Shown: one piece after another, positions 1 to 64,000 of the stretch
Layout: every line of letters starts with the position of its first letter
Numbering within the stretch: position 1 is the stretch's first letter
NCBI RefSeq assembly: GCF_037976825.1
Contig: NZ_CP150269.1
Coordinates: forward strand, 1,407,501-1,471,500
Direction of reading: 5' to 3'
DNA from: Paenibacillus sp. FSL K6-1330
GTDB taxonomy: Bacteria; Bacillota; Bacilli; Paenibacillales; Paenibacillaceae
Length of the DNA stretch: 64,000 bases
Translations under genes and position numbers: made by a program
The notes under the pieces: generated by a model
Seen by the model: only the letters and a program-made list of their open reading frames with translations
What the model was told of the DNA's origin: nothing
Databases searched by the model: none

Positions 1-494
1 AATGGATCGATAACCAGTCCTATGCGAACCAGTATGAGGTCTGTATGTATTCAGGCATGAGTAAAGAGAATGGAATTCCTTCCTGGCTGGACTATCCCTC
101 CATTCATGAAGCAGCCGATCAAGGAGCTCTGAATATGAAGCAGGATGTAAGGCTTGTCAATGAAATAACAAAGGTAGGCACCAATCGATTATTGGAGCTC
201 GTGGAGGAAGGGAGAATTGATCCTGAGAGATTGGACTGGATGGTGTGCCACTATTCATCGCATTTTTTCAGAGATGAAATCTTCCGATTATTGGAGCATG
301 GCGGCGTGAGGATTCCGGAAGAGAAATGGTTTACGAATTTATATACGAAAGGGAACACGGGCGCAGCATCGATCTATATTATGCTGGAGGAGCTGCTGAA
401 TGAAGGTCATCTCACTGAGGGAGAGCAGGTATTGTGTATCGTTCCCGAAAGTGGTAGATTCCAAATCTCGATTATGCTGCTGAGCGTAGTGTAA
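1..494 (+). CDS. 3-oxoacyl-ACP synthase III (KAS III/FabH-like), C-terminal part
   Basis: The reading frame is open from base 3 back to the window edge, so only the last 163 or so residues are present. Seen: HYSSHFF supplies the thiolase-fold active-site His, and KGNTGAAS matches the FabH GNTSAAS loop with the catalytic Asn; the end (EQVLCIVPESGRFQIS) is the usual closing beta strands. The family condenses an acyl-CoA or acyl-carrier thioester with a malonyl or acyl-carrier partner. The sequence differs from housekeeping FabH (HYSS rather than HQAN), so a specialised KAS III-like acyltransferase or secondary-metabolism enzyme is possible. A terminator follows directly, so it ends its transcript. 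Family call is firm; the substrate is unknown. Confidence 0.8.
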   Translation, partial: WIDNQSYANQYEVCMYSGMSKENGIPSWLDYPSIHEAADQGALNMKQDVRLVNEITKVGTNRLLELVEEGRIDPERLDWMVCHYSSHFFRDEIFRLLEHGGVRIPEEKWFTNLYTKGNTGAASIYIMLEELLNEGHLTEGEQVLCIVPESGRFQISIMLLSVV

Positions 495-498
495 ACAT

Positions 499-528
499 AA
501 AAGACGCCATCGTCAGATGGCGTCTTTT
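499..528 (+). terminator. Rho-independent terminator after KAS III gene
   Basis: Arms gacgccatc (503-511) and gatggcgtc (516-524) close a 4-base loop. Flanking AAAA/TTTT extends the stem and provides the U-tract, five bases after the stop codon. Confidence 0.9.
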
Positions 529-648
529 ATGTTCCTCATACAGACAGCGATCATCATGCACAGATTCTCCTTTTTAATAATAAAAAGAGGAAAAAACACC
601 ATGAATTCGAATATACTCTAGAAACTATACGAAGAGAGGGATACTCTA

Positions 649-1506
649 ATGAATATGCAGACACTAGCAGAGAAGATGAGTGCCGGTGTGTTTAACGATA
701 TGCTAAAACGTGACTTTTCACAGGACATGATTTCTGAACTAGAACAGATGAACGTTGCCCAATTGGAAAACAAATTGAAAGACACATTAACAGTGCCGAT
801 AGGCATATCCAAGGAGAGGGTATTCGAATATCTTCAATTGTATTATTCAGCATCTTGGCAGAATCTCTTCATGGAGCTGAATATGCCCCGTGCTTTAAGT
901 CTTCTAGAAGTTGGTGCAGGTGATATTGTTTACATTCCAAAGGCTTTAGACGCTTATTCCAAAAACATGGGCACATATGTGACTGCCAATCTCAACAGGG
1001 AGTTGACACAAAATTTTCAGGAGAAAACGAAAGGAATGGACATAAACATACAGGTTGTTGAGGACGATGCCGCAAATATAGGTTTATATTATCCAGCGTC
1101 TTCTTTTGATGTTGTCGCTTTTCATCACGCTATTAATGATATCATTCAGACCATTATCGCCAATCGTGAGGGCATTGATACAGTAAACAATGATTGGTGG
1201 ACAATCGAACCTCAAATGTTACAAGCTGTTATGGATTATGACCGAAAAGGCATGTTGAAAGATGCAGCGTATCATGAGTTTATCCAAATCATTGACACAA
1301 GCCATAAGCAGTTAAAAAGAGGAGGATATATGATATTCGATAATATTACTTATTCTGGATATGATGAAATGGGTTATTCCTCTGAATTTCACAGCAACTA
1401 TATCCAACTGGCTAGAAGCTGGATTAGCGAAGCAAATCTAGGTTTGGAAGAGATTGAAGTCGAATCGTATGATAAACAATGGTGGATGATATTGAGAAAA
1501 GTGTAA
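649..1506 (+). CDS. SAM-dependent class I methyltransferase
   Basis: 285 residues. Seen: motif I LLEVGAGD near residue 86, then alternating strands and helices of a Rossmann methyltransferase; SFDVVAFHHAIND fits the motif III/IV area and GGYMIFDN fits the strand before the C-terminal lid. The first 80 residues are a helical cap that probably contributes to substrate binding. The start ATG follows a GAGAGGG ribosome-binding site at proper spacing. It lies behind the terminator of the KAS III-like gene, so it is likely transcribed separately, although the pair resembles accessory-metabolite tailoring neighbours. The substrate cannot be told from sequence; a small-molecule methyl acceptor is an inference. 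Confidence 0.7.
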   Translation: MNMQTLAEKMSAGVFNDMLKRDFSQDMISELEQMNVAQLENKLKDTLTVPIGISKERVFEYLQLYYSASWQNLFMELNMPRALSLLEVGAGDIVYIPKALDAYSKNMGTYVTANLNRELTQNFQEKTKGMDINIQVVEDDAANIGLYYPASSFDVVAFHHAINDIIQTIIANREGIDTVNNDWWTIEPQMLQAVMDYDRKGMLKDAAYHEFIQIIDTSHKQLKRGGYMIFDNITYSGYDEMGYSSEFHSNYIQLARSWISEANLGLEEIEVESYDKQWWMILRKV

Positions 1507-1580
1507 TTATAGTTTAAATTCTTGTAACAACATAGTTTCAACAAATAATCCAAATTCAAGTATAACTGTCAGGAGTTGAT

Positions 1581-2144
1581 ATGGTAGTGAGCAAGCCTGT
1601 TATGCAGGTCGCTCTGGTCGTTGGACCGGATTGCGATATGGAGAGCCAAGCCGTAAGGGCGGCTCTGGAATATTTCGGAGTGCGCGTTTTTACATATTGG
1701 GTCGGGAGGCCGAATGATCTGATCTCTGTCTTGTCAGGTGATGATGTGTATGAAGGCACCGATATGATCCTGTTGAACTTTCACGGGGATGAAGGCAGCT
1801 TGATCATGCCGGAGCTCGGCGAAGAGGTATACGAGGAGCATGAGCCGAGGGGTGACTTCGGACCAGGCGAGATTCAGCGTTATGCGAAGCTGGACGGAAA
1901 GACAGTAATTGCGAACGGCTGCTCGCTGGGAGATCCAGCACTGGCCGAAGCCTTCCTGGAGCGGGGCTGCAGGATGTATATCGGGCCGGATGATTACCCG
2001 GACGGCAACGATGCGCTGATGTTCGTTCTTCGGCTGTTCTATGAAATCGTTCAGCAGGGCCGGGACGTGAAGGAAGCCTTTGTTCGAGCGGTAGAGATGA
2101 GTGATGAGCTATCCATGTACCGGCTGTATGAACGACAGGAATAA
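1581..2144 (+). CDS. Uncharacterised protein, possible caspase/CHAT-like fold
   Basis: 187 residues, no signal peptide or membrane segment. I recognise no named family with certainty. What can be seen: a hydrophobic strand followed by NFHGDEG with His68, and 46 residues on a second strand followed by ANGCSLGDP with Cys114. The downstream text (AEAFLERGCRMYIGP, then a helix) reads like the 'lae afl..Ga..vig' segment after the catalytic Cys of CHAT, gingipain and other clan CD peptidases. That arrangement suggests a stand-alone caspase-fold protein, but it lacks the usual fused repeat or effector domains. It follows the methyltransferase by 75 bases and could be co-transcribed. Start ATG is preceded by AGGAGTTG. 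Function is not assigned. Confidence 0.55.
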   Translation: MVVSKPVMQVALVVGPDCDMESQAVRAALEYFGVRVFTYWVGRPNDLISVLSGDDVYEGTDMILLNFHGDEGSLIMPELGEEVYEEHEPRGDFGPGEIQRYAKLDGKTVIANGCSLGDPALAEAFLERGCRMYIGPDDYPDGNDALMFVLRLFYEIVQQGRDVKEAFVRAVEMSDELSMYRLYERQE

Positions 2145-2158
2145 TAGATAAAGATTCT

Positions 2159-2187
2159 ACACCCCTGCTCATTCCTAGCAGGGGTGT
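2159..2187 (+). terminator. Stem-loop terminator
   Basis: Perfect 11-bp arms (acacccctgct / agcaggggtgt) with a 7-base loop 15 bases after the stop. The tail is GTGTG rather than a U-run, so termination may be inefficient. Confidence 0.6.
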
Positions 2188-2238
2188 GTGTGCCAATATA
2201 AGTCCGATTGAGTACCTCTAGTATCTAGATTACCCGTG

Positions 2239-3027
2239 CTATCCATTCTTCTCCTCGAAATACTCCTGATACTGACTCGGCGTGACGTGGGCGTACTTTT
2301 TGAAGATACTTATAAAATACTTGTAGTCACTAAATCCGATATCCTGCGCGATGGTATAGACTTTGTTATCGGCTGACTTCAGTAAATCGATCGATTTCTG
2401 AATCCGATAGCGATTAAGAAACTCGTTGAAGGTATAGCTGGTCTCTGCCTTGAATTTCTGGTTCAGGTAATAGGCGCTTAAGCCGATCTCTTCCACGAGG
2501 TCATGAATACTGATCTTCTTGGCATAGTTCTCCTGTACATAGGCGATCATTTTGGCCACGTATTTCGAGGTTTTGGTTTCTTTCTCCAGAAATTTGCTGT
2601 TTAGAATCTCTTCCTTTTCCTGCGGATGATTGGAGATCACTTCATATTTGCGGACTAAATCCACTTTGGCTTTGGCCGATTCGAGTGCCGCGACCAGCTG
2701 CTCATCCTCTAAGGGCTTCACCAGGAACTCGGTCACGCCTAACTGGAGTGCCTGCTTCGCAAGGTGGAATTCATTATATCCGGAAATAATAATGCTGCTG
2801 AACGTATGCTGCTGCAATCCTTCCCGAATCATCGAAATGCCATCCATGATGGGCATGGTGATGTCGGTTATGACGATATCCGGCTTTAGCTCGCAGATCT
2901 TCTCATAGCCATCCTGTCCATTCAGCCCTTCTTCAATGACGATGCAATCGTATTGAAGCCAATCGATGCTGAACCGTATCCCCCTACGAATCATATCCTC
3001 ATCTTCGACCAGCAGAACTTTAAACAT
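2239..3027 (-). CDS. Response regulator with AraC-type DNA-binding domain (YesN-like)
   Basis: 262 residues from the ATG at 3027. An upstream in-frame ATG at 3117 would add 30 residues that belong to kinase-coding sequence, so it is rejected. Receiver domain: acidic pair EDED near residues 9-12, phosphoacceptor Asp55 in VITDITMP, conserved Lys in the VKPL motif. C-terminal domain: two helix-turn-helix motifs of AraC/XylS type (ISIHDLVEEIGLSAYYL and YTIAQDIGFSDYKYF). The start overlaps the kinase stop by 8 bases, so translation is coupled. It presumably activates the adjacent transporter operon when phosphorylated by the partner kinase; that partnership is inferred from the overlap and from YesM/YesN family practice. 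Confidence 0.9.
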   Translation of the reverse strand: MFKVLLVEDEDMIRRGIRFSIDWLQYDCIVIEEGLNGQDGYEKICELKPDIVITDITMPIMDGISMIREGLQQHTFSSIIISGYNEFHLAKQALQLGVTEFLVKPLEDEQLVAALESAKAKVDLVRKYEVISNHPQEKEEILNSKFLEKETKTSKYVAKMIAYVQENYAKKISIHDLVEEIGLSAYYLNQKFKAETSYTFNEFLNRYRIQKSIDLLKSADNKVYTIAQDIGFSDYKYFISIFKKYAHVTPSQYQEYFEEKNG

Positions 3028-4720
3028 GATATCCACTCCATTCGTAAGGAATCGTAAGTGCCACGCAGGTGCCTTTTCCTTGTGCGCTGTCAATGTGAAT
3101 GCCGGATCCTTCGCCATATAGAAGCACTAAACGTCGGTGAACGTTGTACAGCCCGATATGCTGCGTCGTGTTTGTCTGGCTTTGCAGGAGCTGATTCACT
3201 TCCTGAAGCGTCTCTTCACTCATGCCTTGCCCGTTGTCGCGGACTTCCAGAATCAGCTTGTCTGTGGAAGTGTAGATATGGATCTCGATAAGCACATGGC
3301 TCTGATCCTGATACCCATATTTGATAGCGTTTTCGATAATCGGTTGCAGCAGAAGCTTGGGGACATATACATCCAGTGTTTCCTCCTCTACGGTAATCCG
3401 ATATTCCAGCCGATCATTGAACCGAATTTGCTGCAGCTTCAGGTAATCCCGTACATAATTCATGTCATTCTTCAGTTGGACATTGCGATCAGGTCCAATG
3501 CTGTATCGAAGCAGCCTGGATAGGATCAGCACGATGTCCTGCGCTTGATTCGCATCAATCTTAATCGCATAGCGCAGTGTCTCCAGTACATTGAATATAA
3601 AATGCGGGTGGAACTGTGATTGCAGCTGCTTCACCTCAATAATCGTGCTGAGCTCGGACAGCTCTTTATTTTTCTCGATCAACTCTTTCAACCGATCCAG
3701 CATCACATTGTACTCATCGCCCAGAATTTGAAACTCGTCATTCGTCTGAATGTCGACATAGCCATTGAAGTTTCCTTCGCGCAGCTGTGCCAAGGCATGA
3801 ATTAATTTATCGATCGATTCGGAATTGCGGGTCGACATTTTGTTCGCCAGGAACTGGATCAACACCCACAGCAGTAGGCTGGCAGCAAGAACAAAGAAAG
3901 AGACCGTATAGTAGGTGTACTGCTCCGACTTATAGGAGTTCAGCGTAATGACTTGAATCGGCGTATCAGGGATCCGCTTGGCATACATGTAGTACTTACC
4001 TTCATTTAGCAGAACATGTCCCTTGTTATCGAGCTTGGGGCTGAATTTGTTGAGAACGCCTTTGGTCACATTGCTGGTCGTGGCAATAATGGTGTTATGT
4101 TCATCGGTGATCATGGCGATCTCATTATTTTGTTCGAAAATCATCTTCTGAATGTCGGATTCGTATAGCTGGTAGATGATATAACCTATCGTCCGCTTGT
4201 CCTTAACGATGGCTTTGCCAAACGTATAACTTGTATCGCGATCATGCGAATAACGAAAGCTGTTCATTTCGGTTAGCGTGTTGCCGGGCCGCTGATCGAT
4301 CCGATGAATGAGATTGCCGAAGGCAAAATTGGAATACAGCGCATCCGCTGGAGCGGAGCTTGCCAGGAAGACCCCATCCGTATTGACGACATGAAAAATG
4401 CTCTTGACCTTCTGCTGGTTGTTGAAATCATAAAAGGCAGAATACACTTGTTCGCTGCCCAGATGCGAGCTTACATAATTGATCACGGTAGGAGAGACGG
4501 CCATCCGATTAATCTCCTCGTAGTACTGATGATACACACCGGATATGGATTGATTGATGGACTGGGCGGCTTCGGTCGTTTTTTGGGTTAGGTTCATTCT
4601 GCCATTAATAATCGTGAATGCCAAAAACAATACGATTAAGATGGAGAACGGGATCATCGTATAGATGCGAAATAAATGACGGGTTGATTCCTTGAAGTTG
4701 CGATAATGTGTAGGTTTCAT
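3020..4720 (-). CDS. Sensor histidine kinase, YesM family
   Basis: 566 residues from the ATG at 4720, chosen because GGAGGG sits 6 bases upstream; an ATG at 4795 has no comparable site. Layout: short cytoplasmic N-terminus, transmembrane helix (IPFSILIVLFLAFTII), about 240-residue extracellular sensor, second helix (FFVLAASLLLWVLIQ), HAMP-like linker, His_kinase domain with phosphoacceptor His373 in PHFIFN, then HATPase with N box (ENAIKYG) and G box (DNGQGM). YesM kinases pair with AraC-type regulators and commonly govern sugar uptake. It is encoded between the permease gene and its regulator on one strand, so it most likely senses the substrate of that transporter. Confidence 0.92.
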   Translation of the reverse strand: MKPTHYRNFKESTRHLFRIYTMIPFSILIVLFLAFTIINGRMNLTQKTTEAAQSINQSISGVYHQYYEEINRMAVSPTVINYVSSHLGSEQVYSAFYDFNNQQKVKSIFHVVNTDGVFLASSAPADALYSNFAFGNLIHRIDQRPGNTLTEMNSFRYSHDRDTSYTFGKAIVKDKRTIGYIIYQLYESDIQKMIFEQNNEIAMITDEHNTIIATTSNVTKGVLNKFSPKLDNKGHVLLNEGKYYMYAKRIPDTPIQVITLNSYKSEQYTYYTVSFFVLAASLLLWVLIQFLANKMSTRNSESIDKLIHALAQLREGNFNGYVDIQTNDEFQILGDEYNVMLDRLKELIEKNKELSELSTIIEVKQLQSQFHPHFIFNVLETLRYAIKIDANQAQDIVLILSRLLRYSIGPDRNVQLKNDMNYVRDYLKLQQIRFNDRLEYRITVEEETLDVYVPKLLLQPIIENAIKYGYQDQSHVLIEIHIYTSTDKLILEVRDNGQGMSEETLQEVNQLLQSQTNTTQHIGLYNVHRRLVLLYGEGSGIHIDSAQGKGTCVALTIPYEWSGYHV

Positions 4721-4860
4721 GCTGCCCTCCATCTGCGATAAGGCCCTCGACTCTATTATACTGACTGGCGGTATCCGCAGATCATCCAAATACATCCAAG
4801 CCGCCCCCTCATGCTGCAGGTGCCGACTTGGATGTAGTCTACGTTATGAATTCATCACAT

Positions 4861-6516
4861 TTACATGGAAACTTCTTTTTGTCCGGAGAGCTTCAGGAAG
4901 ACAAGCAGCGACACTACCGTAATGACGGTAAGAATCGTAGATAGAGCCGCCGCCACGCCGTAGTTACCGCGGATGACCTCGGTGTATATGGCAACCGTTA
5001 CGGTCTTGGTCTTGCCTGTATAAAGAATGATCGAAGTGCTTAATTCGGTAATGATGGTAATCCAGCTCAGGATCGCGCCGGAGACTACGCCTGCCACCAT
5101 CATCGGAAGCGTAATCTTGAAGAACGTCTTCATCTGGGAAGCCCCCAGACTGATGGCTGCTTCCTCGATCCCATCGTTAATCTGATGCAGAATGGCCGCG
5201 CTGGATCGAATCGTATAGGGCAGGCGCCTGATAACAAACGAGATGATCATGATGACGGCTGTTCCGCTCAAGGCTAGCGGCTTATTATTGAAAGTGATTA
5301 ATAGAGCGATCCCCAGAATGGAGCCGGGAACGATATACGGGAACATCGTGAAGATATCCAGCGTGTTGGTTAATGCATTCTTTCTTCGAACGGTTACGTA
5401 AGCAATCAGTATCGCTAACAGGATAATGACGACCAGCGACACGATCGCCAGGAAGAACGTGTTCAGAATGACGCCGCCAATATTACTGAAGGCATCCCTA
5501 TAGCTTTGGAGCGAGAACCCTTCGACGAAGATTCTGCCGTTGGATTTCAGGAACGAAGTATAGATGACATAGAGCTGCGGCAGCAGCGCGATTAACGTAT
5601 ACAGATAGATAACGGCATGCGCCGCGATATTGCCGATGCCCTTCTTCTTCTTGGCTTCAATCGGATGCAGTGCGCTCATCGTAAAGGATTTACGATTGGC
5701 TACGAATTTTTGCAGCAGGAATATCGTTGTGGCGAACAGAACGACAATGACGCTGATCGCCGCTGCAAAGCCGTCATCACCGCCGACCTCACTGATGAAC
5801 TCGTTAAAGATCAGCACTGGAACGGTCTTGTATCCCTCACCGATCAACATCGGCGTACCAAAATCGGCCAGCGCACGCATGAAGACGAGCAGGCCGCCCG
5901 CCAGCAAGGTTGGCGTAATGAGCGGGAGGAGCACTTTGCGCATTTTGCCAAAGCCTGAATAACCCATGCTTTCGGCTGCTTCCATTAGCGATTGGTCCAT
6001 ATTTTTCAGTGCGCCTGATACATACATGAAGATAAGAGGGACCATCTGCAAGGTTAAGACGACTAAGATCCCCGTAAATCCGTATATATCCGGCATTGTA
6101 ATGCCGAATGTGTTGCTAACGAATTTTGTAATGACACCGCTTCTGCCCAGCAGCAGGATCCAGGAGTAAGCTCCAATGAAAGGAGCCGACATCGAGGAGA
6201 TCAGAATCATGACCCGAATGGCCGAACTGCCTTTAATCTTCACCGTTGCCATGATATATGCCAGCGGCGTTGCGATAATGGCGGCAAGCAAAGTTACGCT
6301 GACGGTGACTTTAACGCTGTTGAACAGAGCGTTTAAATAGTAGGGCTTACTGAAAAACTTCGTGAAATAGGCGAGGGAAAAATCGCCAGTCGTACCATTG
6401 TACACACTCTTGAACAGCATCGTAAATAAGGGCAGGGCCAGAAACAGAATGTAGAACACAAAGATCAGTAACGAAATGTTGGTCCAGACATCAAATCGTT
6501 TGCGCGTCTCTCTCAT
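4861..6516 (-). CDS. ABC transporter permease, fused double-domain (AfuB/FbpB type)
   Basis: 551 residues with about 12 hydrophobic segments in two homologous halves. Each half carries an EAA loop for docking to the ATPase: EAAESMGYSGFGKMR in the first and EEAAISLGASQMKTF in the second. Fusion of both permease domains in one chain is typical of the Fe3+/sugar-phosphate/phosphonate importer group. The start overlaps the ATPase stop by 4 bases. The gene forms a plasma-membrane channel with the neighbouring ATPase and lipoprotein. A 140-base gap separates it from the kinase gene, without an obvious terminator, so read-through into the two-component genes is likely. Confidence 0.9.
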   Translation of the reverse strand: MRETRKRFDVWTNISLLIFVFYILFLALPLFTMLFKSVYNGTTGDFSLAYFTKFFSKPYYLNALFNSVKVTVSVTLLAAIIATPLAYIMATVKIKGSSAIRVMILISSMSAPFIGAYSWILLLGRSGVITKFVSNTFGITMPDIYGFTGILVVLTLQMVPLIFMYVSGALKNMDQSLMEAAESMGYSGFGKMRKVLLPLITPTLLAGGLLVFMRALADFGTPMLIGEGYKTVPVLIFNEFISEVGGDDGFAAAISVIVVLFATTIFLLQKFVANRKSFTMSALHPIEAKKKKGIGNIAAHAVIYLYTLIALLPQLYVIYTSFLKSNGRIFVEGFSLQSYRDAFSNIGGVILNTFFLAIVSLVVIILLAILIAYVTVRRKNALTNTLDIFTMFPYIVPGSILGIALLITFNNKPLALSGTAVIMIISFVIRRLPYTIRSSAAILHQINDGIEEAAISLGASQMKTFFKITLPMMVAGVVSGAILSWITIITELSTSIILYTGKTKTVTVAIYTEVIRGNYGVAAALSTILTVITVVSLLVFLKLSGQKEVSM

Positions 6517-7622
6517 AGCCGAGCGCCCCTTGTATAGTTCAGTTCGCCTGCCGCATCATAGACATTAATCTTCTCTTTCTTGGCCTTGAGATAGATAACT
6601 TGACCAGGCTCGAGGATATATGACGTTTTCGATTCTTGTGTGATCTCCACGCGTTGACCGGACGCCAAGTCTACAAAATAATGGGTGTTCTGCCCAAGAA
6701 ATACGCTGTGTACAATCGTCGCTTCCATGCCGGTTTGGTCCTCGGTCAGAATGAACTCTTCCGGCCGAACCGAGATTTGAACGTTTAGCGTATCTGCCTT
6801 GGCATCGGATTTCGGAACCTCGATGTTAGACAGCTCTTCCATATAGCCGGAGCCGAGGTGCAGGACATAGCTGTCTGCCAATTTTGTTAAAGTACCCTCG
6901 AGAATGTTGGTACGACCAATAAAGGTAGCAACGAATACGTTCGCAGGACGTTGATAAATCTCCTGTGGCGTCCCCAGATGCTGAATCACGCCGGATTTCA
7001 TAACCGCAATCCGATCGGATACCGCCATGGCTTCCTCTTGATCGTGCGTGACGTAGACGGTGGTAATCCCGACTTCTCTCTGAATGTCTTTAATCGCGTT
7101 ACGCATGTCGACCCGAAGCTTGGCATCCAGGTTGGATAGAGGCTCATCCATCAGCAGGACATCCGGGCGGATGACGATCGCTCTGGCTAGCGCAACGCGC
7201 TGCTGTTGGCCGCCGGATAGGTTCTTCGGCATGCGATCTTTATAGGGCTCGATCTGAACCACCTTTAAGATGTTATCCACCTTGGCGTTAATCTCCGCCT
7301 TGGATAATTTCCGATTCTCCAGTCCGAACGCGATGTTTCCTCTAACGTTTAAGTGAGGGAAGATCGCATAGCTCTGAAAGACCATCCCGATATTCCGCTT
7401 GCCCGGTTCCACCTGGTTAATGACACGCTCGTTAAAATGAATGGTTCCGCCTTCAATGCTGTTGAAGCCGGCGATCATACGCAGCAGTGTCGTCTTGCCG
7501 CACCCGGAAGGCCCGAGAAGGGTGAAGAATTCACCCTTTTTAATCTCCAGGGACAGCTCGGGAATGACGGTTGTGTCGTCGTATTTTTTGATTAAGTCTT
7601 TAATGGTTATAGTTACGCTCAT
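6513..7622 (-). CDS. ABC transporter ATP-binding protein (AfuC/FbpC/PotA type)
   Basis: 369 residues from ATG 7622, which follows AGGTGA by five bases; the in-frame GTG at 7631 lies inside that ribosome-binding site. Walker A GPSGCGKTT, Q-loop, signature LSGGQQQR, Walker B LLMDEPLSNLD and H-loop VYVTHDQEEA are all intact. A C-terminal TOBE-like regulatory domain (about residues 240-369) follows, as in the PotA/MalK/FbpC class. It energises import through the downstream fused permease. Its position directly behind the lipoprotein gene (22 bases) shows a single operon. Confidence 0.92.
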   Translation of the reverse strand: MSVTITIKDLIKKYDDTTVIPELSLEIKKGEFFTLLGPSGCGKTTLLRMIAGFNSIEGGTIHFNERVINQVEPGKRNIGMVFQSYAIFPHLNVRGNIAFGLENRKLSKAEINAKVDNILKVVQIEPYKDRMPKNLSGGQQQRVALARAIVIRPDVLLMDEPLSNLDAKLRVDMRNAIKDIQREVGITTVYVTHDQEEAMAVSDRIAVMKSGVIQHLGTPQEIYQRPANVFVATFIGRTNILEGTLTKLADSYVLHLGSGYMEELSNIEVPKSDAKADTLNVQISVRPEEFILTEDQTGMEATIVHSVFLGQNTHYFVDLASGQRVEITQESKTSYILEPGQVIYLKAKKEKINVYDAAGELNYTRGARL

Positions 7623-7644
7623 GGTTGTCACCTGATTCTATAGT

Positions 7645-8667
7645 TTATTTAACGCTAGTAAACAAATCGACATAACGCTCAACGATCTCAGATTTATGCT
7701 CACTTACATAGTCCGTGTCTTCATCAATCATGTGGATCTCTTCATAGGGCTTCATGTGGTCGCCAAGCTTCGTATCTAGGCGAAGTGGACGGTTCGTTAA
7801 TTGCGTACCGAACGCATCCTGCGCTTCTTGAGACAGAATGAAGTCGATGAATTTCTTGGCGTTGTCCATATGCGGTGCATCTTTGATAATAGCGGATCCC
7901 GCATCCAGGAATACGGCGCCTTCTTTTGGATATACGATTTCTACCGGAGCGCCGTTCTTTACATAAGTGCTGGAAGGGTCTTCATAGGTAAGGCCGACTA
8001 CATATTCACCGTCCGCCACACTTTTGTGAACGGCACCGGAACCGCTTGCAATTTTGCCGTCCAGGTTCTCGATCAGTTGACCAACGTAGTTCCAGCCTTG
8101 TTCATTCTCATAATCGCCGCCCATCGCTTTCAGCATGTTGGTTAACTGAGCGAAAGCGGAGCTTGAGCTTGCCGGGTCAGCGGAAGCAATCTTCCCTTTG
8201 AGCTGCGGATTCAGCAAATCCGCATAGCCTTCGATTTTGATATCACCGATCAGGTTTTTGTTTACGAGCAGCACGCTGCCATCCGAGATATAAGGAGTAG
8301 CAAAGCCCGACGTATTACGGTGACCTTCAATCAGGTTCTTGTCTTCAGGTGATACGTAAGGCTCGTATAAAGCTTCATTTTCGCGGAAACCTGCCATAGA
8401 ACCACCAAACATCACGTCAGCGTAAGGGTTCTGCTTCTCAGACTGTAAGCGCTTAATAATTTCGCCGGTACCAGCCGTTACAAGCTCAACTGTAATCCCG
8501 GTCTGCTTCTCGAACATCGGAATGATCGTCTTGATGATCTCCTCGCTATTCGGACTGTAGATGACGAGTTTATTGGACGATCCCGAATCGGACTCGCTGC
8601 TTGCACAACCGCTAAGCGCCCCCATAATCAACACGCAGGTTAACAGTAAAATCGATAGCTTTTTCAT
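7645..8667 (-). CDS. ABC transporter substrate-binding lipoprotein, AfuA/FbpA-like
   Basis: 340 residues. Signal peptide with lipobox LSGC (Cys21), then a serine-rich linker and a type II periplasmic-binding fold beginning KLVIYSPNSEEIIKTI. This family was first annotated as Fe3+ binding, but some members (Actinobacillus AfuA) bind hexose phosphates and others phosphonates or phosphoglycerate. I do not see the paired C-terminal tyrosines that hold iron in FbpA; the segment VVGLTYEDPSSTYV is followed by FLDAGSAIIKDAP. Together with the YesM/YesN genes and a cre-like promoter site, a phosphorylated sugar or similar organic anion seems likelier than iron. ATG is preceded by AAGGGGG. Confidence 0.85.
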   Translation of the reverse strand: MKKLSILLLTCVLIMGALSGCASSESDSGSSNKLVIYSPNSEEIIKTIIPMFEKQTGITVELVTAGTGEIIKRLQSEKQNPYADVMFGGSMAGFRENEALYEPYVSPEDKNLIEGHRNTSGFATPYISDGSVLLVNKNLIGDIKIEGYADLLNPQLKGKIASADPASSSSAFAQLTNMLKAMGGDYENEQGWNYVGQLIENLDGKIASGSGAVHKSVADGEYVVGLTYEDPSSTYVKNGAPVEIVYPKEGAVFLDAGSAIIKDAPHMDNAKKFIDFILSQEAQDAFGTQLTNRPLRLDTKLGDHMKPYEEIHMIDEDTDYVSEHKSEIVERYVDLFTSVK

Positions 8668-8712
8668 GTATAATCCCCCTTGAACAAAAGTTCATTTCGT
8701 AATTGCATGTTC

Positions 8713-8739
8713 ATTGTAGCAGTCTTGGTACCGTTTACA
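8713..8739 (-). promoter_or_regulatory. Promoter region with cre-like site for the transporter operon
   Basis: On the minus strand TGTAAACGGTACCA (8739-8726) fits the CcpA cre pattern TGNNANCGNNNNCA. A TACAAT hexamer (8718-8713) lies just downstream and could be the -10. A cre at this place would give catabolite control of the five-gene operon. Only pattern matching supports it. Confidence 0.45.
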
Positions 8740-8915
8740 TAATCCCATAATCCGCAAACATCGTCTAAAATACGCAACCTATTTTGGAGGAGAAAGAGAT
8801 CTGAAACGGCATACTTTTAAAGAATTCTTTCGGATCCGTTAGGGCAAGATATGGTTTGGAACAACATCTGGCAAGAAGGAGCTGTTCCTATCACAATTTC
8901 GAGGGAGTGAGATGG

Positions 8916-9143
8916 ATGGCTAATAAAAACGATCGTAATCAAAAGGCTGATTCTGACCGCGACAACGCCAAAATGGATATTGACGCTGGAGAAGCCTTAG
9001 GGACTGCAGGTGGTGGTGTCGTAGGTGCTGCTGTAGGTTCCATATTGGGTCCAATCGGCACGATTGCAGGTGGTATCGCAGGCGCAGCATTGGGTAACAA
9101 AGCTGGCGATGCTGCAGATAATGACGACAACGATTCAAAATAA
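8916..9143 (+). CDS. Small glycine-zipper protein
   Basis: 75 residues from ATG 8916, which has GAGGGAG eight bases upstream; an in-frame start at 8856 has no such site. A charged N-terminus (KNDRNQKADSDRDNAKMD) precedes a Gly/Ala-rich segment with repeated GxxxG spacing (GTAGGGVVGAAVGSILGP, GGIAGAALGNKAG) and an acidic tail. Glycine-zipper segments pack as paired membrane helices and are common in small envelope or spore-associated proteins. There is no cleavable signal. It is a single-gene unit ended by a strong terminator; the role is unknown. Confidence 0.75.
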   Translation: MANKNDRNQKADSDRDNAKMDIDAGEALGTAGGGVVGAAVGSILGPIGTIAGGIAGAALGNKAGDAADNDDNDSK

Positions 9144-9228
9144 GCAGTGTTAGCACAACCATCTGTGCGAGTAAAAATAAAGGGAACCGGGGATTCCTGT
9201 GTCCTCGATTATTTGTAGCTGCATGTTT

Positions 9229-9265
9229 AAAAGAACCGCGCTCCCGCGCGGTTCTTTGATTTTTC
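9229..9265 (+). terminator. Rho-independent terminator
   Basis: Arms aaagaaccgcgc / gcgcggttcttt around CTCC, followed by GATTTTT. It ends the glycine-zipper transcript and insulates the BlaI promoter behind it. Confidence 0.85.
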
Positions 9266-9306
9266 GTATAAGTTCTATGCAGTAGTAAATTTAAACTCAT
9301 CTTCGC

Positions 9307-9360
9307 TTGACATATCACTACATGATGTAGTAGTTTATAATCACTACACCGTGTAGTGAT
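9307..9360 (+). promoter_or_regulatory. BlaI-type promoter with two operators
   Basis: Two dyads of the BlaI/MecI class (ACTACA-N3-TGTAGT): 9317-9331 (spacer TGA) and 9343-9357 (spacer CCG; the second extends to a 21-base palindrome, 9340-9360). TATAAT at 9336-9341 lies between the dyad cores, so occupancy would block RNA polymerase. A TTGACA at 9307 is 23 bases from that -10, longer than ideal, so the true -35 is uncertain. This shows autoregulation of the blaI-M56 operon. Confidence 0.85.
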
Positions 9361-9403
9361 TAAGTTCGTTATGGACGCATAACGACGTAAAGAGGTGTTC
9401 ACC

Positions 9404-9778
9404 GTGAATCAAGTTCAAAAATTATCGGATACTGAAATGGAGCTAATGGAGGTGATTTGGGAGTGTACACCGCCTGTCACATCCACCGAACTGCTAAGTC
9501 TGTTTGCCCAGAGAGGAAGAGAATGGAAAGCGCAAACCATTTCCACCTTCCTATCACGCTTAGTGGACAAAGGGGCGCTTACGGTTACGAGGCATGGACG
9601 GACAAATAAATATATGCCTCGCATTTCGCCTGAAGATTATAAGCTCATGGAAACACAGCACGTCTTGGACGGATTATATCAAGGCTCGGTTAAAAATCTA
9701 ATTTCAGCTTTGTATGACGGCGAAAAGCTTTCAGATGAAGATATTGCAGAGCTGAAGCAATGGTTTTCGCAAAAGTAG
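9404..9778 (+). CDS. BlaI/MecI/CopY-family transcriptional repressor
   Basis: 124 residues from GTG 9404, seven bases after AAAGAGGTG; the earlier in-frame GTG (9395) lies within that site. Winged helix: LSDTEMELMEVIWE, then WKAQTISTFLSRLVDKGALT as recognition helix and wing. The C-terminal helices form the dimer interface. BlaI repressors bind TACA-N-TGTA dyads and are cleaved when a partner M56 membrane protease is activated. Here the partner is the next gene, eight bases downstream, and matching operators lie upstream. The trigger need not be a beta-lactam, because the partner lacks a penicillin-binding domain. Confidence 0.93.
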   Translation: MNQVQKLSDTEMELMEVIWECTPPVTSTELLSLFAQRGREWKAQTISTFLSRLVDKGALTVTRHGRTNKYMPRISPEDYKLMETQHVLDGLYQGSVKNLISALYDGEKLSDEDIAELKQWFSQK

Positions 9779-9785
9779 GGGGCTT

Positions 9786-11444
9786 ATGAATACTATTCTT
9801 GAATTGCTGTTGACCCTTACCGTTGCTGGAAGTGCCGTCGTAGCCTGCATTCTTGTACTGCGGATCATACCCATCAATGCCTTTCCTACAAAGTGGCGCT
9901 ATGGGATTAGCAAAATGGCAGTAGGCTTTTATCTTTTACCCGTAGTCCTTGGTATGCAGTGGATTTCACCGTTTTTTGTATTCAATGGAACAGCAACCAT
10001 CCCCTCCGTGAACGAGTTACCTTCTACTGTGCAACATGCGGTGTCCGGTCCATATTCAGGGATTCATTCGGAGCAGCTCGTCCCAGCACAGACCATTTCA
10101 GCAAACGTAGCCCTTCCCCTTATTATCTTATGGGCAATCGGCGCTATAGCTTTTGCTGCATGGCAGATGTATTGTTATCGCAGATTTTTAAAGAAACTAG
10201 AACATACGCGTACCACCGTTCCGATTAGCAGCGAAGCAGCTAAACAGCTTCCTTTCATCAAGGAAGCCCTTGGTCTGAAAAGCAACGTCCGGCTTGCCTA
10301 CAGCTCCATCATTCGGAGTCCTGTTCTTGTCGGCCTATGGAAACCAACTATTTATCTCCCTATAGAGAATACAGTTAACATGGACATGGTGATCCGTCAT
10401 GAGTTGATCCATCTGAAACGGAAAGATTTATGGGTCAAAGCGTTCACGCTCGGAGCCAGCGCCTTACATTGGTTTAACCCCTTGGTGCACATTCTGCGCA
10501 AGGACATTCACACATGGAGCGAGCTGTCTTGTGATGAAGAAGTCGTAAAAGAGATGTCTTATGCCGAGCGAAAACGCTATGGGGAGACGATCTTAAGCGT
10601 TATGGTAGGATCAAGGAATTTACCCGTGCAATTTTGTGCCTCCTTATCCGGTGACGGGAAACAATTGAAAAGGAGATTAATGATGATGCTTAATGTAAAG
10701 AAACAAAAAAAGAAAACACTGTATCTCTCGATAACAGCGGTGTTTTTGGTTGCTGTAATTAGCACATCAGCAGCGGCATGGGCTTCTAGCAATACGCCCA
10801 AAGTCATTGGAAATGAGGGAAGTCATTCTGAAGCTCAACCAAACGAAGTAGCCAATGAAGCGGCTCCTAAAGCGCCCCCTTCTAATGACGTAGTTGAAAC
10901 TGAAGGAAACGGTGTTGGAACTCAGCCAGAAGAAGCTCGTCCTGTGCCTGCAGTTGAGAATGAAGGAAATAATGTTGAAACTCAGCCAGAAGAAGCTCGC
11001 CCTGCAGTTGTAGCAGAAAATAAAACAATCACTGATTACCAAGGCAATGAAACCGTGGATGCACCTAAAAACATAGGTGCAAATGAAAAAAGTGGTGCTG
11101 AATCTCAAGCAAATGTAGAACCAGCTCTCCCTGTAGACGATGGTTATAGGAAGTCCCACCCAAATGAAATCCCACCGGGAACTTCTATGACGGTCAGATC
11201 CATGACAGCTCAAGAAAGAGCTTCAATGGAGGAGCTTGAAGAGGAATTAAGAGCCACGTTGACGCCCGAGGAGCTTGCTGAGTATGATCATGAATATTCT
11301 CATCCAAATGAGATTCCCCCGGGCACTTCCATTACGGTCAGATCCATGACACCTGAAGAAAGAGCTTCAATGAAGGAAACTGAAGAGGAATTAAGAGCAA
11401 CATTGACGCCAGAAGAACTCGCTGAATATGATTTTGATAAATAA
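9786..11444 (+). CDS. M56 (BlaR1/MecR1-like) membrane metalloprotease with repeat ectodomain
   Basis: 552 residues. N-terminal transmembrane helices, then the cytoplasmic zinc-protease core: HELIH at residues 205-209, and Glu246 in SELSCDEE as probable third ligand. A further helix (LYLSITAVFLVAVIST, about 317-332) leads outside. Classical BlaR1 ends in a beta-lactam sensor domain with SxxK/KTG motifs; none is seen here. Instead there is a Pro/Glu/Asn-rich stalk with near-repeats (TQPEEARP twice), then two 48-residue tandem modules (457-504 and 505-552) starting SHPNEIPPGTS. The family senses an outside signal and cleaves BlaI. The ligand is unknown. The operon ends at a bidirectional terminator. 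Confidence 0.88.
   Translation: MNTILELLLTLTVAGSAVVACILVLRIIPINAFPTKWRYGISKMAVGFYLLPVVLGMQWISPFFVFNGTATIPSVNELPSTVQHAVSGPYSGIHSEQLVPAQTISANVALPLIILWAIGAIAFAAWQMYCYRRFLKKLEHTRTTVPISSEAAKQLPFIKEALGLKSNVRLAYSSIIRSPVLVGLWKPTIYLPIENTVNMDMVIRHELIHLKRKDLWVKAFTLGASALHWFNPLVHILRKDIHTWSELSCDEEVVKEMSYAERKRYGETILSVMVGSRNLPVQFCASLSGDGKQLKRRLMMMLNVKKQKKKTLYLSITAVFLVAVISTSAAAWASSNTPKVIGNEGSHSEAQPNEVANEAAPKAPPSNDVVETEGNGVGTQPEEARPVPAVENEGNNVETQPEEARPAVVAENKTITDYQGNETVDAPKNIGANEKSGAESQANVEPALPVDDGYRKSHPNEIPPGTSMTVRSMTAQERASMEELEEELRATLTPEELAEYDHEYSHPNEIPPGTSITVRSMTPEERASMKETEEELRATLTPEELAEYDFDK
11154..11441 (+). repeat. Two 144-bp tandem repeats in the M56 gene
   Basis: Units 11154-11297 and 11298-11441 encode 48-residue modules differing at few positions (GTSMTVRSMTAQE versus GTSITVRSMTPEE). 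Each ends in TPEELAEYD. The modules form the extreme extracellular C-terminus of the protease. Confidence 0.9.
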
Positions 11445-11458
11445 GAAACCGCCATTTT

Positions 11459-11493
11459 GAAAAAAGCACTGCCTTTAGGGCAGTGCTTTTTTT
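11459..11493. terminator. Bidirectional terminator between convergent genes
   Basis: Arms aaaaagcactgcc / ggcagtgcttttt with poly-A on the left and poly-T on the right serve both the M56 gene (plus) and the secreted-protein gene (minus). Confidence 0.92.
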
Positions 11494-11498
11494 GGGGG

Positions 11499-12032
11499 TT
11501 ATTCAGAATGGGTCGACCATGAAAAAGCTGCACTTCTTGAATTAGCCTCGTTCGTGCTTGTTTTAATTTGGAACGTATGGTTACTATAGCTGCCTGTGTC
11601 AATGGTAACAATCGAATTTCCAGCTATATTTGGTTGCCACCAACTGACACTGCTATTGGTTTGACTTTTTATGCTTAAATTAACGGATGGCATCGTGCCT
11701 GGCAAATTCCCTACAGCTATCGAAACATATCTGTCCGGAGAGGGAATAAATGCATGGCCGACATTTGCTCCTTGGGTTCCATCCGTATTAATAGGGACAC
11801 TCACATTTCCACTCCAGCTATCAGACAAGATACCAACGTCAAAGAGACCTACGTCCTGGTTTCCATTCGCTCTTTGCTCAAACAGGACGATCTCTTCCGG
11901 AGTCATAGGTCTGACCGTAATGGATGTTCCAGAAGGAAAGATTGCTTCTTCTCCTTCTGAGGTTGCAAAAGCGGATACCGAAAGTGACAACATCAGAACC
12001 ATTGTAAGGACAAGTGAAAAAAGTTTTTTCAT
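11499..12032 (-). CDS. Secreted protein sharing the GTSITVR motif of the M56 protease
   Basis: 177 residues. Signal peptide MKKLFSLVLTMVLMLSLS with cleavage near AFA-TS (about residue 24). Right behind it, residues 33-47 read PSGTSITVRPMTPEE, almost the same as the repeat modules of the M56 protein encoded face to face. The remainder (about 60-177) is Ser/Asn/Val-rich beta-type sequence, probably a small sandwich domain, with SWWQPNIAG and an aromatic SFxxS-type end. No catalytic motif is seen. The start ATG has AGGAGG upstream. The shared motif and convergent placement suggest a functional link with the BlaI-M56 pair; this is inference. Confidence 0.75.
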   Translation of the reverse strand: MKKLFSLVLTMVLMLSLSVSAFATSEGEEAIFPSGTSITVRPMTPEEIVLFEQRANGNQDVGLFDVGILSDSWSGNVSVPINTDGTQGANVGHAFIPSPDRYVSIAVGNLPGTMPSVNLSIKSQTNSSVSWWQPNIAGNSIVTIDTGSYSNHTFQIKTSTNEANSRSAAFSWSTHSE

Positions 12033-12042
12033 TAGAGAATGA

Positions 12043-12425
12043 TCCTCCTTAAATTTAATATTTTTTTAATTACTAGATTAGCTATTCAAACAACCATATA
12101 AAAGAACTCACCTCCGCCTCCTCTATATGAGCTACCCCTCTTTTCTAAGGCAAGTATCTAGTAGGTTCAAAGCTTCTTGTTCGTTACCTTGCTTGAGATA
12201 AGTAAGGTAGCTTGAACGATGTATGTATCCAATAGAGCTAATCTACTACTAAAACGATTTATCCTAGCAACATATGACGCTTTTTTTAAAAATATAATTT
12301 TTCTGACGATCATACATAAGGAAAATCGTGTAAATATATGTTAATATTTTACTATAATGGTAAACTGCTTGATTTAAAACTTCGTCAAGCAGCTAATGAA
12401 TAAAATAAAACGGAGGAGGGTACAC
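12043..12425. promoter_or_regulatory. AT-rich divergent intergenic region
   Basis: About 380 bases between the secreted-protein gene and the ECF gene. It holds an imperfect hairpin (taccttgctt 12185-12194 / aagtaaggta 12200-12209) and a TATAAT at 12353-12358 that could be the -10 for the sigma gene; no good -35 is visible. Confidence 0.4.
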
Positions 12426-12998
12426 GTGGAGCAAGAACAATGGTTATATTTCTTATGCACTAATTTCTATGATTTAGACCACGACACCCAAAAATTAGCT
12501 TATGAAGCTTATCGGAATTTGGTCTATCGGGACATTTATTTTCTGACACGAAGTCATGAACTGGCAGAAGATGTTGTACAGGAGACGTTCTATAAAGTGG
12601 TGGTTAAAGCCCCTCAACTGCAAGACACTAAGCATTTGAAAGCCTGGATGATTAAAATAGCTAGGAATTATGCCTATGATTTGTTAAAAAAAAATAAAAA
12701 ATATCATCATCTTAGAGATCCTCAAGTCGTTATTGATATGAAGGCCCCTTTTTTACGCCCTACTGTAGCCGAGCAAGTGGAAGATCAGATTCGGAAAGAG
12801 ATACTACTTGAAGCTCTAAATGAGCTAAGCCCCGAGTATCGTCAAGCTTTGTTTCTATATTACATCGAAGAAAAACCATATAAGGAAATTGCACAGGAGC
12901 TAGAAACAACGGAACAAGCTTTGGCTCAAACGATGGTCAGAGCAAGAAAAAAATTGCACCTCTACTTTTCAAAAAGATGGGTTGATGCTGATGAGTGA
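12426..12998 (+). CDS. ECF-type RNA polymerase sigma factor
   Basis: 190 residues from GTG 12426, five bases after GGAGGAGGG; the in-frame ATG at 12396 is upstream of that site and less likely. Sigma region 2: YEAYRNLVYRDIYFLTRSHELAEDVVQETFYKV, with KAWMIKIARNYAYDLLKK as region 2.3/2.4. Region 4: ELSPEYRQALFLYYIEEKPYKEIAQEL with the helix-turn-helix. Typical group IV length. No anti-sigma gene follows, which is unusual for an ECF factor; control could instead be transcriptional or via another locus. Its neighbours on the left are envelope-signalling genes. Confidence 0.9.
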   Translation: MEQEQWLYFLCTNFYDLDHDTQKLAYEAYRNLVYRDIYFLTRSHELAEDVVQETFYKVVVKAPQLQDTKHLKAWMIKIARNYAYDLLKKNKKYHHLRDPQVVIDMKAPFLRPTVAEQVEDQIRKEILLEALNELSPEYRQALFLYYIEEKPYKEIAQELETTEQALAQTMVRARKKLHLYFSKRWVDADE

Positions 12999-13208
12999 CG
13001 ATTCAAACATAACGATGAACGGTTAATTAGAGCAACAACTAAAGAAGGAAGGTGCTCCCCTCTTTTTCGCTTAATACAGAATGGCATCAGATAGCATCTG
13101 TAGTTGTAGCTGTAAAGGGCCCGCCTATGGTACGATATGAGGGATTGGCAAGCGACTTAGCTAGCAAATCGCCATGCTATCATAGACATCTGGATTGGGG
13201 ATAACATC

Positions 13209-14084
13209 TTGAAGACATTTAAGAAAGTTTACATAGAAATTACGAGTATTTGTAATCTGGCCTGTACGTTCTGCCCACCGACAGAGCGTAAGGCCAACTT
13301 CATTAAGGTCGAAGACTTTGCGAGAAGATTGGACGAGATCAAGCCGCATACGAGTTACATTTATTTGCATGTGAAGGGGGAGCCGCTGCTCCATCCGAAG
13401 ATCGATGAGCTGCTGGATATTAGCCATGAAAAAGGGTTCAAGGTCAACATTACGACCAACGGCACGTTGATCGCGAAGAACCGGCATAAGCTGCTGGGCA
13501 AGCCGGCCTTAAGACAGATGAACTTCTCACTCCACAGCTTCGACGGTCACGAGGGTTCAACAAATCGCGAGGGATATTTACGGGAAATCCTATCCTTTGT
13601 TCGTGCCGCGGAGGAGCATAAAGTCATCTTTTCGTTCCGATTGTGGAATCTGACGCAGGACAACCAAACAAACCTGGAGAAGAGCCGCAACCGCCAGACG
13701 CTCGAAATTTTGGAGCAGGAATTTAATCTGGATTACCGAATCGAGGAAAAGGTTGAACCCGGCGGTGGTGTGAAGGTGGCCGACCGTGTTTATCTGAACC
13801 AGGATTATGAGTTCCAGTGGCCAAGTCTAACAGCCCCGGAGGATGAAGGCAAAGGCTTCTGCCATGCGCTTCGCAGCCAGGCGGCCATTCTCGTAGACGG
13901 GACAGTCGTGCCGTGCTGTCTGGATGGGGAAGGGGTCATCAATTTGGGCAATATTCATCAGAAGTCCTTCTCGGACATCGTTGACGGGGAGCGGGCGAAT
14001 AACCTCGTAGAGGGATTTTCGCGCCGGGAAGCCGTTGAGGAGCTATGCAGAAAATGCGGGTATCGGCAGCGGTTTGGGGCATAA
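13209..14084 (+). CDS. Radical SAM protein with C-terminal SPASM-like cysteines
   Basis: 291 residues, TTG start. The CX3CX2C motif (SICNLACTFC, Cys17/21/24) binds the SAM-cleaving 4Fe-4S cluster; HVKGEPLLHP is the GGE-like SAM-contact motif. C-terminal cysteines (VVPCCLDG, later CRKCGY) look like a SPASM/twitch auxiliary-cluster domain. Such proteins modify peptides or small molecules by radical chemistry. No precursor peptide gene is obvious within 200 bases on either side. An extended -10 (TGGTACGAT, 13128-13136) precedes it. The gene is monocistronic, ended by a hairpin. Substrate unknown. Confidence 0.88.
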   Translation: MKTFKKVYIEITSICNLACTFCPPTERKANFIKVEDFARRLDEIKPHTSYIYLHVKGEPLLHPKIDELLDISHEKGFKVNITTNGTLIAKNRHKLLGKPALRQMNFSLHSFDGHEGSTNREGYLREILSFVRAAEEHKVIFSFRLWNLTQDNQTNLEKSRNRQTLEILEQEFNLDYRIEEKVEPGGGVKVADRVYLNQDYEFQWPSLTAPEDEGKGFCHALRSQAAILVDGTVVPCCLDGEGVINLGNIHQKSFSDIVDGERANNLVEGFSRREAVEELCRKCGYRQRFGA

Positions 14085-14086
14085 AC

Positions 14087-14118
14087 AAGAGGCGGAGAAA
14101 AATTCCGCTTCTTTTTTT
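14087..14118 (+). terminator. Rho-independent terminator
   Basis: Stem aagaggcgg/ccgcttctt (one G-T pair) with a T7 tail, directly after the radical SAM gene. Confidence 0.85.
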
Positions 14119-14239
14119 ATACCGATGTATGGTATCGTTATGTGTTATGACGTAAAGGAACGGCTTGTGGAAACTCGATTATGAGATGCCCTATGTTACG
14201 TGATGAGACAATATAGGTATTCACCTTAAAGGAGACCCC

Positions 14240-15712
14240 ATGACATTTCAAGATTTAAATATATCCCCCGTGATTCTCAAAGCTTTAGCGAAGGAGAATT
14301 ACAAGACGCCAACGCCTATTCAGGCTCAGGCGATCCCGGCTGTGCTGGCCGGCAGAGATTTGCTGGGCTGCGCGCAGACCGGAACAGGGAAGACCGCTGC
14401 TTTTTCGGTACCAATGATCCAGTTGTTGAACGAACAATCCCCTAAACCGGGCATGTCGCGCCGTATTCGTGCGTTGGTGTTGTCGCCGACCCGGGAACTT
14501 GCCCTGCAAATTTCAGATAACGTGAAAGCCTACAGTCAGTTCACGAAGCTGCGTTCGACGGCCATTGTTGGCGGCGTTTCGCAAAAAACGCAGGAGCGGG
14601 CGCTACAGCAAGGAGCGGACATCCTCATTGCTACCCCAGGCAGACTCCTGGATCTTATGAATCAGAAGCGTGTCGATCTGCAGCATGTGGAGATCCTGGT
14701 GCTGGATGAGGCTGACCGGATGCTCGATATGGGCTTTATTCATGACGTAAAACGAATTATCGCCAAAATGCCGAGCAAAAGACAAACGCTGTTCTTCTCA
14801 GCTACCATGCCTGCGGAGATCACCCAACTTGTCAAAACATTATTGCAAAACCCTGTAAAAGTGGAAATCACGCCGGTTTCCTCTACAGCCGAACGAATCA
14901 AGCAATCGGTGTACCTGCTGGAAACAGGAAATAAACAGAAGCAATTGAATGAGCTGATGAAGGACCCGTCCATCGTGTCGGCCTTGGTCTTTACCCGTAC
15001 AAAGCGCGGCGCTGACCGGGTTGTGCGCGACCTGACGAAGGTGAACATCTCGGCTCAAGCCATTCACGGGAATAAATCGCAGGTCAGCCGCCAGACGGCA
15101 CTCAAAAATTTCAAAAGCGGGGAGACCCGGGTTCTGGTGGCTACAGATATTGCCGCCCGAGGCATCGATATCGACGAGCTGTCGCATGTCATTAACTTTA
15201 ACCTTCCGAACATTCCGGAAACGTACGTTCACCGGATTGGCCGGACGGGGCGTGCGGGACTGAGCGGAACGGCGATATCGTTCTGCGAAGTGGACGAGGT
15301 GCCTTTTCTCCGCGATATTGAGAAGTTAATCGGAAAGTCCATACCCGAAGTGAAGGACCATGCTTTCCCGATGTCGGGATCATTAAGAGCAGCCAAGGTA
15401 GACCGATCGCCGAAATCGGGCTCGGGCAATTCCACCAAAGCCAAATCAGCAGCAGTTAGACCTGCTAAACCGAAGGCCGATCCCACCCGCAAGCCAAAGA
15501 CCGACATGGCTCGTAAACCGAAATCAGACGGAGCTCGTTCTTCGAGCACGAATTTGGTACGTAAGCCGAAGGCGGAGGCCGTCAGTAATCCGTATTCAGA
15601 GATGGCACGTAAGTTCAAATCGGAAGCTGCTCAGAAACCCAAGGATGGCCAAGCACGTAAGCGCAAATCCGAGGGATTCAATAAGGGAAGCAAGACCGGT
15701 AGATCCTCGTAA
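14240..15712 (+). CDS. DEAD-box RNA helicase, RhlE/CshA group
   Basis: 490 residues. All helicase motifs are present in order: Q motif ([11 protein letters not shown]), [55 protein letters not shown] and [10 protein letters not shown]. The core ends near residue 370. The rest is a basic, disordered tail built from loose repeats of the form ARKPKxD/E (about residues 385-490), which would bind RNA non-specifically and tether the core. Such helicases act in ribosome assembly, mRNA decay and cold adaptation. GGAGACC precedes the ATG. Monocistronic, with its own terminator. Confidence 0.95.
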
Positions 15713-15737
15713 GCAGAAATAACGATAGTGACTCAGA

Positions 15738-15783
15738 AAGCACCCTCTCCCACTTTTGAAGTGGAAGAAAGGGTGCTTTTTTT
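15738..15783 (+). terminator. Rho-independent terminator
   Basis: Outer arms aaagcaccct/agggtgcttt with an inner hairpin (ccactt/aagtgg) and T7 tail, after the helicase gene. Confidence 0.9.
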
Positions 15784-15799
15784 CGAAATGGAATGAGAG

Positions 15800-16531
15800 T
15801 TACGTGCTCTTTCTCCCCGCTAGAAACAGGAACAGTGGAATTCTGCGCCTGCGCTCATAGGTTTCCTCGTTCAAGAAATGTTCTCGCACGGGTCTGGATT
15901 CCCTAAGCTGCTCCACGATAAAGCCTGCTTCCTGCATCGCCGTGAAGTAATCCTCGACGGTTCGATGGTACTTCCGAACGGTGCCTCCGAGCCATTGCTG
16001 TTCCCGGTAGCCTTCGCTGAAGTAATGGTCCACGACCCAGTTCGTTCTTGTGCCGGACGGCTGAAGCGTAGAGGTAATGACGGGATGTTCGACGGAGAAG
16101 ACAAATCTGCCGCTTGGCTTCAAGCACTGATGAATGCATTGAAAGACGCGCTCGATATCCTGCAGATAATGAATGGCGAGCCTGGAGATCACTAAATCAT
16201 AAGAATCGCGGGGATATGTAAATTCCTCTATCCTCGTGAGCATAACGGTTCCATTGTTGTAATCGGCCAGGTTGCTTGAGGCGGCTTCCACCATATTACG
16301 AGAGCCTTCAATCCCTATATACGCAGCACAACCTTTGTTGAGCAATTCCACGCCAAAGCCTGCATCGCCGCACCCTAGGTCCAATACATGCCGATCCGAG
16401 ATATCCTCAAGCAGCTGCCAGATGACCGGCTTCTCTAGTGTATCGTTGGCGTTTTCCTGCCCTTGCCGCCGCTCCATGTACTTCTCGAAGTTCGTGTCGT
16501 TGTCATAAAAATCAGATCCGTGATAGCTCAT
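15800..16531 (-). CDS. SAM-dependent methyltransferase (class I)
   Basis: 243 residues from ATG 16531, six bases after AGGAGG; a GTG two codons upstream lies within that site. Motif I VLDLGCGDAGFG (near residue 50), acidic strand 2 end (YIGIEGS), motif IV/post I region YDLVISRLAIHYLQDI and a typical SGRFVFSVEHP strand. The pattern is that of the Methyltransf_11/UbiE-like group acting on small molecules. It stands alone on the minus strand, facing the helicase. The acceptor is unknown. Confidence 0.85.
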   Translation of the reverse strand: MSYHGSDFYDNDTNFEKYMERRQGQENANDTLEKPVIWQLLEDISDRHVLDLGCGDAGFGVELLNKGCAAYIGIEGSRNMVEAASSNLADYNNGTVMLTRIEEFTYPRDSYDLVISRLAIHYLQDIERVFQCIHQCLKPSGRFVFSVEHPVITSTLQPSGTRTNWVVDHYFSEGYREQQWLGGTVRKYHRTVEDYFTAMQEAGFIVEQLRESRPVREHFLNEETYERRRRIPLFLFLAGRKST

Positions 16532-16691
16532 AGGCACCTCCTGCTTGGAATCATCCTTACACTCGATATTTCAGAAGATCAGTTAGCCGTGCTAATCCAC
16601 CTAAAACAGCCGTCTGCAAAATCCGGGGCGGTCCCTCGAGGTACCCATGATGAACAAGGGTCTTTCCTGTCACACAACTCACCTCGATCCG

Positions 16692-17162
16692 TTATTTTGG
16701 AAAAGACTGGGGATGTTTACTCTTATGATTCATTATAACGGATCGTTCCTCCCGGAATAATACCCAGGCCACGATTAATATATAAATAACGGTGCCGATA
16801 TGAATCCACGCGCTGGCTGGAGCCGCTCCGTCACTACGCAGAACTAATATGGCATCTACAATAGGCATTTCTATGCTGAGAATGAGTAGGATAAGGGATG
16901 CTTTACGCAGACGAAAGAGCAATAAGGCGGATATCACCAGCCCGATGTATAAATCTCGATTGGCCTTGATGTAGATGATGGCTGCATCTGAAGAATGAAA
17001 AAGAGTTAAACCAAAGCCTTGAATGGCGGCCTCCGGCTGAATAAACGTGTTCACACCGAGGTACAGCAGAAACAGCGAGAGTGAGGCGACCAGCCAGTAA
17101 GAGTAAGCGCGCGGCCCCCAATCCTTGGATTGCGATGATGTGCTGGAACCATATGGATTCAT
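16692..17162 (-). CDS. Four-helix membrane protein, DUF4267-like
   Basis: 156 residues with four hydrophobic helices: SYWLVASLSLFLLYLGV, LYIGLVISALLLF, ASLILLILSIEMPIVDAIL and IGTVIYILIVAWVLF. The layout resembles DUF4267 proteins. GGAGG lies eight bases before the ATG. It is divergent from an HxlR-type regulator 166 bases away, the usual arrangement for a gene controlled by that regulator. Function unknown. Confidence 0.7.
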   Translation of the reverse strand: MNPYGSSTSSQSKDWGPRAYSYWLVASLSLFLLYLGVNTFIQPEAAIQGFGLTLFHSSDAAIIYIKANRDLYIGLVISALLLFRLRKASLILLILSIEMPIVDAILVLRSDGAAPASAWIHIGTVIYILIVAWVLFREERSVIMNHKSKHPQSFPK

Positions 17163-17235
17163 ACAATAATCCTCCTTAAATTTTTCGAAAGCATCTAGGC
17201 TGCTGAATAACGTTACCTGTCATGCTCCGGTTGAA

Positions 17236-17311
17236 TTGACTTTAGACTAACATGCAACATAGAATCGTGATAAGAACCCACTTTCGAGTAAGGAGCTTAC
17301 TTTAAAGTAAG
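17236..17311 (+). promoter_or_regulatory. HxlR gene promoter and palindromic operator
   Basis: TTGACT (17236-17241) and TAGAAT (17260-17265) at 18-base spacing. A perfect 16-base palindrome cttactttaaagtaag (17296-17311) follows, with a related half site gagtaag just upstream. It is the probable binding site of the adjacent regulator and may serve both divergent genes. Confidence 0.65.
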
Positions 17312-17328
17312 CCATAGAGGAGGGCTAT

Positions 17329-17673
17329 ATGAGAACATCTGCTAAAGCTGTCATTAGTCAATGCCCCATTGAAACGGTCATGCATGTCATAGGGGGGAAG
17401 TGGAAGCCCTTGATCTTATGGCATCTAATGGAATCCACCAAGCGCTTCAGTGATTTGGAGAAGGACATACCCGAAGTTACGCAGAAGATGCTGACCCAGC
17501 ATCTGCGGGAATTGGAAAGTGACGGGCTTGTTGTTCGTACCATCCATCCTTCGGTTCCGCCAAAGGTGGAGTATGCTCTGAGCGAATATGGAATCACACT
17601 GCTGCCTGTGCTCGATGCGATGTGTAATTGGGGAACGATTCATAATCGAATAGCGATAGAACGTCCTTTATGA
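17329..17673 (+). CDS. HxlR-family transcriptional regulator
   Basis: 114 residues. Family hallmarks: CPIETVMHVIGGKWKPLILWHL at the N-terminus with the conserved Cys (residue 12), RFSDLEKDIPEVTQKMLTQHLRELE as helix-turn-helix, and a wing ending VVPPKVEYALSEYG. HxlR/MarR-like regulators respond to aldehydes, oxidants or redox state, often through that Cys. The ATG follows GAGGAGGG. It likely controls itself and the divergent membrane-protein gene through the palindrome between them. Confidence 0.92.
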   Translation: MRTSAKAVISQCPIETVMHVIGGKWKPLILWHLMESTKRFSDLEKDIPEVTQKMLTQHLRELESDGLVVRTIHPSVPPKVEYALSEYGITLLPVLDAMCNWGTIHNRIAIERPL

Positions 17674-17716
17674 TACGAAAAATGTGAATGTTAAACGGCG
17701 TCAATCGGCACCAAGG

Positions 17717-17769
17717 AGTAACCCCTCTCATAAGGTACATGAGCGGACATTTTTATTGAGGGGGTTACT
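17717..17769 (+). promoter_or_regulatory. 5' UTR hairpin covering the PepSY ribosome-binding site
   Basis: Left arm agtaacccctc (17717-17727) pairs with gagggggttact (17758-17769; one bulged G). The right arm contains the GAGGGGG ribosome-binding site of the gene at 17776, so the closed form would mask it. It could be translational control or a weak terminator. Confidence 0.5.
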
Positions 17770-17775
17770 TCCGAA

Positions 17776-18021
17776 ATGTACGAAAATTACTATCATGTAC
17801 CTGGGCCGATGACCAGGCAGAGAATCTCTATGCAGCAAGCTCAAGAAATTGCACTTGCCCGTGTGCCGGGCCAAATTGTTCATGTCGATATGGATCTGGA
17901 GCATGGCGTGTTGGTCTATGAAATATTTATACTGACATCCGACAACAGACTGTTTGAAGTCGAAATTCTTGCAAAATCGGGAAGAATCTTAAAGGTTGAG
18001 GAAGAAGACGACGCGGATTAA
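17776..18021 (+). CDS. Small PepSY-domain protein
   Basis: 81 residues, no signal peptide. RISMQQAQEIALARVPGQIVHVDMDLEHG is the PepSY helix plus strands, followed by VYEIFIL and FEVEILAKSGRILKVEEEDD. PepSY domains are found in protease propeptides and in stand-alone envelope proteins, where they are thought to inhibit proteases or bind ligands. Here there is neither membrane anchor nor protease fusion, so the protein is probably cytoplasmic or depends on another export route. A terminator follows. Confidence 0.85.
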   Translation: MYENYYHVPGPMTRQRISMQQAQEIALARVPGQIVHVDMDLEHGVLVYEIFILTSDNRLFEVEILAKSGRILKVEEEDDAD

Positions 18022-18047
18022 GGTGTATTAGGCTGGAAAAAGCAAAT

Positions 18048-18092
18048 AACCGAGTGAGACGTGGATAAATCATCGTTTCGCTCGGTTTTTTT
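18048..18092 (+). terminator. Terminator between convergent genes
   Basis: Arms aaccgagtgagacg/cgtttcgctcggtt (one mismatch) and a T7 tail, between the PepSY gene and the MFS gene. Confidence 0.85.
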
Positions 18093-18106
18093 ATTTGTGC
18101 AGGATG

Positions 18107-19348
18107 TTAAGTTTCGGTTGCTTCACCACCTCCAGACATCGTGTGATTTCCATGACGAAGAAGTGGAAGAATCATCAAGAATCCGGCGAGAAAACATGCG
18201 CCAGCTAAAACGTATACGTAGGTTAGTGACATGGTCTGCTTTAATAGCCCCGAGCATCCCATTGTGATCAGCATGGCTCCGGTCATGAGCGGCGTACGTA
18301 CTCCGGTGACCCGACCGATGTAGGCTTGTTCCGTTTGCTGCATGACCAAGGAGTGGTTCCCGATAAAAATAGCCGGTTGCAGCAGCGCAATCAGGAATTG
18401 CGAGAGCATGGTCAGCCAGAGGACCGTCGACAGACCCAGCAGGAGAATGCCCGCTTCGTTCACAATTAACCCCATCATCAGTAACCGTCCGGGAGCTATT
18501 CGGGATGCGAGCATAAACGTTACGATTCCACCCAGGATTTCGCCTACACCGTAAGGGATGGTAATCCACTGCAAGTCCTGAGCGGACAAGCCTAAGCCCT
18601 CGGTCACCAGAAATACGCTGAGCGGGGAGATCAATCCCACCCCAAGTCCCACAACCATGAAGCAGAGGCTTAGCCGCAGCAGGTCTCTTTTGAATAGAAC
18701 ATAACGAATGCCATCGGCCATATCATGAAGAACGGAGGGAACTGCTGTTGTCGTGTTTATAGACGCCCCTTGGTTTTTAGGCACAAACAGCATGGCTAGC
18801 GCAGATAACATGAACAATCCGCTCGTTAACACGAGAGCAGCCGACATGCCCCATTGCTGAAATACCCATGTGCCTAGAATCGGACCGATGATCATGAAGA
18901 GAGAGAACAGCGTTTGCAGCAGCGACATTCCGATGGAAGCATCCTCGTCCCGCACATGGATTTTGAACAGCTTCATGCCCGAGGGCTGGGCGAACTGCGA
19001 GAGGATGGATGAGCATAAGGTCGCGAAGAATACAGCGCCCCACGAGCCGGATTCCAGCATCAGAAACACGATAAGGACGGAGCAGGCACTGAGTATCTCG
19101 CACCAGACGATGGTTGCTTTGGGACGCCAACGGTCGGCCAATACACCCCCAATGAACGAAAACAGAAAGATCGGTCCATATTCGGCGACGGAAATCATGG
19201 AAGTGGCAAAAGCATTCCCGCCTGTCATGTCCATGACATACAGCAGGACGGCAAAATTTCGGATCCATATTCCGAGCTGGGAGCATACATTGGAAATCAG
19301 GATCGCTCGGACGAAGCCGTTGTGGAGCAAACGGATGGAGCTTGGCAT
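18107..19348 (-). CDS. Major facilitator superfamily exporter
   Basis: 413 residues from ATG 19348, with AAGGAGG nine bases upstream; a longer frame back to 19630 has no supporting site. About 12 hydrophobic helices; loop 2-3 carries GGVLADRWRPK, a version of the MFS motif A (GxLaDrxGrr). A central loop (FVPKNQGASINTTTAVP) separates the two halves. The sequence resembles the MFS_3/enterobactin-exporter-like drug efflux group. Substrate unknown. It is divergent from a Nudix hydrolase gene. Confidence 0.88.
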   Translation of the reverse strand: MPSSIRLLHNGFVRAILISNVCSQLGIWIRNFAVLLYVMDMTGGNAFATSMISVAEYGPIFLFSFIGGVLADRWRPKATIVWCEILSACSVLIVFLMLESGSWGAVFFATLCSSILSQFAQPSGMKLFKIHVRDEDASIGMSLLQTLFSLFMIIGPILGTWVFQQWGMSAALVLTSGLFMLSALAMLFVPKNQGASINTTTAVPSVLHDMADGIRYVLFKRDLLRLSLCFMVVGLGVGLISPLSVFLVTEGLGLSAQDLQWITIPYGVGEILGGIVTFMLASRIAPGRLLMMGLIVNEAGILLLGLSTVLWLTMLSQFLIALLQPAIFIGNHSLVMQQTEQAYIGRVTGVRTPLMTGAMLITMGCSGLLKQTMSLTYVYVLAGACFLAGFLMILPLLRHGNHTMSGGGEATET

Positions 19349-19475
19349 GATGATATTCCTCCTTACAGAATCAATGCTGGAACCTATTTTGCGGCCTCCT
19401 GTAAGGTAAGAGTCAATGGTCAACCGCCACCAGGATCGTGTAAAGTAGTATAAAAGGTGGTTGAGGAGGGGTGAC

Positions 19476-19907
19476 ATGTTTATCGTCAACGTAGAAGGGG
19501 CCGTCTGCAAGGACGGGCAGTGGCTGATGATTACGCGCAGCATGAAGGAAGAGCATGCGGGCGGAACACTTTCGTTAGCGGGAGGTAAAGTCGACAGGGA
19601 GGGGCACACACTGGATATTCTGGAGCGCACGGTGAAGCGGGAACTTTACGAAGAAGTAGGCGTCGAGGTGAAGGAGAACGTCACGTACGTATACAGTTCT
19701 TCTTTTGTAACGGACGATGACCGTCCTGTCATTAACATGGTGTTCTTGTGCGAGTATGATAAGGGGACGCCATACAGCAAGAGCCCGGACGAGGTAGAGT
19801 CGGTACAGTGGATGACGCTGTCCGAAATCATGAATCACCCGATGGCACCGCCGTGGACGAAGGAGAGTGTGCAAAGAGCGGAGGAGGCACGACGTAAGCT
19901 AACCTAA
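19476..19907 (+). CDS. Nudix hydrolase
   Basis: 143 residues from ATG 19476, close behind GAGGAGGGG. The Nudix box (GX5EX7REUXEEXGU) reads GGKVDREGHTLDILERTVKRELYEEVGV. The spacing between the first Gly and the REL..EE core is longer than canonical by about five residues. Nudix enzymes hydrolyse nucleoside diphosphates linked to another group. A second Nudix gene follows after 39 bases, so the two are probably co-transcribed. Confidence 0.85.
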   Translation: MFIVNVEGAVCKDGQWLMITRSMKEEHAGGTLSLAGGKVDREGHTLDILERTVKRELYEEVGVEVKENVTYVYSSSFVTDDDRPVINMVFLCEYDKGTPYSKSPDEVESVQWMTLSEIMNHPMAPPWTKESVQRAEEARRKLT

Positions 19908-19946
19908 GTCAGGGAAAAAAGAATCCAACGAATTGGCGGTGTGGTA

Positions 19947-20393
19947 ATGAGCAACCTATTGCAGGTCAGAGTGACCGGAATCCTGATTGAAGACGAACGT
20001 ATTTTGCTGGTCAAACAGAGCGTTTCGTCAGAACGTGGCTGGTCGCTTCCCGGAGGAAGAGTAGAGCAGGGGGAAACCTTGGAGGAAGCCATGGTTCGGG
20101 AAATGGAAGAGGAAACCGGGCTAACTACAAAAGTGAAGAAGCTCCTATATCTATGCGATAAACCGGATTCATCGCCCTCACTGTTACATATAACGTTTTT
20201 GCTGGAACGCTTGGAGGGGGAGATCCGCCTCCCGTCGAACGAGTTCGATTTCAATCCCATCGGTGATGTGGTCCTGGTCCCAATCGCAGATTTAACGAGC
20301 CACGGGTTCTCCGAGAAGTTTATGACGATCGTTCAGCGCGGATTTCCGGAGTCAGGAAGCTATCAAGGGCTCAAGAGTAATATTGGGTTATAA
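19947..20393 (+). CDS. Nudix hydrolase (second copy)
   Basis: 148 residues from ATG 19947. A canonical Nudix box, GGRVEQGETLEEAMVREMEEETGL, provides the metal-binding glutamates. The N-terminal strand VRVTGILIEDERILLVKQ is typical of the MutT/ADP-ribose pyrophosphatase set. It is only distantly similar to the preceding Nudix protein, so this is not a recent duplication. The broken histidine phosphatase gene starts 16 bases downstream. Specific substrate unknown. Confidence 0.88.
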   Translation: MSNLLQVRVTGILIEDERILLVKQSVSSERGWSLPGGRVEQGETLEEAMVREMEEETGLTTKVKKLLYLCDKPDSSPSLLHITFLLERLEGEIRLPSNEFDFNPIGDVVLVPIADLTSHGFSEKFMTIVQRGFPESGSYQGLKSNIGL

Positions 20394-20409
20394 AGGAGCT
20401 GTTGATTTC

Positions 20410-20795
20410 ATGAAAAACGTAATAATCGTGCGACACTGCAAGGCTGAGGGACAAGCCGTCGACGCTCCGTTAACCGTGCAGGGTATTCAGCAAGCGCTTG
20501 AACTTGCGGAGTTTTTATCTGATAAAGGGATTGATCATATTGTTTCGAGTCCTTACCGCAGAGCCTGCGATACGATAAAACCCTTGGCGAATCTCATTGG
20601 TGTGGAAGTTGTGATGGATGAGAGATTAACGGAGAGGGTTCTATCGGGTCGCATGGCAACCTGATCTCGCTTCTGCTGAAGTATTACGATAACCGGATCG
20701 GCTTCGACGAGTGGGAGGCGTTAACCAATCCCGACGTGTATCAGCTCAACTTCCATTCGGATGTACTCGTGATACAGCGGATATGGACCTCGTGA
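20410..20795 (+). pseudogene. Histidine phosphatase (phosphoglycerate mutase-like), internally deleted
   Basis: The N-terminal part from ATG 20410 is convincing: NVIIVRHCKAEG holds the RHG-type catalytic His, followed by VSSPYRRACDTIKPLA and DERLTERVLS. The frame then ends at 20664. Another frame continues from about 20648 with GSHGNLISLLLKYYDNRIG, the second catalytic His motif, and runs to the stop at 20793-20795. About 40-50 residues normally found between the two blocks are missing and the frame is shifted, so one deletion explains both. The gene sits behind two Nudix genes with tight spacing. It is unlikely to make an active enzyme. Confidence 0.85.
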
Positions 20796-21014
20796 AGCAC
20801 CAGGCACAATGTGACGTACCGTATGTAAAAAAGAGTTCATAAGCGTTTATTCCCTATATTTTCCGGTAGGCCGTCCCCTATAATGGAGTTGCACAGATAT
20901 TCAGGCTGTATTTTCTACGATTCGTATAACAAAGAGAAATCGAATCTTGTACAAGCTGTGTGCAGGGGTTCGCAACAACATTAAAGAGATTATGAAATAA
21001 AGGGGATATGAAAC

Positions 21015-21203
21015 ATGGCCAAAACAAAACGGGGCCGCGCACTATGGAGTATGCCATCACGTGGCCGCGGCACATGCCCGGTATGCAGCACGTCTCGCAT
21101 CAAGCTTCTCTACGTCGCCAACAAGTCGGACGGCACGGCGCTAAAGGTATGCAAGAGATGCCAGAATGCCGATCAGTCCAGAGTTGACGCAGCTGTCGTG
21201 TAA
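21015..21203 (+). CDS. Small zinc-ribbon protein
   Basis: 62 residues; AAAGGGG precedes the ATG. An N-terminal basic stretch (AKTKRGRALW) is followed by CPVCSTSRIKLLY and KVCKRCQNA, two CxxC pairs 23 residues apart that would bind one zinc ion. The basic start suggests RNA or ribosome contact, but no named family is recognised. A TATAAT at 20879-20884 may be its promoter. It is a single-gene unit with a terminator behind it. Confidence 0.75.
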   Translation: MAKTKRGRALWSMPSRGRGTCPVCSTSRIKLLYVANKSDGTALKVCKRCQNADQSRVDAAVV

Positions 21204-21263
21204 GATGAGGTTTGTAGGTTAACTGGATGTGAATAGAAACTTGAGAAACGATAGTCATGCAGC

Positions 21264-21297
21264 AGCCCGCTCCTTACGAAAATGGAGCGGGCTATTT
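21264..21297 (+). terminator. Rho-independent terminator
   Basis: Perfect 10-bp stem agcccgctcc/ggagcgggct, then ATTT. Confidence 0.75.
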
Positions 21298-21510
21298 CAT
21301 GTCCTGTGAATGAAGTTCAGGCGTTACTTGCCGCCTTTCATGAAAACATGAATATGACGGACCTTTTCCCCGGTCATATCGCTCTTGTCATCGTTCTGGC
21401 CATTTTTTAAAAAAGAACGAGGTTTACTTTGAATTTCAGATGGGATAATATCTAATTTAATCAGTAGCAAATTAGATGTTCGTCAAATTGTGTAGGGAGT
21501 GAACATATCC

Positions 21511-22116
21511 ATGCAATTGGATAAGGTGGTTAGTTATCATAAGGCGCTTGCAGATCCGACGCGAATCAAAATGCTGATCCTGCTAGCCGAAGGCGAATTG
21601 AACGGACAGGTTCTGGCCGAGAAGATCGGTGTCACGCCGGCAACAATCACGCACCATGCAGCGAAGCTGCGGGAAGCGAGCCTGATCAAAGAGCGCAGGG
21701 ATAAGAACACGATCTATTTCTCGTTAAACCATTATTTCATCAAAAATAGTGCAACGGCTACGGAAAATCTAATCTACCAAAGAGTGAGGCCCGAGGGCGT
21801 TCCCGAGCGCTTGGAGGAAGAAGATCAGCGGACGAGGGACGCTGTTGTGAACCATTTTTTCACATCCGACGGGAAGCTGAAGAGCATCCCTGCCCAGCTG
21901 AAGAAGAAACTTATCGTGCTTACACATTTGGTATCCCGGCTGGAGAAGGGACGTAAGTACACCGAGAAGGAAATCAACGAGTTTATTCAGGGTTACCATG
22001 AGGACTTTGCGACTCTTCGCCGGGAGTTCATCATGCATCATTTCATGTTCAGGGACAACGGGGTGTATGAGCTCAATCCGCAAGAGATGTGGGCACGTTG
22101 GGAGGATCTATCCTAA
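21511..22116 (+). CDS. ArsR-family regulator with C-terminal DUF2087
   Basis: 201 residues from ATG 21511; the upstream GTG (21499) overlaps the GGGAG site. N-terminal winged helix: ALADPTRIKMLILLAEGELNGQVLAEKIGVTPATITHHAAKLREASLI. No metal-binding ELCVCDL motif is present, so it is not a classical metal sensor. C-terminal DUF2087: KYTEKEINEFIQGYHEDFATLRREFIMHHFMFRDNGVYELN. Such fusions occur widely in Firmicutes, with unknown ligand. No obvious target gene remains beside it: the downstream DNA is scarred. Confidence 0.88.
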   Translation: MQLDKVVSYHKALADPTRIKMLILLAEGELNGQVLAEKIGVTPATITHHAAKLREASLIKERRDKNTIYFSLNHYFIKNSATATENLIYQRVRPEGVPERLEEEDQRTRDAVVNHFFTSDGKLKSIPAQLKKKLIVLTHLVSRLEKGRKYTEKEINEFIQGYHEDFATLRREFIMHHFMFRDNGVYELNPQEMWARWEDLS

Positions 22117-22153
22117 ATGAAAGAGGATTCTCCGCTATCCCTACAACGGATAG

Positions 22154-22300
22154 GATTTCGAGCAGCAGGTCTCAGAGCAAGTCCTTAAGAGAGCCGGTCA
22201 TTTCTATATTCCAGTCACGGATAAGAGGCAGGAGACCGTATGGTTTATCCTGCTTTTTCATCTGGAAACCAGCAGACATGGAAATCCGGTCTCATGGCAG
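22154..22300 (+). pseudogene. Short protein-coding remnant
   Basis: An open frame without a start codon reads like ordinary protein for about 48 residues (FEQQVSEQVLKRAG, then FYIPVTDKRQETVWFILLF and ETSRHGNPVSW) and then runs into the resolvase fragment on the other strand. A stop (22151) precedes it. It looks like the interrupted tail of a gene whose family I cannot name. Confidence 0.35.
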
Positions 22301-22513
22301 ACTATAAAAACTAATCCCTTTTTCATTCAGATCATTAACAACACTTATAAGTTCCTGCATGTTTCTTCCAAGTCGATCTAATCGCCAAACAACGATTGTG
22401 TCTCCGCTTCGAACAAAATCTAATGCCTCAGTTAATCCGTCCCTTTTCTTTTTAACTCCACTCACTTTATCTACAAAAATTCTCTCACAACCAAAGGTCA
22501 TATAAAAAAACAA
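22292..22513 (-). pseudogene. Serine resolvase/invertase fragment
   Basis: About 60 residues match the middle of the resolvase catalytic domain: GCERIFVDKVSGVKKKR, ALDFVRSGDTIVVWRLDRLGRN and MQELISVVNDLNEKGISF. The N-terminal part with the nucleophilic Ser and the whole C-terminal DNA-binding domain are gone; homology begins abruptly at GCERI and stops after FYSL. It is the scar of a Tn3-family-like element or of an invertase cassette. Confidence 0.85.
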
Positions 22514-22602
22514 AACAACTCCATTAACTTATCTCTTAGGAAGGATAATGTTCTATGCAATGGTTTTAATCTTTTATATGGATATTAATATTTCAATACT
22601 AC

Positions 22603-22647
22603 TTGACATGTGAATGGATTATCGGTATGGTGTGAATGAGTTCACAC
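22603..22647 (+). promoter_or_regulatory. TetR gene promoter with operator
   Basis: TTGACA (22603-22608), 17-base spacer, TATGGT (22626-22631). A perfect inverted repeat gtgtgaa-tgag-ttcacac (22630-22647) begins within the -10 and covers the start site. Likely autoregulated by the TetR protein. Confidence 0.8.
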
Positions 22648-22667
22648 TTCACATTAAGGAGTAATCT

Positions 22668-23327
22668 ATGCCAAAAAATACTTTCTATCGTTTAGATGAA
22701 GCAAGGCGCGAGGAAATATCTAATAACGCTATGCATCTTTTTGTTGATAATCTTTACGAGGATATAACTATGAAGATGGTTTTGGATAGTTTGTCCATGC
22801 ACCCCGGAACATTTTATCGGTATTTTGAAGACAAAGATGACCTTTATTGTCTCTTAGTACGTAATGTCACCCAGAAAAGAGCTGCGTATTTTAATAACAG
22901 TAATGAAGATTCCCTTTACCGGTTTTTCCTTACTGGCTTATTTGGTAACGTTAATGGCACTGTGACCGAGCCGCTGAATGAGTTGGAAATCAAACTCACT
23001 AAAACATTTTTAAACATTCCTGAGAACGTTTTACTTAAAGTATATCTGAATGTGCTAAAGGGCGAGTCATTCCCTTTAATCAAGGACATTTTACGCCGAA
23101 TGAGGGTTGATGGATATCTCCGACCTGATATTGACGACGACCTGATTTCTTTTATGTTTGAGTCAATGCAGTTTAATTTAGTCATGTTTTTTAGGGAATT
23201 CGATATTAAGGACTCTACGCTGCAACATAAGCTTAGCAAGTACTTTGCTGACTTTATGAGTCATGGGCTGCTTGAAGATCATAAATATTCTGAAATGGTT
23301 AGCGATATCAAAAAAGCCAGGGAGTAG
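22668..23327 (+). CDS. TetR/AcrR-family transcriptional regulator
   Basis: 219 residues. N-terminal helix-turn-helix: ISNNAMHLFVDNLYEDITMKMVLDSLSMHPGTFYRYFEDKDDLYCLL, the standard TetR recognition pattern. The C-terminal helices (residues 80-219) form the ligand/dimer domain. AAGGAG precedes the ATG. A perfect operator overlaps its -10 element. The next gene, an alpha/beta hydrolase 109 bases downstream on the same strand, is the probable target. The pair sits in AT-rich DNA next to a resolvase scar, suggesting import. Confidence 0.9.
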   Translation: MPKNTFYRLDEARREEISNNAMHLFVDNLYEDITMKMVLDSLSMHPGTFYRYFEDKDDLYCLLVRNVTQKRAAYFNNSNEDSLYRFFLTGLFGNVNGTVTEPLNELEIKLTKTFLNIPENVLLKVYLNVLKGESFPLIKDILRRMRVDGYLRPDIDDDLISFMFESMQFNLVMFFREFDIKDSTLQHKLSKYFADFMSHGLLEDHKYSEMVSDIKKARE

Positions 23328-23436
23328 ATATGATTCACTGAAGATAGGATGTAATCGTTTCACCGTTTTGAAAAGTGCTCATAGCGCAGTGTATGTATTT
23401 CATATTCGCCACTATTAATTAAGGGGGAACAAGAAA

Positions 23437-24573
23437 ATGAAAACGTATGACGCATTTCCAGAACCAATTGGCGGCTATACTGTCGGTCGAACCCAGATGG
23501 ATTTTGAGTACACGGCATCAGATCATTCCAAAAGAGAACTGACGGCGTTTGTGTACTATCCGTCCGACAGCAGCGAAGGTAAGACTACATCAACGTACAT
23601 GTTTCCTGAAGTCTACGAAATGTTTAATGAGCAGCCACTTGTCACTGCGTTGAAGGATGTTTTCTCTATAGATATCAAGACCCAGTGTTACGACGACCTT
23701 GCTCTCTCCGGGAAGGAAAAGCGCTATCCGGTGTTATTCTATGTTTGCGGCGGGGGCGGTTCTCCAGAATGGGGTACAGTGATCTGTACAGACTTGGCAA
23801 GCATGGGATATGTTGTGGTAAGCATCGGCCATCAGAATAGCACGATGTATAAGCGTAAAGATGGGCGCCTGTTTAATGTATCAAAGGATTTTTCGGATGT
23901 CATTATGGCGTTTTCTGAAGATCCGGAGATGCTGGCGTTGGCTGGTAAGATGGAGATGCGGCCTGACGATGAAACTGCCATTGAGATGTGCCGTAACGTG
24001 CTTACACTGCCGATACTTGCCAAGGTAACAGAGTATAGTGAATTACAGGCAGAAGATGTGAGGTATGTAGCCGATTATCTTTACAAACTGGACTCTGGAG
24101 AACTGAATTCCATCTTTAAGGGCAGATTGTTGCTTGACATCGGCATGGGCATAGTCGGACATTCTTATGGAGGGCTTACGACGGCGATGGTTTGCCGGGA
24201 CGACGACCGGTTCGCCTGTGGGATTGGCTTGGATAGCGGTGCGTTCGGCCTTCAGGGCAGCGACCTTAAGAAACCCTTCTTGCTACTGTTTTGTGAACCT
24301 AACTATAACATGAATGCGATAATTGGCGCTAACAATAGCATGGAAACCTATTATTTCTCTGTTGATCGTGTTGCGCATTTAGATTACTGCGACATCGTGT
24401 TTACCAGTGTTAATGAGGAACTCAGAGGCGAACGGGATGCTATGGAGATGCGAAATCTTGTTACAGACTATACGAAGAACTTTTTTGATCATTACTTACT
24501 GCAGAAGGCTGCAAGTGTGGAAAGTCTGGCATACGATGGCGTGGACTTGATCAAGAAGACCAGCAACAAGTGA
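23437..24573 (+). CDS. Alpha/beta hydrolase (platelet-activating-factor acetylhydrolase-like)
   Basis: 378 residues, no signal peptide. Nucleophile elbow GHSYGG (Ser near residue 245), oxyanion region YVCGGGGSPEWG, a probable acid in GIGLDSGAFG and catalytic His in VAHLDYCD. An N-terminal segment (PEPIGGYTVGRTQMDFEY) resembles the lead strand of PAF-AH-type esterases. It would hydrolyse a small ester in the cytoplasm; the substrate is unknown. AAGGGGGAAC precedes the ATG. Probably regulated by the TetR gene upstream. A strong terminator follows. Confidence 0.82.
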   Translation: MKTYDAFPEPIGGYTVGRTQMDFEYTASDHSKRELTAFVYYPSDSSEGKTTSTYMFPEVYEMFNEQPLVTALKDVFSIDIKTQCYDDLALSGKEKRYPVLFYVCGGGGSPEWGTVICTDLASMGYVVVSIGHQNSTMYKRKDGRLFNVSKDFSDVIMAFSEDPEMLALAGKMEMRPDDETAIEMCRNVLTLPILAKVTEYSELQAEDVRYVADYLYKLDSGELNSIFKGRLLLDIGMGIVGHSYGGLTTAMVCRDDDRFACGIGLDSGAFGLQGSDLKKPFLLLFCEPNYNMNAIIGANNSMETYYFSVDRVAHLDYCDIVFTSVNEELRGERDAMEMRNLVTDYTKNFFDHYLLQKAASVESLAYDGVDLIKKTSNK

Positions 24574-24629
24574 CATAACCGAGAGGTTGCTGATAAACGC
24601 ATATCAAAGAGCTAGCCGTACAGACACAA

Positions 24630-24665
24630 AGCCGATAACCCTATTACGCGGTTATCGGCTCTTTC
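24630..24665 (+). terminator. Rho-independent terminator
   Basis: Stem agccgataacc/ggttatcggct with CTTTC tail, after the hydrolase gene. Confidence 0.85.
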
Positions 24666-24779
24666 ATATTTCATGTTTTCTATTTGAAGTATCTATTTCT
24701 GTCTTAACTTGACATCAATCATCCCACCTAAAAAATTGAAAATGCTATTTTTAAAAATATTCATATTGAAACCTGCCAT

Positions 24780-24994
24780 GACTATGTCCTTTCATACTTC
24801 GCTACCTGATTGCCGTCAGCTGAAATATTATGAAAATTTCTGTTCGATAAAAGTTTTAACATACCACTGCTCACGGTACAGATGTCCTTGCAGTGCTGTT
24901 CAATATAGTCCACTACTCGGCGCAGGGATAGGTTGTAATCGTGATCTCGACGGCAACAAGTTTAATGTTTGGCAGGATGCTCCCACCAGCTGAC
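24780..24994 (+). pseudogene. Possible VOC (glyoxalase-like) protein remnant
   Basis: Pieces of a vicinal-oxygen-chelate protein seem recognisable: LPDCRQLKYYENFC resembles the first helix, and GCNRDLDGNKFNVWQDA the final 'rDPDGN.f.lwq' strand and end. The middle of the domain (about 60-80 residues) is absent and no start fits. The remainder of the 24.67-25.21 kb gap holds no other convincing gene. Confidence 0.35.
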
Positions 24995-25214
24995 CGACAG
25001 AACACTGGAATGGATAGGCAAGCACTGGCTCGAATGAGACAGATGGCTTGCCTTTTTATGTTGTTAACGCGAATTCGCAGTTTGGCAGCTCCAGTGCGGT
25101 GACTGAAACTCCTCATGATCACTGGACAACGGTCATAACGAATCTGGTAGTTTAATTCCCCGGTAACGTTTACAATAGGGAATATAAGGGTTAAATGCCA
25201 AGTGAGGTGATTGG

Positions 25215-25478
25215 ATGGAAGTCTACCGCTGCATGAACCATCCCGAGATGGAGGCCGTCGCTCAGTGCACGCGCTGCGGAAAGCCGGTATGCGAGGAATG
25301 CCATAATCCGGAGACAGGCCGCTGCCGCTATCGCTGCGGTGAGATGAACCCCGCTCCCGGCATGCCGGGACGGCCTAGGAACGTATGGGTGACCGTAATC
25401 GTCTCCATACTGGCTATCTTGGGCGGTCTTGCGCTGCTGCTGCTGACGATCTGCGGAGCCATACTGTTTTCTTATTAA
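25215..25478 (+). CDS. B-box-like zinc-finger membrane protein
   Basis: 87 residues. N-terminal zinc site: CMNHPEMEAVAQCTRCGKPVCEECH, followed by further Cys (GRCRYRC), the bacterial B-box pattern. After a Pro/Gly linker comes one transmembrane helix (VTVIVSILAILGGLALLLLTI). The finger probably faces the cytoplasm. AGTGAGGTGATTGG precedes the ATG. It is 65 bases upstream of the Lgt-like gene on the same strand and in equally GC-rich DNA, so all three genes to 27.8 kb may form one unit. Confidence 0.75.
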   Translation: MEVYRCMNHPEMEAVAQCTRCGKPVCEECHNPETGRCRYRCGEMNPAPGMPGRPRNVWVTVIVSILAILGGLALLLLTICGAILFSY

Positions 25479-25543
25479 CGCACGTGTTCCTAGTTCCGAC
25501 AAGCGCAATTTTCAAATCAGTTATTATTTCAAGGAGTGGACAG

Positions 25544-26332
25544 ATGGAGTTTCCTGTTTATTTGTACCTGGGTTCCTGGCGGATTCATCCACATGTGTTG
25601 TTTGAATCGCTGGCTTACTTTATCGGCTTCCGCGTGTATTTATGGACCCGCAGGCCGAGCGGCATGACCAAGCTGATGAGCCTGCAGATTCTGGCTGGAA
25701 TCATCGCCGGCGCGGCCATTGGCTCCAAGCTGCTATTTTGGCTGGAGGATCCGGCTGCCACTTGGGAACAGCTGCGCCAATTCCACCTGCTATGGGGAGG
25801 CAAGACGATTGTCGGCGGTCTTCTGGGCGGTTTGATCGGCGTCGAGTTGACAAAGCGCTTGGTGGGATGGAAGCATTCCACGGGCGACGATTTTGTTTAC
25901 CCGCTGATGCTGGGCCTGGGACTCGGACGGATCGGCTGTTTTCTGACCGGCCTGGATGACCATACCTATGGCACGCCGACGACCTGGTTCACAGGCGTGG
26001 ATTTTGGCGACGGGGTTTATCGCCATCCGACTCAGCTGTATGAGATCCTGTTCCTGATCGTGCTGGCCTTGCTGCTGCTTCCGCTGTACCGCCAAAGTCG
26101 CGGCAGATCTACTCGCGAGGGCTACGTGTCCGGGCGGATGTTTCAATGGTTTATGGCCGGGTACCTGCTGTTCCGCCTGGTGATCGACTGGATCAAACCG
26201 ACGCCGCATCCTTACCTGGGACTGAACAATATCCAATTAGCCTGCATCGCGGGCCTCATCTATTATGCATGGCTGATCGGCGGCAGAAACCGGCTTCGCC
26301 GCTTCATGCCGGGTTCCCATCTTCCAAGCTGA
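25544..26332 (+). CDS. Divergent prolipoprotein diacylglyceryl transferase (Lgt)-like membrane protein
   Basis: 262 residues from ATG 25544, seven bases after AAGGAG. About seven transmembrane helices in the Lgt pattern. The family's RHPTQLYE segment and a G-R-I-G turn (LGLGRIG) are present. Key residues differ: where Lgt has the HGG active-site histidine the text is GGKTIVGGLLGG, and the GN-F-x-N-x-E stretch is GCFLTGLDD. True Lgt moves diacylglycerol from phosphatidylglycerol to lipoprotein Cys; with those changes this protein may use another acceptor or only bind lipid. It is followed after 17 bases by a radical SAM gene of the tetraether-synthase type. Confidence 0.75.
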   Translation: MEFPVYLYLGSWRIHPHVLFESLAYFIGFRVYLWTRRPSGMTKLMSLQILAGIIAGAAIGSKLLFWLEDPAATWEQLRQFHLLWGGKTIVGGLLGGLIGVELTKRLVGWKHSTGDDFVYPLMLGLGLGRIGCFLTGLDDHTYGTPTTWFTGVDFGDGVYRHPTQLYEILFLIVLALLLLPLYRQSRGRSTREGYVSGRMFQWFMAGYLLFRLVIDWIKPTPHPYLGLNNIQLACIAGLIYYAWLIGGRNRLRRFMPGSHLPS

Positions 26333-26349
26333 CCAAAGGAGTCTTGATT

Positions 26350-27765
26350 ATGCCAAAAAACCGGCCTTATCTGTATCATGAACTGACGAATAGCATATGC
26401 ACGACTTGTTACCGCAAAGTGGAAGCCAAGATCATCGAGGAGAACGGCATGATCTATATGCTCAAAAGATGCCTCGTTCACGGTCCGGAAAAAGTGCTGA
26501 TCGCCACAGAGGCCGATTATTACCATCAGACGCGAAAGTTTATCAAGCCGTCCGAAATGCCGCTTGTCTGGAATACGCCGATCCGTTACGGCTGTCCTTA
26601 TGACTGCGGGCTCTGTCCGGACCATGAGCAGCACAGCTGCCTCACGCTGCTGGAGATCACGGACCACTGCAATCTGCAGTGCCCGATCTGCTTCGCGGAG
26701 TCGTCGCCGCATCGTACCTCGTACCGGTCGCTAACGCAGATCGAATTCATGCTCGACCGGATCGTGGAGAACGAGGGGGAGCCTGACATCGTGCAGATCA
26801 GCGGTGGCGAGCCGACGACGCATCCGGATTTCTTTGACATCCTGGACATGTGCAAGAGCCGTCCGATCAAGCATATTATGGTGAACACAAACGGCATCCG
26901 CATTGCCCAGGACCGCGATTTTGCGCGGAGGCTGGCCGAGTACATGCCAGGATTCGAAATTTACCTGCAATTCGACAGCTTTGAGGCGCATGTGCTGAAG
27001 GAGCTGAGAGGGGCCGATCTTCGGCGCATCCGCCAGCAAGCCATCGACCATCTGAATGAATTCAATATCTCCACGACACTGGTCGTCACGCTGAAGAAAG
27101 GCCTCAATGACGGCGAAATCGGAGATATCATTCAGTATGGGCTTCAGCAAAAAGCGGTGCGCGGCGTCACCATTCAGCCGATTCAGGCTGCGGGCCGGCT
27201 GGAGGGGTATGATCCGGCAACCGACCGGCTGACCGTGAGCGAAGTGCGGCGGATGATCATCGACCAGTCCGAGGTATTTACGGATGCGGACATTCTGCCG
27301 GTTCCTTGCCACCCGGATTGCCTGGCCATGGGCTACGCCTTGAAGCTGGGCGGGGAAGTGCTGCCGTTGACACGGATGATCGACCCGGAAATCCTGCTCG
27401 AGGGCGACAGCAACACGATTGTGTTTGAGCAGGATCCGGTGATCCGAGGCAAAATGTTTGAGCTGCTGTCGACCGGCCATTCGCCGCAATCCTCCGCGCT
27501 TTCCCTGAAGAGCCTGCTCTGCTGTCTGCCGCTAGCCGCCGTGCCGGAGCAGATTACCTATGACAACGTCTTCCGGGTCATTATCATGCAGTTCCTGGAC
27601 GCCCATAACTTCGACGTCCGTTCCGTCAAGAAATCCTGCGTCCACATCATGCATCCCGACGGACGAATGATCCCGTTTGACACCTACAACATGTTCTACC
27701 GAGACGACAAGGAAGAGCTGCTGAAGGAGCTGAAGGAAGAGGTCGTCACGGCTTGGGACCGGTAG
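26350..27765 (+). CDS. Radical SAM enzyme of the MJ0619/tetraether-synthase (Tes)-like family
   Basis: 471 residues from ATG 26350 (AAAGGAG upstream). An N-terminal zinc/rubredoxin-like segment, SICTTCYRKVEAKIIEENG and KRCLVHG, is typical of the MJ0619 group. CGLCPDHEQHSC follows, then the radical SAM motif CNLQCPICF (CX3CX2C), ISGGEPTTHP as SAM site, and late cysteines (VPCHPDC, LLCCLP). Members of the family include archaeal Tes, which joins two lipid tails by C-C bonds, and bacterial relatives linked to membrane-spanning lipids; others methylate cofactors. Adjacency to an Lgt-like membrane protein favours a lipid substrate here. That is inference from context; the family assignment itself is good. 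Confidence 0.82.
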   Translation: MPKNRPYLYHELTNSICTTCYRKVEAKIIEENGMIYMLKRCLVHGPEKVLIATEADYYHQTRKFIKPSEMPLVWNTPIRYGCPYDCGLCPDHEQHSCLTLLEITDHCNLQCPICFAESSPHRTSYRSLTQIEFMLDRIVENEGEPDIVQISGGEPTTHPDFFDILDMCKSRPIKHIMVNTNGIRIAQDRDFARRLAEYMPGFEIYLQFDSFEAHVLKELRGADLRRIRQQAIDHLNEFNISTTLVVTLKKGLNDGEIGDIIQYGLQQKAVRGVTIQPIQAAGRLEGYDPATDRLTVSEVRRMIIDQSEVFTDADILPVPCHPDCLAMGYALKLGGEVLPLTRMIDPEILLEGDSNTIVFEQDPVIRGKMFELLSTGHSPQSSALSLKSLLCCLPLAAVPEQITYDNVFRVIIMQFLDAHNFDVRSVKKSCVHIMHPDGRMIPFDTYNMFYRDDKEELLKELKEEVVTAWDR

Positions 27766-27888
27766 GAAGGCTCTGAAATCATGGCTCAATGGCTCTGAAA
27801 CTGGAGGGATGAGGCGATATAACACTTGAGAAGAAGATAAGCGCTTTGGATTCTTAATCATTCCTAACTACATAGGGAGGCGAGAATT

Positions 27889-29022
27889 GTGCAGAACCGA
27901 ATTCCTGAACCTGAGAAGGTATCCCCTTATCAGTTGGATCAGAACATGAAGATCGAGAACCATGGAGCGGACGAACGGATATGGTATTCCCCCCAGAGGG
28001 GGCCGTTTCAGGTATCCGGATTTGGCTGGTTCCACACAGAACGCATATATCGCAGACTGCCTTCGGTACCGGATGTTTATATCCGACCTGAGGTGGATGC
28101 GTTAGCGAACTGCACATCGGGCGGTCAGATCCGCTTTCGCACGAATTCGCGGAGCGTGTCGGTCCGCGTGCGTCTGACCGCAGGATCCGGCATGTACCAC
28201 ATGCCGCCAACGGGGGAGTGCGGCGTCGATGCGTATATCGGCGGCCCCGGCCATTGGCTGCATGCGGGAACGGCTCGATTTCAGGCTGGTCAGGTGGAGT
28301 ATGAGAGCAGCATCTTTGATTCCGGGACAAGCGAGGCACGGTCGTTCCTCCTGAATATGCCCTTGTACCAGGGCGTCGAAGAGATATGGATTGGACTTGA
28401 ACCAGGGGCCGAGGTTTGGGCACCGGAATCCTATGATTCTTCCAAAAAAGTGATTGTATACGGAACATCCATTACGCAAGGCGGATGCGCGTCACGGCCC
28501 GGCATGTCGTATACAAACATCTTAAGCCGCAGGTTTCATCTGGAGTTTATCAATTTGGGTTTCTCGGGCAACGGAAAAGGGGAGTCGGAGCTTGCGATAC
28601 TGGCGGCTCAAATTCCGGAACCCGCATGTCTCGTCATTGATTACGAGGGTAACGCCGGGAGCACTGAGTCTTATCGACAGACCTTGCCTCTATATATCGA
28701 GACTTACCGCAAGGTTCATCCGGAGGTTCCCATCATCTTGATATCCCGCATCCGCCATGGAGCCGAGTCGTTCAAGCCGGAGATTCTCGAAGGGCGGCTT
28801 GCGCGGAAGAAGTTCCAGATGGATCTTATCCGGCAGCTGACCGAGGCGGGAGATCATAACCTAACGTTCGTCGATGGATCGGATTGGTTAGGTGATGATC
28901 CCGGGGAAACGACGGTTGACGGGGTTCATCCGACGGACCTCGGCTTCAAGCTGATGGCGGACCGGCTTGAGCCTGTGCTCAGGCAAGTGATTGGCGATAG
29001 TGCATCTGCAGCAGGGCGATAA
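27889..29022 (+). CDS. SGNH/GDSL hydrolase with N-terminal beta domain
   Basis: 377 residues, GTG start behind AGGGAGGCGAG. The first 170 residues are a beta-rich accessory domain (QIRFRTNSRSVSVRVRL). The hydrolase domain begins KVIVYGTSITQGG (nucleophile Ser in block I), then NLGFSGNGKGE (block II Gly) and VIDYEGNAGS in place of the usual GxND, and ends DGVHPTDLG with the catalytic Asp and His. No signal peptide, so it is cytoplasmic. Such proteins deacetylate or de-esterify carbohydrates and secondary metabolites. It lies downstream of the Tes-like gene in the same direction, but with a 120-base gap. Confidence 0.85.
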   Translation: MQNRIPEPEKVSPYQLDQNMKIENHGADERIWYSPQRGPFQVSGFGWFHTERIYRRLPSVPDVYIRPEVDALANCTSGGQIRFRTNSRSVSVRVRLTAGSGMYHMPPTGECGVDAYIGGPGHWLHAGTARFQAGQVEYESSIFDSGTSEARSFLLNMPLYQGVEEIWIGLEPGAEVWAPESYDSSKKVIVYGTSITQGGCASRPGMSYTNILSRRFHLEFINLGFSGNGKGESELAILAAQIPEPACLVIDYEGNAGSTESYRQTLPLYIETYRKVHPEVPIILISRIRHGAESFKPEILEGRLARKKFQMDLIRQLTEAGDHNLTFVDGSDWLGDDPGETTVDGVHPTDLGFKLMADRLEPVLRQVIGDSASAAGR

Positions 29023-29425
29023 GGCAGTCAACAGGTTCAAATGTTAGCGTATGGGTGAAGTAACGTAAACGCAATGAAATCGAAATCTGTGACCATTGGG
29101 CCAGGCCAATGAGCCTTAAGGCGCGGATCTATGGAATCTTTACCAAAAATGGTACAAGTCTATTATAGGTTCTAACAAATTTGTTACATCCTACTTGCGT
29201 TATGACGATAATATAGAATAATATGAAGGGGCGCGGCTTTCATAGAGGGGACCCGCGCTTTTTTGCTATCTAACTTGCCTGGACACCTTCTTATCGGAAG
29301 CCCCCCCTGTAAGAGAGTGTTATGACGCGGAAGGCCGGCATGCCTTAAGGGTTTACAGGCTTGAGATGCGCATTTTCATATTTTCCATGTATAATAGAAG
29401 AAATCATTCAAATAGGAGCTAGGAA
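29023..29425. other. Intergenic region with one hairpin and a promoter
   Basis: No gene seen. A GC-rich hairpin with T6 tail (29231-29264) could end the SGNH transcript. TATAAT at 29390-29395 is a plausible -10 for the SEC-C gene. Confidence 0.5.
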
Positions 29426-30004
29426 ATGAAAAAGCTAGGAAGAAACGATCTATGTCACTGCGGAAGCGGGAAAAAGTACAAAAGATGTTGTCTTGAAAAA
29501 GATGAACGCACGGTATACGGTAAAGTCATCCAGTTCCCTGGTGCGAGAGCAGAAGAGCCTAAGCTGCAGGTCGATCAATTGCGTCAGATGATTAACGACA
29601 AGCTGGGATGGATGGACTGGAACGCTGATGAGCATCGCGAGCTTGCCGAGTCTGTGTTTCCTCAGATCTGCCGGGATTATGAGCTGCAGGATGATCAGCA
29701 GCTGTTTCAAGTGTTCAGCCTCCTGATGGTCTGGAACAGCTTCTCCAGAGAAGCCAATCCGAAGTACCGTAAACAGGGCGGATATGCAAGTGCGTTGGAA
29801 TATATAGTAACTTCATCGCTGAACATTTCAACAACGAAGTCCGATATCGCGAAGAAGCATGAGGTTTCCGTTGCTACGTTGACCCGCAACAGCGGTCAGA
29901 TTCAAGACTTCATGGATGGCGTAGCGGCATCCGGTGACGACGCAAACGTCGAGGATGAGGAAACCGATAGCGAAGTGGACAAGGACTTGTCCCTGGGACG
30001 CTAG
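29426..30004 (+). CDS. SEC-C motif protein
   Basis: 192 residues. N-terminal SEC-C zinc motif: [19 protein letters not shown] (CxC...CC), as at the end of SecA. The rest is helical, and [22 protein letters not shown] looks like a helix-turn-helix segment; the tail is acidic ([12 protein letters not shown]). SEC-C stand-alone proteins are common in Firmicutes, and the zinc finger often mediates contact with SecB-like or ribosomal partners; here the partner is unknown. A terminator follows. Confidence 0.85.
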
Positions 30005-30063
30005 CATTGCCAAATGAAGATCCATAGCATGAGTGCGGCATTTGCGCATTCGGTATCATAGCG

Positions 30064-30096
30064 TGACCGCTCCTATTCAAGTGGGGCGGTCATTTT
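30064..30096 (+). terminator. Terminator between convergent genes
   Basis: Stem tgaccgctcc/ggggcggtca (one mismatch) with T4. Confidence 0.75.
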
Positions 30097-30140
30097 GCGT
30101 TTATCCATAATCGACGTTTTCGCAAGGCTGCTTTCCCGAT

Positions 30141-30587
30141 CTAGGCGGAGGCTCCGCGTGAACCCGTCAGCAGCCAGCCTAATGCAATACCATACAGTAG
30201 ATGACCGGCCAGCCAGAACAGAAGAGCAGCGAGGTCAGATAACTCCGGTGTACGGTCAGACAAAATGGTGGTCAGATACAGGAGAAGCCCTACGGCCAAA
30301 CAGACCAGGGAGACCCAAGACAAGCTTCGCCAGCGGGTCCAATTCTTCTGCTTCAGAAAGACAGCCAGAGCGATGCTCAGCAGGACGGAGATGATGAGGT
30401 GCAGCGCAAACTCGATAATTTCGGAGAGCTTCAGCTCATTCAGGACAGGTACGTAGTCAATGTTTAGGAGCAGCGTGTAAACCTTCAATGAGGTGAAATG
30501 CTCTACGATTTTTAGGAACAGCCCGAGGAGAATGCCGGCGGTGATGCCAGCCCATACTGGCCTGTTCAACCTGAATTTACTCCACAT
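30141..30587 (-). CDS. Four-helix membrane protein of unknown function
   Basis: 148 residues. Hydrophobic segments: WAGITAGILLGLFLKIV, FALHLIISVLLSIALAVFL, LSWVSLVCLAVGLLLYLTTIL and LAALLFWLAGHLLYGIALGWLL. No motif recognised. Its ATG follows GGGGGCG. It stands alone on the minus strand between two genes of unrelated type. Confidence 0.65.
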   Translation of the reverse strand: MWSKFRLNRPVWAGITAGILLGLFLKIVEHFTSLKVYTLLLNIDYVPVLNELKLSEIIEFALHLIISVLLSIALAVFLKQKNWTRWRSLSWVSLVCLAVGLLLYLTTILSDRTPELSDLAALLFWLAGHLLYGIALGWLLTGSRGASA

Positions 30588-30711
30588 GAGCGACGCCCCC
30601 TTTTTTGTTCATTGTATAATACCTGTCGATCCGATGCGAAACGAATATTCGCTGTACAACATTGGAACGAATCGAGCGAATACGATGGCAGGCATAAATG
30701 TACATATAAAA

Positions 30712-30766
30712 AATAACCGGACTCATCCCCTCAATGCAGGAGAAGATGTCCGGTTATTCGTATTTT
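30712..30766. terminator. Terminator hairpin
   Basis: Arms aataaccgga/tccggttatt around a 27-base loop. A-run on the left, a short T-run on the right; the most likely user is the acetyltransferase gene on the minus strand. Confidence 0.6.
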
Positions 30767-30777
30767 AGCCTGTTATT

Positions 30778-31320
30778 TCACACGGCGCTTTGCAGCAGCA
30801 GGGAGCCGGGCAGTTCGATCCGGTATCCTTTGACAAGATGTTCGCCGTTAAACGTATCCGTATCATATGCCCGCTCAAAGCCAAGCCGCTCATAGAGTTT
30901 CACCGCAGAGGCCATCATGTCGGAGGTATGAAGATTCAGCGTGGTTGCGCCGAGCTGGATCGATCTGCGGGCAGCCTCTTGAATCAGAAGCGTGGCGATG
31001 CCGCGTCCCCGGGAACCCGGAGATACGGCTAGAAGGCGAATAATGGGCGAGTGAATCCCCATTTCCGGTTTTCCGTAAGCGGCCTCCGAGGAGAGGAAGA
31101 GCTGGACGCTGCCCACGATTTCCCCGTCAAGCTCGGCGACGATCCGCGCATGCGGCGCATGGCTGTACGCGGAATTCCTGATGGAATCCCGATATTCCTC
31201 CCATCGCTCCGTAGACAGATCGAAGGCATACTGCTGATAGGATTCCAGCATTATAGCAGCAACAGCCTCTCGTTCCCACTCATGAGCATCCCGTATGATC
31301 ACTTCCTGCATTGAATTCAT
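30778..31320 (-). CDS. GNAT-family N-acetyltransferase
   Basis: 180 residues from ATG 31320 (AAGGAG eight bases upstream); three codons earlier a GTG lies in that site. Acetyl-CoA motif A: IIRLLAVSPGSRGRGIATLLIQEA (R/Q-x-x-G-x-G/A), and the YERLGF motif B end. Strand pair VAELDGEIVGSVQLF is typical. It is divergent from the LysR gene of the sulfur operon. In B. subtilis the equivalent pathway uses an acetyltransferase (SnaA) to N-acetylate S-modified cysteines; whether this protein has that role is unproven, though the position fits. Confidence 0.85.
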   Translation of the reverse strand: MNSMQEVIIRDAHEWEREAVAAIMLESYQQYAFDLSTERWEEYRDSIRNSAYSHAPHARIVAELDGEIVGSVQLFLSSEAAYGKPEMGIHSPIIRLLAVSPGSRGRGIATLLIQEAARRSIQLGATTLNLHTSDMMASAVKLYERLGFERAYDTDTFNGEHLVKGYRIELPGSLLLQSAV

Positions 31321-31586
31321 CGTTACCACTCCTTTTTTAGGTCATTACAGTTTCAGAGGATACGGTCATATCCTGATAAGGTGAGATTAGTATAGCAGCT
31401 TATTCCCATTAAACACATTGGAAAACAAATTTATTAATGCTGTCATTAAAAAAATCTATATGCATATTTGGATTGACAATAATTTGCCAACTGCCTAAGA
31501 TAAGGATAATTTATAAGGAAATTGCGGTCCTAAAACCATCTATATTCATTGGAATAGTGAGTATAATGATGTCCGGAGGTGTTAGT

Positions 31587-32465
31587 TTGAACATCGAAAA
31601 TATCGAGGCCTTTGTCTACATCAATCATTACGGCAGCTTCAATAAGGCGGCAGACGTCCTGTTTCTGTCCCAGCCGACGGTGACCGCACGCATCCAGTCA
31701 CTGGAGAGAGAGCTCGATTGCAGGCTGTTCGACCGTTTGGGTAAACAGATTCATCTGACCGACAAAGGCAAACAATTCCTCCCTTATGCCCAGCAGATCC
31801 TCCAAACCTTTCAAAAAGGAAAGCACCATCTTCAATCGAAAGCTTCCATGCCCAATGAGCTCAGAATCGGAAGCACCGTTTCGGTATCCAATTACTTAAT
31901 GCCTTATCTGCTTATGGTGCTCAACCGCCGGTTTCCCGAGATGAACTTCAAGTTGACAACAGGTCCGACGGAAGAGCTGGCCGGCAAGCTCTCGTCCAAG
32001 GATATCGATCTGGCTTTCGTCCGCAAGCTGATGAATCCGGCGTTTCAATCCTATCCCTTTTTCGAGGACCCCATCCGCTTGTATGTATATAAGGATCATC
32101 CGCTCGCTGCTGCCGGGAGAGCCTCCATTCGGGATATCCGGCGCGAGACGCTGGTCTTCTTCGAGTGCGGTTCATTGGACTGGTTGCGGATTCAACGGGT
32201 ATTCGAGAGTCTGGAACAGCCGCCGAACATCGTGTTTCAGGTTGATAATTCCGAGACGGCGAAGAAGCTCGTGCTGGGGCGGGCGGGGATCTGCTTTCTA
32301 CCGGGCCTTTGCGCTCAGCAGGAGGTAGCCGAGGGAAGCCTGATTCCCGTGGATATAGCCGAAACGGCAGGCATTTCCCTGCAAACCCATCTCATCTCCT
32401 TGAACGGACAGAATAATGAGTTTCTGGATTCTTTGCTGGAGCTCGGTCGGGAATTGTCCTATTGA
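31587..32465 (+). CDS. LysR-type transcriptional regulator (YtlI-like by context)
   Basis: 292 residues from TTG 31587, four bases after GGAGGTG; an in-frame upstream start at 31437 lies before TATAAT (31562) and is unlikely. N-terminal winged helix: IEAFVYINHYGSFNKAADVLFLSQPTVTARIQSLERELDCRLFDRLG. C-terminal effector domain of two alpha/beta lobes from about residue 90. It precedes, on the same strand, an amino-acid importer and flavin monooxygenases, the arrangement of B. subtilis ytlI with the ytmI operon. It is the likely activator of that operon, with a sulfur metabolite such as O-acetylserine as candidate effector. Confidence 0.88.
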   Translation: MNIENIEAFVYINHYGSFNKAADVLFLSQPTVTARIQSLERELDCRLFDRLGKQIHLTDKGKQFLPYAQQILQTFQKGKHHLQSKASMPNELRIGSTVSVSNYLMPYLLMVLNRRFPEMNFKLTTGPTEELAGKLSSKDIDLAFVRKLMNPAFQSYPFFEDPIRLYVYKDHPLAAAGRASIRDIRRETLVFFECGSLDWLRIQRVFESLEQPPNIVFQVDNSETAKKLVLGRAGICFLPGLCAQQEVAEGSLIPVDIAETAGISLQTHLISLNGQNNEFLDSLLELGRELSY

Positions 32466-32604
32466 TGATTTGCATGGATGAATAGAAAAACTCTATTAGA
32501 CGCGTTCCCCAAATCGCGGTAAAGTTAGTGACAACATAATTCTTACTAAATCTATAGGAATTATTTATTTGTGGATGGGGACAAGATCGAAAGGGGATGA
32601 GGTC

Positions 32605-33441
32605 GTGAAGAAATCAATCGTAGCAGCTGTTGTCATCGCATTGGCAGGGGTGATCGTCGGATGCGGAGCAGACACGAAGAGCGGAGAAGCGAAGAAGGAC
32701 AGCAAGGTCAACGCAGCGGAAGGAAAAGTAACGAAGATTGTTGTCGGCACGGGCACGGCCTTCCCGAGAATTTGCTTTATTGACGAGAATGGTAAGCTGA
32801 CCGGCTTTGACGTTGAGCTGGTGCGGGAGATCGATAAACGTTTGCCGGAATATGAGTTCGAGCTGCAGATCCAGGAGTTCTCCAATCTGCTGCTGAGCCT
32901 GGAAACGAGGAAAATTGATTTTGTAGCTCACCAGATGGAGAAGAATCCGGAGCGAACGGAAAAGTATCTGTTCAATAAAGAGCCGTACGCCCATTGGCGA
33001 AATAAAATCATCGTCTCTAAGGAGAACGACTCCATTCAATCGCTGGATGATTTGAAGGGGAAAAAGGTGCTGACCGGTGCAACCAGTGCGGCTGCACAGA
33101 TTCTGGAAAACTACAACAAGAACAATCACGATGCGATCCATATTGTCTATCAGAACGGTGCGGCGAATGATACCGTAAGCCAGATTACGACAGGCCGGGT
33201 GGTTGCAACCGTTGGGGCGGACTTTACGCTGCCGCTGATCGATCCGCAAGGAAAGCTGAAAACAACGGGTGATCACCTGTCGGAGGCCGATATTCTGTTC
33301 GTATTCCGCAAAGACGACCCGGACAGCCAGAAGCTGTCGGATGCGGTTGACGATGCGATCAGGGAGCTTAAATCGGATGGAACGCTGACTAAGCTGAGCA
33401 AGGAATGGCTGGGAGACGACTTTACGTCGTCGAATCCATGA
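32605..33441 (+). CDS. Amino-acid ABC transporter substrate-binding lipoprotein
   Basis: 278 residues from GTG 32605, within reach of AAGGGGATGAGG. Signal peptide with lipobox VGC (Cys around 20), then a charged linker. The SBP_bac_3 fold begins IVVGTGTAFPRICFIDENGKLTGFDVELVREI, and carries DLKGKKVLTGATS and the hinge strands of polar amino-acid binders. It would capture a cystine-like or S-modified cysteine compound outside the membrane. First gene of the operon. The 140 bases upstream contain AT-rich sequence suited to LysR binding, but I cannot define the site. Confidence 0.9.
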   Translation: MKKSIVAAVVIALAGVIVGCGADTKSGEAKKDSKVNAAEGKVTKIVVGTGTAFPRICFIDENGKLTGFDVELVREIDKRLPEYEFELQIQEFSNLLLSLETRKIDFVAHQMEKNPERTEKYLFNKEPYAHWRNKIIVSKENDSIQSLDDLKGKKVLTGATSAAAQILENYNKNNHDAIHIVYQNGAANDTVSQITTGRVVATVGADFTLPLIDPQGKLKTTGDHLSEADILFVFRKDDPDSQKLSDAVDDAIRELKSDGTLTKLSKEWLGDDFTSSNP

Positions 33442-33473
33442 TGAGATAACCATGCAAGAAGGGAGAAGGATTC

Positions 33474-34259
33474 ATGGGTGCACCGTTCGATTTCTCGTAT
33501 GTGCTTAGCTTTTTGGCTAAACTCTTGTCGACCTTAGGCGTCACGCTGCTGATCGTGGCAGGCTCTCTGCTGGTGGGGATCGTTGTCGGATTTCTGGTTG
33601 CCCTTCCCCGCCTGTACCGGATTCCGGTGCTGAACGCGTTTGCCAAGGTGTACATTTCGTTCTTCAGGGGAACGCCGATCCTGATCCAGCTCTTCTTGTT
33701 CTATTATGGTCTGCCGGAGATCCTGAAGCTTGTTCATATCGACATGTCCCGGGCGCCTGTCATGGTATTCGTGATCTTGACCTACGGGCTTCATACCGGA
33801 GCCTTCATGTCGGAGATGATCCGGGCCTCGGTAACGGCGGTGGACAGAGGTCAGGTAGAGGCGGCGTATGCCATGGGGATGAAAGGACATCAAGCCTTCC
33901 TTCGGATCGTCCTCCCCCAGGCGCTCGCGATCGCCGTTCCGGTATTTTCGAATATGGTGATTGCCCTGCTGAAGGATACTTCACTGGCGTTCACCCTCGG
34001 GCTTATGGAGATGACGGGAAAAGCGCAAACTCTAGGCAATATCACCCAGCATTTTATCGAGGCCTATCTGGCGCTGGCTTTCATCTATCTTGTCATCAGC
34101 TTTACGCTGGAGAAACTGCTGCTGCGTGCGGAATGGCGTCTGATGCGCCATGAGGTACCGGAGTCGGCAGCCCGTGAAAGATTCCGTATGCAAAAGAAAG
34201 GGGCCTACCGCCGCATCATCGCCGGAATGAGACCTGATAAAGGAGGAGCGGAGCTGTGA
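33474..34259 (+). CDS. Amino-acid ABC transporter permease 1
   Basis: 261 residues, five or so transmembrane helices. The HisM/GlnP-type permease motif is complete: FFRGTPILIQLFLFYYGLP near the start and EAAYAMGMKGHQAFLRIVLPQAL as EAA loop. A basic C-terminal tail extends beyond the usual end. It forms a heterodimeric channel with permease 2, whose GTG start overlaps the stop of this gene by 4 bases. Confidence 0.92.
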   Translation: MGAPFDFSYVLSFLAKLLSTLGVTLLIVAGSLLVGIVVGFLVALPRLYRIPVLNAFAKVYISFFRGTPILIQLFLFYYGLPEILKLVHIDMSRAPVMVFVILTYGLHTGAFMSEMIRASVTAVDRGQVEAAYAMGMKGHQAFLRIVLPQALAIAVPVFSNMVIALLKDTSLAFTLGLMEMTGKAQTLGNITQHFIEAYLALAFIYLVISFTLEKLLLRAEWRLMRHEVPESAARERFRMQKKGAYRRIIAGMRPDKGGAEL

Positions 34260-34966
34260 AAATCGATCCATCCTTCATATGGACGGCATTCGTAAACTTG
34301 CTGTCCGCGATCCCGACAACGCTGTTGATCACCGCCGTATCGGTTACGGCAGGATTTATGATCGGGCTGATCGCGGCGTTTGTCAGGATCTATAAAGTGC
34401 CGGTGCTCAGCCAGATCGCTGCAGCCTACGTGACCTTTATCCGGGGTACTCCCATGCTGACGCATCTTCTGCTGATCTATTTCGGGCTGCCGGTGCTGGT
34501 GGATGCGCTGTCCGCACAGATGGAGTGGGGCTATAAGTCATCCTCCATTCCGATGATCTGGTTCGCGTTCCTATCGTTCTCGATTACGGCAGGCGCGTAT
34601 ATGTCGGAAGTGATCCGCTCGGGCCTGCTCGCGGTAAACCGGGGGCAGCTGGAGGCAGCTTATTCAATCGGCATGACGACGTGGCAGGCGCTGCGCAGGA
34701 TCGTATTCCCCCAAGCCTTGGCCGTCAGCCTACCAAACCTGTCCAATTCGGTCATCGGCATGCTTCACGGCTCGACCTTGGCATTTACCGTGTCGGTTGT
34801 GGACATTAACGCGCAGGCACAGATCGTGGCATCGACCAATTGGAAGTTCTTCGAATCCTACCTGGCCGCGGCAGCTATTTTCTGGGGGCTTACACTCCTC
34901 ATCGAAAGACTGACCGCAGTCATCGAGAAACGAATCAATCTCTACAATCGGGGGGGCGTCGCATGA
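34256..34966 (+). CDS. Amino-acid ABC transporter permease 2
   Basis: 236 residues, GTG start overlapping the previous stop (GTGA). [19 protein letters not shown] and [23 protein letters not shown] mark the same family as permease 1. Its own stop overlaps the ATPase start by 4 bases (ATGA), so the transport genes are translationally chained. Two distinct permeases plus one ATPase match the TcyJKLMN pattern of B. subtilis. Confidence 0.92.
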
Positions 34967-35715
34967 TTCAACTGACCGATATTTCAAAGTCCTACGGCAA
35001 GAACGCGGTGCTGAAATCGATTGATCTGACGGTAAACAAAGGGGAAGTGGTGGTGATCCTGGGGCCGAGCGGTTCGGGCAAAACCACGCTGCTGCGCTGC
35101 GTGAACTATCTCGAGAAGCCGAATGGCGGCGAGATTGCCATCGGTGATTACCGCCTCGATTGCAAGCGGGCCACGAAGAAGGAAATTCATGACCTCCGCC
35201 AGCGATCGGCCATGGTGTTTCAGCAGTACAATCTGTTCAAACACAAGACCGCGATCGAGAACGTGATGGAAGGCCTGGTCGTCGTCAAAAAAATGCCGAA
35301 GGCCGAGGCGAGGGAGAGAAGTATCGCCCTGCTCGAAAAGGTCGGTCTGGCCGATAAGCTGGATGCCTATCCGAGTCAGCTCTCGGGCGGGCAGCAGCAG
35401 CGGGTGGGCATTGCCAGGGCATTGGCCCTGGAGCCGGAGGTGATCCTGTTCGATGAGCCGACGTCGGCGCTCGACCCGGAGCTGGTGGGCGAGGTGCTTG
35501 CGGTGATTCGCAAAATCGCGAAGGAAGGGATCACCATGATCGTGGTGACGCATGAGATGGGCTTCGCGAGGGATGTGGCGAATCACGTCGTGTTCATGGA
35601 CGAAGGCGTGATTGTGGAGCAGGGGACTCCGTCCGAGCTGTTCCATCATCCGCGGGAAGAACGAACCAAGCAGTTCCTGAAGCGGATCACGCCTGAGCTT
35701 AACTACAGCATTTAG
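34963..35715 (+). CDS. Amino-acid ABC transporter ATP-binding protein
   Basis: 250 residues from ATG 34963 overlapping the permease stop. Walker [10 protein letters not shown], signature LSGGQQQR, Walker [16 protein letters not shown]-loop [13 protein letters not shown]: the HisP/GlnQ class. It drives import through the two permeases. The LLM oxidoreductase follows after 13 bases, tying transport to catabolism. Confidence 0.95.
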
Positions 35716-35728
35716 GAGGTCAACCAAT

Positions 35729-36745
35729 ATGGGGATTACGATAAGCGTGCTTGACCAAAGTCCAATATATCCGGGCGAAACGGCAGCGGAGGCGTTCACG
35801 CATACCGTGCAGCTTGCTCAAAAGTCAGAGGAGCTTGGCTTCCGGCGCTTCTGGGTATCCGAGCACCACGATTCGGACCAAGTAGCAGGGTCTTCGCCGG
35901 AAGTGCTCATTTCTTACCTGTTAGCTAAAACCCAAACCATTCGCGTGGGTTCCGGCGGCGTCATGCTGCAGCATTACAGTCCTTATAAGGTAGCGGAGAA
36001 TTTCAACGTGCTGGCCGCGCTCGCGCCGGGACGCGTGGATCTGGGCATCGGGCGCGCGCCTGGCGGGTTGCCGCGCAGCACGCAGGCGCTGCAGCGGGGC
36101 GTGCAGGAGCAGGAGTCGTTAACTGATAAGATCGTCGAGCTTAGCCAATTTGTGCATAACACGCTGGAAGAGGATCATCCGCTCGCCGGGCTGCGTGCCG
36201 CTCCGCTGCCGGAGACCGCCCCCGAGCTGTACGTGCTGGGGGCCAGCGCAGGCAGCGCGGAAATTGCGGCCGGACTCGGCCTGCCCTATGTGTTCTCCCT
36301 CTTCATCAACGGGGAGGAATCCGCGGCGTTGGAAGCCATTCGTGTTTACCGAAGCACGTTTGACTACTCCCATGGCAGGGAACCGGAAATTCTTGTTGCA
36401 CTGTCCGTAATCGTGGCTGATACGGAGGCGGAAGCGGCGGAGCTGGCAGGGGCGCTGAAGCTGGTGAAGATTCATTTGGCCAGCGGCCGGACGCTGGCAC
36501 TGGGGACAAGGGAACAGGCCGAAGAATTCGGACGCCAGGCAGGCGAGCCGTACACGATCGAGGAACAGGAGCCGTTCATCACCAAAGGTACGAAGGAGAC
36601 CGTGCGTGAACAGCTGCTCCGGCTTCAACAGGCTTCGGGCGTTGATGAAATCATCGTCACCAGTAATATCCAGCCCTTTGCCAAGCGAATCCGCTCATTC
36701 GAGCTGCTGAGCGAGGCGTTGGCTGAGGTTCCTGCCGAAGCGTAA
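35729..36745 (+). CDS. LLM-class flavin-dependent monooxygenase, MsnO8/CmoJ (YtmO)-like
   Basis: 338 residues of a luciferase-like TIM barrel. SVLDQSPI at the start, RFWVSEHH near residue 40 and ALAPGRVDLGIGRAPGG near 100 are signatures of the MsnO8 subgroup, to which B. subtilis YtmO (CmoJ) belongs. These enzymes use reduced FMN and O2 to oxidise carbon next to a heteroatom. In the S-modified cysteine pathway they help split the C-S bond. The reduced flavin would come from the reductase encoded at 40731. AGGAGG precedes the ATG. Confidence 0.88.
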   Translation: MGITISVLDQSPIYPGETAAEAFTHTVQLAQKSEELGFRRFWVSEHHDSDQVAGSSPEVLISYLLAKTQTIRVGSGGVMLQHYSPYKVAENFNVLAALAPGRVDLGIGRAPGGLPRSTQALQRGVQEQESLTDKIVELSQFVHNTLEEDHPLAGLRAAPLPETAPELYVLGASAGSAEIAAGLGLPYVFSLFINGEESAALEAIRVYRSTFDYSHGREPEILVALSVIVADTEAEAAELAGALKLVKIHLASGRTLALGTREQAEEFGRQAGEPYTIEEQEPFITKGTKETVREQLLRLQQASGVDEIIVTSNIQPFAKRIRSFELLSEALAEVPAEA

Positions 36746-36788
36746 TGGAATCGGTCATAGGTACGTGACTATTTAGGAGGTTTTACGA

Positions 36789-38006
36789 ATGCCAAGCCAT
36801 GTTTTATCCACGGATATAGACATCCATCGATTTATTGAGATCCGGCGCCATCTGCACCGGTACCCGGAGCTGTCGAACGAGGAGTTCGAAACGACGCGGC
36901 TGATTAGGGGCTGGCTCGAGGAAGCCGGGATACGGGTCACGGAGTTTCCGCTCGCCACAGGCGTAATCGCCGAGGTCGGTGGACTTCAAGAGGGGCCGAT
37001 CATTGCGCTGCGGGCGGATATCGACGCCCTGCCGATCCAGGAAGAGACAGGGCTTCCGTATGCCTCGACGATTCCCGGTAAAATGCATGCCTGCGGGCAC
37101 GATTTTCACACCGCTGCCCTAATCGGGACGGCGTATGCCCTGAAGAAGCGGGAGCAGGAGCTGAAAGGAACCGTGCGGCTGATCTTTCAGCCGGCCGAGG
37201 AGAAAGCCAAGGGAGCGAGGCAGGTCATCGACAGCGGGGCACTCGAAGGCGTGCAGGCGATCTTCGGCATGCATAACAAGCCGGACCTGCCTGTAGGGAC
37301 CATCGGCATTAAGGAGGGCCCGCTGATGGCCGCCGCCGACGGCTTCGTGGTTGAAGTGGCGGGCAAGGGGTCCCATGCGGCCGTGCCGGAAGCGGGCCTT
37401 GACCCGATCGTGACCGCATCGCATATCATTACGGCGCTCCAGTCGATCATAAGCCGGAATGTGAGCCCTCTGAAGAGCGCCGTCATCAGTGTCACGAAGC
37501 TGCACAGCGGGACCGCCTGGAATGTGATCCCGGATAAAGCGCTGCTGGAAGGGACCATACGCACCTTCGATGACGACGTCAGACTGCAGGTGCTTGAACG
37601 ATTCGGCCAGGTGGTTCAAGGCGTGGCCGCAGCTTTCGGAACGACGGCTGTCGTACGCTGGATCGAGGGACCGCCGCCGGTCCATAATGACCGCAAGCTG
37701 GCGGAGCTCGGTTATGTCGCTACTGCCGAAGCGGGATATGAGGCGGTGATACCGGTTCCTTCGCCGGCCGGGGAGGATTTTGCGGTGTACCAGCGTGAGG
37801 TTCCCGGGTTGTTTGTTTTCATGGGGACGGCAGGCACGCAGGAGTGGCACCATCCGGCGTTTGATCTGGATGAGCGGGCGATTCAGGTCAGCATCGATTT
37901 CTTCACGAGGCTGGCGGAGCGGGCACTCAGGCATTACAACTCCGGCGGGGAGACTTCGCTATTGTTATCACCATCACCATCACCATCACCATCACCATCG
38001 CCTTAA
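36789..38006 (+). CDS. M20-family amidohydrolase/deacetylase (SndA/YxeP-like)
   Basis: 405 residues. Metal ligands and motifs: RADIDALPIQEETGLPYAS, KMHACGHDFHTAALIG (Cys-Gly-His), FQPAEEKAKGAR with the catalytic Glu, MHNKPDLPVGTIG, and SPAGEDFAVYQ near the end. Family members hydrolyse N-acyl or hippurate-type amides; B. subtilis SndA/YxeP remove the N-acetyl group from cysteine conjugates. In this operon it would release cysteine or the modified amino acid after oxidation. Odd point: the last 15 residues are a Ser-Pro run from a hexanucleotide repeat absent from the family's usual end. AGGAGG lies before the ATG. Confidence 0.9.
   Translation: MPSHVLSTDIDIHRFIEIRRHLHRYPELSNEEFETTRLIRGWLEEAGIRVTEFPLATGVIAEVGGLQEGPIIALRADIDALPIQEETGLPYASTIPGKMHACGHDFHTAALIGTAYALKKREQELKGTVRLIFQPAEEKAKGARQVIDSGALEGVQAIFGMHNKPDLPVGTIGIKEGPLMAAADGFVVEVAGKGSHAAVPEAGLDPIVTASHIITALQSIISRNVSPLKSAVISVTKLHSGTAWNVIPDKALLEGTIRTFDDDVRLQVLERFGQVVQGVAAAFGTTAVVRWIEGPPPVHNDRKLAELGYVATAEAGYEAVIPVPSPAGEDFAVYQREVPGLFVFMGTAGTQEWHHPAFDLDERAIQVSIDFFTRLAERALRHYNSGGETSLLLSPSPSPSPSPSP
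37968..38003 (+). repeat. ATCACC hexanucleotide tandem repeat
   Basis: About five perfect ATCACC copies and degenerate edges at the 3' end of the M20 gene. In frame it gives Ser-Pro repeats; one frame over it reads as a polyhistidine run. Six-base slippage would keep the frame. Confidence 0.85.
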
Positions 38007-38170
38007 GGAGTTCCTTCTGTCGCTGTCATTCGAAAGGAAGCACCGATTCATGTTTCAAGCATTATCGTTATAAGGCCCCGAACATGAACCGCAGTGCGAT
38101 GTGAAGGGCAGCTTCTTGTTGTTGTTTATATCGGGAGAGTCATTATCGAGTTTGTATTGGAGGAGATCGA

Positions 38171-38638
38171 ATGAGTGAGTTCCCTATCGAAGCCTTTGTT
38201 AATACGCATGATCAGCTGCTGGCCGCCGTTGCTGGCCTTAGCGAGGATCAACTCCAATGGAAGCAGGCACCGCATATATGGAGCATACAGGAGGTGCTCT
38301 CCCATCTGGTGGATCACAGCATCGTGATCTCGTTCCGGATTCGGGACATTCTGGCCGGGACAACGGTCCAACTGCCTGCGTTCAATCAGGATGCCTGGGT
38401 CAACGGCCAATATTCGAACGAAGGCAGAGCCGCGGATATTTTGGAAGCATTCCGGGCGCTGCTGCACTACAACAGTTTGCTGCTTCGCCGCTTGAGCGCA
38501 GCCGATACGATCAAAACCGGCATCAATTTCAAAGGGGAGACCGTCAGCGTTTCGGATATCGTCAGCGGGTTTACCCGCCACGTACAGAATCATCTCGGAC
38601 AGATCGAACGCATTAAACTGGCTGCAGCTCCCGTGTGA
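38171..38638 (+). CDS. DinB/DfsB-family protein
   Basis: 155 residues, four-helix bundle. Family pattern: QLQWKQAPHIWSIQEVLSHLVDHS (first His near residue 48) and a late HVQNHLGQIERIK with the HxxxH ligands of a divalent metal. DinB-like enzymes act as thiol-dependent S-transferases (bacillithiol or mycothiol) or are uncharacterised. Presence between sulfur-metabolism oxygenases makes a thiol-linked role attractive, but this is inference. GGAGG-type site upstream. Confidence 0.85.
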   Translation: MSEFPIEAFVNTHDQLLAAVAGLSEDQLQWKQAPHIWSIQEVLSHLVDHSIVISFRIRDILAGTTVQLPAFNQDAWVNGQYSNEGRAADILEAFRALLHYNSLLLRRLSAADTIKTGINFKGETVSVSDIVSGFTRHVQNHLGQIERIKLAAAPV

Positions 38639-38674
38639 GCAGATGACGCTAAGATCGATAAGGAGGAAAGGAAT

Positions 38675-40012
38675 ATGGCAAAGCAAAGACCATTGAAATT
38701 AGGGGCGCTCCTGCACGGCGTGGGCGGAGGGACCTCCATGTGGCGGCATCCGGATGCGCAGCCTGACGCAAGCGTTAATTTTGAACTGTATAAGCAGTGG
38801 GTTCAGAAAGCCGAGGAAGGCAGATTCGATCTGATCTTCATTGCGGACGGCTTGTATATCAACGAAAAATCGATCCCGCATTTTCTGAACCGCTTTGAGC
38901 CGATCACCATACTGAGCGCCCTGGCCGCCGTCAGCCAAAACATCGGTCTTGTCGGTACGTTATCCACCTCGTACAGCGAGCCGTTCACCGTGGCCCGTCA
39001 GTTCGCGTCGCTCGACAAGATCAGCAACGGACGCGCAGGCTGGAACATCGTCACCTCTCCGCTGGAGGGCTCAGCCCTAAATTACGGCAAGAAGGAGCAT
39101 CCGGAGCACGATAAGCGATACCGGATTGCAACGGAGTATTTGGAGGTTGCCCGGGGATTATGGGATTCCTGGGAGGATGATGCCTTCGTGCGGAATAAGG
39201 AGACGGGGGTCTTCTTCGATCCCGAGAAAATGCACACGCTGAATCACGAAGGCGAGTTCTTCTCCGTGAAGGGGCCGCTGAACATCGCCCGTTCCAAGCA
39301 GGGACAGCCGGTCATCTTTCAAGCGGGATCGTCCGAGGTCGGCAAGAACTATGCCTCAAAGGAAGCTGATGCGGTATTTACCGGTCATGAGTCTGTGGAG
39401 GATGCGGCAGCCTTTTATCAGGACGTGAAGTCGCGGGCGGCTGGTTTCGGCCGGAATCCGGATGAAGTGCTGATCTTTCCCGGAATCAGCCCGATTATCG
39501 GAAGTACGGCCGAAGAGGCCGAGCGCAAATATGAGGAGATAGCCAGTCTGGTGACCATCGAGAATGCCCTGGATTATCTCGGCCGCTTCTTCGAGCATCA
39601 CGATTTCTCGCAGTATCCGCTGGATGAGCCGTTCCCTGAGCTGGGCGACCTGGGCAAGAACAGCTTCCAGAGCGGTACCGACAAAATCAAAAGGGACGCT
39701 AAAGAGAAGGGGCTGACGCTCCGGCAAGTGGCACTGCAGTCGGCCACGCCTCGCGGCGGGTTTATCGGCACGCCGGAGCAGGTAGCAGACAAGATCCAGG
39801 CTTGGTTCGAAGCAGGCGCAGCCGACGGCTTCATGATTACTGCGGCGGTGCCGAACGGGCTGGAGGATTTTGTGGACCATGTCGTCCCGCTTCTGCAGGA
39901 GAGAGGCATCTACAGAACCGAGTACGAGAGCGACACGCTGCGCGGCAATTTGGGCTTGCCAGTGCCCGAGAACCGGTACAGCAAGGATCAGGCAGTTGCT
40001 GTCCGTTCCTAA
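38675..40012 (+). CDS. NtaA/SnaA/DszA-family FMN-dependent monooxygenase (CmoO-like)
   Basis: 445 residues. Family signatures: [18 protein letters not shown] at the start, [10 protein letters not shown], then [34 protein letters not shown], and a C-terminal [22 protein letters not shown]. This group (nitrilotriacetate, DszA, YxeK/CmoO) oxidises substrates with FMNH2 supplied by a separate reductase. In B. subtilis CmoO and YxeK attack S-alkyl or S-succino cysteine derivatives. It is the second oxygenase of the operon and has AAGGAGGAAAG upstream. Confidence 0.92.
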
Positions 40013-40027
40013 TAGGGAGCGGTGGGC

Positions 40028-40718
40028 ATGACGGCGGTTGTGGAATTGGATCAGATGACGGAGTTTGCTGGGGAGCTTCGTGGAGAGCTCTCCCGAATCA
40101 GGCGGGATCTCCATCAACATCCCGAGCTATTGTACGATGTTTCCCGTACCTCGAAGCTGTTGGCAGATCTCATGGAGTCGTGGGGGATTGAGGTCAGGCG
40201 GAAGGTGGGCAAACATTTCGGGATGGGGTCATCGGCACGCAACAAGGAACGGCAGGCAGCGCCATCAATGTCATCGCTGCGCAAAGCGAGCTTGTGGGAA
40301 CCTTCCGGACGTTTCAGAAGGATACCGTGGCGGTGATTACGGAGGGCTTAAGGCGTCTGGCCGTGTCCATTGCGGACCAAGCAGGCGGCAGCTATAAGCT
40401 GGAGCTTCGTGAAGAGATCTTCGTGAAGGGATGGCCGTGGTCAACGACGGAGCCGCGCTGCGTCGTATGAAGCAAGCCGCAGGGCAAGTGCTGGGCAAGC
40501 AAAAGGTACATGTGCTCCATCCACCCAGCCTGACTGGCGAGGATTTCGATTGGTACCTGGATCAGGTCCCGGGCGCTTTTGGATTCATCGGCTGCGGGAA
40601 TCCGGATCGGGGGATCGTGCATGCGATTCACCAGCCCCGATTCGATCTGGATGAAGATGTCCTGGTGCATGGGACTCGAATATGGGTGCGCCTAGCCCTA
40701 CATGACGTTTACGAATAA
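40028..40718 (+). pseudogene. Second M20 amidohydrolase, internally deleted and frameshifted
   Basis: N-terminal block from ATG 40028: RGELSRIRRDLHQHPELLYDVSRTSKLLADLMESWGIEV. Then about 150 residues with the metal ligands are missing; a new frame (from about 40227) gives GTQQGTAGSAINVIAAQSELVGTFRTF, the lid domain. A further shift near 40430 leads to the C-terminal block LTGEDFDWYLDQVPGAFGFIG. At least one deletion and two frame changes make an active enzyme impossible. It is a degraded paralogue of the intact M20 gene at 36789. Confidence 0.9.
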
Positions 40719-40730
40719 GGAGGAAAACCA

Positions 40731-41300
40731 ATGACGAAAATCGCTTTTATAGCAGGAAGCCCGACGCAAGGGTCCCGTTTGTTCGGATTAACGCAATATG
40801 TAGAGGATCGCCTGATCATTGCTGGCTACGAGATCGATTTCATCTCGGCAGCGGATCTACCGGCTGAGGATTTGCTGCGGGCCGATTTCAATAGTCGGGC
40901 CATCAAGCAGGCCATAGCGGCGGTTGAAGGAGCCTCTGCCGTGATCATTGCCAGCCCGGTATATAAAGCTTCTTATTCAGGGGCGTTGAAAACGATTTTG
41001 GATCTTCTTCCCCAAAAAGGTTTGCAAGGCAAAGTCGTGCTCCCGCTATTCATTGGCGGCACCATCGCGCATTTGCTCGCGGTGGATTATGCGTTGAAGC
41101 CAGTAATATCCGCACTCGGAGGAACCAATATTCTCAACGGGGTGTTTGCCGTAGATCAGTGGATCACCCGCCTCGAACTGGGCGGTTACGACATCACGGA
41201 GCAGCTGAGAGAACGCCTAGATGACGCGCTAAACGAGCTGCAATCAGAGCTGGCCCGATATTCAGCTGTGCCGTCGGAGCGGCAGGGGCAAGCGGTCTGA
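40731..41300 (+). CDS. NADPH-dependent FMN reductase (SsuE-like)
   Basis: 189 residues, flavodoxin fold. MTKIAFIAGSPTQGSRLFGL is the FMN phosphate loop, VIIASPVYKASYSGALKTILDLLP the second flavin-binding loop; both match SsuE/MsuE. It reduces FMN with NAD(P)H for the two monooxygenases of the operon. Last gene of the unit; AAGGAGG lies before the ATG and a terminator follows after 43 bases. Confidence 0.92.
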   Translation: MTKIAFIAGSPTQGSRLFGLTQYVEDRLIIAGYEIDFISAADLPAEDLLRADFNSRAIKQAIAAVEGASAVIIASPVYKASYSGALKTILDLLPQKGLQGKVVLPLFIGGTIAHLLAVDYALKPVISALGGTNILNGVFAVDQWITRLELGGYDITEQLRERLDDALNELQSELARYSAVPSERQGQAV

Positions 41301-41343
41301 CGCCTAATATTCCAAGACAAACGGCGATCTTGAGATGCAGCAG

Positions 41344-41374
41344 CCACGATCCGAATCCGTGGATCGTGGTTTTT
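41344..41374 (+). terminator. Terminator of the sulfur operon
   Basis: Perfect stem ccacgatcc/ggatcgtgg with T5. Confidence 0.9.
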
Positions 41375-41810
41375 GCGCTGCCATGATTACTGAGGGGTAA
41401 GGGCTCTAATAGAGAATCAAGAAGCGAGGAAAGAACTTCTCTATATGGTCTTGTAGAAGAGAATGCTGGGTGATAGAGTAATCCGTCTATACTCATTGGA
41501 AAGATGGAGTCAGAGTGTGGCTGTGGATTTTCAGTAACGGCACTTCCGGAGAAATCGCTGAGTGGCTGCATCGGATGGTTTACACACGGAGCATCGATGA
41601 TGTGTTTCTGAGGGCAAGCGGGCTGGTGGCATTGGCCATCCCTTTGGCTCTTCTCCTTCGGCGAAGACGGCGAGCCGTGGAGATTGCCGTCAGCTCAGCC
41701 ATGCAGGATGCAGGAGCCGTCAGCTTAGCATGTAACCGAGTCTTGTTTAGAAATTGTATAGTTCGGTCCTATACTCTAGTTCTATAGACTTATATAGCTG
41801 GAGTGATAGG
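41375..41810. other. Intergenic region, no confirmed gene
   Basis: A 90-codon plus-strand frame (41515-41787; one hydrophobic segment LVALAIPLALLLRRRRR) is open but has no clear ribosome-binding site and an unnatural end. The last 60 bases contain overlapping TATA-like elements (ctatactc, ttatatag) fit for a promoter of the small gene at 41811. Confidence 0.35.
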
Positions 41811-41993
41811 ATGACAGACGAGTATTTTGATGAAATGCGAAAATACGGCCACGAGGATGAGATGCGGTACCGAATGTTGATGCGAGGGGTAAAGAACCTG
41901 CTGGAACAACGGAAGCGTGAAAAGTCCAAACTGTTCAAAGGACTTCCGCTTCGACAAAGGAATAAAGCCCCGCGTATAGGTAAATGGTCATAG
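41811..41993 (+). CDS. Small charged protein of unknown function
   Basis: 60 residues from ATG 41811 with GGAGTG upstream; an in-frame ATG at 41754 has no site. The text (DEYFDEMRKYGHEDEMRYRMLMRGVKNLLEQRK) predicts one long amphipathic helix with a basic tail. No family recognised. Confidence 0.5.
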   Translation: MTDEYFDEMRKYGHEDEMRYRMLMRGVKNLLEQRKREKSKLFKGLPLRQRNKAPRIGKWS

Positions 41994-42196
41994 GTTGTCG
42001 TTACCAGAACCGTCAGTGGAACAGCATGTGAGCAATGGAAGACAAAACTTATGTTTATAGCGTTTATTACAAATACAAAGGCTACCCTCATGGTTTTGGG
42101 GTGGTCTTCTTTGTGTGTCCTCTTCATGTCCCTCTCCATGTCTTTCTTCATGTCTCACTGCATGGGGGTCTTTTGTCTCTTCGCGTCAAGCCCACA

Positions 42197-42243
42197 TAAA
42201 AAAGGCCGGCTCCCACCGCTTGAATGCGAAAGGGAGTCGGCTT
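42197..42243 (-). terminator. Terminator of the iron-siderophore operon
   Basis: Stem gccggctccc/gggagtcggc (one mismatch); on the minus strand it is followed by T6. Confidence 0.85.
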
Positions 42244-42257
42244 GATTTCAATTTATG

Positions 42258-43127
42258 CTACACCGGTGCCAGCTCAGGAGCTGGAGTCGGCGTTGTTGGT
42301 TGTTTGGGTTCCGCTGGTTCCGGCTTGACGGCTAAAGGCCGGCGTATGCCCTTCCCGCGCGGGACGCACATCGGGGTTCCGTACAGCGGGTCTGGAATAA
42401 TCTCGCACGGCAGCTGGAACACGGTCTGCATCAGCTCGGAATCGATGATATCTCCCGGTTTGCCCTTTGCCTTGATGCTTCCGTCGCGAATGGCAACGAT
42501 ATGATCGGCATAACGGCAGGCCAGATTGATATCATGCAGCACCATGACGATGGTCCGTTGTTCTTGAACATTTAATTCATACAGCAGATCCAGCACTTCG
42601 ATCTGGTGCGTCAAATCCAGATAGGTGGTCGGTTCATCGAGCAGAATGATTGGCGTTTCTTGTGCCAGCGTCATCGCGATCCAGGCCCGCTGGCGCTGAC
42701 CGCCGGATAGCGAGTCAACCGTACGGTCAGCCAGTTCGGTCAAACCTGTGGAGGTCAGCGCCGCTGTGACTGCTTCCTCATCCTCGCGTGACCATTGACG
42801 AAGCCAGCTCTGGTACGGATAACGTCCTTGCTTTACCAGCTGCATCACCGTTAATCCTTCCGGGGCGGTAGGCCCTTGAGGCAAAATGGCGAGCTTACGC
42901 GCCACGTCCTTGGTGGACAAGCCTGCGATGTCGGCCCCGTTCAGTACAACCGAGCCGCGCTGCGGTTTCAGCAGCCTGGCCATGGAGCGCAGCAAAGTGG
43001 ACTTGCCGCAGCCGTTGCTGCCGATAAACACGGTGATTTTACCTATAGGCACGGTTAAATCCAGATTTTCGAATATAAAGTCTCCCCCATAGGACAGACC
43101 CAATCCCTTTGCTTCCAGCGTATTCAT
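42258..43127 (-). CDS. Iron-siderophore ABC transporter ATP-binding protein (FecE/FhuC type)
   Basis: 289 residues. Walker [10 protein letters not shown], signature LSGGQRQR, Walker [13 protein letters not shown] and H-loop [14 protein letters not shown] are those of the FepC/FhuC class. A Pro/Glu-rich C-terminal tail of about 25 residues (ending [13 protein letters not shown]) exceeds the family's usual end. It powers uptake through the two permeases encoded upstream on the same strand. Last gene of the operon. Confidence 0.93.
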
Positions 43128-43147
43128 GACGCCAGCTCCTTTCGGTT

Positions 43148-44194
43148 CTAGAATCGATTGCGGTTACGATACAGCAAGTAGAGGAAGAACGGCGCGCCGA
43201 TTGCGGCGGTGAATACGCCTGCCGGAACGTCGCGCGGCAGAAATGCCGTCCGAGCTACCAAGTCCGCGACAAGGAGCAGAATCGCACCGATCAGTGCGCT
43301 GACCGGCAGGACGCTCCCGAAGGAGGGACCCACCAGCCTGCGGGCCATATGCGGTGCCATCAGACCGATGAAGGCGATGGCGCCGCCGATCGAGATGGCT
43401 GCTCCGGCCAGAGCTACGCTGAGTCCGATTAGGATCAGGCGCTGTTTCTGAACCTGGGCGCCCGTGCTGCTGGCAACGTCGTCGCCCAAGGCTTGGATGT
43501 TCACATTGCGGGCCTGCAGCCAGGTAAGCGGTAGAAGTACAGCTATCCAAGGCAGCAGGGTCAAAACGTCCTTATCCCAGGACATGCCGTAAATGCTGCC
43601 TGCCATGAAAGTAAGGGAGCGGTCGGCCAACTGCAGCGGTCCGGATATGATCAGCATATAGGAGATCGATTTGATTGCAGCCGATACTCCGATTCCGATC
43701 AAGACTAGCCGCAGCGGTGATACGCCATTTTTCCAAGCAAGCACGTACAGCAGTCCGGTTATGAAAAAAGCACCAAGGATGGCGAATAGCGGCATCCAAT
43801 GGATCGATACGGTGCCTGTGAATATGAAGATGAAGAGAACCGCTCCAAGTGATGCTCCCTCCGTTATACCGATGACGTCGGGGGAGGCCAGGGGGTTGCG
43901 GATGACGCCCTGCAGAATAGCCCCCGCCACGGCGAGAGCGGCGCCGATCAGCACGGCGATAATAATTCGGGGCAGCCTTAGCTGCATAACGATAACCTGC
44001 TCCATGGGCGGAGCGTTACCGAACAATGCCTTCATGACATGAAGCGGCGAAACAAACTGGCTTCCTGTGCCTGTGCTAATAATCATGGCGGCGATGCAAA
44101 GCACGAATAGGATCAGACATACCCATAGTGTTCTTCTCTCCAGCATAAACGATACTTTAGCGTTCCTGGAGCGGAATATGCGGTGTTTATTCAT
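43148..44194 (-). CDS. Siderophore ABC permease (FecCD family) 2
   Basis: 348 residues, about nine or ten helices. FecCD signatures: [37 protein letters not shown] and [19 protein letters not shown], plus [22 protein letters not shown] at the end. A basic N-terminal extension ([20 protein letters not shown]) precedes the first helix. It overlaps permease 1 by 4 bases. Confidence 0.93.
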
Positions 44195-45174
44195 TGTGCT
44201 CGTCTTCCTTTCCTGGCTATGTACACGAAGAACGGCACGCCAATGATTGCGGTCATCACGCCGACCGGGACTTCCTTCGGCATGGCAATATATCGGGAGC
44301 CGAGATCGGCCGTCACCAGCAGAAGTGCACCGAGCACCGCGCTGTAAGGCAGAATCCAGCGATAATCATTTCCTATTAAATGCCGAACGATATGCGGGAT
44401 GATAATCCCGACGAATGCGATGGGGCCCGCAGCGGCAACGGAACCTCCGGCCAGCAAAATAACAGCCGCTGCCGCTAACAACTTAATGAGGGCTGTTTTT
44501 TGCCCGAGGCTCTGGGCGATGTCATCACCCATGGAGAGGGCGTTCAGATGGCGGCCCAGCAGGAGTGCAACCAGCATGCCAACGGTCATATACGGCCACA
44601 CGGCTGCAAGTTGGTTCAAATCGCGTCCGGCTACCGAGCCGACAAGCCATACCAGCACCTGATCGAACATTTTGCCGTCAGAGAGCATGAATCCCTGCGT
44701 TAAGGAATGGAAGAAGGCGGCTATGGAGGCACCCGCGAGGGTGATTTTTACTGGCGTCATGCCGTCCCTGCCGATGCTGCCTAGGAAAAACACGATACCG
44801 CCGCTTACCGCGGCTCCGATCAGCGCGACCCAGGTAAGAGATTGGAGTCCACTTATACCCAGCCAACCCGCTGACATAATAATGAAGAAGGCTGCACCGG
44901 AGTTCACGCCCAGCGTGCTGGGTGATGCAATCGGATTGCGCGTGATGACCTGCATGAGGGCACCCGCAACAGCTAGGCTTGCTCCTACAGCAAGTGCAAT
45001 GAGCGCCCGGGGCAGTCTTGCTGTGAGAATGATCAGATGCTCGTTGCTCCCGTTGAAGTGAGTGAACGATTCCAATACCTGATGAAGAGGTACGTTTGTT
45101 ACTCCGAAGGCGATGCTGCCCATGACGGCAGCAGCCAGCGCCAATAGCGATATGAATAGTCCGAATACGCGCAT
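44191..45174 (-). CDS. Siderophore ABC permease (FecCD family) 1
   Basis: 327 residues. RLPRALIALAVGASLAVAGALMQVITRNPIASPSTLG, GPIAFVGIIIPHIVRHLIG and PKEVPVGVMTAIIGVPFFVYI mark the FecCD family. It heterodimerises with permease 2. It is transcribed divergently from the binding-protein gene; two Fur boxes lie in the 197 bases between them. The gene set matches B. subtilis YfiZ-YfhA with YfiY; hydroxamate/citrate-type siderophores are plausible substrates. Confidence 0.93.
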   Translation of the reverse strand: MRVFGLFISLLALAAAVMGSIAFGVTNVPLHQVLESFTHFNGSNEHLIILTARLPRALIALAVGASLAVAGALMQVITRNPIASPSTLGVNSGAAFFIIMSAGWLGISGLQSLTWVALIGAAVSGGIVFFLGSIGRDGMTPVKITLAGASIAAFFHSLTQGFMLSDGKMFDQVLVWLVGSVAGRDLNQLAAVWPYMTVGMLVALLLGRHLNALSMGDDIAQSLGQKTALIKLLAAAAVILLAGGSVAAAGPIAFVGIIIPHIVRHLIGNDYRWILPYSAVLGALLLVTADLGSRYIAMPKEVPVGVMTAIIGVPFFVYIARKGRRAQ

Positions 45175-45252
45175 ATATGCTCACTTTCTTAAGTCCATGA
45201 ATAATTAAGTTCATATGAATTTTAGGTGAAGGGACCCCATCTGTCAATGAGC

Positions 45253-45335
45253 TTGATAATCATTCTCATAAATATCTTGATATTTTTCAGGAAACCCTTT
45301 ATAGTTTTGAATCAGTGATTGATAATGATTTTCAA
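45253..45335. promoter_or_regulatory. Two Fur-box-like sites in the divergent promoter
   Basis: ttgataatcattctcataa (45253-45271) and ttgataatgattttcaa (45319-45335) both match the GATAATGATTATCATTATC Fur pattern with few mismatches. One box faces each gene, so iron would repress uptake in both directions. Confidence 0.88.
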
Positions 45336-45371
45336 GTAGAAGGATATGATACAAGGGGGATTTAGATAGGA

Positions 45372-46394
45372 ATGGGAAAAGGAATGGCAAATAAACCAAC
45401 GAGAGGCCTCAAGTTTAGCTTGCTGGCTCTCATTATGATCGTGATTCTTGCCGGTTGTGGAGCAAGCCCAGCGAAAGAAAATACAAACAATACCGGCGAC
45501 GATACGACGAATAATGCAAGTGGTAACAATGGTAGCGCAGCAAGCGAATCCTATGAAGTTACACATGCGATGGGTACGGAAACAATCAAGGGAACCCCTC
45601 AAAAAGTGGTGGTTCTCACGAACGAAGGAACCGAGGCGCTTCTCGCATTGGGCGTGAAGCCAGTAGGCGCTGTTAGATCCTGGACAGGTGACCCATGGTA
45701 TCCACATATTAAAGACCAGATGGAAGGCGTTACCGTTGTCGGGGAAGAGAGCCAGCCGAACATCGAACTGATCGCGGGCCTGCAGCCGGACCTGATTATC
45801 GGCAACAAGATGCGTCAGGAGAAAGTATACGAGCAATTGAAGGCGATCGCGCCGACCGTTTTTGCCGAGGATCTTCGCGGCGAGTGGCAGAATAATTTTG
45901 AACTGTATGCCAAGGCGCTGAACAAGGTATCCGAAGGTGAGGAGCTATTGGCTGCATACGACAAGCGGATTCAGGATTTCAAAGAGAAGGCCGGAAGTAA
46001 GCTGGACGAGACCGTTTCCGTGGTCCGTTTCATGGCTGGCAAGACGCGCGTGTACCATACCAATACGTTCTCGGGCGTCATTTTCGATAAAATCGGCATC
46101 GCCCGCAACGACATGACCAAGAACGCCAAAGACGATTTCGTTGACGAGATCACGAAGGAACGTTTGCCTGAGGCAGATGCCGACAGACTCTTCTACTTCA
46201 CTTATGAAACCGGGGATGGCGGCGCCAACCAAACCGAGCAGGAATGGATCAACGATCCATTATGGAAAAACCTGAACGTCGTCAAGAACGGCCAAGCCCA
46301 CAAAGTGGATGATGCAATCTGGAATACAGCAGGCGGCATCCTGGCGGCCAATCTGATGATTGACCAGTTGCAGGAGTTTTACGGCATTCAGTAA
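45372..46394 (+). CDS. Siderophore-binding lipoprotein (YfiY/FeuA-like)
   Basis: 340 residues. Signal peptide with lipobox AGC (Cys around residue 29), Asn/Thr-rich linker, then the class III helical-backbone binding fold: EVTHAMGTETIKGTPQKVVVLTNEGTEALLALGVKPVGA and ELIAGLQPDLIIGNKM. It delivers ferric siderophore to the divergent FecCD permeases. Start: ATG 45372 has AAGGGGG 11 bases upstream; ATG 45384 is alternative but too close to AAAGGA. A strong terminator follows. Confidence 0.92.
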   Translation: MGKGMANKPTRGLKFSLLALIMIVILAGCGASPAKENTNNTGDDTTNNASGNNGSAASESYEVTHAMGTETIKGTPQKVVVLTNEGTEALLALGVKPVGAVRSWTGDPWYPHIKDQMEGVTVVGEESQPNIELIAGLQPDLIIGNKMRQEKVYEQLKAIAPTVFAEDLRGEWQNNFELYAKALNKVSEGEELLAAYDKRIQDFKEKAGSKLDETVSVVRFMAGKTRVYHTNTFSGVIFDKIGIARNDMTKNAKDDFVDEITKERLPEADADRLFYFTYETGDGGANQTEQEWINDPLWKNLNVVKNGQAHKVDDAIWNTAGGILAANLMIDQLQEFYGIQ

Positions 46395-46456
46395 TGAATG
46401 AAGACGAATGCTACAGGGTAGTATTATCGAATAGCAGATGATGCAAGGAAAAAGCT

Positions 46457-46512
46457 AAAAAAGGAGGCATCCCAAAAGATCTCAGATCTTGAGGGACGCC
46501 TCCTTTTTTAGC
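46457..46512 (+). terminator. Rho-independent terminator
   Basis: Arms gctaaaaaaggaggc/gcctccttttttagc with a long inner loop and T6. Confidence 0.9.
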
Positions 46513-46606
46513 ATCACAGCATCGCCAGTACTGCCGCTATAAGGCATGCCACACCGTACGCCAGCACAGCTTAACTAAGCCCCCTAATTCGTGCCGCTGC
46601 CCCTGA

Positions 46607-46820
46607 CTGTTATCGGACTCCAGATCCCTTATTTCTCAAATTGCCCCCGATTTTTAAATCTAACGGACACAGAATCCCTTATTACCGCAATAATCTGCCT
46701 ATTTGCTATCATTTTCTATGAATAACGTACCTAGTGTCCGATAACTCTCAAAAATTACGCCTATTAAGCCAAATAACGTATCCTCAGTCCGTTACGCTCA
46801 AGGAGTAGCACGAAGTCCAG
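46607..46820. repeat. Composite palindromic intergenic repeat, copy A
   Basis: Four related 23-25-base arms: 46611-46633 and 46661-46683 forward, 46721-46743 and 46771-46795 inverted. Consensus TAACGGACACAGGATCCCTTATT. Outer arms can pair with each other and inner arms likewise. Non-coding in all frames. Confidence 0.85.
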
Positions 46821-47023
46821 TAGATCATCAGTAGCCAAGACCAGCAAGTAGCACCAAGATCAGCAGTAGCACCAATACCAGTAGTAGAACCGAGCCAGCA
46901 GCAGCACCAATACCAGCAGTAACACCAAGATCAGTAGTAGCCAAGACCAGCAAGTAGCACCAAGCCAGCAGGTAGCAACAAGATCAATAGTAGCACTTAG
47001 ACCAGCAGTAGCGATAAGACCAC
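46801..47023. repeat. Imperfect minisatellite between the two palindromic repeats
   Basis: A degenerate tandem array of about 18 bases (AGTAGCACCAAGACCAGC), some dozen copies of 15-21 bases with substitutions. A shorter stretch of the same text follows copy B (47217-47280). No long open frame is preserved. Confidence 0.8.
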
Positions 47024-47236
47024 CTGTCAACGGACTCCAGGTCCCTTATTTCTCAAATTGCCCTCGATTTTTAAATCTAACGGACACAGGATCCCTTATT
47101 ACCACAATTACCGGCCCATTTGCTATCATATTCTATGAATAGCGTACCTGGTGTCCGATAACTATCAAAAATCACACCTACTCAGCCAAATAACGTATCC
47201 TCAGTCCGTTACGCTCGAGGAGTAGCACCAAGTCCA
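47024..47236. repeat. Composite palindromic intergenic repeat, copy B
   Basis: Direct repeat of copy A, roughly nine bases in ten identical, with the same four arms (47029-47051, 47079-47100, 47138-47160, 47188-47212). It differs by point changes spread over its length. Confidence 0.85.
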
Positions 47237-47280
47237 GCAATAGTAACAAGACCGGCAGTAAGCACCAATACCAGCAGCAG

Positions 47281-47572
47281 CCTCAGCTATACACGCTGTG
47301 TTACCCCGGAATCTACCTCTAAACCATAGCTACTCTGAGTTCCCGCCGGCCCCTACATCGATTATAATCCCAGCCATCCATGCATACCCCTAGACACCCA
47401 ACGCTTATGTACTCATTATGTTGGGGAATACATGACAGCCGAGCGTCAGTGTTCCCGTAACAAGTTTCGGCCGCCGGCGTTTTTGCGAATGACCTCCGCC
47501 ACCGTACATCATCCTAATCCCCACTCATGGGAAAGCTTCGAGCGTGGGGCTCCGCCCACGAACAGTTAACAT
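47281..47572. other. Non-coding stretch before the thiamine operon
   Basis: No gene recognised. A small GC-rich hairpin (cgtgggGCTCcgcccacg, 47533-47550) lies just before the promoter. Confidence 0.4.
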
Positions 47573-47601
47573 TTGACAGCATCCATAAACCTATGTACAG
47601 T
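47573..47601 (+). promoter_or_regulatory. Promoter of the thiamine operon
   Basis: TTGACA (47573-47578), 17-base spacer, TACAGT (47596-47601). It places the start site just ahead of the TPP aptamer. Confidence 0.8.
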
Positions 47602-47619
47602 ATTAGACAAAAGAATAGG

Positions 47620-47714
47620 AAGTCCACTAGGGGAGCCGTTGGCGGCTGAGACAAGAGCGTATCTTGGACCCTTTGAACCTGATCTAGTTCGTACTAGCGT
47701 AGGAAAGTGGAGCC
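47620..47714 (+). ncRNA. TPP riboswitch (THI element)
   Basis: Conserved blocks appear in order: GGGGAGCC, GGCTGAGA (the pyrimidine-sensor helix and J-region), GACCCTTTGAACCTGAT, and CTAGCGTAGGAAAGTGG. Closing helix P1 is tccact (47623-47628) with agtgga (47706-47711). It binds thiamine pyrophosphate and turns off the tenA-thiM-thiD-thiE operon through the hairpins immediately downstream. Confidence 0.96.
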
Positions 47715-47731
47715 TTCGTATATGAGGTCTC

Positions 47732-47797
47732 GGTGCGCTTTTTTGGCGCACCCGGGCTTGTTGACGAAGCCGCTCCAGTTTTCGGGGGCGGCTTTTT
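47732..47797 (+). terminator. Riboswitch expression platform with terminator
   Basis: A hairpin ggtgcgc/gcgcacc (47732-47752) and then aagccgctcc/gggcggctt with T5 (47767-47797), the probable ligand-dependent terminator. Confidence 0.8.
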
Positions 47798-47864
47798 AGC
47801 GTTGTCTGGAAAGTCGTGACTTACGGACTTCCTGCTCTTCAATAAGTTGGAGGTGGGGACAAAA

Positions 47865-48551
47865 ATGAGTTTCACGCATGAGCTCCGTCAGCAGGCGGAA
47901 GGAATTTTTCAAGCAATCTTTGATCATCCCTTTGTAAAAGGCATTGCCGAGGGGAACCTGGCGCGAGAACAGCTGATTCACTATGTGAAGCAGGATTTTG
48001 AGTATTTGAATGCCTACATGCGGATTTACGGAATTGCCATATCCAAATCGACCAGCAGGGAAGAGATCGCGGCCTTTAACGAACAGATTTCATTCATCTT
48101 GCACAGCGAGGTGCACCCGCATCAGAATTTGTGCGCAGCCGCCGGGGTGACCTACGAAGAGCTTCAAGGGTATCCGCTGGCTCCGTCCGCGCATCATTAT
48201 ATCCGTCATATGCTGACGGTGGCGCATGAGGGCAGTCTGGGCGAGATTATGGCCGTATTGCTGCCTTGCCCATGGACGTATCTGGAGATTGGCCGCAAGC
48301 TGCTGGATGAAGTGAAGCCGGATGCATCCCATCCGTTCTATGACTGGATTTATTTCTACGGCAACCGTGGGGAAAACGCGACAGCCAAGTTCTGCAACCG
48401 TGTCGATGAATGGGCAGAGCGCGCGACGGCAGCCGAGCGGGAACGGATGAAGGAGCATTTCATGCTGAGCTGCCAGCTGGAGTATATGTTCTGGGATATG
48501 GCATATAAGCAGGAGGAATGGCCGGTGCCGCTGCAGGCTGCGGTGCTATAA
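47865..48551 (+). CDS. tenA: Aminopyrimidine aminohydrolase (thiaminase II)
   Basis: 228 residues from ATG 47865 behind GGAGGTGGGG; an in-frame ATG at 47847 precedes that site. All-helical TenA fold with catalytic Cys135 in LLPCPWTYLEIG, the same number as in B. subtilis TenA, plus YVKQDFEYLNAY in the active site and a late CQLEYMFWDMA. It hydrolyses formylaminopyrimidine-type thiamine breakdown products to HMP for salvage. First gene behind the TPP riboswitch. Confidence 0.95.
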   Translation: MSFTHELRQQAEGIFQAIFDHPFVKGIAEGNLAREQLIHYVKQDFEYLNAYMRIYGIAISKSTSREEIAAFNEQISFILHSEVHPHQNLCAAAGVTYEELQGYPLAPSAHHYIRHMLTVAHEGSLGEIMAVLLPCPWTYLEIGRKLLDEVKPDASHPFYDWIYFYGNRGENATAKFCNRVDEWAERATAAERERMKEHFMLSCQLEYMFWDMAYKQEEWPVPLQAAVL

Positions 48552-48602
48552 GGAGTCATAATAAGCACATAAATTCCAATATAGATAAGAGAGGCGATTC
48601 AT

Positions 48603-49445
48603 ATGCATGCATGGGAAAAAGAGGTTTCGGCGCTTTTAACGAAGGTACAGCAGACGAGCCCCCTCGTTCACAATATGACGAACGTGGTGGTTACGAATTT
48701 TACGGCTAACGGCTTGTACGCGCTGGGCGCGTCGCCGGTCATGGCTTACGCGCCGGAGGAAGTGGCGGATATGGCCGCCATAGCGGGCGCGCTCGTGCTG
48801 AACATCGGCACGCTGAACCGCGAGCTGGTGGATGCGATGATTCTCGCCGGGCAATCGGCGAATGCGCACGGTGTGCCGGTTCTGCTGGATCCGGTCGGTG
48901 CGGGAGCGACCTGTTTTCGGACGGAGTCGGCATTGCGGATTCTGAGTGAGGTGAAGGTCTCGCTCGTGCGCGGAAACGCGGCTGAAGTCGCTCATCTTGT
49001 CGGGGAGGCCCGCGAGATTAAGGGCGTAGACGCTGGTAATAGCGCAGGCAGTCATCATGCTGAGCTGGCTGTGCGGGCTGCCCGCGAATTAGGCACAATC
49101 GTGGCCATTACCGGTGAAGAGGACGTGATTACCGATGGAACAGAGGTACGCATCATTACCGGAGGGGATGCACTGCTCACGAAGGTCACCGGCGCAGGGT
49201 GCCTGCTGACCTCGGTGCTGGGTGCCTTTGCCGCAGCGGAAGCAAACCTGCTGCTTGCAGGTACGGCGGGTCTGGCCTTCTACGGGGCCGCGGCGGCGAG
49301 AGCTGCGGAATGCACGGCGGACCAAGGACCGGGAAGCTTCCAGATCGCTTTTCTAGATGAGCTGGCAAAACTTCATCCAGGCTCGTTGGCGGGATATGCC
49401 GCTGTCCGGGAAGCGGGAACGGCTGCCGCCGGTGGCGCACGATGA
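48603..49445 (+). CDS. thiM: Hydroxyethylthiazole kinase
   Basis: 280 residues. Ribokinase-like Thi[35 protein letters not shown] at the start binds thiazole, [13 protein letters not shown] follows, and the C-terminal [16 protein letters not shown] contains the anion hole and catalytic Cys/Asp area. It phosphorylates the thiazole alcohol to THZ-P. Stop overlaps the thiD start by 4 bases. Confidence 0.95.
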
Positions 49446-50461
49446 GCAAGACTCGCGTGCCCCGGGCACTGACGATTGCCGGCTCCGACAGCGGCGGCGG
49501 CGCCGGCATTCAGGCCGATCTGAAAACCTTCCAGGAGCTCGGCGTATATGGCATGTCGGCGATTACGGCGATCACGGTGCAGAATACCTTGGGGGTTCAT
49601 GGCGTATATCCGCTGCCTTCCGAAGCAGCCGCGGAGCAGATTGAAGCGGTAGGATCGGACCTCGGAGTAGATGCATTGAAGACAGGCATGCTGTTCAATG
49701 CAGAGATCATTCGCCTGGTGGCTGACCGGATTCGGGCATTTGGCTGGGAGAAGGTCGTTGTCGATCCCGTGATGATCGCCAAGGGCGGAGCGGAGCTGCT
49801 GCAAAGCGAAGCAGTGCAGGCTTTAAGAGAAGACTTGCTGCCGCTAGCCTTGATCGTCATCCCCAATATACCGGAGGCCGAAGTATTGGCGGGGATGCGT
49901 ATCCGCACGATCGAAGATCGGAAGGAAGCGGCGAGACGTATTCATGATCTGGGGCCCAAGATCGTTGTGATCAAAGGCGGCCATGACGAGGGAATGCCGG
50001 GCGTCGCCGGTGAAGGTTCGGATCACCAAAGAGACAGAGGAGCAGATATAGCGGCGGGTACGCAGCAGGAAGAGTTGCCTTGGTCCGAATCAACGAATGA
50101 CCAAACGAGAACTGCCAACCCTCTCGGGGAGTTAAGTGAGGGACGCTCTCCTAGTATCAAGACCGACGACAGATTCGGTAATGCCGAAAGTCCTCCGGTC
50201 ATGGACCTCGTATACGATGGCACTGCCTTCTCCGAACTATACGGCAAAAGAATTCATACCGTTCATACGCATGGTACCGGCTGTACTTTCTCTGCCGCCA
50301 TCACTGCAGGCCTGGCCAAAGGCTTGAGTGCATTCGATGCGATTCAGAGCGGGCGCTTATTCATCCAGGCCGCCATTGAGGACGGCTTAAACCTGGGGCA
50401 GGGACACGGCCCCACGAATCATTGGGCGTATCGTCGCCGCCGTCAGGAGGTGCTGCGATGA
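49442..50461 (+). CDS. thiD: Hydroxymethylpyrimidine/phosphomethylpyrimidine kinase with insertion
   Basis: 339 residues against about 270 usual. ThiD hallmarks: [46 protein letters not shown] and, near the end, [18 protein letters not shown]. Between VIKGGHDEG (about residue 182) and [13 protein letters not shown] (about 258) lies a hydrophilic segment of some 70 residues that normally is under ten. It probably forms a disordered loop near the active-site flap. Makes HMP-PP for ThiE. Stop overlaps thiE by 4 bases. Confidence 0.93.
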
Positions 50462-51114
50462 CGGGGAGAGTGACACCCGAGATGATGAGGCAGCATCTAC
50501 GGATGTACCTCGTACTCGGCAGCGTGAACTGTATCGAAGAGCCAAGCCGGATTGTGCAGGAAGCACTGGCTGGCGGCGCAACCATGGTCCAGTTCCGCGA
50601 GAAGGGACATGGCTCGCTTGTTGGCGAGCCGGTGATCCAGTTGGCTCGCCGGATTCAGGATCAGTGCCGCCAAGCGGGCGTACCCTTTATCGTCAATGAC
50701 GATGTGGAGCTGGCGCTGAAGCTGAACGCCGATGGCGTGCACATCGGTCAGGACGACGAATCTGCGGCTTCCGTCCGCCAGCGGATCGGCAACCGGATTC
50801 TCGGTGTCTCCGCCCATACCGTGGAGGAAGCCAGGCGAGCGATCCTCCACGGCGCCGATTATCTTGGCATCGGGCCGATCTATCCGACCCGCTCGAAGGA
50901 TGATGCCAAGACTGCGCAAGGCCCAGCAATTCTCCATGAGCTTCGCGAAGCTGGAATCCACCTGCCGATCGTTGGGATTGGCGGGATTACCGTGGAGCGC
51001 GTGGAGGAAGTGATTGGAGCGGGTGCGGATGGCGTCGCGGTGATATCCGCCGTGACGGGAGCGGAGTCGATACGGGAGGCTGTGGAGGCTATTGTAGATA
51101 AGAGCTTCAGGTAG
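50458..51114 (+). CDS. thiE: Thiamine-phosphate synthase
   Basis: 218 residues from ATG 50458 (AGGAGG upstream), overlapping thiD. TIM-barrel motifs: ATMVQFREKG, FIVNDDVELALKLNADGVHIGQDD, ILGVSAHTVEEA, YLGIGPIYPTRSKDDA and the phosphate-binding GIGGITVERVEEVIGAGADGVAVISA. It joins HMP-PP and THZ-P. Last gene of the operon. Its final 130 or so bases recur, diverged, at 52003-52160 together with the terminator and part of the facing gene. Confidence 0.95.
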   Translation: MTGRVTPEMMRQHLRMYLVLGSVNCIEEPSRIVQEALAGGATMVQFREKGHGSLVGEPVIQLARRIQDQCRQAGVPFIVNDDVELALKLNADGVHIGQDDESAASVRQRIGNRILGVSAHTVEEARRAILHGADYLGIGPIYPTRSKDDAKTAQGPAILHELREAGIHLPIVGIGGITVERVEEVIGAGADGVAVISAVTGAESIREAVEAIVDKSFR

Positions 51115-51164
51115 TGGATGTTTTTCATGTGAAAGGATGTTAACAATTAATAGAACTTACTATA

Positions 51165-51198
51165 AAAAAAGAGTGTCGAAATTTTTCGACACTCTTTA
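51165..51198. terminator. Bidirectional terminator after thiE
   Basis: Stem gagtgtcgaaa/tttcgacactc flanked by A7 and T3; serves thiE and the facing secreted-protein gene. Confidence 0.88.
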
Positions 51199-51218
51199 CA
51201 ACTATAGGGTAAATTTTA

Positions 51219-51746
51219 TCAGTTTAAGTGTTCTGCTTTTCCTTCTACATACCATTGTTTTGATCCATTTGAGTTCTTCGTTTTCATGTTAATAACAATA
51301 TAAGAGCCATCATACTTCTGCCAAAACTGCTTGGCTTCCGTTAACTCGGAGTTTATTAGAATAGCAGGCATGTAATCCCCTACTTCTAGGTTTGCTCTTC
51401 TTTCTTCGCCATAAAATGCATCAATAAAAGACGATTTCTCTTCTGATTTGAATTTTGAGTATAATTTATCTTCAATCTCGATGGAGCTTATCATATTCCA
51501 TTCGCTTAAGTCTTGTTGTGTTGTCAATGTCACGGATTTAATTGAATGATGTAGGATCGTTTCTTTCCCTAAATTCCATGAAGAAACAAGTTTGTTTTCT
51601 ACGTTTTTAATATATTGTTGTTCTTCTTGATTTTCTGTATTAAAAGAGAAGATGTTTGTTAATGAGTCACTCGCATAAACACTAGAACCTGATATAGCAA
51701 ATGCTAGACCGAGAGTTATTATAGCAGTTCTTTTTTTTACCTTCAT
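51219..51746 (-). CDS. Secreted protein of unknown function
   Basis: 175 residues from ATG 51746, ten bases after AAGGAGG; an in-frame start at 51770 precedes the site. Signal peptide KVKKRTAIITLGLAFAISGSSVYA with cleavage near residue 25. Mature part is hydrophilic, mixed alpha/beta (YIKNVENKLVSSWN, WNMISSIEIEDKLYSKF, SYIVINMKTKN, QWYVEGKAEH). No family recognised. AT-rich, unlike thiamine genes to its left. A truncated relative of its C-terminus follows the second thiE end at 52.2-52.4 kb. Confidence 0.65.
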   Translation of the reverse strand: MKVKKRTAIITLGLAFAISGSSVYASDSLTNIFSFNTENQEEQQYIKNVENKLVSSWNLGKETILHHSIKSVTLTTQQDLSEWNMISSIEIEDKLYSKFKSEEKSSFIDAFYGEERRANLEVGDYMPAILINSELTEAKQFWQKYDGSYIVINMKTKNSNGSKQWYVEGKAEHLN

Positions 51747-52002
51747 TAAGATGCTTCCTCCTTTAGTCATTTGTTTTTTAGTATATTTACTGAACCTGAA
51801 TTAGTTACATCACTGCCAGTAAGAGGCGAAAGGAGAGAATTCCAATTCATAACATAAAACTCGAATGTTTTATGTGTACAGCTTGAGATATTAGCTGCCG
51901 CGCTTCTTAAATAATTTTGGGTTTATACTAATAATAATATAAGATTTACAATATATGAAATTAAATAGGACTCATTGACCAAAATTAACAATAAATACCT
52001 AT

Positions 52003-52160
52003 TGATTGGCGGGATTACCGTGGAGCGCGTGGAGGAAGTCATGGGAGCGGGTGCGGATGGTGTCGCCGTGATATCCGCCGTGACGGAGGCGGAGTCGGCG
52101 CGGGAGGCTGTGGAGGCTTTTATAGGAAAGATATGCCGTGCAACCGAACGAATTTCTTGA
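52003..52160 (+). pseudogene. Duplicated 3' end of thiE
   Basis: From 52006 the DNA repeats the last 125 or so bases of thiE (GGITVERVEEVMGAGADGVAVIS and on) with about ten differences, then ends in a different tail (ICRATERIS). It has no barrel core and cannot be functional. A small in-frame start upstream (51975) would give 61 residues. Confidence 0.9.
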
Positions 52161-52189
52161 GATGTAAGAGGATTATAATACGGATCATG

Positions 52190-52227
52190 AACAAGAGTGC
52201 CGAAGTTTCTGCGGCACTCTTGTTTTG
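52190..52227. terminator. Terminator after the thiE remnant
   Basis: Stem aagagtgccg/cggcactctt with TGTTTT; the counterpart of the hairpin at 51165. Confidence 0.85.
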
Positions 52228-52237
52228 TTAACGTCAG

Positions 52238-52395
52238 ATTTTAAAAAAACGGTATATGCTCAGCTTTTCCGTCAACATGCCATTCTTTTGCTCCATCCGC
52301 ATCTATCCATTTTCGTGCAGCATCCCAGATCAGATTGCTATACAGACCTGGATATGATATACGTAGGACTATGTACCTGCTCCACATTTAGAGAG
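52238..52395 (-). pseudogene. Remnant of a paralogue of the 51219 secreted protein
   Basis: Read on the minus strand, the frame ends KEWHVDGKAEHIPFF, clearly related to KQWYVEGKAEHLN of the gene at 51219, and begins SRYIVLRI, like SYIVINMK. About 50 codons remain and a stop precedes them; the N-terminal two-thirds are gone. Confidence 0.75.
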
Positions 52396-52425
52396 CTCTC
52401 CAAATAAGTTGAATAGGAGATCGGA

Positions 52426-54378
52426 ATGAATAATAGGCAAAAAGAGATTTTTCGCAATTTGTTAATGGAACCGAACCGGTTGTGGCTCGTTCAGGATCTG
52501 GCGGATCAGACCGAGTGCTCGGAGAAGACGATCCGGAATGATCTGAAGGTAATTGATGAATATATAGTTAAGCACTCCAGTGGTAATCTGGTGAAAAGGC
52601 CGGGACTCGGCGTTTATCTGGAGATCGGGGAAGCAGATCAGACTGATTTATTCCAACGTTTGTATTCAAACGAGAGTTCCACCGAGCATGTATCCGATGA
52701 GGAAAGGGTGCTGCATCTGGCTTACCGGCTCTTGATGAACGCGAAGCCCGTAACCATTCAGAACCTGGCTTCTTTGTTTTATGTGAACAAGACGATTATT
52801 CGTCGAGATATGGAGAAGATTGAGGGCTGGCTGCACAGCTTTGATCTGAACTTAGTGACTAAGCAGCGTGTGGGCTTAATGATTGAAGGCTCGGAGAAGA
52901 ACAAACGGATGGCGCTGGCGCGGTTGAACCAGTTGATCAATCGTCCGGAGTTGACGGGACAGATGATGCGTAAGCAGTATGAACCGCATGAGATTGCAAC
53001 CGTATTCAATGAGTTGAAGGCGTTGCAAAAGCAACATCAGCTCCGCTTCACCGATGAAACCTTTGAAAGTCTGATGCTGCATATTCTGCTTATGGTCAAA
53101 CGGACCAAGCTGGGACAGCCGATTTCGCTTTCTGGGCAGGACATAGCCTTTTTGGAGAACAAAGCGGAATTTGCATGGGCGATAGACTTTTTGAAGAAGC
53201 TGCAAAAACTGTTCGCCGTACCTTTTTCCAAGGAAGAAACCGCTTATCTAACCCTGCACCTGCTTGGCGGGAAGTTCCGATACACGCAGGAGGATGAAGG
53301 CGCCCGGCGGAGTGATCTGGCAGACAGCCACCCCCTGCTGCCCCAATTGGTTGAGCAATTGATTCGGCGGATGTCGGAGTTGAATATGATCCCTTTCTCC
53401 AAGGACCAGGTATTATTGAACGGGTTGAAAGTGCATTTATACACGACCATGAACCGTCTTCATTATGGTCTGGCTGTGTCTAATCCGATGCTGGCTGAGA
53501 TCAAAAAGATGTACCCCTACATGTTCGATCGGGTCATCATGGCATTGGAAGAGGTAGGGGGAGCGCTCCAGCTGTATTTTCCCGAAGAGGAAGCCGCCTA
53601 TTTGACGCTGCACTTTCAGGCGTCTGTGGAACGGCTTCACCAGAATGAAAGCCATCCTCAGAAGGCCATTATCGTGTGTCATATGGGCGTCGGGATGTCC
53701 CAATTGCTTCTCGCGAAGGTGGAACGGAGATTCCCGTCCGTGCATGTAGAGACAACGATGTCCAAAGCGGAAGTGGAGGATTATCTGGCAGCTCATGAGG
53801 TGGATCTTATTATTACAACGGTGGATCTGCCCAAGCTAAAATCACCTCACATCCTCGTTTCCCCACTGCTCGAGGCCAGTGACGAGCGTAAGCTGGAGCA
53901 AGCGATCCGGCGGCTTGATGAGCCGGATTGCAGGGCGGCTGAGGAATCAGTCTTTTTGAAATATACGACACCTTTTCTCGTCTTTCCTCAGCAGGAGATA
54001 GAGCGCCCAGAACAGTTAATCGCCAAATTTGCGCATATGCTGGAGGACAAAGGGTATGTCGAGGCAGGCTATACGGAAAGTGTGCTGGATCGTGAGAATA
54101 TGTCTGCTACGACGATTGGCGGGGGCATTGCCATCCCTCATGGCAGCCCGAAGTGGGTTAAACAGTCCTGCATCGTGATTGTTACTCTGAAACAGCCGAT
54201 CACCTGGGGAACCGAGAAAGTAGAGCTTGTGTTCTTGCTTGCGGTTAAGCACGATGAGCGGGAAGAGATGAGGCAGCTGTTCAGAGAATTGTCGCATATC
54301 AGTGAGCAGCCGGCTTTGGTCAGTGCGTTATCTAAGGAGACGGATGCGATGCGATTGCTGAGTACGTTAAAAGGGTAA
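52426..54378 (+). CDS. manR: PTS-regulated transcriptional activator, ManR-like (BglG/MtlR type)
   Basis: 650 residues. N-terminal helix-turn-helix (LLMEPNRLWLVQDLADQTECSEKTIRNDLKVI), a second HTH, two PRD domains (His in LTLHLLGGKF and LTLHFQASVE regions), an EIIB-like domain with CHMGVGMSQLLLAKVE and a C-terminal EIIA-like domain with His in GGGIAIPHGSP. Phosphorylation of these sites by PTS proteins tunes activity. B. subtilis ManR has 648 residues with the same order and lies beside manP. AGGAG precedes the ATG; a terminator separates it from the PTS gene. Confidence 0.85.
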   Translation: MNNRQKEIFRNLLMEPNRLWLVQDLADQTECSEKTIRNDLKVIDEYIVKHSSGNLVKRPGLGVYLEIGEADQTDLFQRLYSNESSTEHVSDEERVLHLAYRLLMNAKPVTIQNLASLFYVNKTIIRRDMEKIEGWLHSFDLNLVTKQRVGLMIEGSEKNKRMALARLNQLINRPELTGQMMRKQYEPHEIATVFNELKALQKQHQLRFTDETFESLMLHILLMVKRTKLGQPISLSGQDIAFLENKAEFAWAIDFLKKLQKLFAVPFSKEETAYLTLHLLGGKFRYTQEDEGARRSDLADSHPLLPQLVEQLIRRMSELNMIPFSKDQVLLNGLKVHLYTTMNRLHYGLAVSNPMLAEIKKMYPYMFDRVIMALEEVGGALQLYFPEEEAAYLTLHFQASVERLHQNESHPQKAIIVCHMGVGMSQLLLAKVERRFPSVHVETTMSKAEVEDYLAAHEVDLIITTVDLPKLKSPHILVSPLLEASDERKLEQAIRRLDEPDCRAAEESVFLKYTTPFLVFPQQEIERPEQLIAKFAHMLEDKGYVEAGYTESVLDRENMSATTIGGGIAIPHGSPKWVKQSCIVIVTLKQPITWGTEKVELVFLLAVKHDEREEMRQLFRELSHISEQPALVSALSKETDAMRLLSTLKG

Positions 54379-54404
54379 TATTAGTCTTAGAAACATTGAT
54401 GATC

Positions 54405-54431
54405 AAGCAGGACGTATACGTCCTGCTTTTT
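54405..54431 (+). terminator. Rho-independent terminator
   Basis: Perfect 12-bp palindromic stem aagcaggacgta/tacgtcctgctt with T5. Confidence 0.88.
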
Positions 54432-54585
54432 ACATTCTTTTTTGGGGTCCCCGGAAAGTATTTGGAATAAGCATCGTAGAGGCTCCACTTGGTGGGGACA
54501 TTTTATTGCGATATAAACCTGTTTTTCCGGAAGTTCCGGTAAAAAGTTCATCCGATAACAGCGTTTTTAGCCTGTACACTATAAA

Positions 54586-54599
54586 TGTAAGCGGGAACA
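54586..54599 (+). promoter_or_regulatory. cre-like site before manP
   Basis: TGTAAGCGGGAACA fits the CcpA pattern TGNNANCGNNNNCA; it lies 25 bases before the start codon, just downstream of a TATAAA-like -10 (54579-54584). Suggests glucose repression. Confidence 0.65.
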
Positions 54600-54623
54600 T
54601 GAGAGCAAAGGAGAATGACGATC

Positions 54624-56636
54624 ATGAAAATATTAGCGATTACTTCATGTCCTAACGGAATTGCACATACGTATATGGCTGCTGAGAATCTGCAGAAGGC
54701 AGGCGCGAAGCTGGGCGTTGAGTTGAAGATCGAGACTCAAGGCTCCATTGGCGTGGAGAATCAATTTACGGAGCAGGATATCCGTGAAGCCGATGGTATT
54801 ATTATCGCTGCGGATAAAACGGTGGTGAAGGACCGGTTTGTCGGTAAAAAACTGCTTGTCGTTGGTGTGCAGGATGGTATCCGTCGTCCAGAAGAGCTAA
54901 TCCAACAGATGATAAAAGGGGATGTGCCAGTTTATCAGGCACAGTCCAAGTCAGCTGAAGATATGACAGGAGAGAACAAACCTAAACAAAATCCGATTTA
55001 CCGTCACTTGATGAACGGTGTATCCTATATGGTGCCGTTTATCGTGATCGGCGGGCTGCTCATCGCAGTCGCACTGACGATGGGCGGTGTGAAAACGCCG
55101 GGTGGACTGGTTATACCGGAAGATTCGATCTGGAAAACGATTGAGAGTATCGGCGGGGCTGCGTTTACCTTTATGGTTCCGATTCTTGCGGGATTTATCG
55201 CCATGAGTATTGCAGACAGACCGGGTCTTGCACCAGGTATGGTTGGCGGGTTCATTGCTGCGAACGGCAGCTTTTATGGAAGTGAAGCGGGAGCGGGATT
55301 CATCGGCGGGATTATTGCCGGTTTCCTGGCGGGTTATGTTGCACTTGCTATTAAAAAGATCAAGGTTCCTCGGTCGTTGCAGCCGATTATGCCCATTATC
55401 GTTATTCCGGTACTGGCTTCTCTAATTGTAGGGTTAATCTTCGTCTTTGTAGTTGGTGCGCCAGTTGCGAATCTGTTTGAAGCGTTAACGGTCTGGCTCG
55501 CGGGCATGCAGGGCACAAGTTCGATTCTGCTCGCGCTTATTCTGGGCGCGATGATATCTTTTGACATGGGTGGTCCCGTGAATAAGGTTGCGTTCCTGTT
55601 CGGCTCGGCCATGATCGGTGAGGGAAATTATGTGATCATGGGACAAATTGCCGTTGCCATCTGTGTTCCTCCGATTGCGATGGGACTGGCAGCCATGATG
55701 AACAAAAAGAAGTTTACACCTGCGGAACGCGAAGCTGGAAAAGCAACATTTACAATGGGACTGTTCGGGATTACCGAAGGAGCGATTCCATTCGCGGCGC
55801 AAGATCCTCTACGCGTTATTCCAAGTATCATGGTCGGCTCGATGACGGGTTCGATGATTGCAATGTTTGGTAATGTCGGTGACAGAGTAGCCCATGGCGG
55901 ACCGATTGTAGCCGTACTCGGTGCCGTTGATAATGTGTTGATGTTCTTCCTCGCTGTCATAGGCGGCGCAGCTGTATCCATTATCATGGTGAGTCTGCTC
56001 AAGAAAGATGTTGCAGGTGTGACTCCGGCAGTTGTTGGAGAAGGAGCGAAAGAAACACCGGCCAGTGCACGTAAAGAGTTGGCAGCAGACACAGCTGCAC
56101 CCGTGGCTGCGGACTCAGCGGAAGTGACTTCAACCGTGACCCATAACGATACAGCAACCGAAGCACCTGCTATCCGCGTCGAGAAATTGACAGACATTGT
56201 AACAATGGATCTTATTAATCTGAATCTGACCGGAACGACACAGGATGCTGTTATTGACGAAATGATCGGTGTATTGGAGCGGAATGGGGCGGTAAGAGCT
56301 GATGGAGATTTTAAACAGGCCATATTAGCCAGGGAACAAGAAAGCTCCACAGGCATCGGCATGAATATTGCGATTCCTCACGGTAAATCGGATGCTGTCC
56401 TGAAACCAAGCGTGGTCTTTGGTATCCAGCAGGATGGTGTTGACTGGAAGAGTCTGGATGGCAGTGAAGCCAAATTGATCTTTATGATTGCCGTGCCGCG
56501 GAATAGTAAACAGAATGCACATTTGAAAGTGCTGCAAATGTTGTCCCGCAAGCTGATGGACGATGATTTCAGAGAAGCGCTCTTGGCGGTGACCACCAAG
56601 GAAGAGGCCTACCAATTGCTCGATCAGGTGCATTAA
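54624..56636 (+). CDS. manP: PTS fructose-family EIIBCA component, ManP-like
   Basis: 670 residues from ATG 54624 (ten bases after AAAGGAG; ATG 54615 is too close). Order B-C-A: EIIB with Cys9 in ITSCPNGIAHTYMAAE; EIIC from about 120 to 460, with some eight to ten helices and FGITEGAIPFAAQDP; a Thr/Ala-rich linker; EIIA with His in GMNIAIPHGKS. This order fits B. subtilis ManP (mannose) rather than FruA (A-B-C). It imports and phosphorylates a hexose, mannose or fructose. Neighbouring ManR-like activator supports mannose. No manA gene follows. Confidence 0.88.
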   Translation: MKILAITSCPNGIAHTYMAAENLQKAGAKLGVELKIETQGSIGVENQFTEQDIREADGIIIAADKTVVKDRFVGKKLLVVGVQDGIRRPEELIQQMIKGDVPVYQAQSKSAEDMTGENKPKQNPIYRHLMNGVSYMVPFIVIGGLLIAVALTMGGVKTPGGLVIPEDSIWKTIESIGGAAFTFMVPILAGFIAMSIADRPGLAPGMVGGFIAANGSFYGSEAGAGFIGGIIAGFLAGYVALAIKKIKVPRSLQPIMPIIVIPVLASLIVGLIFVFVVGAPVANLFEALTVWLAGMQGTSSILLALILGAMISFDMGGPVNKVAFLFGSAMIGEGNYVIMGQIAVAICVPPIAMGLAAMMNKKKFTPAEREAGKATFTMGLFGITEGAIPFAAQDPLRVIPSIMVGSMTGSMIAMFGNVGDRVAHGGPIVAVLGAVDNVLMFFLAVIGGAAVSIIMVSLLKKDVAGVTPAVVGEGAKETPASARKELAADTAAPVAADSAEVTSTVTHNDTATEAPAIRVEKLTDIVTMDLINLNLTGTTQDAVIDEMIGVLERNGAVRADGDFKQAILAREQESSTGIGMNIAIPHGKSDAVLKPSVVFGIQQDGVDWKSLDGSEAKLIFMIAVPRNSKQNAHLKVLQMLSRKLMDDDFREALLAVTTKEEAYQLLDQVH

Positions 56637-56787
56637 TTCAAGCCACCGAGTGACTTCACCTAGCCATTGGTTCGGTGGGCAACAGTAGCCAAAGAGCTTG
56701 GCTTATAGCAGAAGGATAATGGCTGATCTGTTGGAATTAATCCTGCCGTTATCTCATCATATTAGGGTTCTATGGAACCATTCCAAT

Positions 56788-56835
56788 GAAGCCAGCCCCT
56801 ACACAGAAATGAGCGGGGCTGGCTTCAATTTTTTT
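56788..56835 (+). terminator. Rho-independent terminator
   Basis: Perfect 12-bp stem gaagccagcccc/ggggctggcttc, then AATTTTTTT. Confidence 0.92.
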
Positions 56836-56925
56836 GTGCATGCTTGAATCGGAGTAGGCATTTCGCCGTTACATTATTTATTTGGTGTCCATCTCTGTCA
56901 TCTGATCTGTTACTGGTATGTTACG

Positions 56926-56967
56926 TTGTCATATTTTGCATAATGACAATGATATCCAGAATATGAT
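56926..56967 (+). promoter_or_regulatory. Possible promoter/operator of the symporter
   Basis: Inverted repeat ttgtcat-N10-atgacaa (56926-56949) followed by TATGAT (56962-56967). The rest of the 56.84-57.05 kb gap shows no gene. Confidence 0.4.
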
Positions 56968-57051
56968 AAAGTTTGTTCGTTCCATGTCCAATGGATTGTG
57001 TCCGTTTGGAGTGGACAATAAACGGAAATAAGATCTGTGGGTGATAACAGC

Positions 57052-58225
57052 ATGAACATGAAAAAACTCGGTTTGCTGCCGAAAATCCTTATAGCCATTT
57101 TGCTCGGCATTGCGATCGGATCGTTCTCACCGGAATGGCTGGTTGCCGGATTAGCTACCTTTAGCGGGTTGTTTGGAAACTTTCATTGGTTTTGCCATAC
57201 CTTTAATTATCATCGGATTTATTGCTCCCGGGATCGGGGAGCTGGGAAGAGGGGCCGGTCGCCTGCTGGGCGTGACCACGGGCCTTGCTTATCTCTCCAC
57301 TGTTATCGCGGGGCTGTTGGCGTTCTTGGCAGCGACGCTATTGTATCCGTATATGTTGGAGGTTGGTGGTCTGGTTAATTCCTACTCCAATCCGGAAGAG
57401 GCGCTGCTGGAGCCTTTTTTTAAAGTTGACATGCCGCCTGTTTTCGGGGTAATGACTGCTCTACTGCTAGCCTTTACACTTGGGCTGGGAGCGGCTGTAA
57501 TCAAGGGACAAACCTTGCAGAAGGTCATGGTTGATTTCCGGGAGATTGTGGAGAAGCTGATCGCCTCGATCATCATTCCGCTGCTGCCGTATCATATCCT
57601 CTGCGTGTTTGCCAACTTAACCTATGGCGGGCAAGTGACCACGATCCTGTCGGTCTTTGCCAAAGTATTCATTATGATCATTGTCCTGCATGTGCTGTTC
57701 CTGATCATACAATACTTGGTTGCGGGGCAAGTCACGCACAAGAATCCGTTTGCCATGCTGAAGAACATGCTGCCGGCTTATTTTACGGCGATAGGTACGC
57801 AGTCTTCTGCCGCTGCCATTCCGGTTACGCTGCGTCAAACCAAGCTGAACGGGGTCAGCGGGAAGGTCGCTGATTTTGTCATCCCTCTGTGCGCAACCAT
57901 ACATCTATCCGGTAGCACGATTACGCTGGTAAGCTGCTCGATGGCCGTGATGCTGCTGACGGGGATGCCAACTTCCCTCGGCATGATGTTCCCATTTATT
58001 CTGATGCTGGGCATCACGATGGTTGCCGCTCCAGGAGTCCCTGGAGGTGCCGTCATGGCAGCACTCGGATTGCTGGAGTCCATGCTGGGCTTCGATACAA
58101 CGCTGACGTCGCTCATGATCGCCCTCTATATTGCGCAAGACAGCTTCGGAACGGCTTGTAATGTAACCGGAGATGGAGCAATCGCAGTGATCACGGACCG
58201 CGTGAGCAAATCTGAGCCTGCGTAA
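57052..58225 (+). pseudogene. Dicarboxylate/amino acid:cation symporter, single frameshift
   Basis: The first 43 codons (MNMKKLGLLPKILIAILL, GLATFSGLFGNF) and the frame from 57184 (IGFAIPLIIIGFIAPGIGELG onward) join perfectly if one base near 57183 is removed. Everything after it is intact: about eight helices, and the DAACS signature with SSAAAIPVTLRQTKLNG and AAPGVPGGAV. The family imports glutamate, aspartate, dicarboxylates or cystine with Na+ or H+. Either a recent inactivating insertion, a sequencing error, or frameshifting. The region carries no other damage, favouring recent origin. Confidence 0.85.
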
Positions 58226-58296
58226 ATAATGTAGCGCGGATTACTACTTTGCATCGCGGACGGTCAGGATCCAGCAATCTATATGAGTTCAGGCGG

Positions 58297-58333
58297 AAGC
58301 CTGCCCATTTCCGAAAAGATGGGCAGGCTTTTT
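58297..58333 (+). terminator. Rho-independent terminator
   Basis: Perfect 12-bp stem aagcctgcccat/atgggcaggctt with T-run. Confidence 0.92.
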
Positions 58334-58334
58334 A

Positions 58335-58364
58335 TTGATTTTTTTTGTACGATCGTACTAAAAT
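58335..58364 (+). promoter_or_regulatory. TetR promoter with palindromic operator in the spacer
   Basis: TTGATT (58335-58340), 18-base spacer, TAAAAT (58359-58364). The spacer contains the perfect palindrome gtacgatcgtac (58347-58358). Transcription would begin at or beside the ATG at 58371. Confidence 0.7.
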
Positions 58365-58370
58365 ATAACC

Positions 58371-59000
58371 ATGAATACTAAAAATAAAATGAATGACCAA
58401 AAGGAAATGTCTTTTATTGAGAAGGCCCGCCGTGCGCAGATCGTGGCATGTGCGATCGAAACCATTGCCGAGGACGGTTATGCCCAAGCTTCGATAGGTC
58501 AAATCGCCAAGCGTGCCAACGTTAGCAAAGGGGTGATTTCCTATCATTTTGCAGGCAAGGATGAGCTCCTGGAGCAGGTGGTGACGGAGTATTATATCGC
58601 CTTTGAGTCCTTTATGCAGCCAATCCTGCGTGACGAAGCTTCTCCGAAAAACAGGCTCAAGAAGTATATTGAAGCGAATTTGGAGTTTATCGCGGATCAT
58701 CGGAAGATGGTTTTTGCCGTTGTGGAAATCGTGACGGGCATGAGGACGAAGGAGGGGAAGCCTCGGTTTTCGGCGGATACGGATGAAGGTGTGTTTCAAC
58801 CGATTGAGGCGATTCTGCATGCAGGGGCGAAGGAAGGAAGCTTTCGAGAATTCACCCCGTTATCCTCCCGAGTCATGGCGCTCGCTATCGGGCATGCCAT
58901 CGATGGATTCAGCCTGGAATTGATGAGAAACCCCGATCTTCACGTAAAGGCTTATGTACAGGAACTGATTACGATCTTTGATCACGCCACGCGCAAATAA
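58371..59000 (+). CDS. TetR/AcrR-family regulator, probably from leaderless mRNA
   Basis: 209 residues. Helix-turn-helix: AQIVACAIETIAEDGYAQASIGQIAKRANVSKGVISYHFAGKDELLEQV. A C-terminal domain of the AcrR/BetI size follows. No ribosome-binding site precedes ATG 58371, which lies 7 bases after the -10, so the mRNA would start at the initiation codon; an internal ATG (58389) also lacks a site. The palindrome between -35 and -10 suggests autorepression. The only following gene in the unit is a tiny zinc protein. Confidence 0.88.
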   Translation: MNTKNKMNDQKEMSFIEKARRAQIVACAIETIAEDGYAQASIGQIAKRANVSKGVISYHFAGKDELLEQVVTEYYIAFESFMQPILRDEASPKNRLKKYIEANLEFIADHRKMVFAVVEIVTGMRTKEGKPRFSADTDEGVFQPIEAILHAGAKEGSFREFTPLSSRVMALAIGHAIDGFSLELMRNPDLHVKAYVQELITIFDHATRK

Positions 59001-59024
59001 GAACGCTCCCAAGGAGGAGAGAGC

Positions 59025-59195
59025 ATGTTGATTTATTATGTGGTGGAGTGCTTTTGCTGCAAGAAGACATTTCGGCTGTACGAAGGAAGCACGGGATATA
59101 AAAATTTCAAGGAAAACCAGAAAGGGAAATATTCCTGCGAGTCATGCAATCATAGCATACGGCTTGAGGCGCTCTTTAATCTGCTTAAGAAATAA
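59025..59195 (+). CDS. Tiny zinc-ribbon protein
   Basis: 56 residues with an excellent site AAGGAGGAGAG eight bases before the ATG. ECFCCKKTFRLYEG and YSCESCNHSIRLEALFNLL give two CxxC pairs (Cys9/Cys12 or nearby and Cys41/Cys44) for a single zinc. It begins 24 bases after the TetR gene and is probably co-transcribed. No named family. Confidence 0.75.
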   Translation: MLIYYVVECFCCKKTFRLYEGSTGYKNFKENQKGKYSCESCNHSIRLEALFNLLKK

Positions 59196-59410
59196 GAAGG
59201 AAGAAAAAGAAAAGGATAATAATGAAATGACAAGAACAATTATCTGGGCCCCATCGCTTTCGCCGCGAGCATCAGCTGCATTGCGGCATGAAATGGTGGG
59301 TATCGGACGGTAGGGTTACGCTGGTGGATATGTTCTCGCATACGCATATGTGGAATGCTGTTCACTACTAGTTTGGAACGGGAAAATGTGTGTGAAGTTA
59401 ATTTGGGTAT

Positions 59411-59439
59411 GCCCTCTCTTGATGGAGAGGGCTTTTTTT
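59411..59439 (+). terminator. Rho-independent terminator
   Basis: Stem gccctctc/gagagggc with T7. Confidence 0.88.
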
Positions 59440-59612
59440 CTAGGGAGAGGATGATTACAATGGGGGGGCTACATCCAAAAGACAGTTTGCAGTTGGCTCA
59501 AATGACCGAACGCATCCAGCCTGACACTCTGCAAACTATAAAACGAGACAATTAAATTAATTCTATTATATGGTATTATATTTGAATAATTTTGAACAGA
59601 AAGGAAGCCAAT

Positions 59613-59840
59613 CGTGCTGTTTCGAAAAGCTACGGATATACCGCAGTTAATTAAATTTCGTAAGATATTACTACGTTTATGAGGATAACAGTAGTATGGG
59701 TGAAACATTTAGAAACTACTTTGATTCCTCATTATCAGACAAGATTCGTAGTATGAGTTGCTGATGATGACAGAGTATTTATATCAACAGTATGTAGGTT
59801 TTATTTTCAGGCCTTAGATACTTCCAGAGTCTTAATTTGA
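59613..59840 (+). pseudogene. GNAT acetyltransferase remnant
   Basis: Three frames in sequence give one acetyltransferase: LFRKATDIPQLIKFRKILL from 59618, then YEDNSSMGETFRNYFDSSLSDK, then VADDDRVFISTVCRFYFQ. At least two frameshifts and loss of the acetyl-CoA motif and C-terminus. Good match of consecutive blocks to the N-terminal half of GNAT proteins. The rest of the 59.2-59.95 kb gap holds no further gene I can support. Confidence 0.7.
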
Positions 59841-59956
59841 ATCTTTAATCTTACTATACAAGACTAAAGATTCAAATAATTTACTATTAAGAAGAATTTC
59901 GAGATATCCGATAATAAAAGAGAGTCTATAATATAAAAAGGAGATGATTAAATTTT

Positions 59957-62110
59957 ATGAAAAAAATTACAGGATTAAGTATTTTTATTCTATTATTTGT
60001 ATTATTAGATACTTATGCCTATGGGGAATCCGTAAAAGAAATGCAGGGTAATTCATTCCCAAGCGGGACTATCGCAACAGCTAGCAGCGTAGCGGATTCG
60101 TATATTCCCGCAAATGTAATCGATAAAGATTTAAAAACAAGATGGAACGCAACAACATACCAAGCAACGCTGCAACTTGATTTCCCAACGGAGTTGAATA
60201 TTTCTGCAGTGCAACTAGCAGCAGTTGCCACTCCCACAACGGATGAGGAGTACACGGTCTTTGGATTCAAAAATGGATTATGGACACAAATAAGTGAGCC
60301 TACGATAAGAAATGTTCTTGCTTCAGCCGAAAGTACACCTGTTGTACTGGAGTCTATTCCAGTTAATCCAGGCAACTACGATGCGATTAAAATAAATATT
60401 GATGGTCGTAATTCATGGGTAGCCATAAATGAAATAACATATATAAATCAGTCATTAAATGCCCCGCATCTTGAAAAGATAGTAGATGGACCGATTTCTT
60501 TATATTGGAACTCGGTTCCGGGAGCGACTCATTACGAAGTGAAACGATCCGAGACACCTGGGGGTCCTTATACAACTATTGCTACTGTTCAGGAAAGACC
60601 TTGGTTAGGGTATCTAGATGAAGAGACGTACAATGATGAGAATCATTATAAGGATTATTATTATGTCGTAACGGCATTGAACGGATCGGAAACGAGCCCG
60701 AACTCAAATGAGGTATCCTTAATCCGGCCGAGCACGCCTATAAATGTTCAAGCAGTACCAGGGGACAAAGAAGCAATGGTTACGTGGGATAAAGTGGATA
60801 ATGCAACCAATTATGAAGTGAATGTTGCGACTTCGGAAGAGGGCCCCTATCAGTATGTTGGATCCGCAATTGATAATAACAAAACAGTGACCAAATTAGT
60901 AAACGGAACGAAATATTATATTCGGGTGGTTGCGAGGAATGAAGATGGGTACAGCAGGTCTTCGTCACCAGTTTCAGTTATACCGGGTATAAATCAGTCA
61001 TTAAATGCCCCGCATCTTGAAAAGATAGTAGATGGACCGATTTCTTTATATTGGAACTCGGTTCCGGGAGCGACTCATTACGAAGTGAAACGATCCGAGA
61101 CACCTGGGGGTCCTTATACAACTATTGCTACTGTTCAGGAAAGACCTTGGTTAGGGTATCTAGATGAAGAGACGTACAATGATGAGAATCATTATAAGGA
61201 TTATTATTATGTCGTAACGGCATTGAACGGATCGGAAACGAGCCCGAACTCAAATGAGGTATCCTTAATCCGGCCGAGCACGCCTATAAATGTTCAAGCA
61301 GTACCAGGGGACAAAGAAGCAATGGTTACGTGGGATAAAGTGGATAATGCAACCAATTATGAAGTGAATGTTGCGACTTCGGAAGAGGGCCCCTATCAGT
61401 ATGTTGGATCCGCAATTGATAATAACAAAACAGTGACCAAATTAGTAAACGGAACGAAATATTACATTCGGGTGGTTGCGAGGAATGAAGATGGGTACAG
61501 CAGGTCTTCGTCACCAGTTTCAGTTATACCGGGTATAAATCAGTCATTAAATGCCCCGCATCTTGAAAAGATAGTAGATGGACCGATTTCTTTATATTGG
61601 AACTCGGTTCCGGGAGCGACTCATTACGAAGTGAAACGATCCGAGACACCTGGGGGTCCTTATACAACTATTGCTACTGTTCAGGAAAGACCTTGGTTAG
61701 GGTATCTAGATGAAGAGACGTACAATGATGAGAATCATTATAAGGATTATTATTATGTCGTAACGGCATTGAACGGATCGGAAACGAGCCCGAACTCAAA
61801 TGAGGTATCCTTAATCCGGCCGAGCACGCCTATAAATGTTCAAGCAGTACCAGGGGACAAAGAAGCAATGGTTACGTGGGATAAAGTGGATAATGCAACC
61901 AATTATGAAGTGAATGTTGCGACTTCGGAAGAGGGCCCCTATCAGTATGTTGGATCCGCAATTGATAATAACAAAACAGTGACCAAATTAGTAAACGGAA
62001 CGAAATATTACATTCGGGTGGTTGCGAGGAATGAAGATGGATACAGCAGGTCTTCGTCACCAGTTTCAATTATACCGGGTATACAAGAAACAGATAGCAA
62101 CAATAACTAG
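59957..62110 (+). CDS. Secreted fibronectin type III repeat protein
   Basis: 717 residues. Signal peptide KKITGLSIFILLFVLLDTYAYG. Residues about 35-160 look like a discoidin/F5-8C-type carbohydrate-binding sandwich (ATASSVADSYIPANVIDKD, TRWNATTYQATLQLDF). Three identical 182-residue units follow, each of two FN3 domains (GPISLYWNSVPGATHYEVKR and AMVTWDKVDNATNYEVNV cores), six in all. No catalytic domain, LPXTG or S-layer anchor is seen, so it is probably released or bound to a polysaccharide. AAGGAGATG precedes the start. Rather AT-rich with recent internal amplification. Confidence 0.88.
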   Translation: MKKITGLSIFILLFVLLDTYAYGESVKEMQGNSFPSGTIATASSVADSYIPANVIDKDLKTRWNATTYQATLQLDFPTELNISAVQLAAVATPTTDEEYTVFGFKNGLWTQISEPTIRNVLASAESTPVVLESIPVNPGNYDAIKINIDGRNSWVAINEITYINQSLNAPHLEKIVDGPISLYWNSVPGATHYEVKRSETPGGPYTTIATVQERPWLGYLDEETYNDENHYKDYYYVVTALNGSETSPNSNEVSLIRPSTPINVQAVPGDKEAMVTWDKVDNATNYEVNVATSEEGPYQYVGSAIDNNKTVTKLVNGTKYYIRVVARNEDGYSRSSSPVSVIPGINQSLNAPHLEKIVDGPISLYWNSVPGATHYEVKRSETPGGPYTTIATVQERPWLGYLDEETYNDENHYKDYYYVVTALNGSETSPNSNEVSLIRPSTPINVQAVPGDKEAMVTWDKVDNATNYEVNVATSEEGPYQYVGSAIDNNKTVTKLVNGTKYYIRVVARNEDGYSRSSSPVSVIPGINQSLNAPHLEKIVDGPISLYWNSVPGATHYEVKRSETPGGPYTTIATVQERPWLGYLDEETYNDENHYKDYYYVVTALNGSETSPNSNEVSLIRPSTPINVQAVPGDKEAMVTWDKVDNATNYEVNVATSEEGPYQYVGSAIDNNKTVTKLVNGTKYYIRVVARNEDGYSRSSSPVSIIPGIQETDSNNN
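60446..62083 (+). repeat. Three near-identical 546-bp tandem repeats
   Basis: Units 60446-60991, 60992-61537 and 61538-62083. I find only three base differences: one T/C between unit 1 and the others, and two changes close to the end of unit 3. Frame is maintained, so copy number can change without breaking the gene. Confidence 0.96.
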
Positions 62111-62378
62111 TTTTTACTTTACCTAATAACTTCCTCAAATGAATTGCTGGATCGTGAGCTGCTGCTTATGCTGATCAAGCACATCGAAGTTTTAAGAAAG
62201 CGGAGAAGTTAAGGCCGTATCCTGTTAAAGTTAAACGATATTACGTAGCGGGAAGGCACTGATTTCCGGCCCCTTCCCACCTTGTTATGTGTTGAATCAG
62301 CTTCCCCTACACATGGGAGCACTATTCACTGTTAGCGCGAATGGACAATTAAACCGGAGACGCATTGGCGGAACTAGC
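62111..62378. other. Intergenic region with a possible recombinase tail
   Basis: 62144-62207 reads LLDRELLLMLIKHIEVLRKRR in one frame, reminiscent of the C-terminal helix of serine recombinases, but too short to be sure. Nothing else seen. Confidence 0.2.
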
Positions 62379-62406
62379 AAAGAGGGGCGGAGAGCCCCTC
62401 TTTTTT
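62379..62406 (+). terminator. Rho-independent terminator
   Basis: Stem agaggggc/gcccctct with T6. Confidence 0.85.
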
Positions 62407-62481
62407 GTTAAACTTCACTATGTTGTTAATGCAGAGATTTGAATCCAATTATTTGGGAAATCATTCGATAAAGGATTAGAA

Positions 62482-62670
62482 GTGTTGTTTAATATATTCG
62501 GCAATATGTTGATGGCTTTTAACCCTGACATGGTATTTGTGGAAAATGGTACAGATCAATTATTCAGAAAAGAAAATGGCTGTCATTATAAATACAAAGC
62601 TGGGTCAATACCAGAAAAAGTATCTAAGATAATTAATTTACTACGATTTCCACATATTTATCAGGAGTAG
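62482..62670 (+). CDS. Possible small protein of unknown function
   Basis: 62 codons from a GTG, with AAAGGATTAG upstream. Hydrophobic N-terminus (LFNIFGNMLMAF) and a charged remainder; the text resembles the end of a larger protein more than a complete one. No family recognised; it may be a remnant. Confidence 0.3.
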   Translation: MLFNIFGNMLMAFNPDMVFVENGTDQLFRKENGCHYKYKAGSIPEKVSKIINLLRFPHIYQE

Positions 62671-62674
62671 TTAT

Positions 62675-62710
62675 AAAAAACACATTCACATTCGAATGTG
62701 TTTTTATTTT
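62675..62710 (+). terminator. Terminator hairpin
   Basis: Perfect stem aaaaacacattc/gaatgtgttttt with AT-rich tail. Confidence 0.75.
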
Positions 62711-62867
62711 ATATAAATATTGCTACAGCTTTGGTTTATTTACATTTTTTTGTTCATTATTTACTCCAGTAGAATATTACCTTAATATTTCCTGTTTACA
62801 ATATGATAGAAACTTATATCGTTTTGCGGATGATATTCTGAAATGATGATAACTAGGAGGAATAATT

Positions 62868-64000
62868 GTGAAGAAGCTACTAACAAGCATTATGGCAACA
62901 TCTATTATTTTCAATATGGGTGCTTTTTCAGGATCAGCGCAAGCAAAACTGGATGAGCTTCTATTCTCCAAAGATCCAGGTCTTACTTTTGATGTCATTA
63001 GTGACATTCAAGGGGATTACAACGACTTTAAGCATGTGCTTAACGATATGAAACAGGTAAACCCTGCTTCAAAAGCATTAATCGTGAATGGTGATATTAC
63101 AGACCGAGGGTGGGACTTTGAATATCAAGCCGTACAACAGGTGTTAGATAGTAATCTTCGTCCAGAACATGTTTGGTACAGCATAGGAAATCATGAGTTT
63201 TATAAACCGAAATGGGCAACACCGAACAAATTAGCGCAAAACACGTGGCCGAATAATACGCCGGAATCCGAAATGTTCGAAAATTTTTATAACTTTACGG
63301 GCGAAGAGAAAGTCTATCATAAAAAAGAGTTAGACGGATATCCGCTGCTTTTCATAGGAACCGAAAAATATATGCATTATCATGATAAATCCTTGTGGGA
63401 TGAGGTTTATCTTAGTGATGAGCAGCTTGATTGGTTAAAGCAGAATCTTGAAGAATATTCAAAGAATGATCCCAATAAACCCATCTTTCTCTTTAGTCAT
63501 CATGTCCTCAAGGATAGTATTTCAGGCTCCAATCAATCCCCCTACACAGGTGATTACTTAGACCAGGATAAATTAGAAGGAATCTTAAAGGATTACCCAC
63601 AAGTCATTCTCTTTACAAGCCACAGTCACTGGGATCTGAATCTTCCGGATTGGGCAGGTAAAAAGGTAGTTGAAGGTGGAGATAAGCGTGGTTTTACTGT
63701 TGTGAACACAGCTGGTATTCAAATGGGCTGGGCATCGGCAGGTCCTAATGGTGGCGAAGTGCAAACCGGCATTGATTTTAAACAGGGACTTCAGGTTGAA
63801 GTGAACGGAAATGATGTGAAAATAAAAGCGTATGATTATAAAACAGATAAAGTTATTAAAGAGCTGGGTGTGCATCATGGTACGGTTGCTCAATTACCAC
63901 CTCATGTTGAAGCTGATGATGAGAAAAATGAGCTTATTGGTGCTACCCAGTACATGGAGTACTCTGTGAATGGAAATGGAAATGGAAAAGGGAATGGGAA
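62868..64000 (+). CDS. Secreted calcineurin-like metallophosphoesterase, 5' part
   Basis: Starts at GTG 62868 (AGGAGG seven bases upstream) and stays open to the window end, so the C-terminus is missing. Signal peptide KKLLTSIMATSIIFNMGAF with cleavage near SAQA. Metal motifs: DVISDIQGD (Gln where His is usual), VNGDITDRG, GNHEFY, LFSHHV and SHSHWD. The last codons form an Asn-Gly/Lys-Gly run (VNGNGNGKGNG), probably a linker to a further domain. It would hydrolyse phosphoesters outside the cell; substrate unknown. Confidence 0.88.
   Translation, partial: MKKLLTSIMATSIIFNMGAFSGSAQAKLDELLFSKDPGLTFDVISDIQGDYNDFKHVLNDMKQVNPASKALIVNGDITDRGWDFEYQAVQQVLDSNLRPEHVWYSIGNHEFYKPKWATPNKLAQNTWPNNTPESEMFENFYNFTGEEKVYHKKELDGYPLLFIGTEKYMHYHDKSLWDEVYLSDEQLDWLKQNLEEYSKNDPNKPIFLFSHHVLKDSISGSNQSPYTGDYLDQDKLEGILKDYPQVILFTSHSHWDLNLPDWAGKKVVEGGDKRGFTVVNTAGIQMGWASAGPNGGEVQTGIDFKQGLQVEVNGNDVKIKAYDYKTDKVIKELGVHHGTVAQLPPHVEADDEKNELIGATQYMEYSVNGNGNGKGNG

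Follow-up and report, generated by a model that had tools for sequence, protein, structure and literature searches.

The window, a 64,000-nucleotide stretch from the 7.43 Mb genome of Paenibacillus sp. FSL K6-1330, carries three adjacent genes on its plus strand. Their positions, and those of the short elements seen in the letters around them, are as follows.

25215-25478, plus strand: zinc-finger/transmembrane (TM) protein of 87 aa, with a B-box-like zinc finger followed by a single C-terminal hydrophobic helix
25452..25454, plus strand: codon of Cys80 of the zinc-finger/TM protein, in the C-terminal helix, 7 residues from the protein end
25531..25536, plus strand: AAGGAG, resembling a ribosome-binding site, ahead of the Lgt-like gene
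25544-26332, plus strand: Lgt-like integral membrane protein of 262 aa with the Lgt fold
26335..26341, plus strand: AAAGGAG, resembling a ribosome-binding site, ahead of the radical SAM gene
26350-27765, plus strand: radical SAM protein of 471 aa, Tes/TrsS superfamily, with the superfamily motifs and a Tes-like C-terminal region

The placement of the three genes, with the small zinc-finger membrane protein (25215-25478) ahead of the pair and a 17-base gap between the Lgt-like and radical SAM genes, agreed with the preliminary description of this DNA. A PAF-acetylhydrolase-like gene lies upstream of the module and a GDSL lipase-like gene downstream, and the module proteins are 98-99% identical to their counterparts in Paenibacillus lautus NBRC 15380. 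Pfam models scored well above their cut-offs for LGT (82.8 versus 24.9 bits), Radical_SAM (80.6 versus 29.5) and Zn_ribbon_HMPTM (57.5 versus 27). The zf-B_box model reached 23.6 bits on the zinc-finger protein, just under its cut-off of 24.1, and 27.0 bits on an orthologue (L005). Promoter and terminator scans gave counts close to or below the shuffled expectation, and the Rfam scan returned no match at gathering scores.

Distribution of the gene pair and its small partners

Conservation of the pair was surveyed in genome sets that consist of related genomes, so that the counts are not independent. At a threshold of at least 70% identity, 19 of 60 related genomes (our own included) carried an orthologous radical SAM protein, and these same 19 also had the Lgt-like protein. 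The two genes were immediately adjacent in 18 of them; in the other (G024) they were 3.9 kb apart, and a contig end cuts the radical SAM gene. Both genes were carried by the same 14 of 200 Bacilli genomes, side by side in each, and by 2 of 249 genomes of the phylum (our own included in both counts), with 3 further genomes of the phylum having only distant superfamily members by these queries. When named genomes were scanned with an alignment of the Lgt-like family, 512 stretches were found to encode a relative, and the best 80 of these 512 loci were examined. The radical SAM gene was present on the same locus in 78 of the 80, no more than 140 bases from the Lgt-like match in 72, and 3.2 kb away at the farthest. 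The hosts of these best 80 loci were Paenibacillus, Saccharibacillus, Tumebacillus, Brevibacillus, Neobacillus, and other Bacilli, together with ten cyanobacterial genomes and one acidobacterial MAG. At two cyanobacterial loci (L095 and L097) the radical SAM gene was missing from the locus and found elsewhere in the genome, and all 11 cyanobacterial and acidobacterial genomes searched possessed it. Beyond the module itself, no family recurred beside the pair in more than 18 of the best 80 loci, and none added a functional clue. Co-presence in 19 of 19 genomes, adjacency in 14 of 14, and proximity in 78 of the best 80 of 512 loci run counter to the absence of conserved adjacency that was to refute the preliminary description. 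The gene set common to Bacilli and cyanobacteria is apparently undescribed, as no paper describing the module was recognised in searches of open-licence literature, whose results did not include the original Mss paper. As a separate observation, no stop codon separates the Lgt-like frame from the radical SAM start in Neobacillus pocheonensis (L052, 7001-9151), and the two genes form a single 716-codon open frame; natural fusion and the loss of a stop could each account for this one case.

The preliminary description missed a third component, which is a small cysteine-bearing membrane protein. The zinc-finger protein was found upstream of the Lgt-like gene in 17 of the best 80 of 512 loci. Its Cys80 was invariant in 18 of 18 aligned rows (the window and 17 relatives), with Ile or Leu before it. 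A different small membrane protein (small-TM) was recovered by ORF clustering in 45 of the 80 loci, usually directly 3' of the radical SAM gene. A profile built from 43 small-TM seeds matched 58 of the 80 at E <= 0.01, with the qualification that the seeds came from the same loci and that L045 and L074 were weak. The zinc-finger protein occurred in none of these 58 loci. In the L095 and L097 genomes, the small-TM gene adjoined the displaced radical SAM gene. Two loci (L098 and L104) had other small membrane proteins beside the pair, picked by eye and post hoc, in which a basic stretch and a hydrophobic helix occur together with a Cys; at L088 the small partner was not found at the locus.

The small-TM Cys was invariant in 43 of 43 seeds. 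Among the 120 database relatives listed of 194, which include some of the seeds and were found by a profile that itself favours Cys, the Cys lay at most 16 residues from the C-terminus and was preceded by Ala, Gly, Ser or Thr in 120 of 120, the region ahead of the helix had a net positive charge in all, and position -3 was mostly Asn or Phe. A full lipobox was absent from both small families, and the helix bearing the Cys is C-terminal rather than a signal peptide. To judge from the positive charge ahead of the helix, the Cys probably points outward, as the lipobox Cys does in lipoproteins. Comparison of the two small families gave an hhalign probability of 12.9%, though their Cys registers align, and the idea that the zinc-finger protein descends directly from the small-TM protein is unsupported. 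Nor was a remnant of a small-TM gene found in the window (best match E 0.17), where the sole small-TM match at the module was the zinc-finger frame itself (E 4). Rows bearing the zinc-finger protein clustered in a quick tree, with 2 changes versus a shuffled mean of 7.0; the tree has very long outgroup branches and was used solely for this clustering. In its lineage the zinc-finger protein takes the place of the small cysteine-bearing membrane protein seen at most other loci.

Residues of the Lgt-like protein

The Lgt-like protein has the family domain and fold of Lgt, and the hallmarks RHPTQLYE and GRIG reported earlier are present in it. It fell below the cut-off of every curated Lgt model that it matched: NF000778 (54.3 versus 334 bits), TIGR00544 (44.5 versus 118.9), NF000784 (23.6 versus 409), and NF000775 (16.5 versus 428). 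Residues required in Lgt are Y26, H103, R143, N146, G154, and R239, and E. coli Lgt needs each one of Y26, H103, and N146, as given in PMC13251419. Aligned with E. coli Lgt (PF01790, 5azb), the family differs at Y26, H103, N146, and R246. Of these positions, Y26 is His, N146 is Cys, and R246 is Lys in all 79 members, and H103 is Val in 76, Ile in 2, and Ala in 1; R143, G154, and R239 are retained in 79 of 79. Since Y26, H103, and N146 are required in E. coli, the window protein may no longer transfer diacylglyceryl groups. The equivalents of R143, E202, Y235, and R239, which belong to the lipid site of Lgt, are fixed across the family. Only four of the seven residues that line the second phosphatidylglycerol (PG) site of E. 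coli Lgt (PMC4728403) are kept. At the other three positions, F102 is replaced by Ile or Val and Y259 mainly by Asn, and W256 lies opposite a gap; the housekeeping Lgt of the same genome likewise has Ile at F102 and Asn at Y259.

The preliminary description had stressed a Val in place of the catalytic His and the loss of the GNF-N-E stretch. The latter held, as N146, N149, and E151 of E. coli Lgt are all absent from the window protein. The former was correct as an alignment, with V90 at the position of H103, and misleading in its emphasis: the housekeeping Lgt of the host has Phe there, and Firmicutes Lgt has Tyr (PMC13251419), so that Val is the weaker sign. H103 alone is an unfair criterion because the position varies in other groups, and we dropped it as the key sign. 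The stronger signs of divergence are Y26H and N146C. Both occur in MSMEG_5408, the second Lgt homologue of Mycobacterium smegmatis, for which low Lgt activity is presumed (PMC13251419). The notion that the Lgt-like protein could be the only Lgt of its genome fell away, since a separate housekeeping-type lgt sits between hprK-like and HAD phosphatase genes. The host has a third LGT-family gene (L113, 3028-3804), located behind a pair of BlaI/BlaR1-like regulators; its residues at the H103 and N146 positions are Tyr and Cys, respectively.

Relation of the radical SAM protein to Tes, TrsS and Mss

The predicted model of the radical SAM protein followed the Tes fold along nearly the whole chain when compared by VIA-align, a comparison that covers the folds in its listing. 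The blocks for residues 341-400, beside the presumed lipid pocket, had pLDDT values of 38-64. The Tes N-terminal and cluster motifs noticed earlier were recovered in full against the motif list of PMC9433317: the rubredoxin-type CX2C..CX2H, the N-terminal auxiliary cluster with three Cys and a His, and the radical SAM CX3CX2C. The corresponding residues (C17 C20 C41 H44, C82 C86 C89 H92, and C107 C111 C114) were identical in 36 of 36 rows, and H92 is the putative His ligand of the N-terminal cluster. The Met439 equivalent was Met in 31 rows and Val in 5, and that of Tyr459 was Ile in all 36, at two positions for which PMC9433317 claims complete conservation across archaeal Tes homologues. Since in the same account the Tes M439A variant stays active and Tyr459 is non-essential, these departures inform on family and not on activity.

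By curated models the protein scored 279.9 bits against Tes (NF045702, cut-off 450) and 322.6 bits against TrsS (NF045646, cut-off 490), with three relatives at 320.5-326.8 on the latter; TrsS was the best curated model and aligned over nearly the full length. Measured against the 7tol chain, the window protein was 32% identical to Tes and a true TrsS (L111, 700 bits) was 36% identical. By these sequence identities TrsS is at least as close to Tes as the window enzyme is. Between the two C-terminal motifs lie 96 residues in the window protein, 108 in Tes, and 90 in TrsS. The gene sets also differ, in that the window enzyme has constant Lgt-like and small-protein partners, unlike Tes/GDGT-MAS (7tol, 7tom), and the true TrsS adjoins a DVU_1553-family ligase gene with no LGT gene detected by profile within its 12 kb locus. 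TrsS itself appears as a table row in the selenoproteome review PMC13188914. The cross-linked or membrane-spanning product suggested earlier is not demonstrated by these data, with 32% identity to Tes against 36% for TrsS and scores under the cut-offs of both curated models. Mss, which is described in PMC13274423 as joining tails enzymatically, as found in many Bacillota, and as modelled with the catalytic architecture of Tes, is comparable to the window enzyme on that description. The search in that paper seeks Mss together with Ger.

The host genome gave no match to PF09989, which we take to be a mark of PlsA/Ger, so that alkyl ethers made by the PlsA/Ger route are unlikely here.

These comparisons bear on how bacterial Tes homologues are counted. 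Such homologues are proposed and unproven makers of branched tetraethers (PMC8941075, PMC11868695, PMC10087280), and are counted by loose cut-offs as possible signs of producers. PMC8941075 used E < 1e-50 and identity above 20 or 30%, and the Black Sea study PMC11868695 counts bacterial Tes homologues. The window protein (32%) and the true TrsS (36%) would both pass, yet differ in their gene sets; this estimate uses the 7tol chain and not the query of PMC8941075. A module present in culturable Bacilli and Cyanobacteria offers a tractable system for the function of a bacterial Tes-fold enzyme.

Proposed function and alternative explanations

Taken together, the three genes probably serve to make an unusual membrane lipid or to attach one. 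The constant linkage of an Lgt fold, a Tes fold, and a small Cys protein points to a lipid-modifying module with the Cys as acceptor. The best explanation, to which we assign a probability of roughly 40%, is a membrane module of three parts for the chemical modification of a PG-derived lipid; that the module acts on lipid at all we rate slightly above even odds, and the full mechanism set out below less highly. The observed basis is conserved gene sets, predicted folds, and conserved residues, from which we infer the reaction in its entirety. The Lgt-like protein would bind PG in the Lgt pocket through the equivalents of R143, E202, Y235, and R239, and would activate the bond to the PG glycerol as Lgt does. 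It would no longer handle ordinary lipoproteins, because the acceptor side is altered (Y26H, H103V, and N146C). The most likely acceptor would be the invariant Cys that the small partner carries towards the outer end of its last helix; this partner is the zinc-finger/TM protein in the window and another small membrane protein elsewhere. Transfer to this Cys would leave a membrane-embedded protein with a diacylglyceryl anchor in thioether linkage. The Tes-fold radical SAM protein may then abstract hydrogen from a lipid tail, giving a new C-C (or C-S) bond on the anchor or on the PG donor. Several observations weigh against this explanation: the replacement of three residues that E. coli Lgt requires, a second PG site kept at four of seven positions, Ile or Leu ahead of the Cys in the zinc-finger proteins, the incomplete lipobox of both small families, the hhalign probability of 12.9% between these families, the low model confidence beside the presumed lipid pocket, an identity to Tes no higher than that of TrsS, and the missing small partner at L088. 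The lipid or anchor cassette first proposed is partly supported, by the conserved adjacency and by the presence of another Lgt in the genome. We consider quite improbable the more specific reading of a new kind of lipoprotein, in which a dedicated Lgt paralogue places a diacylglyceryl group on a C-terminal outer Cys without cleavage (a 'C-terminal lipobox') and the Tes-fold enzyme then joins or re-functionalises the tails of the bound lipid, possibly yielding a protein-anchored membrane-spanning lipid in Bacilli and Cyanobacteria. Lipidation of the small protein, if real, would widen what counts as a lipoprotein.

The radical SAM protein could instead be a synthase of membrane-spanning lipids that couples two PG tail ends, with the Lgt-like and small proteins as non-catalytic subunits presenting the lipid. 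The near-complete Tes fold and the retained Tes ligand motifs are consistent with such a synthase, as are the density in the Tes structure, read as two E. coli phosphatidic acids (PMC9433317), and an Lgt-like protein in which four polar PG-site residues are fixed and three essential Lgt residues replaced. Against this stand the shortfall on the Tes model (279.9 versus 450 bits), Ile for Tyr459 in 36 of 36 rows, the intermediate C-terminal spacing (96 residues versus 108 in Tes and 90 in TrsS), and a genome without PF09989, though ester-linked forms need none. Moreover, the invariant Cys would be left unexplained, and we hold this alternative to be rather unlikely.

Distant relatives of the enzyme raised the prospect of sulfur or selenium chemistry, in which the radical SAM and Lgt-fold proteins would act on the small-protein Cys, maturing it or loading it (with sulfur, for instance, or through cross-linking), and the substrate would not be a lipid. 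A relative in G244 (L109), 39-41% identical to the window protein, has an LGT-family gene at its 3' end, followed by genes for an ArsP permease, a Se/S-carrier, and a sulfur-transport/ICMT fusion. A second in G566 (L145), 37% identical, neighbours an ICMT/PEMT methyltransferase, DUF4395, an LGT gene, and a small protein that ends in LLLGTCSVLF and matches the small-TM profile at E 1.1e-5. These sulfur-related neighbours are the main reason for keeping this alternative, which also accords with TrsS, a (seleno)protein model, as the best near-full-length curated match (322.6 bits) and with the invariant Cys. It is countered by the neighbourhoods of the window-type pair, where no other family recurred in more than 18 of the best 80 of 512 loci, and by the fixed lipid-site residues R143, E202, Y235, and R239, and we judge it unlikely. 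In a survey of 398 genomes, an LGT gene lay in the flanks of about 1.5 kb at 4 of 30 loci (our own, G163, G244, and G566), and a relative in G557 had no LGT gene by profile in 16 kb; the LGT link extends past the subfamily of the window, yet is not superfamily-wide. Apart from this, G244 has two tandem, mutually divergent Tes/TrsS members near a NifS-like cysteine desulfurase gene (L110, 5008-7817) and a third superfamily member about 35 kb from the tandem pair.

Methylation of a pterin cofactor was rejected as the main explanation and is very improbable: some database relatives bear the name '7,8-dihydro-6-hydroxymethylpterin dimethyltransferase' and the HMPTM zinc-ribbon domain is present, but the Tes structure suggests that this annotation is incorrect for Tes itself (PMC9433317), the constant partners are membrane proteins, one with a lipid-transferase fold, and no support emerged for membership of a cofactor-methylating clade, since the protein matches the Tes fold. 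Since the pair is common to distant phyla, with identical presence sets in two surveys, 78 of the best 80 of 512 loci close together, and a looser pair in two distant genomes, chance neighbours of no joint function are barely credible, despite the separation of the two genes in L095 and L097.

The window has further features outside the module. At 59957-62110 (plus strand), a 717-aa protein has an F5/8-type match and three fibronectin type III stretches. Its gene contains three 300-nt copies, 100% identical and at a spacing of 546 nt, and from the sequence the copies represent a very recent internal duplication or a concerted repeat. A second radical SAM gene, with a SPASM domain, lies at 13209-14084 (plus strand); SPASM-type radical SAM enzymes often mature peptides. 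A 73-aa ORF at 22292-22513 (minus strand) resembles the start of a serine recombinase and is presumably a remnant. A short-period tandem array with units of 18 and 53 nt, CCAAGACCAGCAGTAGCA, occupies 46822-47012.
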